A stretch of 39,942 bases of DNA from a virus. The notes beneath the pieces are model-generated. The model made no database searches and was not told where the DNA came from. It saw nothing but the letters and a program-made list of their open reading frames with translations. Within the stretch, counting starts at the first letter, position 1, and every line of letters begins with the position of its first letter. This document shows positions 1 through 39,942 of this stretch, piece by piece. The stretch covers positions 1-39,942 of the IMG/VR virus record IMGVR_UViG_3300037185_000081. One strand, given 5' to 3'. Made by a program: the position numbers and the translations under genes.

Positions 1-126
1 TTCTCTTGTCAGAGCGGGGCCGAAACATTATAATTTCTCCCGTTGCCCCACAAAGACGCTTTCCCTGACCCGATGGAATATCGAGCCTCAAGGGATCGGC
101 CATCAGCGGCAGCGGCGCGCCCCGCT
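1..126. repeat. Left copy of imperfect direct repeat (candidate att region) inside the recombinase 3' end
   Basis: Bases 1-126 align with 39699-39825 in the same orientation, with one single-base gap. The first 16 bases are identical, a 15-base block (22-36) is identical, and GCCCCGCT near the end is shared. Overall identity is roughly three quarters by eye. Here the repeat is the coding sequence for the last residues of the recombinase. Repeats at both ends of a prophage next to the integrase suggest attL/attR, but the match is longer and less exact than the short core of a normal serine-integrase site. Confidence 0.6.
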
Positions 127-1573
127 GGTTGCCGTTACGCACCTCGCAGGGAAGCCGATAAACAATTTCAATGCGATCGTCATAGACGGTCGCTTTTTCT
201 ATTAGCGCCGAGAAGAAGCCGGCGCGGTCATCGACCTCGTTCCATTTCTCCAGGTAATACTTGAAGGCGGCTCCGACCAGGGCGGCGGTGACCTTTGGAA
301 GCTTCGACACCCCATAGCGCCCCGCCTCGGCCTTCGACAGGCCGAGCTCGATCTCAAGCTTCTTGGACTTTTCGGAATACAGATCCAGCGGGACCGCGCC
401 TTTAAGGTACGCATCAAGGAGAAGGGCCCTCTCGCGCTCTATCTTCTTCAGACGGTCGGCCGCCATTCGGGCCTCGCCTCCGGAGGATCGCTCTTTTATC
501 TTCGCGTTGATCGCATCGGCGACGACCGAAGCCGTCTCGATGCGAGAAAGGGCGCGGCAGGCCGCCTCGAAGATGGCCCTCTCGACGGTTTCCTTCCGGA
601 GCATCGGACAATGGGGGCATTTCCCATTGGTCGATCGGATGCAGCGATAGTAGGAGACGCGCTTCTTTCCACGGCTCATGTGCGAATAACCCGTCATGTG
701 GCCTCCGCAGGTTCCGCAGAAAAGGATACCGGTCAAAGGATAGTCGGCAATTTTGTGGCGCGGCTGGGCGACCCGGTCATGATCGTGGATCCTTTGATTG
801 GCCAAAGCCCAAAGCTCCTTCGCGACCAAGGCGGGGGCGACGTCGGGGATGACGATGGGGTCGCCTTTCCCGTAGGAGAAGGTGTTGGTTCCGTAATAAA
901 GGGTGTTGCGGATGATCTTCTCGATCTCCTGATGGGAGATAAGACCGCCACGACGGCCGCGGATCCCGCGACCCCTCAGATCCCGAACGACGGAGGCAAG
1001 CTGCTCCCCGGACGCGATCCGCCTGAAGACCTCGATCGGGATCTCCTTGAGAGCGTCATCGATTTGATAGCGGCCCTCGTCGGTCCTTTTGTATCCGATC
1101 GGGATGCTGCCGCAGATGAGGCCTTTCCGGACACGTTCGTAGAGACCCTTCTTCGTCTCGCGGGAGAGGTTCTTCGAATAGTATTCCGCCATGGCCTCGA
1201 TCATCCCCTCAAGCATGATGGACTCGGGCTTCGTCTCATCGAAGTCCTCGGTCACCGAGAGGAGCCGCACATGGGCGTCGGAGAGAAGCCTCCGATAAAC
1301 GGCGAAATCGTATCGGTTCCTCGAGAACCGGTCCAGCTTGTGCACCACCGCGAAATCGAACTTCCCGGCGCGGGCGTCGATCATCATCTCCTGGAACGAA
1401 TCGCGGCTGTCCTTGGTCCCGGTCTTCGCCTCATCGACGTAAAAGCGGAGGAAGTCGTAGCCCTTCGCCTTGCAATACACCCGGATCGCGTCCTCCTGGG
1501 CCTCGATGGAATACCCGCCGCGCTGCTGCTCGGAGCTGAAACGGCAATAACCGACCGCTCTCGTCAAAGGCAT
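1..1573 (-). CDS. int: Large serine recombinase (phage integrase), 3' end outside the window
   Basis: This protein would catalyse integration and excision of the phage by serine-mediated double-strand exchange. About 524 codons are visible and no stop occurs before the left edge, so a few C-terminal residues are missing. The N-terminus has the resolvase signature GYCRFSSEQQ with the likely nucleophile Ser13, then DRFSRNR and an EYYSKNLSRE segment, typical of the catalytic domain and its long helix. A recombinase domain follows, then a zinc ribbon (FCGTCGGHM with a later CPHCP pair) and a probable coiled coil rich in K, E and R. The start at 1573 has GGAGG seven bases upstream. It is the last gene of the leftward lysogeny operon, downstream of a promoter-like element with TGTTAC boxes. 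Its C-terminal coding sequence is repeated imperfectly at the right edge of the window. Family assignment is firm; the target site is inference. Confidence 0.93.
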   Translation of the reverse strand, partial: MPLTRAVGYCRFSSEQQRGGYSIEAQEDAIRVYCKAKGYDFLRFYVDEAKTGTKDSRDSFQEMMIDARAGKFDFAVVHKLDRFSRNRYDFAVYRRLLSDAHVRLLSVTEDFDETKPESIMLEGMIEAMAEYYSKNLSRETKKGLYERVRKGLICGSIPIGYKRTDEGRYQIDDALKEIPIEVFRRIASGEQLASVVRDLRGRGIRGRRGGLISHQEIEKIIRNTLYYGTNTFSYGKGDPIVIPDVAPALVAKELWALANQRIHDHDRVAQPRHKIADYPLTGILFCGTCGGHMTGYSHMSRGKKRVSYYRCIRSTNGKCPHCPMLRKETVERAIFEAACRALSRIETASVVADAINAKIKERSSGGEARMAADRLKKIERERALLLDAYLKGAVPLDLYSEKSKKLEIELGLSKAEAGRYGVSKLPKVTAALVGAAFKYYLEKWNEVDDRAGFFSALIEKATVYDDRIEIVYRLPCEVRNGNQRGAPLPLMADPLRLDIPSGQGKRLCGATGEIIMFRPRSDKR

Positions 1574-1680
1574 AAATGAGCCTCCTTCGCTCGCGCGTAG
1601 GCGCGCACACGTCCCAGGAACGCCCCAGAAAGCCCGCGTACGCACATGGATTCCGTCAATGTCTCGCGCGTGTGATTACC

Positions 1681-1776
1681 TGTTACACTGTTACAGAGTT
1701 TGGAAATAAACAGACAGGTGGTGGATAATATGCGCGTAACAGCCGATGTAACAGAAAAGGTAACAAACCGTAACAG
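1681..1776. promoter_or_regulatory. TGTTAC box cluster upstream of the recombinase
   Basis: The 220-bp gap between repressor and recombinase holds six copies of TGTTAC or its complement: direct copies at 1681 and 1689, and complements (GTAACA) at 1736, 1748, 1760 and 1770. The last four are spaced 12, 12 and 10 bases, about one helical turn. On the minus strand bases 1754-1732 are identical over 23 bases to 16838-16860. Such phased arrays are typical of cooperative repressor or activator binding, or of iterons. I read them as binding sites for a phage regulator, probably the neighbouring repressor; that is inference. Confidence 0.7.
1725..1752 (-). promoter_or_regulatory. Candidate leftward promoter for the recombinase
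   Basis: On the minus strand GTTACA (1752-1747, four of six matches to the -35 consensus) is followed after 16 bases by TATTAT (1730-1725, five of six matches to the -10 consensus). A TGTTAC box lies in the spacer and others lie just upstream. The same arrangement, GTTACA, 16 bases, TATATA, recurs at 16840-16867. The match is suggestive but the -35 element is weak, so an activator may be needed. Confidence 0.45.
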
Positions 1777-1793
1777 CGGAAAGACTGTTTCGC

Positions 1794-2210
1794 TCATTGT
1801 TTCACCTCTTGGTGGGCCTCGATGAGGGCGTCCGACATCACTTTCAGCGAAGCGACGTCGGCCTCGGTCAGAGCCCCATCCGTTGCGTCTTTGCAGATCA
1901 TGAACAGATCGAAATCGCGCTGAGGCAGTTTTCCGGCGGATCGCATCTCAACGATCTCGTCGAAATTAGTTTCGACCAGGGAGCGAAGAGTCTCGCCGAA
2001 GGAGCCTTCGTACTTGATGGCGTCTGATCCCAGCAAAGCGTAAGGGGAGACGTGGAGGGCTCTCGAAAGTTTTTCCGCCTGCTTCAGCGTGAGCTTCTGA
2101 TGCCCGGACTCGATCTGGGCGATGTAGCCCCTTGAGCAACCCGATGCTTTTGCCAGCTCGTACTGGCTCTCCCCGGAATTTTCGCGGAACTTCTTAAGAT
2201 TATTGCCCAT
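1794..2210 (-). CDS. Xre/Cro-CI family phage repressor
   Basis: A 138-residue protein with an HTH_3 domain at about residues 5-60 (motif around YELAKASGCSRGYIAQIESG) and an acidic helical C-terminal half. There is no LexA-type peptidase domain, so inactivation would not be by RecA-stimulated self-cleavage. Its position, leftward, divergent from the early operon and in line with the recombinase, is that of a CI-type lysogeny repressor. The start at 2210 is preceded by AAGGAGG. It reads from a promoter whose spacer holds a GTTACA box, so it probably regulates itself. DNA binding is certain from the family; the role as master repressor is inferred from position. Confidence 0.85.
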   Translation of the reverse strand: MGNNLKKFRENSGESQYELAKASGCSRGYIAQIESGHQKLTLKQAEKLSRALHVSPYALLGSDAIKYEGSFGETLRSLVETNFDEIVEMRSAGKLPQRDFDLFMICKDATDGALTEADVASLKVMSDALIEAHQEVKQ

Positions 2211-2246
2211 GGAAGATCGCCTCCTTACCTTAGTGTAGCAAAAGAA

Positions 2247-2275
2247 ATGTTAAGCAGTTACAAAAATAATGACAA
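2247..2275 (-). promoter_or_regulatory. Leftward promoter of the repressor with operator box in the spacer
   Basis: On the minus strand TTGTCA (2275-2270) and TAACAT (2252-2247) are separated by 17 bases. A GTTACAAAAA sequence at 2257-2266 on the plus strand lies within this spacer. The same ten bases occur in the opposing promoter at 2298. Binding there would block RNA polymerase, as expected of an autoregulated lysogeny promoter. Confidence 0.65.
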
Positions 2276-2291
2276 ATCTAAACGGTTTCGC

Positions 2292-2320
2292 TTGACGGTT
2301 ACAAAAACACTAACTATCAT
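2292..2320 (+). promoter_or_regulatory. Rightward early promoter with operator box in the spacer
   Basis: TTGACG (2292-2297), a 17-base spacer and TATCAT (2315-2320) form a good sigma-70-type promoter 30 bases before the first early gene. GTTACAAAAA (2298-2307) starts directly after the -35 element. It matches the box in the leftward promoter exactly over ten bases, so the two probably form the operators of the lysis-lysogeny switch. Confidence 0.75.
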
Positions 2321-2349
2321 AGGAACCACAGCAAAGGAGTGAAGCCCTT

Positions 2350-2778
2350 ATGAAAAAGTACGACTGCGCAGTCTATACGGCCCTCGTCAACAGCGGATAC
2401 TCGGAAGAGCAAACCGACGCCATGGACCCGAGAGAGGTCCTTGAGCATTTTTTAGCCTGGGAGGGGATCATCGGATACGATGGCGCGATCGGCAGCATCA
2501 TGGACGCTTGCGCAAAAAGCTCCGCCGAGGAGGAAAACAACGGCGCCCTTTATGAGGTCACCCACAAGGACGGATACGGCATCGTCCATAAAAAAGAAAA
2601 GGGCGGCATCGTCCAATCCCGCGAAATCGGAAGATACGAAATCAACGGGGACGGTTGCTATGCCTTCGTCGTCAACGACTGCGGCGACTCCTTCTTTTTC
2701 GGCCACGCTCCGACGGAGGAAAACGCAGTCAAGATGATCGAAGGCGCCGAGCGACAGCTCGCTCAATACGCCAAATAA
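2350..2778 (+). CDS. First early protein, function unknown
   Basis: A 142-residue acidic protein, first gene of the early operon, preceded by AAAGGAG. The N-terminal third has the segment FLAWEGIIGYDGAIGSIMDA, a pattern I associate with small early proteins of Bacillota phages. The C-terminal part looks beta-rich (GYGIVHKKEKGGIV, CYAFVVND). No catalytic motif or membrane segment is seen. First early genes often counter host functions or the repressor, but nothing here shows that. Confidence 0.75.
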   Translation: MKKYDCAVYTALVNSGYSEEQTDAMDPREVLEHFLAWEGIIGYDGAIGSIMDACAKSSAEEENNGALYEVTHKDGYGIVHKKEKGGIVQSREIGRYEINGDGCYAFVVNDCGDSFFFGHAPTEENAVKMIEGAERQLAQYAK

Positions 2779-2810
2779 CGGGTGAGCGCAAAAGAAAGGA
2801 GGATCCGCAA

Positions 2811-2975
2811 ATGCTTTGGGTCCTGATAAGCCCCAATACGGGGAGGCTTCTTGCCAACGGCCGGAAGTTCGTTACGAAAGAGGAGGCCAATCACTACGGG
2901 CATACGCAATGCTCAGGCGATTGGGACATGGTCACATGGCCAGCATACTGCAAGAAGCACCCGAATCATCGCTGA
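2811..2975 (+). CDS. Small early protein of 54 residues, function unknown
   Basis: The ATG at 2811 follows AAAGGAGG at good spacing. The product begins MLWVLISPNTGRLL and contains two Cys and three His in its second half (HYGHTQCSGDW, CKKHPNH), which could bind a metal. It overlaps the next gene by about 40 bases in another frame, so one of the two starts may differ. I do not recognise the family. Confidence 0.6.
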   Translation: MLWVLISPNTGRLLANGRKFVTKEEANHYGHTQCSGDWDMVTWPAYCKKHPNHR

Positions 2976-3259
2976 GCGCCTTGCTCGCGAGCGGGCTGAT
3001 CCGAGAAGGGACGAAGATCGTTCCGATAGAGGATCTCGAAAGCCTTCTGGAGAACCCCTGCGATTGGCGCAATCCGGAGAAAGAGGGCAAATACCTCTCC
3101 TATGACCCGAAAGGCCCCGGAAGATGGATCACGATCGACAACTCGAGCGGCGACTGCTGGACCGAAGAATGGGCCCATTGGGAATCGGCGCTTGAATACC
3201 TGGCCGACGACGCGATCGATGTCGAAGGGCTTCTGACGAAAGACAGGGGCATGAAGTGA
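2936..3259 (+). CDS. Early protein, function unknown
   Basis: A protein of about 107 residues if it starts at ATG 2936; the frame stays open upstream and no candidate has a strong ribosome site, so the start is uncertain. It is acidic and Trp-rich (CDWRNPEKEGKYL, CWTEEWAHWESALEYL), suggesting a small globular protein. No known domain is visible. It lies between two small early genes in the operon expressed from the rightward promoter. Confidence 0.6.
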   Translation: MASILQEAPESSLSALLASGLIREGTKIVPIEDLESLLENPCDWRNPEKEGKYLSYDPKGPGRWITIDNSSGDCWTEEWAHWESALEYLADDAIDVEGLLTKDRGMK

Positions 3260-3279
3260 TGCCGGAAAGGAGAAACCCA

Positions 3280-3501
3280 ATGAAAAGCGAAAACATCATC
3301 GAGACGAAGCATGTCGACGCCGACCGCATCAAAGCGGCTTTTTACGAGAACCACCTCACGAATGCGGAGATGGCCGGGAAGCTTCAGATCAGCTACGGGA
3401 CCCTCCGCAACAAAATGGTGGGGCAGACCAACTGGACGCTGAGCGATCTTCTGATCATCAGCGCCGTTACAGGCCACCCCGTTGATTACTTTTTGAGCTA
3501 A
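3280..3501 (+). CDS. Small HTH protein, Cro-like
   Basis: A 73-residue protein whose ATG at 3280 follows AAAGGAG. Residues from about 14 to 72 form an HTH of the Cro/CI type: IKAAFYENHLTNAEMAGKLQ, then ISYGTLRNKM as the likely recognition helix, and a terminal segment ending HPVDYFLS. Being an early gene expressed away from the repressor, it may act as Cro or as an antirepressor, competing for the GTTACA operators. DNA binding is well supported; the Cro role is inferred. Confidence 0.8.
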   Translation: MKSENIIETKHVDADRIKAAFYENHLTNAEMAGKLQISYGTLRNKMVGQTNWTLSDLLIISAVTGHPVDYFLS

Positions 3502-3515
3502 GGAGGTCTTTTTTC

Positions 3516-3674
3516 ATGGCCAAAGCGGTTACTAAAACACTTACCAAAAACGATATCCCAGACGAGGCGATCGGATGGATTCTCGACAACGTGATCCTTC
3601 CGTTCGCCGGAAAGGAGGCCCGCCCACGCAGCGTCCGGAGTTCGAAAGCGAAGACGAGGAAAGGGAGTTTCTGA
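3516..3674 (+). CDS. Small early protein of 52 residues, possibly the front half of a frameshifted gene
   Basis: The ATG at 3516 follows AAGGAGG, among the best ribosome sites here. The N-terminus (KNDIPDEAIGWILDNVILPF) resembles the start of a widespread small phage protein. After about residue 33 the sequence becomes Arg/Lys/Ser-rich and ends abruptly. The next frame, one base back, carries FESEDEEREF, the kind of sequence expected next in that family. So this may be one gene with a lost base, or two overlapping genes. Confidence 0.55.
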   Translation: MAKAVTKTLTKNDIPDEAIGWILDNVILPFAGKEARPRSVRSSKAKTRKGSF

Positions 3675-3952
3675 AAACCATCCTCGAGAGGCGCTATCCA
3701 TACCCGGACTCCTTCTACGAGAAGCTGCCGACGAGGCGGCTCTGGGCGATGAATTCGAGAAAGCTTGGGGGACGAACCAAGCGGAAGGCGGCGCAGGCCC
3801 CTAATGCGGTGCCTTCCGTGACCCAATCCGACCCGGACGGGCCCTGGCCTCCTATGCCAGGGCAGCCCGGCTATGAGCCGATCTACGCGCGCATCGACGG
3901 CGAGAGCCACATCCTGGCCGACTCCGGCGAGTACGTGCGGATCGATGGATAA
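3575..3952 (+). CDS. Early protein, function unknown, overlapping and possibly continuing the previous gene
   Basis: A frame of 125 residues from ATG 3575, which has only a weak ribosome site and lies inside the previous gene. The segment ERRYPYPDSFYEKLPTRRLW is typical of small phage early proteins, so the frame is real. The C-terminal part is Pro/Gly-rich (PWPPMPGQPGYEPIY). Together, 3516-3952 is one base short of a continuous frame. A single insertion in the overlap would give a protein of about 145 residues. Confidence 0.6.
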   Translation: MDSRQRDPSVRRKGGPPTQRPEFESEDEEREFLKTILERRYPYPDSFYEKLPTRRLWAMNSRKLGGRTKRKAAQAPNAVPSVTQSDPDGPWPPMPGQPGYEPIYARIDGESHILADSGEYVRIDG

Positions 3953-3973
3953 GGAAAGGAGTGAAGCAATCAC

Positions 3974-4468
3974 ATGGAACCTATCCAAATCAACATCAAG
4001 GTGACCGTCGAATTCACGAAAGAGACCGTGGAGGCAGTGAGCAACGCCCTTCTAGGGCTACTCAAAATCGCGGAAGGACTTTCTCCGAAGAAAACTCTGG
4101 AGAAGGAGTCGTATGACGTCTGCGAGCCGATGCCGGAGGAAAAGCCAAAGCCAGAGCCGAAGCCGGAGGAAAAACCGATCCCGGAGGAGACCCCGGACGG
4201 CAGCGATCCATTTGCCGGAATCGCGGAGCCGAAGCAAGTCGACGCCAAGAAAGACGAACCCTCCAAAGCCGTGACGCACGAAGACGCGCTCAAAGCGGTG
4301 GAGGCGGCCAAAAAAAGAGGGGTCGAGATCAAATGGATCCGAGAGGTCCTGAAGCTCTTCGGGGCCAATGCCCCGGTCGACGTCCCCGTCGACAAGCTGC
4401 CCGAATTCATCAAGAAGGTCGGGGCGCTCCGCGGCCTCGCGAAGAAAGGAGCAACCGATGCCTCCTGA
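3974..4468 (+). CDS. Phage protein with Pro/Glu linker and HeH/LEM-like C-terminus
   Basis: A 164-residue protein. The N-terminal 45 residues form a beta segment plus helix (IQINIKVTVEF, VSNALLGLLKIAEG). A charged linker of repeated PKPEP/PEEKP follows at about 52-75. The C-terminal 60 residues (DALKAVEAAKKRGVEIKWIREVLKLFGA...DKLPEFIKK) look like a small helix-extension-helix fold seen in phage replication proteins, which may bind DNA. It lies directly before the nuclease gene and overlaps it by 11 bases, so the two are probably co-translated. Function is not known. Confidence 0.75.
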   Translation: MEPIQINIKVTVEFTKETVEAVSNALLGLLKIAEGLSPKKTLEKESYDVCEPMPEEKPKPEPKPEEKPIPEETPDGSDPFAGIAEPKQVDAKKDEPSKAVTHEDALKAVEAAKKRGVEIKWIREVLKLFGANAPVDVPVDKLPEFIKKVGALRGLAKKGATDAS

Positions 4469-5678
4469 GACGCATGCGAGGCTCAGCGCCTCCAGCTCGA
4501 AGCGGTGGATCAAATGCCCGCGATCCGTGGCTCTCTGCGAAAAGCTCCCCCAAGAGGAGAGCGAATACGCGGATGAGGGCCGCCTGGCCCACGCCTTCGC
4601 CGAGAAGCTCTTGCGCCTCTACGCCCAATACGGGCGAACGGACTTCGCGGACTGCGAGACGAAATCGGTGACGGTGGACGGCGCCGAGGAGAAAGTCGAC
4701 CAGGAAATGCGGAACGCGATTCAGATCTACGTCAAAGAGATCTCCGAGACGTTCGAGGGGCTGAGGCTCAAGGACCCCGACGCCCGGATGCTGATCGAGC
4801 AGAAGGTGGTCTTCGACCACTGGGTGCCCGGCGGGTTCGGGACGAGTGACTGCGTGATCGTGAGCCAGGGCGTCTGCCACGTCTTCGACCTCAAATACGG
4901 AAAGGGCGTCATGGTGGACGGCCAAAACAACAGCCAGCTCCGCCTATACGCCCTTGGCGCCTATGAGGAACTCGACTGGGAGGCGGACATCGAAAGCTTC
5001 GAGACGCACATCGTCCAGCCCCGGCTCAACTGGGTCAGCGGCGAAAGGATCTCGAAGGGCGACCTCCTCGAATGGGGGGAATCTCTGAAGCCCCTTGCGA
5101 AGATGGCCGACGAGGACCGCGGCGAATTCCGTTCTGGGCCATGGTGCAGCGAGGCGTTCTGCCCCGCCCGCGACATGTGCAAGAAAAGGGCCCATGACGT
5201 CGTCGAAGCGCTTCTGCAGGCGATCGATGAATCGAAAGACGGGCTCACGCCGGAGCTCATGGGCGAGGGCGCGATGAGCTCCTTCGCCAGAACGGCCGCC
5301 CCGCTCCAAAAGCTGTGCGGCGACGTCTCGAGCCACCTGCTCACGGAAATCGTGAACGGGAAGGCCCACCCCGGATGGAAGGCCGTCAGCGGCCGCGCCT
5401 CCCGGGACTGGGACGACTCGGAGAAGCTGAAGAAGCAATTGCAGGACAGGGGCTATCTCGTGAAGGACATCACCGAGCCCCAGGAACTCCTGAGCCCCAA
5501 CAAGCTCAAGGGCGCCCTCAAAGCCGCCGATTACAAGGAGATCGCCCTTCCCCACATCACCGTCGAGCCAGGCAAGCCGCAACTAGCCGAAGCCGACGAC
5601 CCTCGCGATGAGTACAAGCCGCTCAGCGCTGCGGAGGACTTCAAAGGCCTGATTAACCAAGGAGGCTCAGAAAAATGA
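4458..5678 (+). CDS. DUF2800-type PD-(D/E)XK nuclease, Cas4/RecB-like
   Basis: A 406-residue nuclease of the phage recombination/replication module. The core is visible: GTSD with Asp131, then DLKYGKG with Asp144 and Lys146, and a Q-containing helix (NNSQLRLYALGAY). Cys20 near the N-terminus and Cys230, Cys235 and Cys241 near the middle (CSEAFCPARDMC) are spaced like the four ligands of the Fe-S cluster in Cas4 and AddB. The family is usually next to the DUF2815 protein and PolA, as here. It probably resects DNA ends for phage recombination. The start at 4458 lies inside the end of the preceding gene. Confidence 0.88.
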   Translation: MPPETHARLSASSSKRWIKCPRSVALCEKLPQEESEYADEGRLAHAFAEKLLRLYAQYGRTDFADCETKSVTVDGAEEKVDQEMRNAIQIYVKEISETFEGLRLKDPDARMLIEQKVVFDHWVPGGFGTSDCVIVSQGVCHVFDLKYGKGVMVDGQNNSQLRLYALGAYEELDWEADIESFETHIVQPRLNWVSGERISKGDLLEWGESLKPLAKMADEDRGEFRSGPWCSEAFCPARDMCKKRAHDVVEALLQAIDESKDGLTPELMGEGAMSSFARTAAPLQKLCGDVSSHLLTEIVNGKAHPGWKAVSGRASRDWDDSEKLKKQLQDRGYLVKDITEPQELLSPNKLKGALKAADYKEIALPHITVEPGKPQLAEADDPRDEYKPLSAAEDFKGLINQGGSEK

Positions 5679-6310
5679 GCAAGCAAGAAATCACGAAAGT
5701 CTACGTCCCGAACGCCTCTCTCAACTACGTGGCGCTCCTCGAGCCGAAGGCCGGCCCAAACGGCGGAGAGCCTAAATTCTCCGTCCAGATGCGTCTCAAG
5801 AAAGACACGCCGGAGACCAAGGCCATCATGGCCAAGATCAAGGCCGCGATCGACGCCGCCTATGAGGATGGCAAAGCCACCAAATGGGGCGGGAAGAACC
5901 CCGACCTCAAACTCTGCTACGGCATCATCCACGACGGCGACAAAAAGGCCGCCGAGACGCAGGACGAGAGCTACAAAGGATTTTGGATCCTCAACGCCAA
6001 CAGCAAGACGAAGCCGGGCGTCATCGCCAAAAACGGCCTCGATCTGACTCAGCCCGGCCACACCGAGGAGATCTACAGCGGCATGGTCGCCACGGTCTCG
6101 ATCAACTTCTACGCCTACAGCGGAGCCAAGAAGGGCATCGCCTGCGGGCTCAACAACGTCATGAAGACCGAAGAAGGGACCTACGCCGGAGGACGCGAGA
6201 GCGCCCAAAGCGATTTCCAGGACCTGATCCAGGAACCGGCCCCCGCGAGCGGGGATCCCTCCGAGGATGCAGACCCCGGCCAGGGCAGCGATCCCGATCA
6301 GCCTTTCTGA
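5675..6310 (+). CDS. DUF2815 single-stranded DNA-binding protein
   Basis: A 211-residue protein with an OB-fold-like body (KVYVPNASLNYVALLEPKAG, FSVQMRLKKDT, GMVATVSINFYAYSG) and an acidic flexible tail ending DPDQPF, like the DDDIPF tip of bacterial SSB that recruits partner proteins. The gene overlaps the nuclease stop by four bases and precedes the DNA polymerase, so nuclease, SSB and polymerase form one set. It probably coats single strands during phage replication and recombination. Family assignment is from overall sequence; the tail is seen directly. Confidence 0.87.
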   Translation: MSKQEITKVYVPNASLNYVALLEPKAGPNGGEPKFSVQMRLKKDTPETKAIMAKIKAAIDAAYEDGKATKWGGKNPDLKLCYGIIHDGDKKAAETQDESYKGFWILNANSKTKPGVIAKNGLDLTQPGHTEEIYSGMVATVSINFYAYSGAKKGIACGLNNVMKTEEGTYAGGRESAQSDFQDLIQEPAPASGDPSEDADPGQGSDPDQPF

Positions 6311-6318
6311 GGGAAACG

Positions 6319-8313
6319 ATGATGCGCACGCTGCACTTGGACATAGAGACCTACTGCGAATTGGATCTCGCCGAAGTCGGCGTGCGCAAGTACGTCGAGC
6401 ACCCGAGCTTCGAGATCCTGCTCATCGGCTACGCCTACGACGACGGGCCGGTGAAGCAGATCGATCTGGCGCTGGACGACGTCGCCGAGAACCCCGACAT
6501 CAACCGGCTGACGGATGACCTATCCGATCCCGGGATCATGAAAATGGCCCACAACGCCGCCTTCGAAAGGCTCTGCTTCTCAAAACGCTATTACGGCGGC
6601 AGGACCCTCGATCCCAGCCAATGGCGATGCACGATGGTCCGGGCCTATCAGCTCGGCCTTCCCGGATCGCTGGACAAAGCCGGCTTATGGCTCGGGATCC
6701 CCGACGACAAAAAGAAAATGGCGATCGGCAAGAAGCTGATCGCGAAATTCTGCAAGCCCCAGAAGGACGGCAAGAGGATCTATCCGCAGGCCGCGCTCCC
6801 GGGAACCAAGGGCGATTGGGAGACCTTCAAAGACTACAACCGCCAGGACGTCGAGGCCGAGCGATCGGTCGGCGATGCGGAAAGCAAATATCCGGAATGC
6901 CCGGCTCACGAATGGGAGATCTATTGCGCGGACCAGGACATCAACGACCGCGGCGTCGGAGTCGACCTCGCCATGGCGAAAACCATCAACGGGTACGTCG
7001 AGGAGCATTCGGAGAAGCTCATCGGCGAGGCTAGGGCGGCGAGCGGCCTCGAGAACCCGCAATCGATGCCAAGGGCCAAAGACTGGCTCCGGAGCAAAGG
7101 CGTGAGATTCGACAATCTGGCTAAAGCCTCGCTCGATTCCCTGATCGCGGAGGCCGGAGACCCCTCGGTCAGGGCATATCTCAAAGCCCGCAAAGAGCTT
7201 GGCAAGACGAGCCTCACCAAGTACGAGGCGATGGAGCGCGCCGCCGTCTGGCATCCGGAGGACAAATGCTACCGCCTTCACGGGACACTCCAATTCGACG
7301 GCGCCATAAGGACGGGGCGATGGGCCGGCCGGATCGTCCAGACCCAGAACCTGCCCAGGAACACGCTGCCGCTCATCGAAGCCGCCCGGGATCACGCCTC
7401 GAAAGGCGAGTTCGATTGGCTGGAGCTTGAGTACGGCCACCCGATGGACACCCTGTCGCAGCTCATCCGGACAGCCTTCGTGCCGAAGCCGGGATGCCGA
7501 TTCGTGGTGGCCGATTACTGCCAGATCGAATGCCGCGTAGCCGCCTGGATGGCGGGGGAGGAGTACAAGCTCGAGATCTTCCGCAAAGGAGGCGACATCT
7601 ACAAAGAGACCGCCTCGCGGATCTATCGGAAACCGGTCGAGAAGATAACGCATGAGGAGAGGGCCAAAGGGAAAGTCGCCGAACTCGCGGGCGCATACGG
7701 CGGCGGAATCGGAGCATATAAGCGCTTCGGAGCCGACAGGATGGGCCTGAGTGACGAAGAGATCCAAGTACTCGTCGATCTCTGGCGTGACAACAACCCG
7801 GGCATCGTCCGCTTCTGGAAGGAGGCCGAGACCGCCGTCAAAGCGGCCATAACCCACCCGGGGGCCGAATACCGGATCGGAAGCAAGGGCGTCTCCGCGA
7901 AAATGTTCAGAGACACCCTCTTCATGAGGCTCCCGAGCCGGCGCCTCATCGCCTACAAAGGCATCCGGATAAGCAACACCGATCAAGGGGATCGGATCGA
8001 ATACCTCGACATGAAAGAGGGCATGAACGCCTTCCAATACGTCGAGACCTACGGCGGGAAGCTCTTCGAGAACATCATCCAAAGCACGGCCAGGGACTGC
8101 CTCGCGGAGGCGCTCTGGATCCTGAACGGCGGAGGGTGGGGGACCGTCTTCCACGTCCATGACGAATGCATCAACGAGGTGCCCGCCGAAACGGCCGATC
8201 GCGACGAGAAATCGATCGTCGAGATCATGAAGCTTCAAGGCCTTGAATGGGCTGAAGGGCTTCCGCTCGACGCCGACAGCTACATCTGCGATTTCTACAA
8301 AAAGGACGACTGA
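6319..8313 (+). CDS. Family A DNA polymerase with 3'-5' exonuclease
   Basis: A 664-residue replicative polymerase. The exonuclease domain has Asp8/Glu10 (LDIETY), Asn79...Glu83 (HNAAFE) and Tyr173xxxAsp177 (YNRQD). The polymerase domain has motif A with Asp399 (ADYCQIECR), motif B (KGKVAELAGAYGGG, Lys450/Lys452) and motif C His614-Asp615-Glu616 (HVHDE). There is no 5' nuclease domain, as usual in phages. The start is one of two adjacent ATGs at 6319 and 6322, after GAGGG. It sits between the SSB-like gene and small early genes. All catalytic residues are present, so it should be active. Confidence 0.96.
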   Translation: MMRTLHLDIETYCELDLAEVGVRKYVEHPSFEILLIGYAYDDGPVKQIDLALDDVAENPDINRLTDDLSDPGIMKMAHNAAFERLCFSKRYYGGRTLDPSQWRCTMVRAYQLGLPGSLDKAGLWLGIPDDKKKMAIGKKLIAKFCKPQKDGKRIYPQAALPGTKGDWETFKDYNRQDVEAERSVGDAESKYPECPAHEWEIYCADQDINDRGVGVDLAMAKTINGYVEEHSEKLIGEARAASGLENPQSMPRAKDWLRSKGVRFDNLAKASLDSLIAEAGDPSVRAYLKARKELGKTSLTKYEAMERAAVWHPEDKCYRLHGTLQFDGAIRTGRWAGRIVQTQNLPRNTLPLIEAARDHASKGEFDWLELEYGHPMDTLSQLIRTAFVPKPGCRFVVADYCQIECRVAAWMAGEEYKLEIFRKGGDIYKETASRIYRKPVEKITHEERAKGKVAELAGAYGGGIGAYKRFGADRMGLSDEEIQVLVDLWRDNNPGIVRFWKEAETAVKAAITHPGAEYRIGSKGVSAKMFRDTLFMRLPSRRLIAYKGIRISNTDQGDRIEYLDMKEGMNAFQYVETYGGKLFENIIQSTARDCLAEALWILNGGGWGTVFHVHDECINEVPAETADRDEKSIVEIMKLQGLEWAEGLPLDADSYICDFYKKDD

Positions 8314-8326
8314 AAGGAAAAAAACA

Positions 8327-8926
8327 ATGAAACCAAGCGAAGCCATCAAATGCATCGAGGAATGCTCCAAACGAGGATTCGACTGCAAAAATTGCGACGG
8401 GAAGGACGCCTGCCTATTCTCGGAGGCCATGCGGACGCTGGAAAGCGCCGCGATGGAGATCGAATCAGAGCATCAAAGACTCAACATGCAACGCTCCTTT
8501 TACGGGACCGGCCTCGACATGGAGCGCGTCGGCAAGGTGATTCAGTTCGCCGTGGCTTTCGGGAATCTGAAAGAGATCTCCAAGGCCTACCGGGAAATCG
8601 CCTACGACATGGTCGATTGGGACAAAGAGGGCAGCCCGTTCAACGGGATCGTCTATCAGAAAGGCTATACCGACCTCCACATCGAGCAGGCCACCGTCCT
8701 TCAGCAGAGGATCCGCGCGGATCTTGACCTCTTCGTCCAGAGCGTGGTCGATGGACGCGAATTCGAGGTCGGCTATTTCTATAAGCAGATCGAGATGACC
8801 GAGGCCCAAATGGCCGCGATCGAGAAGCAGGACAACGAAACCAAGATCCAGCTCTCGAAATCCGCCGGCCTTCTTTATGAGAAAGACGTCGAGATCGCCG
8901 GGCTCAAGGACCGTCTGGCTCTTTAA
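8327..8926 (+). CDS. Early protein with N-terminal Cys cluster and coiled coil
   Basis: A 199-residue protein starting at ATG 8327 after AAAGGAAA. Residues 9-32 hold five Cys (CIEEC, CKNC, ACLF), a likely zinc site. The middle and end are long amphipathic helices with heptad-like spacing (IEKQDNETKIQLSKSAGLLYEKDVEIAGLKDRL), suggesting a coiled-coil dimer. I do not recognise the family. Its place right after the polymerase suggests an accessory replication role, which is only a guess. Confidence 0.75.
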   Translation: MKPSEAIKCIEECSKRGFDCKNCDGKDACLFSEAMRTLESAAMEIESEHQRLNMQRSFYGTGLDMERVGKVIQFAVAFGNLKEISKAYREIAYDMVDWDKEGSPFNGIVYQKGYTDLHIEQATVLQQRIRADLDLFVQSVVDGREFEVGYFYKQIEMTEAQMAAIEKQDNETKIQLSKSAGLLYEKDVEIAGLKDRLAL

Positions 8927-8949
8927 GAGAAGAAAGAAGGGGGCCGGGC

Positions 8950-9348
8950 ATGAAAAAGAGAATCGAGTTTGGCTGGTCCGTTGAAAAGAAGCTGACCGAG
9001 GCGGAGGCGAAAGCGATCTTCGTCACCGTCCGCCACGCCATCTACGAGAAGGCGAAAGGCGAGCTCAGGAAAACAGCCTATTACGTCTCGACGAACTCCC
9101 CCGAGATCAGCATCGCGCCGGATGGGCACGTCACCCTTCTTGTGATATCCGGGAACATCCGCTACGGGAAGCCGGAGGATCGCGAGCGCCAGGTCATCTT
9201 CTACCGGGACGACGGGGACCACTTTTACCTGGAGGGGGATCTGCGGGCCGATCCCACGAACCAATACGCCTTCAAGGCCGCCCTCAAAAAAGCCTGCGAG
9301 ATCTGGGGCGAGGATCCGGGGGATTACGGCGATGTGCTCAACATCTGA
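8950..9348 (+). CDS. Early protein, function unknown
   Basis: A 132-residue protein after a GGGGG-rich ribosome site. The sequence alternates charged helices (EAEAKAIFVTVRHAIYEKAKGEL) with beta strands (GHVTLLVISGNIRYG, RQVIFYRDDGDHFYLEG). It looks like a compact alpha/beta protein, with no motif I can assign. It overlaps the next small gene by 17 bases. Confidence 0.75.
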   Translation: MKKRIEFGWSVEKKLTEAEAKAIFVTVRHAIYEKAKGELRKTAYYVSTNSPEISIAPDGHVTLLVISGNIRYGKPEDRERQVIFYRDDGDHFYLEGDLRADPTNQYAFKAALKKACEIWGEDPGDYGDVLNI

Positions 9349-9547
9349 AGGAAAGGGAGAGCTCCTGAACGCCGGACGCCTGACCGCGCCCTTCAGGCCC
9401 CCGACCGGCCTGGACAGGGAGATAGAAGACGCGAGATTCGCGATGGCGAAAGCCAAGAAACGCGGCAATTGGAAGGGTTATCGAGACCGAAAGAAACAAT
9501 ATGACAGGCTCCTCGGCGAGAAGCGCCGGAGCGAAAGGAAAAAGTGA
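9332..9547 (+). CDS. Small basic early protein
   Basis: A 71-residue protein, highly basic at its C-terminus (RDRKKQYDRLLGEKRRSERKK). It probably forms one long helix after residue 27. It overlaps the previous gene by 17 bases, and its stop overlaps the next start in a GTGA arrangement, which supports it as a real coupled gene. The ATG at 9332 has only a moderate ribosome site, so the start could lie further in. Function unknown. Confidence 0.55.
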   Translation: MCSTSEGKGELLNAGRLTAPFRPPTGLDREIEDARFAMAKAKKRGNWKGYRDRKKQYDRLLGEKRRSERKK

Positions 9548-10317
9548 AGAAAATGGGAGAAGAGAAGCCGGAAAGCAAAGCCGTCAGCACAACTCTGTAC
9601 CGCATTGATTACGCATGGATCCGGGCGCACTACCTGGATCAGAAATACTGGAAGGAGAAGTGGAAGATCTTCGACTACCGGGGCCTCACGATCGAGCTCA
9701 GCCTCAACTCGATAGACGTCAGAAACGGTTTGATCGGATTGGAGATGAGGATCGCCTTCTCCGGGGAACCCGAAAGAGGGCTCGCCCCCGATTCGGGGTG
9801 GTCGAGCTCCTTCTCAATCCCGATCAAGCACGACGAATACGGCGACTCCAATTTCCAGGCCCGACTGAAAGGTTCGGCCGTCTCACTGATAGAAAACCTG
9901 GAATCCGATTACATCAGAGGTTCCAAGGAATATCAGGAGATGAAGGACTGGAACGACAGGATTGACCAAGAGGCCCGGGACACGGCCGAAGCCTTCCTCG
10001 ACGGCCTCGGATACGAAAACGAAGACGTCCGAGAGGCCTACGTCGAATGGTATCTGAACAAGCTCGACGAAGAAGAGATCGGAAAGGCACGGCTGAATCA
10101 GGTCATAAGCGAGAGTCTGGGCCACATCCTCACCGGATGGTATTGCATCTTCGCCCTCTACATGGAGGACAAGGATCTCTGCGAGAGCTATCAGAAGCTT
10201 GGCCAAAAGACCGGAAACGAGGCCTATGAGGAATTCCTGAAAGAGAAAGACCGGATCCTGGAAGAGGACCGGATCGAGTATCTGAAAGGAAAGCTCACCG
10301 ACCCAAAAAGGAAATGA
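9544..10317 (+). CDS. Early protein, function unknown
   Basis: A 257-residue acidic protein. It starts with GTG at 9544, overlapping the previous stop, or with ATG at 9553. The N-terminal half is beta-rich (IFDYRGLTIELSLNSIDV, GLIGLEMRIAFSG). The C-terminal half is helical and rich in Glu, Asp, Lys and Tyr. No catalytic motif is evident. It lies among other unassigned early genes. Confidence 0.75.
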   Translation: MKKMGEEKPESKAVSTTLYRIDYAWIRAHYLDQKYWKEKWKIFDYRGLTIELSLNSIDVRNGLIGLEMRIAFSGEPERGLAPDSGWSSSFSIPIKHDEYGDSNFQARLKGSAVSLIENLESDYIRGSKEYQEMKDWNDRIDQEARDTAEAFLDGLGYENEDVREAYVEWYLNKLDEEEIGKARLNQVISESLGHILTGWYCIFALYMEDKDLCESYQKLGQKTGNEAYEEFLKEKDRILEEDRIEYLKGKLTDPKRK

Positions 10318-10321
10318 AACC

Positions 10322-10447
10322 ATGACAACAACCGCATTAGCCGTCATGTCGATAATTCTCTGCGCCGTCATCGTCTCGCAACTGACCTTCTTAATCACGG
10401 TCTTAGCCGCGGAAAAGGAGGACGGACAAACATGTCAGAGGAAATAA
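10322..10447 (+). CDS. Small single-pass membrane protein of 41 residues
   Basis: A 41-residue frame from ATG 10322, four bases after the previous stop, with AAGGAAA upstream. Residues 5-29 are strongly hydrophobic (ALAVMSIILCAVIVSQLTFL and on), forming one membrane helix, followed by a short charged tail. It overlaps the next gene by 16 bases. The hydrophobic span, ribosome site and tight spacing support it; role unknown, possibly an early membrane modulator. Confidence 0.55.
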   Translation: MTTTALAVMSIILCAVIVSQLTFLITVLAAEKEDGQTCQRK

Positions 10448-10680
10448 GGCTGAAAGACAAGCCGGATTTCAAGAAGCTCTCGACTAGGGCCCAATACCTC
10501 GTCGGGGCATACAAGGGGAAAAGGTGCGACGAGGCCCTCGATACCCTCAACAGCGAGGAATTCTCTCACGAGATGAAGGAGCATTGGGACAACGCCGACT
10601 TCGAAGAGTCGAATGCCTCCGCAGAAGCCAAAAAGTACATAAGGGACCTCATGGGCTCCGGGAGGCAGACCGTCGAATGA
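10432..10680 (+). CDS. Small acidic early protein
   Basis: An 82-residue protein after AAAAGGAGG at good spacing. It is charged and mainly helical (KLSTRAQYLVGAYKGKRCDEALDTL, SAEAKKYIRDLMGSG), with no recognised motif. It lies in the same operon as its neighbours. Confidence 0.65.
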   Translation: MSEEIRLKDKPDFKKLSTRAQYLVGAYKGKRCDEALDTLNSEEFSHEMKEHWDNADFEESNASAEAKKYIRDLMGSGRQTVE

Positions 10681-10717
10681 GTGTTGCCGCAGATCCTGAA
10701 GAACAAGGAGAAAAACA

Positions 10718-11152
10718 ATGATACCGATCCAAAGGAAGATAACCGTCATCGCGATCGACGCATGCGGATCAGCCGCGAAATGCGCCATCGCCGCCTGCGT
10801 GCTCAACGGAAGGGTCAATTACGGGAACGCCGCCCATCCCAATGCCACGGATCCCGGGAGGATGTACGTCCTCAAACCCAACAAAACAGACGACTACAAA
10901 ACGGTGGTTCCGGCGGCGACCGAAGACGTCTACGACGCGGCGACCGCGCTCCGCGACATCCATCTGAAGATGACGCTCCCGCCGATGGGGCAGGGGATGG
11001 ACGCCCTCGCCGGGATCCTTCGGGCCGAAGTCGGCTGGAGGGGGAGCGACTTCGTCATCGTCGAGGAGGCGCAGAACGTGACGTTCATCCCCTCCGAGGA
11101 GGTCCAAACCGCAACGAAAAGCCTCATGAAGGCGAAAGGAAGCAAACGATGA
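10718..11152 (+). CDS. Early protein, function unknown
   Basis: A 144-residue protein after AAGGAG. It opens with a hydrophobic strand ending in Asp (ITVIAIDACGS), has a middle helix region and a second strand ending in acidic residues (GSDFVIVEEAQNV). The pattern of a strand with Asp and later a strand with two Glu recalls RNase H-fold nucleases such as RuvC. I see no third acidic position that settles it, so this is a weak suggestion. The stop overlaps the next start (ATGA). Confidence 0.65.
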   Translation: MIPIQRKITVIAIDACGSAAKCAIAACVLNGRVNYGNAAHPNATDPGRMYVLKPNKTDDYKTVVPAATEDVYDAATALRDIHLKMTLPPMGQGMDALAGILRAEVGWRGSDFVIVEEAQNVTFIPSEEVQTATKSLMKAKGSKR

Positions 11153-11511
11153 GCAAAGGAAAAAGAGCGATGCGCCGCCCGAGCTCCAAGGAACGGGCCC
11201 GGCTCGAGAGGATGCTGCGCCGCAAAGCCGTTCGGGAGAAGGCAAGAAGCGTCCCCCAAGGGCCGAGCCAGGCTGCGCAATCAACGGATTTCACGCCTGA
11301 GGAGATAAGCATGATCCTGAGCCACCTGCACGCGAAGAAATGGAAGGGCGACCTTCTCTCCGTCGACTTCCTCTGCAGCGACGCGACCGTCGAGCAGAAT
11401 CTCGCGAGGAAGATCCAGGCCGTCGAGAAGCGGCATCTGAAGGAGATCTTCGCCAGGGAGAGAGCGGAGGCGAAGGCAAGGAGGGAAGCCAATGGCCAAG
11501 AACGGAAATGA
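11149..11511 (+). CDS. Basic early protein, function unknown
   Basis: A 120-residue protein starting at ATG 11149, which overlaps the previous stop. The first 45 residues are very rich in Arg, Lys and Ser. The middle (FTPEEISMILSHLHAKKWKG) and the end (RKIQAVEKRHLKEIFARERA) are helical. The Arg-rich front suggests nucleic acid binding. No named domain is recognised. Confidence 0.65.
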   Translation: MSKGKRAMRRPSSKERARLERMLRRKAVREKARSVPQGPSQAAQSTDFTPEEISMILSHLHAKKWKGDLLSVDFLCSDATVEQNLARKIQAVEKRHLKEIFARERAEAKARREANGQERK

Positions 11512-11749
11512 CGGCTCTGAGCCGCAAATACCCCTCACGATCGGAGAGCTCAGCATCATCAAGACAGCGCTTGGCATCGTCTGCGACGATCTGAAAGCGG
11601 AAAGCTCAGGGCCGCATACGATCGATCCGGGGACCAAAAAGGCCCGGGCCGATCTGGCGAGGGCCTGCAAGAGGATCCGCAGGAAGATCGACCTTCACAT
11701 GAACGCCTTGGCCGAATCCGTCAGAAAGAGAATCTCAGAGCCGAGATGA
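11492..11749 (+). CDS. Small helical early protein
   Basis: An 85-residue protein starting at ATG 11492 behind AAGGAGGG and overlapping the preceding gene by 20 bases. It contains two or three charged helices (LTIGELSIIKTALGIV, RADLARACKRIRRKIDLHM). It resembles the many small helical early proteins of these phages. Function unknown. Confidence 0.65.
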   Translation: MAKNGNDGSEPQIPLTIGELSIIKTALGIVCDDLKAESSGPHTIDPGTKKARADLARACKRIRRKIDLHMNALAESVRKRISEPR

Positions 11750-11789
11750 GCGTCGGGCCGCAGGACCCAAGGAAGGAAGAAACAGCATC

Positions 11790-14246
11790 ATGAACGAAGA
11801 GAAGCAACTGAGGATCGCCATCGCCCCGACCAGGATGGCCAAATCATGGACGAACCGAGCCATAACCTGGGGCGAGCTCATGAAGAGACTCGCCATAAGC
11901 AAAGACACCGGCGAGACCATGGCCGAGTATCTGGCGATGCCGAAGGAACAGCAGGATCAGATCAAGGACATCGGCGGCTTCGTCGGGGGGACCCTGAAAG
12001 ACGGCCTCCGGAGAAATGGATGCGTCGAGAGCCGATCGCTCGTGACGCTCGATCTCGACGACTGCCGCGCCGACGTGCTGGAGGCCCTTTCGGTCGGGCT
12101 CGAATGGGAGTGCTTCGCCTATTCGACCCACAAGAGCACCGAAACCCATCCGCGGGTCCGGCTCGTCATCCCCCTGAAGAGGGAGGTCACGCCCGACGAA
12201 TACGAGCCTTTGGCGAGACGGATAGCGGCGGATTCGCTGGCCGGCATGGAATGCTTCGATCCGACGACCTACGAGGCCGCGCGGCTCATGTACTGGCCGA
12301 GCAAGACCCACGATGAGCCGGCGGTGGCCAAAGAATTCGAGGGCGGGGTATGCGATCCGGATGCCGTGCTCGCGGAGTATGCCGACTGGAAAGACGCCAA
12401 GGAGTGGCCCACGAGCTCGAAGGAGCTCAAGCGGCGCCCGGGCGCTTTGGGCGCGAAGCTCTCCGACCCGGCGGGAAAGCCCGGGACGATCGGCGCCTTC
12501 TGCGAAGCCCACCCGATCAGCGACGCCATAGAGCGATTCATCCCCGAGATCTACGAGAAGGTCGAGGGCGGGCGCTACACCTTCGCCGGCGGGACGACCA
12601 CCGGAGGGGCCATCGTCTACGGCGACAAATTCCTTTATTCGAACCACGCCACCGATCCGGCGAGGGGCCAAAGCCTAAACAGCTTCGATCTCGTGCGGAT
12701 CCATCTCTTCGGGACGCTCGACAAGGACGCCAAAGAGGACACGCCGACTTCGAAGCTGCCGTCTTTCGGGAAGATGGAGGGCTTCGCCCGAAACGACCCG
12801 GAGACGAAGGAGGTACTTTCGAGGAAGCTGCGCGAGGCGCATCCGGAGGCCGAAGCCGATTTCGCCGAGATCCTGGACAAGGGGGCCGAGGAGCCGGACG
12901 CCTGGATGAAAAAGCTAACCTACGCCAAGGGCTCCCGCTTCGTCGAGGACAGCTACGACAACGCCGCGATCATCCTCGAAAACGACCCGAACCTCAAAGG
13001 GCTCGTGGGCGAGAACGTCTTCCGCGGATTCCCCGAGATCCTGAAGAGGACGCCTTGGAAGAGGGCGACCTCGACGCCGACCTGGAGCGACGCAGACGAT
13101 TCGCAGCTGAGAATCTACCTGGCCCACGTCTACGGCCTCCGAAACAGGCAGTTTATCCTGGACGCCCTGACGGCGGCCATGGAGCATAACGCCTTCGATC
13201 CGGTCAAAAAATACATCGAGGCAGTCAAATGGGATGGGCAGAGGCGCGCCGAAGGGCTTCTGGTCAGATACCTCGGGGCCGAGGACTGCGACTACGTGAA
13301 AACGATAACCAGGAAGATGCTGACCGCGGCGGTGGCCCGGGTCTACGAGCCTGGGAAGAAGTTCGATTACATGGTGACACTCGTGGGCCCTCAGGGCCTG
13401 GGGAAGTCGCTTCTCATACAGAAGATAGGGAACGGATGGACGAGCGACACGCTCCCGGACCTGCGATCGAAGCAGGCCTACGAGTCGCTCGACGGCGTAT
13501 GGCTCATGGAGATGGCCGAATTGGTGGCCCTCAAAAAGGCCGACCGGGAGACGATCAAGAACTTCGTGAGCAAGACCGAGGACACCTACCGGAAGGCCTA
13601 TGCCAGGAACGTCTCCGTCAACCGCCGCCGATGCATCTTCATCGGGACGACGAACGATGAGAGCTTCCTGAACGACGCGACAGGCGCCAGACGGTTCCTC
13701 GTCATCGACTGCGCCCGGTCCAAGGTCGAGACGCCGGTATGGAAGGGGCTGACCCCCGACGAGGTCCACCAGATCTGGGCCGAGGCCAAGACCTACTACG
13801 ACCAGGGCGAGAAGATCATGGACATGCCGGACCACGTCGCCGAGACGGCTCTCGCCGAGCAGAATTCGCACACCGACGACGATCCGCAAAGCGGCATGGT
13901 CCTCGTCTACTTGGAGACGAAGCTGCCCTCGACCTGGGACTCCTACACCATCGATCAGAGGGTGCAATGGTACAAGGCGACCGATCAATACCGCGAAGAG
14001 ATCGGGAGGACCCTCGACTCCGACGGCAACCCAATCGGGCTTCTTGAGCGGGAAAGCGTCTGCGCCCAGGAGATCTGGAGCGAGTGCTTTCAGAAGCGGC
14101 TCTCCGACATGAGCTTCATCGACTCGAAGAAAATCTGTGAATCGCTTCGGAAGCTCCCCGGATGGAAGCAGGAGGAGCGCACGAGGCGGGTGGGGCCCTA
14201 CGGCCCTCAGCGCTGCTTCGTCAAACACAAAGGGGAGAAACCATGA
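11790..14246 (+). CDS. VirE/VapE-type primase-helicase
   Basis: An 818-residue fusion. The N-terminal 250 residues look like an archaeo-eukaryotic primase-polymerase: Asp88-x-Asp90 in TLDLDD, then FAYSTHKSTETHPRVRLVIPL and EAARLMYWPS. The C-terminal VirE domain has a Walker A GPQGLGKS (533-540, Lys539), an acidic MEMAEL motif and a sensor-like IGTTND, followed by ATGARRFLVI. It should prime and unwind phage DNA for the family A polymerase upstream. Length fits the family. The next gene overlaps its stop (ATGA). Confidence 0.92.
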   Translation: MNEEKQLRIAIAPTRMAKSWTNRAITWGELMKRLAISKDTGETMAEYLAMPKEQQDQIKDIGGFVGGTLKDGLRRNGCVESRSLVTLDLDDCRADVLEALSVGLEWECFAYSTHKSTETHPRVRLVIPLKREVTPDEYEPLARRIAADSLAGMECFDPTTYEAARLMYWPSKTHDEPAVAKEFEGGVCDPDAVLAEYADWKDAKEWPTSSKELKRRPGALGAKLSDPAGKPGTIGAFCEAHPISDAIERFIPEIYEKVEGGRYTFAGGTTTGGAIVYGDKFLYSNHATDPARGQSLNSFDLVRIHLFGTLDKDAKEDTPTSKLPSFGKMEGFARNDPETKEVLSRKLREAHPEAEADFAEILDKGAEEPDAWMKKLTYAKGSRFVEDSYDNAAIILENDPNLKGLVGENVFRGFPEILKRTPWKRATSTPTWSDADDSQLRIYLAHVYGLRNRQFILDALTAAMEHNAFDPVKKYIEAVKWDGQRRAEGLLVRYLGAEDCDYVKTITRKMLTAAVARVYEPGKKFDYMVTLVGPQGLGKSLLIQKIGNGWTSDTLPDLRSKQAYESLDGVWLMEMAELVALKKADRETIKNFVSKTEDTYRKAYARNVSVNRRRCIFIGTTNDESFLNDATGARRFLVIDCARSKVETPVWKGLTPDEVHQIWAEAKTYYDQGEKIMDMPDHVAETALAEQNSHTDDDPQSGMVLVYLETKLPSTWDSYTIDQRVQWYKATDQYREEIGRTLDSDGNPIGLLERESVCAQEIWSECFQKRLSDMSFIDSKKICESLRKLPGWKQEERTRRVGPYGPQRCFVKHKGEKP

Positions 14247-14527
14247 GGAAGCGCGAAAGGGAGAAGATCCTCGCCGAATACCGCTCCATGAGCGACGCGG
14301 ATCTCCTGAAGGAATACCAAAGTACCCTCCAGGACAGCCTCGGCAGCGAGGCCGAGATCATGGAAGAGCGGGGCTGGGACGAGGCCGACGTCAGAGACCG
14401 CAGAGCCTATGAAAAATGGATCGGCGAGAAAAACCAGCTCGCCGAAACCGTGCTCGATGAGCGCGGCATCGATGCCTGGACCGGAAAGAAAAAGGAGGCT
14501 GTCGGTCATGAATCCAAACAACCATAG
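14243..14527 (+). CDS. Small charged early protein
   Basis: A 94-residue protein starting at ATG 14243, overlapping the helicase stop, with GGGGAGA upstream. It is highly charged and helical (KREREKILAEYRSMSDADLL) and ends in a Lys-rich tail. It overlaps the next gene by 20 bases. No motif is recognised; translational coupling to the primase-helicase suggests co-expression. Confidence 0.65.
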   Translation: MRKREREKILAEYRSMSDADLLKEYQSTLQDSLGSEAEIMEERGWDEADVRDRRAYEKWIGEKNQLAETVLDERGIDAWTGKKKEAVGHESKQP

Positions 14528-15191
14528 GATCTTCTCCCCAGAGCAAGAGGCATGGGTCAGGTCGATCGTCCCTGGGAAGACCGGGATTGAGCAGTCCGAG
14601 ATGATACGCCGGCGTTACGGGATCCGCCTCACCCCGAAGCAACTGAGCCATTGGCGGAAGAACCATCACGCCTCCAGCGGCCTCACCGGCCGCTTCGAGA
14701 AGGGGCATCCATCCCCAAACAAAGGCGTGCCGATGCCGAGGCACACCTACGAGATGGCCAAGGCCACGATGTTCAAGAAGGGCCAAAAGCCATGGAACGA
14801 CCGCTTCAAGATCGGGGACCGAAGGATCGTCCGCTGGAACGGAAACCAAAAGCGGTGGTATGAGAAGGTCTCCGACGAAGGGACGCTCTGGGAGCGGTGG
14901 AAGCCGGTGGCGAGGATCGTCCTTGAAAAAGCCGGGACGCCCTGCCCTGAGGACAGCGTGGTGATCCACCTCGACAAAAACCCGCTGAACGACGATCTCG
15001 GGAACCTGTTCATCGTCAAGAAAAGCATCTACGGGCCGATGCAAAGGATGCATATCATGGGCCGAGACGAAGCGGCGATGAAGGCGGCGGAGCTCATCGT
15101 CAAAATAGGCCACAAAGCATGGGCCCTCAAAGAGAAGAGACGAGCCGAAAACAAAAGGAGGAAGAAGCATGCCGCAGAACACAGCGATTGA
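14508..15191 (+). CDS. HNH-family endonuclease-like protein (possible homing endonuclease)
   Basis: A 227-residue protein behind AAAGGAGG. The N-terminal 60 residues form an HTH-like DNA-recognition part (QSEMIRRRYGIRLTPKQLSHW). GRFEKGHPSPNKG and FKKGQKPWND follow, the repeated linkers typical of phage HNH homing-type nucleases. The HNH core is IHLDKNPLNDDLGNLFIV, with His, Asn and a following Asn, though it is less canonical than in CxxC-type HNH proteins. It may be a selfish insert between early genes or serve in recombination. Family moderately certain, activity uncertain. Confidence 0.75.
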   Translation: MNPNNHRIFSPEQEAWVRSIVPGKTGIEQSEMIRRRYGIRLTPKQLSHWRKNHHASSGLTGRFEKGHPSPNKGVPMPRHTYEMAKATMFKKGQKPWNDRFKIGDRRIVRWNGNQKRWYEKVSDEGTLWERWKPVARIVLEKAGTPCPEDSVVIHLDKNPLNDDLGNLFIVKKSIYGPMQRMHIMGRDEAAMKAAELIVKIGHKAWALKEKRRAENKRRKKHAAEHSD

Positions 15192-15429
15192 CCTTCAGAA
15201 CCATCTCATGGAGGCTTTGGAGCGCCTGAACGACGATGAGCTCATGTCCGATCCGGAGGTCGCGAAGAAGGAAATAAAAAGAGCCAGCGCCATCTCAACC
15301 GTGGCGAGGGTGGCGGTCCAGAACGAGGCCATCATCGTTAGGGCCGAAACAATCAAGCGCGAATTCAGAACGGGAGGAAAAGAGGAGAACGTTCCGCTCC
15401 TCACCGGAGGAAACGAGGCTGAAAAATGA
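15169..15429 (+). CDS. Conserved small phage protein
   Basis: An 86-residue protein starting inside the end of the HNH gene at ATG 15169, after GGAGGAAG. The sequence NTAIDLQNHLMEALERLNDDEL, then EVAKKEIKRASAISTVARVAVQNEAIIVRAE, belongs to a family of helical proteins that I have seen often next to HNH-like genes in Bacillota phages. The function of the family is unknown. Confidence 0.75.
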   Translation: MPQNTAIDLQNHLMEALERLNDDELMSDPEVAKKEIKRASAISTVARVAVQNEAIIVRAETIKREFRTGGKEENVPLLTGGNEAEK

Positions 15430-15608
15430 AAAATAAAAGATGCCGGATATGCGGATGCGACGACGATCATGCCTGCATAGACAACGATTGGATGCCGTGC
15501 AGCTGGGTCGAAAAGGATCTCTGCAGCGAATGCGACCGCCTCCTGAAGAAGTTCCCGAAGGTTTCTGAAAAAGACATGAAGGGGATCATCAAGGAACTGA
15601 GAAGTTGA
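15426..15608 (+). CDS. Small zinc-binding protein
   Basis: A 60-residue protein overlapping the previous stop by four bases. It has six Cys in the pattern CRICGC, ACIDN, PCSWVEKDLCSEC, which fits a single or double zinc site. Small proteins of this type occur widely in Bacillota phages. The role is not established; zinc and possibly nucleic acid binding are inferred. Confidence 0.7.
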   Translation: MKNKRCRICGCDDDHACIDNDWMPCSWVEKDLCSECDRLLKKFPKVSEKDMKGIIKELRS

Positions 15609-15640
15609 AAAAGGCCAAAAGGCCGAAAGGAAAACCAAAT

Positions 15641-16021
15641 ATGCAAAAATCAAAGTCTAAGAAGATCCTAGAAACGTGGTGTTATTACAACATCGTTTCA
15701 ACGATCGATTCTAAGAAATGGGGCAACGGGAGCGATGAGGAAAGCAAGGAGATCAATAAAACCCTCAAGCGCCAACTTCGCCAGCTTTTCATCTCGAAGG
15801 CCAACCGGAAAGACGCCGCCTCTGAATCGGCGATGACCGAGAAGATGATGGATGCCATGATCCATACCGGATTTCTTGGCTACAACGAGGAAAGCGTCTA
15901 CGCCTGCACGGAATGCGAATCCGCTGACATCGTCCTCAAATCGCGGGATCCCGAACTTTACGGGGCGTTTGTCAGATGGATCGACGCGAAGCGCGAATCG
16001 CCTAAAGAGGTTGGCGAATGA
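15641..16021 (+). CDS. Early protein, function unknown
   Basis: A protein of 126 residues from ATG 15641 after GAAAGGAAA. A TTG at 15605, overlapping the previous stop, would add 12 Lys/Pro-rich residues. The body is helical and polar, with a Cys-x2-Cys pair (YACTECES) that may bind metal. The end overlaps the next start by four bases. No family is recognised. Confidence 0.65.
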   Translation: MQKSKSKKILETWCYYNIVSTIDSKKWGNGSDEESKEINKTLKRQLRQLFISKANRKDAASESAMTEKMMDAMIHTGFLGYNEESVYACTECESADIVLKSRDPELYGAFVRWIDAKRESPKEVGE

Positions 16022-16263
16022 AAAGGAAAATACCCACCGATGAGCTTTGGGCCATCCGATCCGAGGCGAAGAAGCGCTTCGCCCTGGCCAAGAAGGCCTT
16101 CCTCAAGACGGGCGACGGGCAGAAGCTGCGCTCTGACGTCGCCGCGATAAAGGCCTGGCTCAAAGAGCAGAGGAAGCGGACCCAATACAAGAGCCAGGCC
16201 GAGACCATCGACAGGCTGGGCGCCGACTTCGACGTGGAAGCCGATGTGCTGACCGAACGCTGA
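16018..16263 (+). CDS. Small basic helical protein
   Basis: An 81-residue protein, ATG overlapping the previous stop. It is rich in Lys, Arg and Ala (RSEAKKRFALAKKAFLKTGDG, IKAWLKEQRKRTQYKSQAE), so probably two amphipathic helices. No domain is recognised. It lies just before the MazG-like gene. Confidence 0.6.
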   Translation: MKRKIPTDELWAIRSEAKKRFALAKKAFLKTGDGQKLRSDVAAIKAWLKEQRKRTQYKSQAETIDRLGADFDVEADVLTER

Positions 16264-16277
16264 GAAAGGAGAGCGGG

Positions 16278-16793
16278 ATGCCTAATTTCAAAAAAGCCCT
16301 TGAGGCGCTCGGGACCCAACTGAGAATCGAGAGAATGAACCTTGCCTCGGGATGCGGCTGCAAGGAGTGTATTGAGAGTCACATCGCCGAGCTTGAGAAC
16401 GAGATCGCATGTCTGAACGATCGCGGAAAGACAAAGGGCGACGGGCGGAAAGCGATAACCGATCTGGTCAAAGAGGCGCATCAGAACGCCGTCGAACACG
16501 GATGGTGGGACGGGGAGGAGAGAAATTTCGGCGAGCTTCTGATGCTGGTGGTAGGGGAACTGTCCGAAACTCACAATGAATACCGAAACAATCACGCGCT
16601 CACCGAAACCTATTACTCATTCGACGGCCAAGGCAATCGGAAGATGGAGGGAATCCCAAGCGAACTGGCCGACACCGTGATCCGGATAATGGACATCTGC
16701 GGTCAGTATGGGATCGACCTCGAGGCGGCCGTAGCCGAGAAGATGGCCTACAACAAAACCAGGCCGTACCGCCACGGCGGAAAGAAATGCTGA
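16278..16793 (+). CDS. MazG-like NTP pyrophosphohydrolase
   Basis: A 171-residue protein after AAAGGAG. Residues from about 60 to the end match the all-alpha NTP pyrophosphatase fold: LLMLVVGELSETHNEYR carries the first acidic metal-binding helix and PSELADTVIRIMDICGQYGIDL the second (E-x3-D type), ending with KMAYNKTRPYRHGGK. It would cleave NTPs or dNTPs to monophosphates plus pyrophosphate. In phages this could adjust nucleotide pools or remove alarmones. The N-terminal 55 residues contain a CGCKEC cluster of unknown role. It is the last gene before the second control region. Confidence 0.85.
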   Translation: MPNFKKALEALGTQLRIERMNLASGCGCKECIESHIAELENEIACLNDRGKTKGDGRKAITDLVKEAHQNAVEHGWWDGEERNFGELLMLVVGELSETHNEYRNNHALTETYYSFDGQGNRKMEGIPSELADTVIRIMDICGQYGIDLEAAVAEKMAYNKTRPYRHGGKKC

Positions 16794-16800
16794 CGGGCTT

Positions 16801-16913
16801 GTAACAAAGGAAGGGCTGTTACGGGAGCTGTTACGCTCTGTTACATCGGCTGTTACGCGCGTATATACCCCATAATATCTAGCTATCAGAGGAGATTCTC
16901 AATGAATGTAACA
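16801..16913. promoter_or_regulatory. TGTTAC box cluster, second control region
   Basis: Four direct copies of TGTTAC start at 16817, 16829, 16839 and 16851 (spacing 12, 10 and 12), flanked by inverted copies at 16801 and 16908. Bases 16838-16860 are identical to the minus strand of 1732-1754. The spacing close to one helical turn puts all boxes on the same face of the DNA. An AT-rich stretch (16862-16885) follows. This is either a multi-site operator for a mid-operon promoter or an iteron-type replication origin. I favour the operator because the same arrangement precedes the recombinase. Confidence 0.72.
16840..16867 (+). promoter_or_regulatory. Candidate promoter of the VRR-NUC/helicase operon
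   Basis: GTTACA (16840-16845), 16 bases, then TATATA (16862-16867) repeats the layout found upstream of the recombinase. A TGTTAC box lies in the spacer. A second possible -10 (TAATAT, 16873-16878) lies just downstream. The element would drive the nuclease, helicase and late-regulator genes independently of the early promoter 14.5 kb upstream. Confidence 0.5.
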
Positions 16914-17030
16914 CGATATCACACACGCGCGAGGACATTTCCGCTGGCAAGGGCGCAAAAGGCCCATGCGGGCAATACCCGCTTCGCGTGCGTGCGCATG
17001 CGAGAAGGAGGCCGATCCCATGTCGGATAA
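16902..17030 (+). CDS. Possible 42-residue leader peptide
   Basis: An open frame from ATG 16902 with AGAGGAG six bases upstream, running to a TAA that overlaps the start of the VRR-NUC gene in another frame. The product is basic (MNVTRYHTRARTFPLARAQK...). Its first codons contain the last GTAACA box. Good ribosome site and the overlap suggest translation, perhaps as a coupling leader. There is no homology I recognise. Confidence 0.4.
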   Translation: MNVTRYHTRARTFPLARAQKAHAGNTRFACVRMREGGRSHVG

Positions 17031-17319
17031 GGAGATCCTGGAGAAGACGGTCGAGGCCCACCTCGTCGACCGATGCAGGGAGCTCGGGTGGAAATGCCTC
17101 AAGATCCAGGGGGCGAAAGGGTATCCCGACAGGCTCATCCTGGCGGACGGCGGAAGATCCCTCTTCGTCGAGCTGAAGCGCCCGGTGGGCGGAAGGCTCT
17201 CGCCGATGCAGCGTTACGTGTTCGGGGAGCTCCGCAGGATAGGCCATGACGTCGTCGTGGCCAAGACGAAGAACGACGTCGACGCGGCGATCGATTCGCT
17301 GAAAGGAGGGCTGCAATGA
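17020..17319 (+). CDS. VRR-NUC domain nuclease
   Basis: A 99-residue single-domain nuclease starting at ATG 17020 behind AAGGAGG. The core motifs are Gly-Tyr-Pro-Asp-Arg (GAKGYPDRLIL, acidic residue), LFVELKRPVGG (E-x-K) and a Q in SPMQRYVF, all characteristic of the VRR-NUC branch of PD-(D/E)XK enzymes. In phages it almost always precedes an SNF2-type helicase, as here with a four-base overlap. The pair may process branched or stalled replication structures. Family certain; substrate inferred. Confidence 0.93.
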   Translation: MSDKEILEKTVEAHLVDRCRELGWKCLKIQGAKGYPDRLILADGGRSLFVELKRPVGGRLSPMQRYVFGELRRIGHDVVVAKTKNDVDAAIDSLKGGLQ

Positions 17320-18779
17320 GATTCGGTCCGCACGAATATCAGAAAGCCATCATCGGGAGGATCCTCGCGCAGAAGCGCCTCGCCCTTCTCCTCGACATGG
17401 GGACGGGGAAAACCGCCTGCGCCCTTTTCGCGATGCGGTGGCTCATGAGCGCGAGGCTCGATTTCGAAAAGGCCCTGATCATCGCACCGAAGCGGGTCGC
17501 CGAGAGCACGTGGCCGGACGAGGCCGCAAAATGGGACGAGTTCAGAGGGCTTCGGATGTCGCTCGTCCTCGGATCGGAAGCGGAGCGGGAGGCGGCGCTG
17601 GAAAGGGACGCGGACGTCTACGTGATCAACCGCGAAAACGCGGTTTGGCTCATCGAGCATTACGAAGCCAAGGGGAGGAAATGGCCCTTCGGCATGCTAG
17701 TGATAGATGAGAGCTCGAGCTTCAAGAACCGCGCGGCGAAGAGGTGGAAGGCCGCCAAGGCCATGGCCATCGCGACGCCTCGCGTCCTGCTTCTGACGGG
17801 GACTCCGGCGCCGAACGGCCTCGAGGATCTTTGGGCGCAGATCTATCTCCTCGACCAGGGCGAAAGGCTCGGAAGGACGATAACGGCGTTCCGGCAGAGA
17901 TGGTTCCATCCCGGGGCGCACAACGGCATGGTGGTCTTCGAGTATCTTCCGAACAAAGGGGCCGAGGAGCAGATCTACAAAAGCATCTCCGACGTCGCGA
18001 TCTCGATAAGGGCCAAGGACGTCCTGAAGATGCCGGAGAGGATCGACGAGAGAATCGAGCTGGCGCTGCCAAGCGGGATCAAAGAGATCTCGAGGCGCCT
18101 CGAGAGGGACTATCTCTGCGAAGTGGGGAAGGAGACGCTGACGGCGGCGAGCGCCGGAGTGGTCGTCAACAAGCTTCTCCAGGTCGCCGACGGGGCCGTC
18201 TACGTCGAAAGGCCGATCCATACGACGGCGCTTGTGAGCAGGGACCACGACTGCGAGAAAATCCGGGTCGACACGGGCGGGAGCGATTCGGAGCCTTGGA
18301 TGGAGATCCACAGGCTCAAACTGGAAGCCCTCGAAAGGATCGTCGAAGACAACGAGGGGCAGAGCATCCTCGTCTATTACAACTACCGATTCGATCGGGA
18401 GCGGATCCTCAAGGCCCTGAGCGATTACGGGCCAAGGACGCTCGATGGGCCGAAGGACGTCACCGATTGGAACCTCGGGAAGATCAAGATCCTGCTCGCC
18501 AATCCGGCGTCGAGCGCCTTTGGGATCAATCTGCAAGGCGGAGGGCATATCATCGTCTGGATAACCCCGATATGGAACCTGGAGCTGACGCAGCAGGCGA
18601 ACGCCAGGCTTTTGCGGCAAGGTCAGGAGCATCCGGTGGTCATCTATCACATCGTGGCCAAAGGCACCGAGGACGAGGAGGTGGAGAAGGCCCTCGAGCG
18701 GAAAGCCGTGACCCAGGACGACCTCATCAAAGCCGTGAGGGCGAGAATAAGGGAAGCCGGGGGAAACGGAAATGCCTGA
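17316..18779 (+). CDS. SNF2-like DEAD/DEAH helicase
   Basis: A 487-residue superfamily 2 ATPase. Walker A is DMGTGKT (27-33) and the DEAH-type box is IDESS with Asp131-Glu132. Motif III appears as LTGTPAPNG, and the C-terminal RecA domain ends with ILLANPASSAFGINLQGG and QQANARLLRQGQ (motifs V and VI). Length and order match phage SNF2-like helicases paired with VRR-NUC. It probably remodels or translocates on phage DNA and recruits the nuclease. It overlaps the next gene by eight bases. Confidence 0.94.
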   Translation: MRFGPHEYQKAIIGRILAQKRLALLLDMGTGKTACALFAMRWLMSARLDFEKALIIAPKRVAESTWPDEAAKWDEFRGLRMSLVLGSEAEREAALERDADVYVINRENAVWLIEHYEAKGRKWPFGMLVIDESSSFKNRAAKRWKAAKAMAIATPRVLLLTGTPAPNGLEDLWAQIYLLDQGERLGRTITAFRQRWFHPGAHNGMVVFEYLPNKGAEEQIYKSISDVAISIRAKDVLKMPERIDERIELALPSGIKEISRRLERDYLCEVGKETLTAASAGVVVNKLLQVADGAVYVERPIHTTALVSRDHDCEKIRVDTGGSDSEPWMEIHRLKLEALERIVEDNEGQSILVYYNYRFDRERILKALSDYGPRTLDGPKDVTDWNLGKIKILLANPASSAFGINLQGGGHIIVWITPIWNLELTQQANARLLRQGQEHPVVIYHIVAKGTEDEEVEKALERKAVTQDDLIKAVRARIREAGGNGNA

Positions 18780-19044
18780 GGACAGGTTCGGCGTCCTCCG
18801 CGGCTTCCTGACAGTCGATTCCAGAATCGAGGCCAAGCAGAAAGAGCTGCAGGCCCTCACCGAGGAGAAAGCGAGGGACGAGGAAACCATAAGAAAACTC
18901 ATGTCGAGCGACGACAGGAGATGGAAGGTCGTCTACTTCCATTTCGTCAAGGGGATGTCGCTAAGACGGTGCGCGTCTAAATTCCATTACAGCAAGCAAG
19001 GAGTCTGCAAGATAATAAGGACCTATCGAAACAAACTTAAGTAA
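18772..19044 (+). CDS. DUF1492/ArpU-like late transcription regulator
   Basis: A 90-residue protein with an N-terminal coiled coil (SRIEAKQKELQALTEEKARD) and a C-terminal sigma-factor region 4-like HTH (VVYFHFVKGMSLRRCASKFHYSKQGVCKIIRTY). Proteins of this type end the early operon of many Bacillota phages and activate the packaging and structural genes. Just downstream lie tandem repeats and a promoter-like element before the HNH and terminase genes, a natural target. Family is well supported; the target is inferred. Confidence 0.85.
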   Translation: MPEDRFGVLRGFLTVDSRIEAKQKELQALTEEKARDEETIRKLMSSDDRRWKVVYFHFVKGMSLRRCASKFHYSKQGVCKIIRTYRNKLK

Positions 19045-19065
19045 ACAGTAAACCAAAAGTATACT
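19037..19065 (+). promoter_or_regulatory. Candidate late promoter with tandem AGTAAAC repeats
   Basis: TATACT (19060-19065) is a five-of-six -10 match. TTAAGT 17 bases upstream (19037-19042) is a poor -35, as expected if an activator is needed. Two tandem AGTAAAC copies (19040-19053) overlap the -35 and spacer and may be the site for the late regulator encoded just upstream. The start of transcription would fall near 19072, in the left arm of the following hairpin. Confidence 0.5.
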
Positions 19066-19095
19066 AGCGGGCTACTAATGCGCCCGCTTTTTTTG
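19066..19095 (+). terminator. Rho-independent terminator of the early operon
   Basis: AGCGGGC (19066-19072) pairs with GCCCGCT (19082-19088) around a nine-base loop, followed directly by a run of seven T. It lies 22 bases after the late-regulator stop. Early transcription should end here, while transcripts starting at about 19072 would lack the left arm and escape. Confidence 0.85.
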
Positions 19096-19192
19096 GCGTA
19101 TAAGAAGGCCGAGGGCAGCGATCCGCCGCAGAGTTCAAGGCTTCACTTCTTCCCACGGTGGAGGCTGCCCCAATTCACAAGGAGGGCGAACG

Positions 19193-19519
19193 ATGCCATC
19201 TGCCCAAGGGCCGAAGGTCGACGCCTTCTACCACAGCGGCGAGTGGCGCGACGCCCGAGATCTGAAGATCAGGATGTCCCACGGTCAATGCGAGAAGTGC
19301 GGGAAGAAAGGCACGGAAGTGCATCACATCGTCCCGCTCACCGAAGACAACGTGGGCGATCCCAACATCCGCGTAGGCATGGGCAACCTCATGCTCCTAT
19401 GCAAAAGCTGCCACGATTCAATGCGGGGCAACGAGAGCCACGGCCGATGCAAGTTCGGGATCAATGGCGACGTCGTGTCGATCGAGCCCAGGACACCCCC
19501 CGGGGGATGGCCGAAATAA
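19193..19519 (+). CDS. HNH endonuclease of the packaging module
   Basis: A 108-residue canonical HNH nuclease: CEKCG zinc pair, EVHHIVPL with the catalytic His pair, an Asn in MGNLMLLC, and CKSCHD with the second zinc pair. The start at 19193 is behind AAGGAGGG. In HK97-like cos phages an HNH protein beside the terminase genes works with TerL to cut cos. Here it is the first gene after the late promoter, with the methyltransferase inserted before the terminases. A CCCCCCGGGGG block lies at its 3' end. Confidence 0.92.
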   Translation: MPSAQGPKVDAFYHSGEWRDARDLKIRMSHGQCEKCGKKGTEVHHIVPLTEDNVGDPNIRVGMGNLMLLCKSCHDSMRGNESHGRCKFGINGDVVSIEPRTPPGGWPK

Positions 19520-19597
19520 CGCAGTGTTTTTTCACCGGGCGGGGAGCCAAAAAAGATATTCGCCCCTTTTCAAAGATTCAGGAGGATTTTGAGGACA

Positions 19598-20868
19598 ATG
19601 ACCGTAAAAGCCGATCAAAGCGGAGAAAGCGCGAGAAAAGCAGAGATCGTGTGGATGAGCCCCCGCGATCTCATCCCCTATGGGAACAATCCGCGCAAAA
19701 ACGATAAGGCGGTCGACGCAGTCGCCGCCTCGATCCGCGAGTTCGGCTTCAACGTGCCCATTACCTGCGATGAGAAGAGAGTGGTGGCCACTGGCCACAC
19801 GCGTCTCAAGGCAGCGCTCAGGCTTGGGCTCGACAAAGTGCCGGTCATCGTCCTGAAAAACCTCACCGAAGACCAGATAAAGGCCTGGAGGCTCGCCGAC
19901 AACAAGACCGGCGAACTGTCCGAATGGGACGATGAGAAGCTTGCGGCTGAGCTGAAGGGAATCGCGGGGATCGATCTCGGCGAGTTCGGCTTCAGGCTCG
20001 ACTCCGCGACCGACAATCTCAAAGAAGACGATTTCGAGATTGAGATCCCGGAAACGCCGAAAGCGAAACTCGGCGACATCTACCTTCTGGGACGGCATCG
20101 CCTCATGTGTGGGGACGCCACCGACCCGGCATCGATGTCCAGGCTGATGAACAAGGAAACCGCCGATCTCGTCATGACGGATCCGCCCTACAACGTCGAT
20201 TACAAGGGCGGAGCCGGAAAGATCCTCAACGACAAGATGGGCCAGACCGATTGGAAGGCCTTCTTGGCCAAGTCGATCCGCCTCATGTCCGAAAATCTCA
20301 AACAGGGGGGTCTCTGTATGTTTGGAACCCAAGCTGGCGCGCCTCGGAGGCGATGGAGGAATGCGGCATAAAGGTCAGAGAGACGCTGATATGGAACAAG
20401 AACCAGTTCACGCTGGGGCGACAGGACTACCAATGGAAGCACGAGCCGTGTCTCTATGGCTGGAAGGACGGGGCGCCGCATTACTTCGTGAACGATCGCG
20501 GATACTCAACGGTCCTGGAGGAGAAGGCCAGGGACACCTCGAAGATGAAAGCGCCGGAGTTGAGGAAGCTTGTGCGCGACCTTCTCAAAGAACAAAAGGT
20601 CCCAGTCACTGTCATAGACGAGGACAAGCCGCTCAGGTCGGAGGAGCACCCGACGATGAAACCCATTCGTCTCATCGGAAGGCTGATCGCGAACAGCTCG
20701 AGGAAAAACGAGCTTGTCCTCGACTCCTTCGCCGGGAGTGGTTCTACGCTGATCGCCTGCGAAGAGCTTGGGCGCCGATCCTGCTTGATGGAGCTGGACC
20801 CCAAATTCGTCGATGTGATAATCGGCCGCTGGGAGAAGTACACGGGCCAGAAGGCTCAAAAACTATGA
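19598..20868 (+). pseudogene. ParB-domain DNA adenine/cytosine-N4 methyltransferase split by a frameshift at a G6 tract
   Basis: The first frame has an N-terminal ParB/sulfiredoxin-like domain (LIPYGNNPRKND, ATGHTRLKAAL) and then methyltransferase motif IV DPPYN (Asp195-Tyr198). It ends at 20371. The second frame, one base back, continues with LYVWNPSW, the target-recognition region and motif I (DSFAGSGSTLIA) to 20868. The switch falls at GGGGGG (20305-20310). One added G would give a 423-residue enzyme of normal beta-class order (motif IV before I). It may be a phase-variable gene, a -1 ribosomal frameshift (G GGG GGT) or an assembly error. When intact it would methylate phage DNA, probably for protection. 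Confidence 0.85.
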
Positions 20869-20884
20869 AAGGGGAGCCGGATGC

Positions 20885-21439
20885 ATGAGCAAAGGAGGGT
20901 CGAGACCGGGAAGCGGGCGCAAGCCCTTTGCGCCGGGGCTCTCGAAAAGCCATCGATCGAAAGCGGTTAAGACCCTTAAAATCGACGTGGCCCGGAATCT
21001 CGAGACCAGCGACGCGCTCTCATGTCCGAAAGACATGTCGGAAGCCGCGAAAGCCAAATGGCGGGGGCTCATGAAACTGTACCGGAGGATGCCCAGTCAA
21101 GTGCTAAACGACCTGGACGTCGATGCCCTGCGACAATACTGCGAGGCCTTCGCCGTTTACAAAGCCGCGGAGAATATATGGGTTACGAAGCTTCAGGGCA
21201 CTATTGCCACAACTAGCGAGGAGACGCAGAGGGTGATCGACAAGACGCTCTCGACGATGAATCGCCAAAGCGCGGTCATGTCCTCATTGGCGGAACAGCT
21301 TCTTCTGACACCGGTGGGAAGAGCCCGCATGGGCATGAATCCGGCGGCTCCCAAAAAAGGAGGGAAGCTCGATTCGTTCCTCCGTTCGATTCAGGGGGAG
21401 TCGCCCGTCGACGATGACGGGCCGATCGCGAAATCATGA
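20885..21439 (+). CDS. terS: Terminase small subunit, P27 family
   Basis: A 184-residue protein with the P27 hallmark N-terminus (GSRPGSGRKPFAPG), the middle KAKWRGLMKLYRRM and VDALRQYCEAFAVYKAAEN, and a polar C-terminal tail. It recognises the packaging site and loads the large subunit. It starts five residues after GGGGAGCC-type upstream sequence, and its stop overlaps the large-subunit start (ATGA). Confidence 0.92.
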   Translation: MSKGGSRPGSGRKPFAPGLSKSHRSKAVKTLKIDVARNLETSDALSCPKDMSEAAKAKWRGLMKLYRRMPSQVLNDLDVDALRQYCEAFAVYKAAENIWVTKLQGTIATTSEETQRVIDKTLSTMNRQSAVMSSLAEQLLLTPVGRARMGMNPAAPKKGGKLDSFLRSIQGESPVDDDGPIAKS

Positions 21440-23103
21440 GTTACATCATCGAATACGCCAACAAGATCGAAAGCGGAGAGATTGTCGTGTGCAAGAAGAT
21501 CAAACGCCTTTATTGCGAGATCCTGCGGCCGATCGTCGAAGGCAAATCCAAAGAATGGTACCTCGACGAGAAAGCCGGGAAGGGATTCATCGAGTTCTGC
21601 GAGACGTTCTGCTGCCAGTCGAAAGGCGATTGGAGCGGCCAGCCGATGAAGCTAATGCTGTTCCAAAAATCCAAATACGAGGCTTTGTTCGGCATCAAGA
21701 GCCGGGTCACTAAGCTTCGTCGGTTCACCGAGGTGCTCACCATCGAAGGCCGGAAGAACGGCAAATCAACCGAGAATGCGGCCCTCGGCCTCTACATGGA
21801 GATGACGGAACCAGGCGCGTGCGTCTACGTCGCAGCCACAAAATTCGCTCAGGCGAGGCTTGTCTGGGAGGAAGCACGCTCAATGGTGGCCAAGAGCCCC
21901 GAGCTCAGCCATTACTTCCGGGCGAAGGTGTTCCCGGCGCCGACGATCCAATTCCGCGACAGCACGTTCCAGGCCCTCTCCAAGCAGACGAACACGCAGG
22001 ATGGCCTCAACGTGAGCTGCGCCATCATCGACGAATGTCATGAGCTTCCGCACAGTGTGTACGACATCCTCGTTCAGGGCACCTCCACCAGGCGCCAGCC
22101 GCTGATCTCGATGATTACGACGGCCGGCTTCATGAGGGAAGGGCTCTACGACGAGAAGTACGATTACGCCGCTAAAGTCCTCAGCGGGGCCATCGACGAT
22201 TCAAGTCTTCTGGCGATCATCTACGAAATGGACGACGTCAGTGAGATCGATGACGAACGCATGTGGGTCAAAGCCAATCCGAGCGTCGGTGTCATCAAGA
22301 AATTCGAGCAACTCCGTAAATTCGTCAATCAAGCAAAAGGCGATCCGACGTTCCGGAACACGGTTCTCACGAAGGACTTCAACGTGCTGGGCGTCAGAAA
22401 CGAGGCATGGCTCGAGCCCTCGATCATCATCAACGACGAGGCCTACGGCGAGGAAGATCTTCAGAAGACGTTCCTCTATGGCCACGCGATAGGCGGATTC
22501 GATCTGAGTCGGACAAACGACCTCACGGCCTTCACGACGATGCTCTTCGATTCTGCGAAAAAGAAGATCGTCGTGCTGACGATGTACTGGATGACGGACG
22601 ATTTCCTCAAGAGCCCCGAGGCCAAGGCCAGCGGAGCCCCATGGGACAGTTGGATCCAGAGAGGGCTCATCCGCGTCAGCGGGGAACACGCAATACGAAC
22701 GACTCAATTGGCCGATTATATGGAGGAGATCCGGAAAGCCTACAAGATCACCTACTCGAAAGTCGATTACGACGCATGGAGCGCCCCGGAACTCATCGAT
22801 GAGCTCGCCCGGAGAGGCTACATGCGCGATGTGGTGTTGGTCCCGGTGAGGCAGGGCTTCAAGACGATGAGCATCCCGATGCAGAAGATGGAAACGCTTC
22901 TGCGCGAGAAAAACCTGGTCTATCAGGCGAATCCCGTTACGAGATGGATGCTCTCAAACATCCAACTGGAGCAGGACTCCAACGGAAACATGATGCCAAA
23001 GAAAGCCGGAGAGAAGCGGGCCAACAAAATCGACGGCCCCTCCACAATCCTTGACTGCTTGGTCAGCTACTGTGAGTCGCCAACGGTGTTCATGCCGCAA
23101 TAG
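21436..23103 (+). CDS. terL: Terminase large subunit
   Basis: A 555-residue packaging motor. The ATPase has Walker A GRKNGKS (105-111) and Walker B IIDECHE (Asp199-Glu200). The C-terminal nuclease shows GGFDLSRTNDLTAF (first acidic residue) and later KVDYDAWSAPELID. The order TerS-TerL-portal-protease-capsid is that of HK97-type phages. It translocates DNA into proheads and cuts at cos, probably with the HNH protein upstream. Confidence 0.96.
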   Translation: MSYIIEYANKIESGEIVVCKKIKRLYCEILRPIVEGKSKEWYLDEKAGKGFIEFCETFCCQSKGDWSGQPMKLMLFQKSKYEALFGIKSRVTKLRRFTEVLTIEGRKNGKSTENAALGLYMEMTEPGACVYVAATKFAQARLVWEEARSMVAKSPELSHYFRAKVFPAPTIQFRDSTFQALSKQTNTQDGLNVSCAIIDECHELPHSVYDILVQGTSTRRQPLISMITTAGFMREGLYDEKYDYAAKVLSGAIDDSSLLAIIYEMDDVSEIDDERMWVKANPSVGVIKKFEQLRKFVNQAKGDPTFRNTVLTKDFNVLGVRNEAWLEPSIIINDEAYGEEDLQKTFLYGHAIGGFDLSRTNDLTAFTTMLFDSAKKKIVVLTMYWMTDDFLKSPEAKASGAPWDSWIQRGLIRVSGEHAIRTTQLADYMEEIRKAYKITYSKVDYDAWSAPELIDELARRGYMRDVVLVPVRQGFKTMSIPMQKMETLLREKNLVYQANPVTRWMLSNIQLEQDSNGNMMPKKAGEKRANKIDGPSTILDCLVSYCESPTVFMPQ

Positions 23104-23121
23104 AAAGGAAGAGATTGAAAA

Positions 23122-24378
23122 ATGGGAGCTTGGGCAAATTTAGTTGATTGGCTCTTTCCGGCGAAGAAAGCCCAAACGGCTAATTTCGATTATTCGCGGC
23201 TTCTAACGCTTTTCAACGATTCGTTCGAGAGCAATGAGCGCGTGGAGCTAAATTCGACCTTCGTCAGCGCCGTGACCGCCCATGCCGACTTCTTCAGCCA
23301 GATCGTGCCGACCTGCTACTTCAACGACATGCCGGACAAGACGCGATCAGGCCTCAATTACATCTTAAAGATCCAGCCGAATCCGACGTTGACCGCGCCG
23401 GCGTTCTACAAGAACATCTGCACGAATCTTTATTACCGGAATTACTCGCTTACCTGGATAGAGAGATCCCACGACCAAAGGACCCCGGCCGCTTTGTGGC
23501 CGATTGATCCGGACTCCTCCTCGCTTCGAATAGGGAAGGGCCCGGATGGGCGCCTCTGGTTCGAATTTCAGCTGAACGGACAGACCCACTATTACCCGAT
23601 CGATGACATGATCGTCCTTCAGCGCCAAGCGGATCCGGGAAAGATCCTGTCGGGACGCAGCAGGGCGATCGATCAGATGATCCGGGTGATCGACACGAGC
23701 TATACGGGGCTGGACAAATCCGTCAAACAAAGCATCATCCTTCGCTTCATCATCCAGGGCGCTACCGTCTACAACGACCAGGACCGGGAGAAAATTGAGA
23801 AGCAGATGAATGAGATCCTCGGCGGCGAGAACGCGGCCGCCTACATCGGGGCCGGCGACAAGGTCACCGAAGTCGCCAGTTCTGGCAAATGGCCGCTCGC
23901 CCCAGAAATCCAAACCGTCGAAAGCAAGGTGCACGAATTCCTGGGCATATCGCCCGAGATCATAAAAGGGAAATTCACAGAGGACGACTGGAATAGCTAT
24001 TTTGCGCGAAGCGTTCAGCCCCCACTGAAGGCCCTGGCAGTCGAGATGACCGCGAAACTCTTCACAAAAGACGAATACTTCAAGGGCAACGAAATCCGGA
24101 TAGTCACCGATGGCATGAGTGTCATGAGCAACGACACGGCCCTCAAGCGGGTCGAGCTCAAGCTGAAGTTCCCGGTGGTGGTCCCTAACGACCTCCGAAA
24201 GGACATGGGCGAAGACCCGATCGAAGGTGGCGACAAGGCGCAGGTCAATCTCAACTGGGTCGGAGCCTCGAAACAAGATCAATACCAGGGCGTCGGCGCA
24301 CCGAACGGGGAAGACCCGAACGCTGATCCGAGTCAAAGCGAAACTAAGCCCGCGGAGGGCCAAGGAGACGGCAAATAA
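23122..24378 (+). CDS. Portal protein, HK97 family
   Basis: A 418-residue protein forming the dodecameric DNA entry ring. Typical elements are LNSTFVSAVTAHADFFSQIV near the N-terminus, NPTLTAPAFYKNICTNLYYRNYS, and the late segment IPPEII-like FLGISPEIIKGKFTEDDWNSYF. The C-terminal 40 residues are polar and disordered. It overlaps the protease start by one base (TAATG). Confidence 0.94.
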   Translation: MGAWANLVDWLFPAKKAQTANFDYSRLLTLFNDSFESNERVELNSTFVSAVTAHADFFSQIVPTCYFNDMPDKTRSGLNYILKIQPNPTLTAPAFYKNICTNLYYRNYSLTWIERSHDQRTPAALWPIDPDSSSLRIGKGPDGRLWFEFQLNGQTHYYPIDDMIVLQRQADPGKILSGRSRAIDQMIRVIDTSYTGLDKSVKQSIILRFIIQGATVYNDQDREKIEKQMNEILGGENAAAYIGAGDKVTEVASSGKWPLAPEIQTVESKVHEFLGISPEIIKGKFTEDDWNSYFARSVQPPLKALAVEMTAKLFTKDEYFKGNEIRIVTDGMSVMSNDTALKRVELKLKFPVVVPNDLRKDMGEDPIEGGDKAQVNLNWVGASKQDQYQGVGAPNGEDPNADPSQSETKPAEGQGDGK

Positions 24379-25061
24379 TGTCAAACACACTGTCAAAAGA
24401 GGAGATGGAGAAACTGATTCGCCCAACAAGCTATCACAGACTGTTCGAAGTCAGGGCCGGCCTCCCCGTTGATGGCGAGCCGTCCGATGAGATGGTCCTC
24501 GAGGGGAAAGCGGTGGTTTATGAGGAGAAAGCCACCTTATTCACTCTGGACAACGGAATGAAGGTCTGCGAAATAGTGAAACGCGGCGCGTTCCAGGGAT
24601 GCGATTTTCACGATTGCTTCTTCCGGTACAACCATAGCGACGATGTCATGGTGATGGCCAGAGGCGGAAAGGGCCTCACTTTCATCGACACGCAAGAATC
24701 GCTGAACTTCCGAGCCGTTCTCGATCCGATATCGGTAAGCCACGATCTGTTCACTTCCGTCAAATGCGGGACCCTGAGCGAAATGTCCTGGGCCTTCAGG
24801 CGAGATGATACCGATGAGGTGATCGACCAATCGATCCCCGGCGAAATCACCTTCGTCGTCAATAAAATCAGAAAGCTCTACGACGTGGCGGCTGTGCCGT
24901 TTGCGGCGTATGGGAATACGGAACTCTATGCAAGGCGGCGAGGAGACGCGGAGACGATCCTCGCAAGGGCGGAGACCCTCAAGCAAGAGCAGGAGTGCCG
25001 GAGGCTGCGAATCATCGGCCTCGGCTATTTAGGCCAAAAGATAGATGATCCGAAAAAGTAA
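24378..25061 (+). CDS. Prohead protease, HK97 (S78) family
   Basis: A 227-residue protease that processes the capsid and scaffold during prohead maturation. The catalytic His is in FFRYNHSDD and the Ser in TLSEMSWAF, with YDVAAVPFAAYGNTELYAR following, the usual signature (DVxxVxxPAYxxT) in a variant form. Its place between portal and capsid is standard. Confidence 0.93.
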   Translation: MSNTLSKEEMEKLIRPTSYHRLFEVRAGLPVDGEPSDEMVLEGKAVVYEEKATLFTLDNGMKVCEIVKRGAFQGCDFHDCFFRYNHSDDVMVMARGGKGLTFIDTQESLNFRAVLDPISVSHDLFTSVKCGTLSEMSWAFRRDDTDEVIDQSIPGEITFVVNKIRKLYDVAAVPFAAYGNTELYARRRGDAETILARAETLKQEQECRRLRIIGLGYLGQKIDDPKK

Positions 25062-25081
25062 TCTCAGGAGGATTACACAAA

Positions 25082-26302
25082 ATGACTATCGAAGAACTTA
25101 AAGCGTTAATCGCCGCCAAACAAACCAGGGCCTCCCAACTTGAAGACCTTATCAAAGCCGAGAAGGATCCCGTCAAACTCGAAGCCCTCGTCACGGAGGC
25201 GAAGACCGTTTCCGAAGACAGGAACAAAGCCGAAGTCGAACTTGGGGTCAGTCTTCGCTCTGCGGGGCTCGATGCCATCAACAGCCACCCGGTTCCACTT
25301 TCGGGAAGCGAGAGAGAGACTCCGGAGTCCGGCATGATGCATCTTGACAAGAGAGGGGCTCTTCGCCTCGCCCTTGGCCTTGCCGCGCTCAAACAAAAGC
25401 CGAGCGACCTCGAGCAACGCGCCCTTGATACCGCCCTCACCACGACCGCAGTGACCTATGTCGCCCCCAGCGCGACGGTCAACGGGACCAACAACGCCGG
25501 CGTCTTCATTGCCACTAACGTCATTCTCGATTTGCTCAACGAGCAGAAAAAACTCACCCCGATCCTTCAGGACATCCTCTTCACGAACGTGAAAGGTCTT
25601 ACCGTCTTCCCGTATCGGAAATCGCGTTCAAAAGCGAAAGCCAAAAGCGAAGGAAATGGGACTGGAACCGCTTCCTGGGAATGGGGACAGCTTAGCGGCG
25701 TTAAAGGCTGGCTTCAACTCAACGTCGATGTTTCGGACGAGGCGGTGTTTCTCTCGGCCATCGATCTTGGCTCCTACATCCTTAGCCAGATGCTCGAAGA
25801 TCTGACCTACGACTGGGCTGCCGAATTGATCTACGGCATCGGCGCGAACGATTCCGACGGAAACTCTCACGTCTCCGGAATCGTTAACGGCCTTACCGCA
25901 AAAACCTACGCCGCTGGCAAAGAGCTCGACGGCATCGCCGCTGGCATCACCAGCGAAGAATCCATCTATGCCAAAGGGGCGAAGCTCTACGTGAGCCGTT
26001 CCTTGAGCAATAAGATCCTTCTCACGAAAGACTCGAACGGGGATTACATCTTCCAGATCGTGAACAACACGGTTGGCGTCAATACTGTCGTCAACGTGCC
26101 CTGCGCGATCGACGATACCCTCAACGACGGCGATTACGTGATCGGCAATATCTCGAGCTATTTCAAGGCCAATCTTCTCAGCCCCCTTAGCTCCGAATCA
26201 AAGCACGATCAAAACAAACACATCACCAGCTACAACACATCGGTTTTCGCCTGCACGATTGCAGTCCCGAGCGCCTTTGTCTACGGCAAGCTTAGCGCCT
26301 AA
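25082..26302 (+). CDS. Major capsid protein, HK97 fold
   Basis: A 406-residue capsid subunit. The first about 60 residues are a coiled coil (IEELKALIAAKQTRASQLEDLI), the delta domain that acts as scaffold and is removed by the protease. Cleavage probably falls near residues 110-125 (before TTTAVTYVAPS). The body holds the long-helix and A-domain pattern of the family (VILDLLNEQKKLTPILQDIL, DLGSYILSQMLEDLTYDWAAEL). Start at 25082 follows AGGAGG. Confidence 0.94.
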   Translation: MTIEELKALIAAKQTRASQLEDLIKAEKDPVKLEALVTEAKTVSEDRNKAEVELGVSLRSAGLDAINSHPVPLSGSERETPESGMMHLDKRGALRLALGLAALKQKPSDLEQRALDTALTTTAVTYVAPSATVNGTNNAGVFIATNVILDLLNEQKKLTPILQDILFTNVKGLTVFPYRKSRSKAKAKSEGNGTGTASWEWGQLSGVKGWLQLNVDVSDEAVFLSAIDLGSYILSQMLEDLTYDWAAELIYGIGANDSDGNSHVSGIVNGLTAKTYAAGKELDGIAAGITSEESIYAKGAKLYVSRSLSNKILLTKDSNGDYIFQIVNNTVGVNTVVNVPCAIDDTLNDGDYVIGNISSYFKANLLSPLSSESKHDQNKHITSYNTSVFACTIAVPSAFVYGKLSA

Positions 26303-26331
26303 CGACGTCTGATTGAAAGGAGGTGGCCGAG

Positions 26332-26625
26332 ATGGACAAACCGAGCAACATACTGACCGATAAAGAGGCATGCGACGCGCTCCGCCTCGATGACGATTGT
26401 CAAACGGAAGTCTTTGCCGGCGACAACGCCTCGGCCACAGCTTACATCGACAACGCCACGGGAACCGATTGGGAAAAGCAAAACCCGATCGATCCCCTGG
26501 CCAAAGCCTGCGCCAAATTGAAACTACAGCAGAACTTCTACCATGACGCCGATCATGACTTCCAAGACCGGATCGTCGAATATCTATGCCTTCTGAAGGC
26601 GAAAGCCGCGAGGTCCGGATCATGA
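26332..26625 (+). CDS. Head-tail connector (gp6-like adaptor)
   Basis: A 97-residue protein starting at ATG 26332 behind AAAGGAGG. It begins ILTDKEACDALRLDDDC, with later helices KACAKLKLQQNFYH and DRIVEYLCLLKAKA. This matches the small helical adaptors that bind the portal ring in HK97-like phages (DNA-packaging gp6). The next start overlaps its stop (ATGA). Confidence 0.85.
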   Translation: MDKPSNILTDKEACDALRLDDDCQTEVFAGDNASATAYIDNATGTDWEKQNPIDPLAKACAKLKLQQNFYHDADHDFQDRIVEYLCLLKAKAARSGS

Positions 26626-27014
26626 GCGGGTACGCTTATCCGGATAAGCATCACAAGGTGACGATCTATTCCGAGAAGACGGTCAAATGGCGAAACGAAA
26701 GCGCCAGCGGAACGTATCTCGAGAGAGTCTATCACCATGCAGAAGGCACGAGAATCTGGGCTTACATCCGCCAGATTGCCGCCACGACAGAAGATCAGAG
26801 CGAGGCGAGTTTCCCCGCGAATCGTTATCTCATCGTCATCAATTTCCGCCCTGGAATAAAACCCGGGGACTTCATAGAGTCCGGGTCACGAACGTTCAAG
26901 ATCCTCTTTACGGATGAGTTCGAAGGGGGAGACACCGAGCTGAAGCTAACCTGCCAAATCTTCGATAAGCCATCCGACGCGACGAAGAAGATCTTCCCGA
27001 GGCCCGCCCAATGA
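26622..27014 (+). CDS. Head closure protein
   Basis: A 130-residue protein starting at ATG 26622. The beta-barrel pattern (KVTIYSEKTVKWRN, TRIWAYIRQIAATTEDQ, NRYLIVINFRPGIKPGDFIESG) fits the stopper or head-closure family (SPP1 gp16-like), which seals the connector after packaging. Position after the adaptor supports it. It overlaps the next gene by four bases. Confidence 0.78.
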   Translation: MSGYAYPDKHHKVTIYSEKTVKWRNESASGTYLERVYHHAEGTRIWAYIRQIAATTEDQSEASFPANRYLIVINFRPGIKPGDFIESGSRTFKILFTDEFEGGDTELKLTCQIFDKPSDATKKIFPRPAQ

Positions 27015-27436
27015 GCGCGCCGAAAACGATTGCGGAAGCCCTCAAGGAGATCCAAAAGTCTCTTCAGGAGGCGGGACTGGTCGACGGCGATTCGCTCGAG
27101 ATCGACCAAATCAAGAAAACGAAGAAAACCCTGTTCTGGCTCTCTCGATGCGAAGACCAGGATGCATCCGCAAAAGACACGTTCGTTGTCTACAGAATCA
27201 ATTCGTCGGCGGCCATCGGGCACGCTGATGATTCCGCGGCGTCCAGGGCGGTCACTGCATACATCGATGTCTGGACCTCAAAAAAGCCCGACGACGCGAA
27301 AGTCGTCGCGGCGGTGGACCGGATATCAAAAGCCTTTGAGAAAGACGAATGGGAGTTCGAGCTTGCGGGAAGCCCATTCTACGATATTTCGAGCAAGCGG
27401 CACCAGCTGAGTTTCTCAGCGACAAAAAAGTTTTAG
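27011..27436 (+). CDS. Tail completion/terminator protein
   Basis: A 141-residue alpha/beta protein (TIAEALKEIQKSLQEAGLVD, DTFVVYRINS, AVTAYIDVWTSKKPDDAKVVAAVDRI) of the type that caps the tail tube and joins it to the connector (gp17/DUF3168-like). Its place directly before the major tail protein is the usual one. Assignment is from fold pattern and order. Confidence 0.75.
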   Translation: MSAPKTIAEALKEIQKSLQEAGLVDGDSLEIDQIKKTKKTLFWLSRCEDQDASAKDTFVVYRINSSAAIGHADDSAASRAVTAYIDVWTSKKPDDAKVVAAVDRISKAFEKDEWEFELAGSPFYDISSKRHQLSFSATKKF

Positions 27437-27449
27437 GAGGCCAACCAAA

Positions 27450-28046
27450 ATGGCATTTAAAAATGTGAGGATTTTCCCCTTCACCGCGAAAGGCTCAGAT
27501 GGATATCCAACTGTGTCGGCGCCGGTGAAGCTCATCACGCCCGGGACCGGGGAGGCCGAGACCAACGGAATCTCGTGCTCTCTGACCATGGACAAAGCCT
27601 CGAAGACGCTCGAGGCGGACGACAAGCAGGAGAAGCACACCTCCGTTTTAGGAGGTACCGGATCGCTTGAGGTCTACGGCGCGGATCCCGATGGGATCGT
27701 GGCCCTCGGCCTCGCCAAAAAAGACAGCAACGGAAACCTGATTTTCCCGATTGCCGAAAACAAACAACACGTCGCGCTCTTCTTCTCGGGCGGGAACGAG
27801 AAGGGAAAGAAATACCAGACTTGGGTCTACGATTGCGTCTTCCAGCCTCTTGACGAAGCCGCGAAGACACAGATCGCCTCGGAAACCGCCGATTCGATCA
27901 AGCTCTCATTCACCGTCTATCCAATCACTACCGCGACCTGGGGCGACACCCTGCACGAAAGGGTGTTCGAGGGCAACACCGGATACGTCCTCACGAACGA
28001 ACCCGCGGCGACGGACCTCTACAAAGGACCGGTCAGCGGAACATGA
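27450..28046 (+). CDS. Major tail tube protein
   Basis: A 198-residue protein behind AGGAGG, with the pattern of the phi13-type tube proteins: FKNVRIFPFTAKG at the start, a middle GSLEVYGADPDGIVALGLAKKD, and KKYQTWVYDCVFQPLD followed by SIKLSFTVYPI. It polymerises around the tape measure to form the tube. It overlaps the chaperone gene by four bases. Confidence 0.87.
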   Translation: MAFKNVRIFPFTAKGSDGYPTVSAPVKLITPGTGEAETNGISCSLTMDKASKTLEADDKQEKHTSVLGGTGSLEVYGADPDGIVALGLAKKDSNGNLIFPIAENKQHVALFFSGGNEKGKKYQTWVYDCVFQPLDEAAKTQIASETADSIKLSFTVYPITTATWGDTLHERVFEGNTGYVLTNEPAATDLYKGPVSGT

Positions 28047-28390
28047 AAACCGCGGAATTCAAAGGGCACAAACTGGCTGACACCGGACGCGTGCCCCAGC
28101 TTTACGTCGAACTCACCGGGCATGACATAAGCAAGGACGCCAATTCCGACAATACCCTTGCCCTCGCCGCGAATCTTTACGTCGTTTACCGCAAAGCGAG
28201 CAAAGACCCCAACCTTCCGAAAACCGATGAAGCCATCTACGACGAAGTCAGCACCAGCGACATCAAATCGAGCGCTTGGAACGCCATCATCGACCAGTTC
28301 CTGGTCAAAGACGCAGCCGACGCCGACGCCTCGGCAAAAAAAGAGCCGGCGGGGGAAGTGGCGACCCCATCCGCTGGGACTTCGCCATAG
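28043..28390 (+). CDS. Tail assembly chaperone, short form (gpG-like)
   Basis: A 115-residue protein with a helical body (TLALAANLYVVYRKASKDP, SSAWNAIIDQFLVKDA) and a polar end. In lambda-type phages this protein coats the tape measure during tail assembly. Translation normally stops at 28388-28390; a fraction should shift at the A7 tract to make the longer form. Confidence 0.85.
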   Translation: MKTAEFKGHKLADTGRVPQLYVELTGHDISKDANSDNTLALAANLYVVYRKASKDPNLPKTDEAIYDEVSTSDIKSSAWNAIIDQFLVKDAADADASAKKEPAGEVATPSAGTSP

Positions 28391-28515
28391 CGATCGCCGT
28401 CTCAGCGTCCGGGCTGCCTGATTACTGGCTTGACGTTTGGAGCCCCGGAGAGGTGTTTCAATGGCTCGCCAAACGTTTCCCCGACCCAGGAGGGAAGAAC
28501 TCGATCGAACTCTGA
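28043..28515 (+). CDS. Tail assembly chaperone, frameshifted long form (gpGT-like)
   Basis: A -1 shift at 28336-28342 joins the short form to a second frame, giving about 157 residues. The added part (WDFAIAIAVSASGLPDYWLDVWSPGEVFQW...) is the conserved T-type domain of Bacillota siphophages, which contacts the tube protein. It has no start or ribosome site of its own, so frameshifting is the only clear route to it. Confidence 0.85.
28336..28342 (+). promoter_or_regulatory. Programmed -1 frameshift site
   Basis: A AAA AAA G in the zero frame is a canonical slippery heptamer. A GC-rich stretch follows (28346-28375) in which GGCGGGGG can pair with CCCCATCCGC, a possible stimulatory hairpin. It sits 48 bases before the zero-frame stop. 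Confidence 0.8.
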
Positions 28516-28536
28516 GAGAAAGGAGGAAGACAACAA

Positions 28537-28938
28537 ATGGCGGAAGACGAATCCCCTCTGACTTCTTATCTTGCCTCCATGTCTTCCTCTCTCGAGCCGA
28601 CCGTCAAGGCGGCCATGAAGGATCAGATCGACAAAGAGGCGCAAGCCTGCTTCGCCAAGATGTACGCCGGCACCCCGGTGAAGACCGGAGCGCTGAAGGC
28701 GTCTCTCCAAATGGCTAAAGTCGACACAATTGAGAAGTACGGCTGGAAGATCGACTACGTTGGTTACGACGAGCACGGCCAGCCTTTCTCCGAGATAGCC
28801 CGAACTCTGAACAAAGGCGGGAAAGAAAGCAACTACGAAGCGACGCACCATATTGACGAGGCCGTCCATCTTCTCAAAGGCATGGACGGAAGGGTAGCGG
28901 CCGCCGTCGAGGCCAAAATCGACGAAAAGGCGAAATGA
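28537..28938 (+). CDS. HK97 gp10-like tail/neck component
   Basis: A 133-residue protein with the signature YAGTPVKTGALKASLQM and later KIDYVGYDEHGQPFSEIARTLNKGG, a family of small tail or neck proteins usually encoded before the major tail gene. Here it lies between the chaperone and the tape measure. It starts behind AAAGGAGG. Exact role in the particle is not known. Confidence 0.8.
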   Translation: MAEDESPLTSYLASMSSSLEPTVKAAMKDQIDKEAQACFAKMYAGTPVKTGALKASLQMAKVDTIEKYGWKIDYVGYDEHGQPFSEIARTLNKGGKESNYEATHHIDEAVHLLKGMDGRVAAAVEAKIDEKAK

Positions 28939-28951
28939 AAGGATTTAGGAT

Positions 28952-30337
28952 ATGGCAGAAACCACGGTAACGAGAAATCTCAGCCAGATCGACGCCCAGC
29001 TCAAAGAGCTCAGCGCCTCTCTTAAATCGTGCACGACCGATTCGAAGTCCCTTGACAACGCGCTCAAGCTTGATCCGACCAGCATGAGCCTGGCCAGCGT
29101 CAAGACGGGAGTTCTCAAAGAGCAGATCGACCTTGCGCAGCAGAAACTCTCAACGCTCAAGGAGAAGCAGTCCGAATACGACAGACAGGTTGCGGCCGGA
29201 GTCCCGGTCGATCAGGAACAATACAGAAAGCTGAATGTCCAGATCGCCGAAACCCAAAGCCAGATAACCCTGATGAAACAGCAAACGGGGGCGCTCAACA
29301 CCCAGTCGCTGGAGACTCTCAAGACCCAATTCTCCGGGATCTCGAAAGTGGCGCTTGGCGTTTTGGCCGCCATCGTCGCCATCGGTGTTGAGTTCGCAAC
29401 GACGGGTTCCGCCATCGAGAAAAACGCAGAGGCTCTCAACGTCAGCGCGGAAACGTATCAGGAGATGTCAAACGTCTTCGAAAAAACCACGGGCTCCGCC
29501 GACAACTACAAAACCGCCATGAGCGACGTAACAACAGTCCTGGCGAACATCTCGAAAGGCTCCACGAGAAACGAGGAAGCGCTGAAAAGTCTAGGGCTCA
29601 CGATGGACGACCTCAAAGGGAAAACACCTGCAGAAGCCCTTCAGATCATAGAGACGGCGCTGAGCAACGTCGCCGACGCGGACGAGCGGGCCGTTTTGGC
29701 CACGGCGCTATTGGGCGATAGCGGAACGGCGGTGGCGAAGGTCGCCGGCCTCACTGCCAGCGAAGTATCGACCTTGAACGACAATCTCAAAGACAACGGC
29801 GAATTGACGAATCAGCAGGCGGCCGATGCCAAAACGCTAGAAGAGACTTACACCGACTTGAAAAAGCAATTCCAGGAAGTCGCCGCGCAGCTTGGCGAGT
29901 CCCTCATGCCTTTGTTCAAATCGACGGCAAAGATCTTGGAGGATTTGGCTCCTCTTGCGGAAGGCTTGGCCAACGGCTTCGCGGCATTAGGTCCAGCCGG
30001 TCAGATCGCGGTAGTTGGAGCATTAGCTTTCCTTGCGGCGCTTCCAGGCCTTATCTCGGGCGTCATCGCGCTCAAGTCGGCTTTGGACGCGCTCTCGAGC
30101 AATCCGGTAATGCTCGCCGTGGCGGCGGTCGTAGCCGCAGGGGCGATCATCGGCGGCGCGGCGCTTCTCAGCTCGAGCATCGCCAACGCCGTTAGCAGCA
30201 GCGCGGCCCCAACCACTTCCACGACAACGACGACCAACGATAACAGCACGACGAACGTCTACGTGAAATCCGACTCCGATCCGGACGAGATCGTAGCCGC
30301 GGTTGTCAACGCCAAAAAGCAGAAGGGGTATGTATGA
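28952..30337 (+). CDS. Tail tape measure protein
   Basis: A 461-residue protein: N-terminal coiled coil (about 1-110, DAQLKELSASLKSCTTDSKSL and on), a phage tape-measure domain (ETYQEMSNVFEKTTGSADNY...), and two hydrophobic stretches near 345-375 and 385-415 that may insert in the host membrane. The C-terminal part holds Thr- and Asn-rich TTSTTTTTNDNS. It is short for the family; at about 0.15 nm per residue it predicts a tail of only about 70 nm. The stop overlaps the next start. Confidence 0.92.
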   Translation: MAETTVTRNLSQIDAQLKELSASLKSCTTDSKSLDNALKLDPTSMSLASVKTGVLKEQIDLAQQKLSTLKEKQSEYDRQVAAGVPVDQEQYRKLNVQIAETQSQITLMKQQTGALNTQSLETLKTQFSGISKVALGVLAAIVAIGVEFATTGSAIEKNAEALNVSAETYQEMSNVFEKTTGSADNYKTAMSDVTTVLANISKGSTRNEEALKSLGLTMDDLKGKTPAEALQIIETALSNVADADERAVLATALLGDSGTAVAKVAGLTASEVSTLNDNLKDNGELTNQQAADAKTLEETYTDLKKQFQEVAAQLGESLMPLFKSTAKILEDLAPLAEGLANGFAALGPAGQIAVVGALAFLAALPGLISGVIALKSALDALSSNPVMLAVAAVVAAGAIIGGAALLSSSIANAVSSSAAPTTSTTTTTNDNSTTNVYVKSDSDPDEIVAAVVNAKKQKGYV

Positions 30338-31242
30338 ACCTCAGAACATATGAACTGATCATCCGGGACCTCGATTGGAACAGGCTTGACGGATACGCAT
30401 TCGCGGAAATCGGTTCTGAGACCTCACAGCCGAAGATCGTCTCGCCGTCCGGAATCGGCGGTTTTGAGCAATTGATAACCGTTCAATCGGGACCTGTCAT
30501 CGACTACATCGTCTCACAGACGGTGCAGAAGAACGACATCGTCCTAAACCTCGCCTTCGTAGGGCCGGACGCCTTGTCCAGGATCGAATCATTCAGAAAC
30601 TGGATAGCTCAGTACATCGACGCATCGGTCTATCGGACTACCCTTCGGATAAACACCAAGACCGCGGCTTCGGGCGATTCCGGAACCGATCGATACGTGG
30701 ACGTGGTTTGCAAGAAGTTCGTCCCCGGCGAGCTTAAGGCCAACGTCGCAGACGGAACCCTCACGCTTCAGCCGATAACGCTCCCCTACAGCAAGGAAAG
30801 CTCCGAGGTCATCATTTCCATCGTGACGGCGGCTTTGGCCTACCCGTATGGCTATCCATTCGCCTATGGCGGAGGAAGTTACGGGAACAGCGGAAAAATC
30901 ACCAACACGTTCATGAAGAAGATCCCGCTTGTTGTGATATTCCATGGGCACATTGTCTCGCCCCAAGCCTCCCTTCAGCAGAACGGGGAAGTTTATTCAA
31001 CGATCAAATTCAGTGGCATGGATCTCGCGAAGGGTTGCTCGCTGAAAGTCGATGCGGTCAATGAGCGAATCGTCTATACGGATGCCAACGGCGACGAAAC
31101 CGATTACTACAACGAGATCGATAAAACGGAAAGCACGTTTCTCTATGCTAAGCCAGGGGAAAGCGTCATCGCGCCAAACCTGGACCAAACCGATTCGACA
31201 AAGCCATCTGTGGAGGTGAAGACCGTCCAATACACGATCTAG
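30334..31242 (+). CDS. Distal tail protein (Dit-like)
   Basis: A 302-residue baseplate hub protein following the tape measure. The N-terminal half resembles tail-tube-like rings (YELIIRDLDWNRLDGYAFAEI, LITVQSGPVIDYIVSQ). The C-terminal part ends with MDLAKGCSLKVDAVNERIVYTD, the usual Dit segment. A Gly/Tyr-rich loop (YPYGYPFAYGGGSYGNSG) marks the joint. It should connect tube and tip. Confidence 0.82.
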   Translation: MNLRTYELIIRDLDWNRLDGYAFAEIGSETSQPKIVSPSGIGGFEQLITVQSGPVIDYIVSQTVQKNDIVLNLAFVGPDALSRIESFRNWIAQYIDASVYRTTLRINTKTAASGDSGTDRYVDVVCKKFVPGELKANVADGTLTLQPITLPYSKESSEVIISIVTAALAYPYGYPFAYGGGSYGNSGKITNTFMKKIPLVVIFHGHIVSPQASLQQNGEVYSTIKFSGMDLAKGCSLKVDAVNERIVYTDANGDETDYYNEIDKTESTFLYAKPGESVIAPNLDQTDSTKPSVEVKTVQYTI

Positions 31243-31250
31243 GAGAAAAA

Positions 31251-32342
31251 ATGTACATCTGCCTTTACGACAAAAAATTCCAAGCGCTCGGAGCCAAGAA
31301 AACATATCATTGCTCTTCCTGGTCTTTGAAGCGCTGTGCCTACGAGATGGACAGCTTCACGGCAACGACCGAGGAAATTTCCGGAAGCGGATCGGCCGTC
31401 TACGTCGCGCTCTTCGAGGACGAGGGAGCGTTGAAATATCTTGCTTTTTCCGGAAGGCCGAAGACAGAGGACGGCGTGACGAAAGTCGTTGCGATGGATC
31501 TTCGGAGGATCTTCCTTCAGGAACTCTATATCGAATACGCCAATTATCAGACGTCGCCGACCGTCGCCGGGTGGGTCTCGTACCTCCTCGGCAGGCCTAT
31601 TGCCGCAGCCGGCGGCTATCTCGGAGTCGCCTATTCGATCGATGTCTCGGAATTCGCCACGAACCCGCCCGCGTGGGTGAGCGCTTCGATCCCTTCAGCC
31701 AGCGACAAAGCCGATCTGTGGGCCGAGCTCCAATCAGCAATGATGCGATACGGATTCGTGATCGTCGCGGAAGGGGAGGTGACGACGAACGCGGACACGA
31801 AGAAGACCGAAGGCACGATAGCCTTCAAAGCCAAATTGCTCTCGGGGACCTTCCCGATTAAGCTCGCGGATTTCGATCAGGCCAGAGTTGTCGACGACTC
31901 GACGGATGCGAATCGGGCCCTCGCCCGATCAACCGACGGGGCTTCATCCTCCGAATATTGGATCTTCAACCTATCGGACGGATCCGAAAGCGTCCTCGAG
32001 AAGAGCGCCGGACTCGCCCTCATCAACGCGGGAAGCGCCTATCTCCGATATCCGGCTCAGTACGTGACCTTCATCGACGACGACTTCGCAAAGGCCTGCT
32101 CGGACGCTCAGGACGCCATGCTGAAGAACCGCTACAAAGGTTCCGTCACCCTTGATCTCGGACTCCCAGCCGGGAAGAGCCTGAGAGAGAGCATGACCGT
32201 CTATAGTCAAGGGCTCATATACGGATACAACAGCGCTGACGACAGCACCGTGAAACTGCTTCCGACGATGTGGGTAAGCGAGGACTCTTCAGGGGCCAAA
32301 AAATGCTGCTTCGGAAGGTTGGACGACTATTTCTATTTATGA
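31251..32342 (+). CDS. Tail-tip baseplate protein (Tal-like position)
   Basis: A 363-residue protein after the Dit gene, in the place of the tail-associated lysin or hub (Tal). It begins with a small barrel-like segment (FQALGAKKTYHCSSWSLKR) and has SLKRCAYEMDSFTATTEE, typical of gp27-like hub domains. No peptidase, amidase or muramidase motif is seen, so it does not supply a lysin. Assigned by position and pattern. Confidence 0.72.
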   Translation: MYICLYDKKFQALGAKKTYHCSSWSLKRCAYEMDSFTATTEEISGSGSAVYVALFEDEGALKYLAFSGRPKTEDGVTKVVAMDLRRIFLQELYIEYANYQTSPTVAGWVSYLLGRPIAAAGGYLGVAYSIDVSEFATNPPAWVSASIPSASDKADLWAELQSAMMRYGFVIVAEGEVTTNADTKKTEGTIAFKAKLLSGTFPIKLADFDQARVVDDSTDANRALARSTDGASSSEYWIFNLSDGSESVLEKSAGLALINAGSAYLRYPAQYVTFIDDDFAKACSDAQDAMLKNRYKGSVTLDLGLPAGKSLRESMTVYSQGLIYGYNSADDSTVKLLPTMWVSEDSSGAKKCCFGRLDDYFYL

Positions 32343-32360
32343 CAACGGGAGGAATGAAAA

Positions 32361-33419
32361 ATGAGCGATTCAGATCTGACGCTTATTAGAAAGAACGGCG
32401 GGAGCGTTAGCGCCTATGACGATGCCGTCATTTTCCACTCGGCTCTTGGACATGATTATTCCGGGGCGACCCGGGGCATCGTCTTCCAGGGCGTTCACAG
32501 CCAATTTGGCTATTCCATCAATTTGGCGACGAAAGCCCTCTCGATCCTTTCCGGGATGGGGGCGCTTTATGGTCGGCAGTTTGAGCTCGCAGACGGCAAA
32601 ACCATCGATATATCCCTGGTCAACCTCAGTAGCATATACTTCCTGGTTTACGTCGAGATAAACGCCACGACGAATCCAGAAACGATATCGCTGAAAACAG
32701 TCTATGGATCTGGGCTCCCAAGTCTTGGAAACGTGGACATCTATGCCAGCTCATCCGGCGTGGCCACGATGCCGCTTTACATGTTTTACTGGACTGGGTC
32801 TGCTCTTAGCCTTTACGCGGATTACCGACATATCAGGGAGCCTGGTACGGCCGAGGCGGCCCTCTCGATACCAGGGGCGGGCGTCATCAACGGGAACGCC
32901 GTCAGCGATCTTGTCGAAGAAGGGACGGGCTACGTCAAAAAAGCGAGATCGGCGGACATTGGGACGACCGCATTGTCTATCGGACCGAGCGGCAATACCA
33001 ATCAGATCGACGCCGATCTGAGGTTCATCAACAAAAACGTCCGACTTTTGGTGACGAGAAGAATCACGGCGACTTTTTCTGACGAGATTGCGGAAGGGGA
33101 AACCAGGACCGCGAATTGGACCGCTCCGACGGGAACGCTTCTAGGCTATCTCATCGAAGTGACGGGGACGTACTATTCGACAATATCTAATTACTCCTCC
33201 GTTCCCAGCACGAACGGATATGTGGGTAGTGAGGTTTTGACCTTTTATTGCACGCTTGAGGATACGAATGCCCAGCAGCCTTCCACCGGAATCCGATACA
33301 ATTCCACATCCGGATGCTGGCTGCAGATCACGATCTCGTCATCGGGGATAACGGTAAAGGCCCTCCAAAAAACCCATTATATAAATGTTTACGTCACTTT
33401 GATCGTGGGAGGCGCGTGA
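32361..33419 (+). CDS. Tail-tip/receptor-binding family protein, paralogue 1
   Basis: A 352-residue structural protein. Residues 1-90 (SVSAYDDAVIFHSALGHDYSG..., LSGMGALYGRQFEL) match the same region of the next gene, so they are duplicates. The C-terminal third is beta-rich and Thr/Ser/Tyr-rich (TATFSDEIAEGE, WLQITISSSGITVK), as in receptor-binding heads. It probably attaches to the baseplate through the shared domain. Confidence 0.75.
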   Translation: MSDSDLTLIRKNGGSVSAYDDAVIFHSALGHDYSGATRGIVFQGVHSQFGYSINLATKALSILSGMGALYGRQFELADGKTIDISLVNLSSIYFLVYVEINATTNPETISLKTVYGSGLPSLGNVDIYASSSGVATMPLYMFYWTGSALSLYADYRHIREPGTAEAALSIPGAGVINGNAVSDLVEEGTGYVKKARSADIGTTALSIGPSGNTNQIDADLRFINKNVRLLVTRRITATFSDEIAEGETRTANWTAPTGTLLGYLIEVTGTYYSTISNYSSVPSTNGYVGSEVLTFYCTLEDTNAQQPSTGIRYNSTSGCWLQITISSSGITVKALQKTHYINVYVTLIVGGA

Positions 33420-34594
33420 TGGGCAATCTTAACCTCATATCGAAGAAAACGGGAAACATCACGGCTTATGACGCGACAACCGTGTTCCATTCCGCGATCG
33501 GAAACGACGACCGTGCGATGACAAGGGGAGCGGTGATGCTCGGCATCGGGGATTCACTGAGCGGAACGCCCGACCAGACGAATAAGACGTTCACCATCGG
33601 AGCGGGCATGGGGATCCTCTATGGAAGGCAGTTCAGCATCCCTGCTGCGATCGTCATCAGCCTGAGCGCCCTTACGGGACTTAAATACTGCTTGGTCTAC
33701 GCTGAGGTAAACACCAAGAACGTCACCGCCGAAACGGCCAAACTCAAACTTGCCTATGACGGTGGTGGGTACCCCACGCTTGATAATCAGGATCTCTCGG
33801 ACCTCGTCCTCGGAATCGCCACTATGCCTTTGTGGCGGTTCAAATACACAGCCCTCGCCCCGCTTCCTTTCTCTGACGTAACGTGCCTCTTCTATGGCAA
33901 GAAACCAGGCGAGGCCTACAAGACCCTAAGCCTAAAGGCAAATTCGAAGATCTTCGGGAATATCGTCTCAACGGCAATTGATGGCCAAACAGGTTATTGG
34001 ACGAAAACCAGAGTCGCCGATGAGACAAAAGCCTCATCGGGATTCGAAGGGCATACGATCGGTTCCAACCTCGCGGTGGATTCCGATGGATCCTACGCCC
34101 TCATGGCTGCAAACAAAGTAGCCATAGCGAGCGATCAGCACACAACGAACGACGGAGTGTCCGGCAGTTGTTGGTGGGATGGCGACGATGTCCGGTACAA
34201 GCTCCTCGACAAAACTCCCTCGAACAGTCAAGCCTCCCTGTTCGGATGGCTTGTCTATATCCACTTATCGACGGCGAAATGGAACGCTGGTTTTCTAGGT
34301 CTTGGAAGTAGTTGGGTTTACAACGTCGTAGATTGGCGGACTTCTCTCTTTTTTAAGGGCGGAGGCCAGATATCGATAAGAGAGGCTGACACCGGAGGCG
34401 GGATGCTGGTGCTATCGCCGTACTTCGTGGCGAGTGGCACGATTCCACTTCTGAAGATAATCCTGCCGTCGCAGCTTTATCACAAAGCCAACATGATTGA
34501 GTACTACCCCGAAGCCGAGATCATGGTCGGAACGAATTTCGGAAGGCGCATTTACGGTGGGATAACGCTATGTCCGATTCTGTTAGCAAAATAG
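33419..34594 (+). CDS. Tail-tip/receptor-binding family protein, paralogue 2
   Basis: A 391-residue structural protein whose ATG shares one base with the previous stop (TGATG), with GGGAGG upstream. The first about 90 residues (NITAYDATTVFHSAIGNDD, IGAGMGILYGRQFSI) align with paralogue 1. The C-terminal half differs, consistent with a shared base-plate anchor and different tips. No enzyme motif is seen. Confidence 0.75.
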   Translation: MGNLNLISKKTGNITAYDATTVFHSAIGNDDRAMTRGAVMLGIGDSLSGTPDQTNKTFTIGAGMGILYGRQFSIPAAIVISLSALTGLKYCLVYAEVNTKNVTAETAKLKLAYDGGGYPTLDNQDLSDLVLGIATMPLWRFKYTALAPLPFSDVTCLFYGKKPGEAYKTLSLKANSKIFGNIVSTAIDGQTGYWTKTRVADETKASSGFEGHTIGSNLAVDSDGSYALMAANKVAIASDQHTTNDGVSGSCWWDGDDVRYKLLDKTPSNSQASLFGWLVYIHLSTAKWNAGFLGLGSSWVYNVVDWRTSLFFKGGGQISIREADTGGGMLVLSPYFVASGTIPLLKIILPSQLYHKANMIEYYPEAEIMVGTNFGRRIYGGITLCPILLAK

Positions 34595-34606
34595 GAGGAA
34601 AAACAA

Positions 34607-35767
34607 ATGGCGATCAAACTGATAGAAAGCCTTAACACCGAAGACAACGCGGTGGCGCAATACCCGGAAAACGGCGCGGCCATCAACTTCCTTTCCTGCT
34701 ACAAAAAATCGGGACGGGCCTTCGGGGCAGTCATCTCCTATTCAGGAAAAACCCTGTCGATCGGGGCCGGTCTCCTCATCGCGAGAGGCTATCGCATCTG
34801 GATAGACTCTACGACGGTGCTTAAGGATCTCACTGGCGATGTCATGCCGGCGGTTTCCACCGTCTATCATCTCCTCTTAACCATCACGAGATCATCGCAT
34901 AACGCGACATTCGCGATCGGCTATTTCCTCGGATCGTTAGCCATCACGCAGAATAGCATCGACCAGGTAGACGGAACGTATCAATTGATACTTGGAACAC
35001 TCGTCCTTGACTCGAATGGAATTATGGCATTCACCGACACGCTCACCTCGATCACCCCGCCTTCCGGGACTTCCGGATCGTCTATCGGAAGCATCCTTCC
35101 GGCTCCGCAGCTCGAGATAGTGCAGGGAAGGAAAGGAGGCGCCTACAATGGCTGGCTCGCCATCAAGAACAAAGGCGATTACAACCTGTTCTCGTCCAGT
35201 TATACGGTCGAATTCTGGCTGTACCGATATGTCCGAAAAGGGAAATACCGCGACCGAAGCGGGTCAACGAAAGTCTATTTCTCGAAGACCGGATTCGTGC
35301 AGCCGACCGTTAGCATCGGATGGGGAACTGCCAAGATAACCCCTGAAATCCTTTTCTCACAACTCCAAACGGTAACGGTCAGAAGGAACGACACCTTCTC
35401 TTATGTGAGAAAGGACATCGTCGCGCCGATTTCCGACTATGTGGGCGCCATGTTCTACGACGCCGGATACGATTCGGGGACGGGGCTCATCGGCGCCTCG
35501 AAAACGGCCATCACGGAATCGACGAACGCGTTCGCCATACGTTCGACGCGATCCTCGAAGGGGAAGCACCCGACGCTCTATAGCCATCACAGCAAGCACA
35601 ATTTCTTCATCTTCGCCTATAGAGCTTTCCTCTACAGTGGAAGTACCAGGATCGCTGCGAGCCCATTCTCGCAAAAGGTGGTGATCGCGCCAAACCTGTC
35701 ATTCGAAAGCCTGGCGGAAGCATCATCGACGACCATCGCCGGAAAATTCCGGATCCTGATCGAATGA
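34607..35767 (+). CDS. Tail-tip/receptor-binding family protein, paralogue 3
   Basis: A 386-residue protein behind AGGAGG. The N-terminal region (NAVAQYPENGAAINFLSCYKKSG, KTLSIGAGLLIARGYRIWI) is a more distant relative of the two preceding proteins. The C-terminal half is rich in Ser, Thr, Tyr and basic residues (HPTLYSHHSKHNFF). It is directly followed by the folded non-coding segment. Role in adsorption is inferred. Confidence 0.72.
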   Translation: MAIKLIESLNTEDNAVAQYPENGAAINFLSCYKKSGRAFGAVISYSGKTLSIGAGLLIARGYRIWIDSTTVLKDLTGDVMPAVSTVYHLLLTITRSSHNATFAIGYFLGSLAITQNSIDQVDGTYQLILGTLVLDSNGIMAFTDTLTSITPPSGTSGSSIGSILPAPQLEIVQGRKGGAYNGWLAIKNKGDYNLFSSSYTVEFWLYRYVRKGKYRDRSGSTKVYFSKTGFVQPTVSIGWGTAKITPEILFSQLQTVTVRRNDTFSYVRKDIVAPISDYVGAMFYDAGYDSGTGLIGASKTAITESTNAFAIRSTRSSKGKHPTLYSHHSKHNFFIFAYRAFLYSGSTRIAASPFSQKVVIAPNLSFESLAEASSTTIAGKFRILIE

Positions 35768-35775
35768 TGCGGCGA

Positions 35776-35935
35776 GAGGACCCTTTATCGGAGCTCCAAT
35801 CGGTCCCGTCTGGGGCTGATAAGGCGCGGGCCTATAAGGCCTATAGCCCGGCCCCTTCTGGAAGCGTGGCGGTTTAGCCGGCTCATCCGAGGGATTGATG
35901 TGGACCTCCGATAAAGGGCCCTCACGTTAGACGTG
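35776..35935 (+). ncRNA. Highly structured non-coding segment, candidate phage RNA
   Basis: A 205-base gap between tail genes has no gene. Bases 35776-35793 pair with 35906-35923 over 18 positions with one mismatch (35780/35919). Inside, CAATC (35797-35801) can pair with GATTG (35893-35897), GGGGC (35812-35816) with GCCCC (35851-35855), CGGGC (35827-35831) with GCCCG (35846-35850), and TATA with TATA above that. GGCGGTTTAGCC (35869-35880) may form a third helix. A small CACGT-TAG-ACGTG hairpin closes the 3' side (35923-35935). Such a closed, branched fold suggests a functional RNA, processed from or leading the late transcript. I match it to no known class. Confidence 0.55.
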
Positions 35936-35972
35936 AAAACGATTTCCAAAAATGTCAAAGGAGGCATTGAAA

Positions 35973-37736
35973 ATGGAAAAAATACTCGAATTGCAACTTC
36001 ATTCTTCCGGAGAGCTGATCGCCATCAAATCAGACGGCGGATCGGAGCTTGGAAATGAGATGGAGAGCGGCGCGACCACGATTCGCATCGACCTCCCCGA
36101 GAATGTTTACGGAGGCAAGCATTACCTAGAATTCGTGAAACCAAGTGGAACGGCTTTGTCAAGTTCCGCTTTGGATGAGAAAACTGATGCAAGTGCCACC
36201 CACTATATCGAACTCGCCGTCGGAGCGAACCTTACTAACGAGAGCGGGCGATACGCCATGCAATACGTCGCGAAGACGAACGACGCCACCCCAAAAACGA
36301 TCAAATCAAAGATCGCCTACCTTGACGTCGAAGCCTCCATCAACGCTGCCGTAAGCGTTTCGGAAAGCGATCCGGATTTCATCGCTTGGGCCACCAAGCA
36401 AATCGCGGAGCTGATCGCGAAGGTGGGCGGCCTCGATTCCGACGAAAGCGACGATCCGGCCACCAAAGAAGAATTGGAGGCCGAAGCCTCAAGAGCCGGA
36501 AAGGCTGAGTCCGATGAAGCGAAAAGAGCCGAAGACTCCGAAGCCGCCATCGGTAACGAGATCGGGCCTTCCGATCTCTCGATCCGACCTACGACTTTCG
36601 GAGTTCTCGGGGACTCGTCCTTGACGCGTTTTCACCCCTATTCGTTCAATTCAGCCGAATATATTGGCAACATGGCCCTTAACTACGTCCCGGGCCTCGG
36701 GATCCGGATCGTCAGCGGCCCGCTCGACAGGGTCTCTCTGGCCCACGCCGAGGCCGAGGATGGCCTCCTTAGGCTCGTTCTTTATTACCCCCAGAAGTGT
36801 GCCCATTCGGGGCAGGGCGGAGTCGTCGGCACCGGGGCGCGGTTCCGCTCCACGGAATGCGGGGCGCGGATCTTCAGGCGGAACATGGCCGAATCCGTGC
36901 TCAATCCCAATACCGGGAAGTCGTCTTTTCAGATTTCCGCCAAAGAGCCCTATTTTTCCTCGCTCATGATCCCCGTCGCGAAGGCGGACCTCGTCGCTGA
37001 CGGGGACGGCTTCTTCCATGTGGAGAAAACGCTTACCATCAAGCAGATCATCGGGATCATGCTGCCGAATCTTCACCTCACCGACGTCGACCCATTGGCC
37101 TCGGCTTCGGCGGCCGACGTCAGCAAGGCGATCAACGTCTACGCCATGAGAAATCGTCTCGTGGCCGGCATGGCCGCGCCACGGCGGAGCTCCGTCTACG
37201 ACGGGGGCAATTCCTCGATGGTTGTCCAACCGTCGCGGTTCGGCGTCTGGATATCCGGCGTCACAGTCGCGGTTAGCGGCGTCGCCCAAAAACTATCCAA
37301 GAACCTGCATTGGGATGATCCGACGGGGACCGGAATCTTCTATCGGGAGGCCGGATACCGATACCGTCTCGTATTCGGATATTCGAATTCCTTCACGAAT
37401 GCCGCTACGTTGAAGGAGACCGTCGTTGAGGGATGCCCGTTCCTTGTCGCCGGATCAGGAAGCCTGAAATCCACCGGCGCGGGTCCTTATGTGTTCATGC
37501 CGACCAAGATCAATCGGAGGCGAGGCCTGTCTTGCGGATTCGGCTTCGCCATCCTCAAGAGCGACTTCGCGACGAGGATGGACGGTTCGATGTTCGTCCG
37601 CAAGTTCCCCCAGTCCCCGCAGAAGCTGTCTATGAGAGTCAATATCGTCCGCACCGGGGGGAGTTCCGATTCGGATGCCTTCGGCACCATCAGCAAGGCC
37701 GTCGTCGTGACTGCCCGCCTGTCGAAGCCACGATGA
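35973..37736 (+). CDS. Tail fibre with BppU-like N-terminal domain
   Basis: A 587-residue fibre starting at ATG 35973 behind AAAGGAGG. Residues 1-125 (LQLHSSGELIAIKSDGGSEL, ENVYGGKHYLEFVKPSG, RYAMQYVAK) form the Ig-like domain of upper-baseplate proteins of the BppU type. Residues 150-195 are a charged coiled coil (EELEAEASRAGKAESDEAKRAED), the trimer stalk. The rest is a beta-rich head, probably receptor-binding. It lies after the folded RNA segment and before the small late genes. Confidence 0.8.
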   Translation: MEKILELQLHSSGELIAIKSDGGSELGNEMESGATTIRIDLPENVYGGKHYLEFVKPSGTALSSSALDEKTDASATHYIELAVGANLTNESGRYAMQYVAKTNDATPKTIKSKIAYLDVEASINAAVSVSESDPDFIAWATKQIAELIAKVGGLDSDESDDPATKEELEAEASRAGKAESDEAKRAEDSEAAIGNEIGPSDLSIRPTTFGVLGDSSLTRFHPYSFNSAEYIGNMALNYVPGLGIRIVSGPLDRVSLAHAEAEDGLLRLVLYYPQKCAHSGQGGVVGTGARFRSTECGARIFRRNMAESVLNPNTGKSSFQISAKEPYFSSLMIPVAKADLVADGDGFFHVEKTLTIKQIIGIMLPNLHLTDVDPLASASAADVSKAINVYAMRNRLVAGMAAPRRSSVYDGGNSSMVVQPSRFGVWISGVTVAVSGVAQKLSKNLHWDDPTGTGIFYREAGYRYRLVFGYSNSFTNAATLKETVVEGCPFLVAGSGSLKSTGAGPYVFMPTKINRRRGLSCGFGFAILKSDFATRMDGSMFVRKFPQSPQKLSMRVNIVRTGGSSDSDAFGTISKAVVVTARLSKPR

Positions 37737-37760
37737 CGGGCCGAAAAAAGTAATAAAAAA

Positions 37761-37794
37761 AGGCATGATATTGCACCTCAGTACTTACATGCCT
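37761..37794. other. Inverted repeat between fibre and small late genes
   Basis: AGGCATG (37761-37767) and CATGCCT (37788-37794) form a seven-base stem with a 20-base loop. On the minus strand it is followed by seven T, so it could terminate leftward transcription. On the plus strand there is no T run. It lies in the 93-base gap between the fibre and the next gene and may also be an operator. Confidence 0.45.
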
Positions 37795-37829
37795 AAAAAC
37801 ATTATATCAAACCCGGGAGGGATTGGAAC

Positions 37830-38177
37830 ATGGAATTGAAAAACATTCAGAAGATTACGATCAACGGCGCGAAGGCGATAGCCTCTTTCAAGGCACGCGT
37901 GCCCTCGTCCCAGTACACGATCGTGAGCGAGACGGCGGCAAGCCTCCGCGTCTCGATGACGATCTACAGCGACATCGCCTACAAGGATCTCGTCGTTTAT
38001 TACATCCGCGAGAAATACTCGGTCAACGACGAGATAGCCCTGATCCGGCAGGTCTACGACAAGGGGACGGAGTTTCAGGCCTACACCGACTACGCCGAGG
38101 AGTGCAAGGCCAAGGCCCGGGCCTTCGTCGAGGAGAGGAACGCCTTCCTCGGCCTCCCGGCAGGGACGGGGCTGTGA
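37830..38177 (+). CDS. Conserved small late protein
   Basis: A 115-residue protein behind GGGAGGG. The body (ASLRVSMTIYSDIAYKDLVVYYIREKYSVNDEIALIRQV...FQAYTDYAEECKAKA) is a conserved mixed alpha/beta protein that lies next to the holin in many Bacillota siphophages. It is usually annotated as hypothetical. It probably belongs to the tail tip. Confidence 0.75.
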   Translation: MELKNIQKITINGAKAIASFKARVPSSQYTIVSETAASLRVSMTIYSDIAYKDLVVYYIREKYSVNDEIALIRQVYDKGTEFQAYTDYAEECKAKARAFVEERNAFLGLPAGTGL

Positions 38178-38179
38178 CC

Positions 38180-38407
38180 ATGGACCCCAACGCCAAACGC
38201 TCTCAGGCGGCGTCATGCGCCTCCGGAAACCAAAAGACGGCAGACAAGATCGACGCCATCGACGAGCGCACTCTCGACATCAAATCCGAGGTGCAAGAGC
38301 AGGGGCGGACGATCCGAGATCTCGTCGGCCAAGTCGGGCGGATCCAAGGCCGCCTAGGCATGGGACGGGAGGCCGTTCCGGGGACGGATCCCCCGGCGTC
38401 GAGATAA
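38180..38407 (+). CDS. Small coiled-coil protein before the holin
   Basis: A 75-residue protein starting at ATG 38180, two bases after the previous stop, or at an upstream in-frame GTG (38174). The central helix (KTADKIDAIDERTLDIKSEVQEQGRTIRDLVGQVGRI) has heptad spacing. Proteins of this shape before a holin resemble XhlA-like accessory lysis proteins, but there is no membrane segment, so that role is weak. Confidence 0.55.
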   Translation: MDPNAKRSQAASCASGNQKTADKIDAIDERTLDIKSEVQEQGRTIRDLVGQVGRIQGRLGMGREAVPGTDPPASR

Positions 38408-38452
38408 GAATCCGGGGGAGAGGAAGCGAAGCAGATCCTGGAGGAAAAATAA

Positions 38453-39031
38453 ATGGATCAAAACATTATTCCGGAAATCGTCGCTTTTCTTTCTAAATAC
38501 GGGCTCCTTGTAGGGCTGTTGGCGATCGCGATCGCCGGCCTCACCGAACTCATAAAGATCCCCATCTACCGCGCCGCAGAAAAATACCAGGCCAAAACGG
38601 GAATCGACAAATCCGTGATCACCTGGTCGATTACCCTTGTCGCGCAAGCCCTCTCCGTTTTGGCGGCCGTCATCATCGGCCTCGCAGAGACGGGATGGGA
38701 CGTCGGAGCCGTCGATTGGGCGTCCATCAGCGCAACGGCGCTGAGCATTTACGCCGGATCGACAGGGTTCTACGAAATCATCAAGAAGGTCGTCACCGCC
38801 ATCAAGGCGTTCGCGGCGAGCAAGAGCTCGACGGCCCCCGCCCAGACAACCGCGGAAGCCGCTCAGGCCGCTTCCGCCTCCGAAGCCGCCAACGCGGTCT
38901 CTGCGCAAAGCATCTCCGAAACAGCCTCCGAAGCCGTCAAGGCCGAAAGCAAGACGGTTCTCGTGACGCAGGAGAAAACGGCAACGGGTTCCACGGAGAA
39001 AAGCCCGAGCGACAGGGTCACCCTTCGCTGA
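38453..39031 (+). CDS. Holin-like membrane protein
   Basis: A 192-residue protein behind GGAGG. Three hydrophobic segments are visible at about 15-35 (YGLLVGLLAIAIAGL), 60-82 (ITWSITLVAQALSVLAAVII) and 92-110 (ASISATALSIYAGSTGFYEII), followed by an Ala/Ser/Glu-rich soluble tail. Size and position before the end of the late operon suit a holin that permeabilises the inner membrane at lysis. The long tail is unusual. No direct homology is claimed. Confidence 0.7.
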   Translation: MDQNIIPEIVAFLSKYGLLVGLLAIAIAGLTELIKIPIYRAAEKYQAKTGIDKSVITWSITLVAQALSVLAAVIIGLAETGWDVGAVDWASISATALSIYAGSTGFYEIIKKVVTAIKAFAASKSSTAPAQTTAEAAQAASASEAANAVSAQSISETASEAVKAESKTVLVTQEKTATGSTEKSPSDRVTLR

Positions 39032-39035
39032 AACC

Positions 39036-39203
39036 ATGAAGGACCGGCTCTGGAAGACGTGGAGCGACCACGTCCGAAGGGGCGCTCCACTCTGGAGGAT
39101 CCGGAGGCGATTCTGGAAAACGCGCTACCGGATCCTGGAGTTCATGGACTGGTGGCCGCCCCCGGACGACGCCTCCAATCCGTATAAAGAAAAGCCTCCG
39201 TGA
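39036..39203 (+). CDS. Trp/Arg-rich 55-residue protein at the end of the late operon
   Basis: The ATG at 39036 lies four bases after the holin-like stop, with no strong ribosome site, so coupled translation is likely. The product has six Trp and, in its first 33 residues, 12 basic against two acidic residues (RIRRRFWKTRYRILEF). The end is Pro-rich. This composition resembles membrane-active cationic peptides. Its stop lies within the late terminator. I know no family for it. Confidence 0.6.
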   Translation: MKDRLWKTWSDHVRRGAPLWRIRRRFWKTRYRILEFMDWWPPPDDASNPYKEKPP

Positions 39204-39222
39204 GAGATCGCGGGGGCTTTTT
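39190..39222 (+). terminator. Rho-independent terminator of the late operon
   Basis: AAAAGCCTCCG (39190-39200) pairs with CGGGGGCTTTT (39211-39221) over 11 positions with one G-T pair, around a ten-base loop, and ends in T. It overlaps the stop codon of the preceding small gene. It separates late transcription from the leftward lipoprotein gene. Confidence 0.85.
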
Positions 39223-39236
39223 GTTTCCGTCGACAA

Positions 39237-39656
39237 TCAGAACGAGTATTCGCAATGCGTGATCAGAGCCGATCCCGGGCTCTCCCACAGGGAGGCAGAG
39301 GCATATGCCAGCCATTTCTTGCCATCTTCGAGATGGCCGGAGTCGGCTTCGGAGAATCCGATCTTGACGCGCTCATAGGTGAAGACCGAAGAACCGTTAT
39401 CGACGATCGTGCCGTCGGGATCCCCATTCACGTAAAAGCCGATCTCCAGCTCCACGTTCGCCGCATCTTTTCCCGAATCGTTCTCGATGAGGATGCTAGC
39501 CAGAGCCAAGAACGTGCCATCGCTCTCGATCGAATACGTGAGTTTGGCTGAGCGGCCCACCTGATCGGAGCCGTAATCGGCGCCGGATTTGGCCGAGCAT
39601 GCGCACGCCAAAAGAAGAATCGGAAGACCCAGAATCGCCTTTTTGACAAACCCCAT
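39237..39656 (-). CDS. Small secreted lipoprotein (candidate moron)
   Basis: A 139-residue protein starting at ATG 39656 behind AGAGGTG. The first residues (MGFVKKAILGLPILLLACAC) are a lipoprotein signal peptide: basic start, hydrophobic core and a lipobox ending at LLAC or ACAC. The mature part is beta-rich (AKLTYSIESDGTFLALASILIENDSG, NVELEIGFYVNGDPDG), like an Ig-type domain. Being on the opposite strand between the late terminator and the right end, it is probably expressed in the lysogen. Superinfection exclusion or a host surface change is possible; no homology settles it. Confidence 0.75.
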   Translation of the reverse strand: MGFVKKAILGLPILLLACACSAKSGADYGSDQVGRSAKLTYSIESDGTFLALASILIENDSGKDAANVELEIGFYVNGDPDGTIVDNGSSVFTYERVKIGFSEADSGHLEDGKKWLAYASASLWESPGSALITHCEYSF

Positions 39657-39698
39657 TTGGTTCACCTCTTTGGTCAATATTAGCACAGCTCGAAGATC

Positions 39699-39825
39699 TT
39701 CTCTTGTCAGAGCGTGACTGAAACATTATAATTTGTCCCGTTGCCGAGAAAAGGCACCCTCCACGACCCGACGGAATATCGGGCCTCAACGGAGAGGTGC
39801 GTAAGCGGTAACTGAACGCCCCGCT
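39699..39825. repeat. Right copy of the imperfect direct repeat; degenerate recombinase 3' end
   Basis: This matches bases 1-126. Read on the minus strand it still encodes PLRPDIPSG, SATGQIIMF and SRSDKR, close to PLRLDIPSG, GATGEIIMF and PRSDKR of the recombinase at the left end. Many differences are silent or conservative, so this copy descends from a coding sequence of a related recombinase. It has no complete gene. It directly abuts and overlaps the 5' end of the tRNA, which suggests the right attachment region. Confidence 0.65.
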
Positions 39826-39891
39826 AGTTAAACGGTATAACGGGTCCATGGTAAGGACCAATTCGTAGTCCGACTCTGCGGCGGGGCACCA
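39818..39891 (+). tRNA. tRNA-Thr(GGT), with encoded CCA
   Basis: A full cloverleaf can be drawn. The acceptor stem is GCCCCGC (39818-39824) with GCGGGGC (39881-39887). The D stem is GTTA with TAAC. The anticodon stem is GGTCC with GGACC around ATGGTAA, anticodon GGT at 39850-39852 (reads ACC, Thr). The T stem is CGTAG with CTGCG around TCCGACT. Discriminator A is followed by CCA. The loop has C where T55 is nearly universal, and base 32 is A, so the tRNA may be degenerate or altered by recombination. Identity Thr is from the anticodon only. Confidence 0.8.
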
Positions 39892-39898
39892 AATGGCA

Positions 39899-39930
39899 AA
39901 AAACCTCGATTAAATCGGGGTTTTTATTTT
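39899..39930 (+). terminator. Rho-independent terminator after the tRNA
   Basis: AACCTCGAT (39902-39910) pairs with ATCGGGGTT (39914-39922) over nine positions with one T-G pair, loop TAA, followed by a T-rich run. It ends the tRNA transcript. Confidence 0.85.
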
Positions 39931-39942
39931 CTTTGAGCAAAA

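Follow-up and report, generated by a model that had tools for sequence, protein, structure and literature searches.

The phage DNA analysed here (the window, 39,942 nucleotides) carries two arrays of the word TGTTAC that lie 15 kb apart, array A before a serine recombinase gene and array B before a nuclease and a helicase gene, and the two arrays share an exact block in inverted orientation. This raises the question of which protein reads the arrays and what they serve. The first-pass annotation had proposed a single repressor-type regulon covering integration and a mid-early operon, with an iteron origin as the alternative. The sites and the genes around them are as follows:

2..1573, minus strand: large serine recombinase (Resolvase, Recombinase and Zn ribbon); the frame runs off the window start
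1663..1674, minus strand: leader motif CACACGCGCGAG, downstream of array A; kept in the relative G031
1681..1775, minus strand: array A, with TGTTAC at 1736, 1748, 1760 and 1770 (minus) and at 1681 and 1689 (plus)
1725..1752, minus strand: promoter-like GTTACA-16-TATTAT, overlapping two boxes of array A; a consensus match only
1732..1755, minus strand: 24-nt block, copy at array A, inverted relative to 16837-16860
1786..1791, plus strand: TGTTTC, a putative degenerate outer box of array A, read from the sequence
1794..2210, minus strand: HTH_3 repressor-like protein
11790..14246, plus strand: VapE-type primase-helicase (phrog_256), the proposed initiator
16801..16913, plus strand: array B, with TGTTAC at 16817, 16829, 16839 and 16851 (plus) and at 16801 and 16908 (minus)
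16837..16860, plus strand: 24-nt block, copy at array B, inverted relative to 1732-1755
16922..16933, plus strand: leader motif CACACGCGCGAG, downstream of array B; kept in G031
17020..17319, plus strand: VRR-NUC nuclease; its ATG at 17020 is preceded by AAGGAGG
17316..18779, plus strand: SNF2-type helicase

Comparison of the window with itself confirmed that 16838-16860 is the reverse complement of 1732-1754, as had been noted, and showed that the exact match is one nucleotide longer (24 nt, 1732-1755 and 16837-16860; 27/28 when extended). In 10 first-order simulations, the longest exact inverted repeats reached 14-16 nt. The window contains 13 copies of TGTTAC where 3.3 would be expected, and all but one of them lie inside the two arrays. 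Each array holds six boxes over a span of about 110 bp, compared with a simulated maximum of two per 120 bp (200 simulations), and an unbiased scan of the window for clustered 6-mers returned arrays A and B only. A chance origin of the block and arrays was rejected on the basis of the simulations and the TGTTAC counts. The likeness is not confined to the shared block: the alignment of A with B extends over about 200 bp and includes the downstream motif CACACGCGCGAG, which is absent from the window outside its two array-linked copies. The exact shared block was not found in any other viral contig searched.

Array A has the layout word-12-word-46-inverted word-8-inverted word, and its TGTTTC box stands at offset -16, the same as that of the outer box in array B and in array A of G031. 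Array B has the spacing of 12, a gap of 56 and a single opposed box, whereas the core layout described below has two opposed boxes and a gap of 42-49. Over 50 bp, the GC content falls to 0.32 at B and to 0.36 at A, a weaker AT richness than in most related phages, and neither array has the strongly AT-rich stretch found after the inner pair in most of them; the gap of site B nevertheless falls within the AT-richest 0.3% of 50-bp windows. The minimum of the GC skew, at 1665, falls together with array A; because it is near a change of coding strand, it was set aside.

Array A sits on the minus strand between the stop of the HTH_3 repressor-like gene and the start of the serine recombinase gene. 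Array B lies just 5' of the VRR-NUC and SNF2-type helicase genes and 2.5 kb past the end of the primase-helicase gene, and the genes upstream of it encode an exonuclease-family protein (phrog_69), a DNA polymerase and the VapE-type primase-helicase. The genes that the arrays had been said to serve are thus borne out for the recombinase at A and for the nuclease and helicase at B, but a "late regulator" could not be confirmed: for the 90-aa protein at 18772-19044, the sole match is a PHROG family of unknown function.

A scan based on alignment of the primase-helicase gave 79 further loci, with 57 non-redundant phages for the interval test; a query of genome contigs with the same protein gave no match. 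A clustered repeat word was present between the primase-helicase and VRR-NUC/SNF2 genes in 86% of the 57 phages, compared with 3.6% of random intervals matched in length. The words at this interval vary by phage and include TGTTAC, TGTAAA, GTATAC, GTCAAC, GTAGAC, GGAAAC, TGGACA and others. The interval cluster was the only word cluster in 18 of 20 nearly whole genomes, and extra smaller clusters besides it were seen in G033 and G036. The core w-12-w-(42-49)-w'-8/9-w' (w' being the inverted word) was found in the interval at 30 of the 79 loci, in one orientation throughout; outside the interval it was found at two loci, and in shuffled loci at none. Array A (12, 46, 8) is the only occurrence of this core layout in the window.

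About half of the TGTTAC matches in the collection look like 12-bp in-frame tandem repeats in long reading frames, and these were set apart. G004 has two TGTTAC arrays about 13 kb apart (L246, 2101-2280; L247, 1609-1856), one beside a VRR-NUC-like gene and the second not at an integrase. TGTTAC arrays also occur in phages that have other replication genes, such as those for a Toprim primase or a DnaB-type helicase (L005, L032, L042, L068, L077, L116 and others). In L134 (400-760), GGTCGTAGA-type repeats in both orientations surround AT-rich sequence where a primase-like gene has its 3' end.

The candidate reader of the word is the primase-helicase. The window protein matches PF05272 at E 1.4e-72, so that a VapE-type helicase domain is present, and structure prediction places a C-terminal winged helix at about residues 753-814, with a pLDDT of about 86-93 over most of the domain. 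By both sequence and fold, the best solved match of the predicted C-terminal part is PriRep1 with dsDNA (7pds). The primase-helicases of L172 and L193, two near-identical phages, are 98% identical up to residue 690, and the words of these phages are TGTTAC and TGTTGY, respectively; 14 of the 25 substitutions fall within the last 128 residues, mostly in the last 30 or so (p = 3e-6), and 13 of these 14 lie beyond window residue 788. Among the aligned C-termini, a KGG(Y/F) wing was accompanied by GTNNAC-type words in 9/9 phages, compared with 10/52 of the others (p = 5e-6). Over all phages, the association between wing and word is significant but weak (partial r 0.18; partial Mantel test, 58 non-redundant proteins), and the wing ranks highest among the segments tested, with segment 416-438 nearly as high. 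In these comparisons of other phages, a change of word thus goes along with change in the C-terminal wing of the primase-helicase.

Known systems offer partial parallels. In Cch2, a related system, the C-terminal domain binds the iterons, and SaPI origins have short iterons near the initiator gene (PMC7581432). The window resembles the SaPI5-type Rep system (PriRep1, VapE family) in its VapE-type initiator with a predicted C-terminal DNA-binding domain, in the fold likeness to 7pds and in its short iteron-like repeats; it differs in that its array lies 2.5 kb downstream, before VRR-NUC, and in that a second array lies at the recombinase. A further parallel is the Streptococcus phage Sfi21, in whose record a region immediately 3' of the primase gene is annotated as "origin of replication, 302 bp non-coding region, phage inhibitory sequence". 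The word GTTAC occurs 11 times in this origin, next to an AT-rich stretch; paired copies are separated by 8 bp and the gaps measure 44-46 bp. Both the words and the pair spacing and gaps are comparable to those of the window. However, the adjacent Sfi21 primase is of the Pox_D5 type and cannot be aligned to the window initiator; because it is a different, D5-type protein, Sfi21 backs the layout and not the initiator of the window. The cloned Sfi21 origin reportedly inhibits the phage, as Foley and colleagues are said to have described in 1998 and as the record annotation also states. We know of no Sfi21 origin copy at an integrase.

Based on the conserved position, the layout, the likeness to Sfi21 and the word changes that track the wing, the phage replication initiator most likely binds the arrays as iterons, and array B is the probable origin. 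The iteron-origin alternative of the first-pass annotation is thus the better-supported reading for site B.

The part that is unusual is the second copy of the array before an integration gene, kept in the closest relative. This relative, G031 (loci L166, L245, L249 and L250), was the only close one found; its primase-helicase is 76% identical to that of the window and its recombinase about 46% identical. G031 carries GTTAC boxes at both sites at near-identical offsets, with the leader motif present at both, and the distance from the first direct box to the opposed box or boxes is 81-91 bp in all four arrays of the two phages. Since both sites, the layout and the shared leader are kept in G031, A and B appear to be one functional unit, as had been proposed. 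The spacer sequence differs in the G031 arrays and the exact 24-nt identity is peculiar to the window, for which copying between A and B within the window lineage would be one explanation.

Such copying bears on the possibility that B is an origin and A a recent or non-functional duplicate of it. The 24 exact bases common to both arrays suggest recent copying, and most of the related phages examined have one array. However, A occupies the same place in G031, with offsets nearly unchanged next to a recombinase that has diverged to about 46% identity, and the full core layout is found in A and not in B; we regard this reading as improbable.

More distant relatives of the recombinase give a different picture. 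A query with the single protein found no viral relative; once G031 was added to the query, eight loci including G031 were recovered, and none of the seven more distant ones (0/7) has an array upstream of the recombinase. It had been suggested that related phages be searched for the block at both sites, and that the same genes without it would speak against a common function. Both arrays were found in G031, but because the distant recombinase relatives lack an upstream array, the latter outcome was observed in part for site A.

Array A could instead serve recombination or its direction as an accessory site, for example by binding an excision factor, given its place directly 5' of the recombinase gene. 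The same boxes at B, beside replication genes, argue against this, as does the att-like direct repeat of the window, which lies 1.6 kb from A, and we consider such a role very improbable. This repeat (1-95 and 39699-39793, 82% identical) comprises the 3' part of the recombinase frame as its first copy, and its second copy ends 25 bp before a tRNA-Thr gene (39818-39891); the copies are probably the prophage ends or a remnant of an earlier integration. Elsewhere in the window, an inverted repeat of 26 nt, 88% complementary, is found at 35773-35798 and 35901-35926, 102 nt apart.

The main competing explanation makes A and B operators at which one transcription regulator, either the HTH repressor or another phage protein, controls the recombinase and VRR-NUC/SNF2 genes, with no role in starting replication. 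Both arrays lie directly 5' of genes, overlap or adjoin promoter-like sequence and share a common leader, and both are kept in G031. The promoter-like and leader features thus favour transcription control and count against an origin function. Among viral contigs, CACACGCGCGAG was found beside boxes in G031 only; its matches in genome contigs are apparently due to chance in GC-rich genomes. A leader peptide at 16902 was considered and rejected, as differences of 6/12/6 by codon position give no sign of coding selection. The leader hairpins were weakly better or no better than those of shuffled sequences in most cases, and an Rfam search gave no match.

Against operators stands the finding that distant phages with the same genes carry the array at the replication-gene interval only, with a word that varies by phage and follows the primase-helicase wing, whereas recombinase relatives outside the clade have none. 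In addition, no TGTTAC box or array was found at the repressor's own promoter (2211-2349), and the sequences there are different: two imperfect dyads containing GTTACAAAAA lie at about 2256-2320, next to a TTGACG-17-TATCAT sequence that resembles a promoter and lies upstream of the repressor gene. It is possible that these dyads are repressor operators separate from the arrays. The single regulon proposed in the first-pass annotation therefore has little support, and we consider operators for one transcription regulator unlikely, although the protein that binds the arrays may control transcription as well.

Overall, we consider it fairly probable that the winged helix of the VapE-type initiator binds A and B as iteron modules, with B as the likely origin and A as a second origin-like site and/or a switch of the recombinase promoter. 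Binding in the window phage, origin activity and the role of array A are what we infer from these comparisons. At B, several initiator molecules would occupy the direct boxes together with the opposed box or boxes, open the AT-richer DNA between them and then load as a helicase. Array A, with the most canonical layout, would be a second origin-like site before the serine recombinase, and/or the initiator bound there would switch the recombinase promoter and tie integration to replication. A more specific version, which we put forward only tentatively, is that the initiator at A turns this promoter on or off as it accumulates, so that one protein, reading one word at two sites, would settle the choice between replication and integration. 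Origins are usually single, and the keeping of two arrays is a point against an initiator-bound pair. The missing strongly AT-rich stretch at both arrays, the departures of B from the core layout and its distance of 2.5 kb from the initiator gene, in place of a position immediately behind that gene, also count against this reading, as do the weak association of wing and word over all phages and the single close relative. The satellite phage P4 (ori and crr) and phage SPP1 (oriL and oriR) each have a pair of widely separated sites that carry the same boxes for their initiator. These phages differ from the window in that they use other initiators and boxes, and in neither, as far as we know, does the second site lie at an integrase promoter.

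In a non-exhaustive search of the open-access literature, we did not find an earlier description of the joint drift of word and wing or of a second array at a recombinase. The broader pattern is an origin-like array with a fixed place and layout in many phages that share one replication module, in which the word appears to drift with the initiator wing. If binding is confirmed, this would make it possible to locate origins and to predict the specificity of initiators in phages never grown in culture. With its second array at the recombinase, the window phage would allow a test of whether a replication initiator can directly govern the integration decision.
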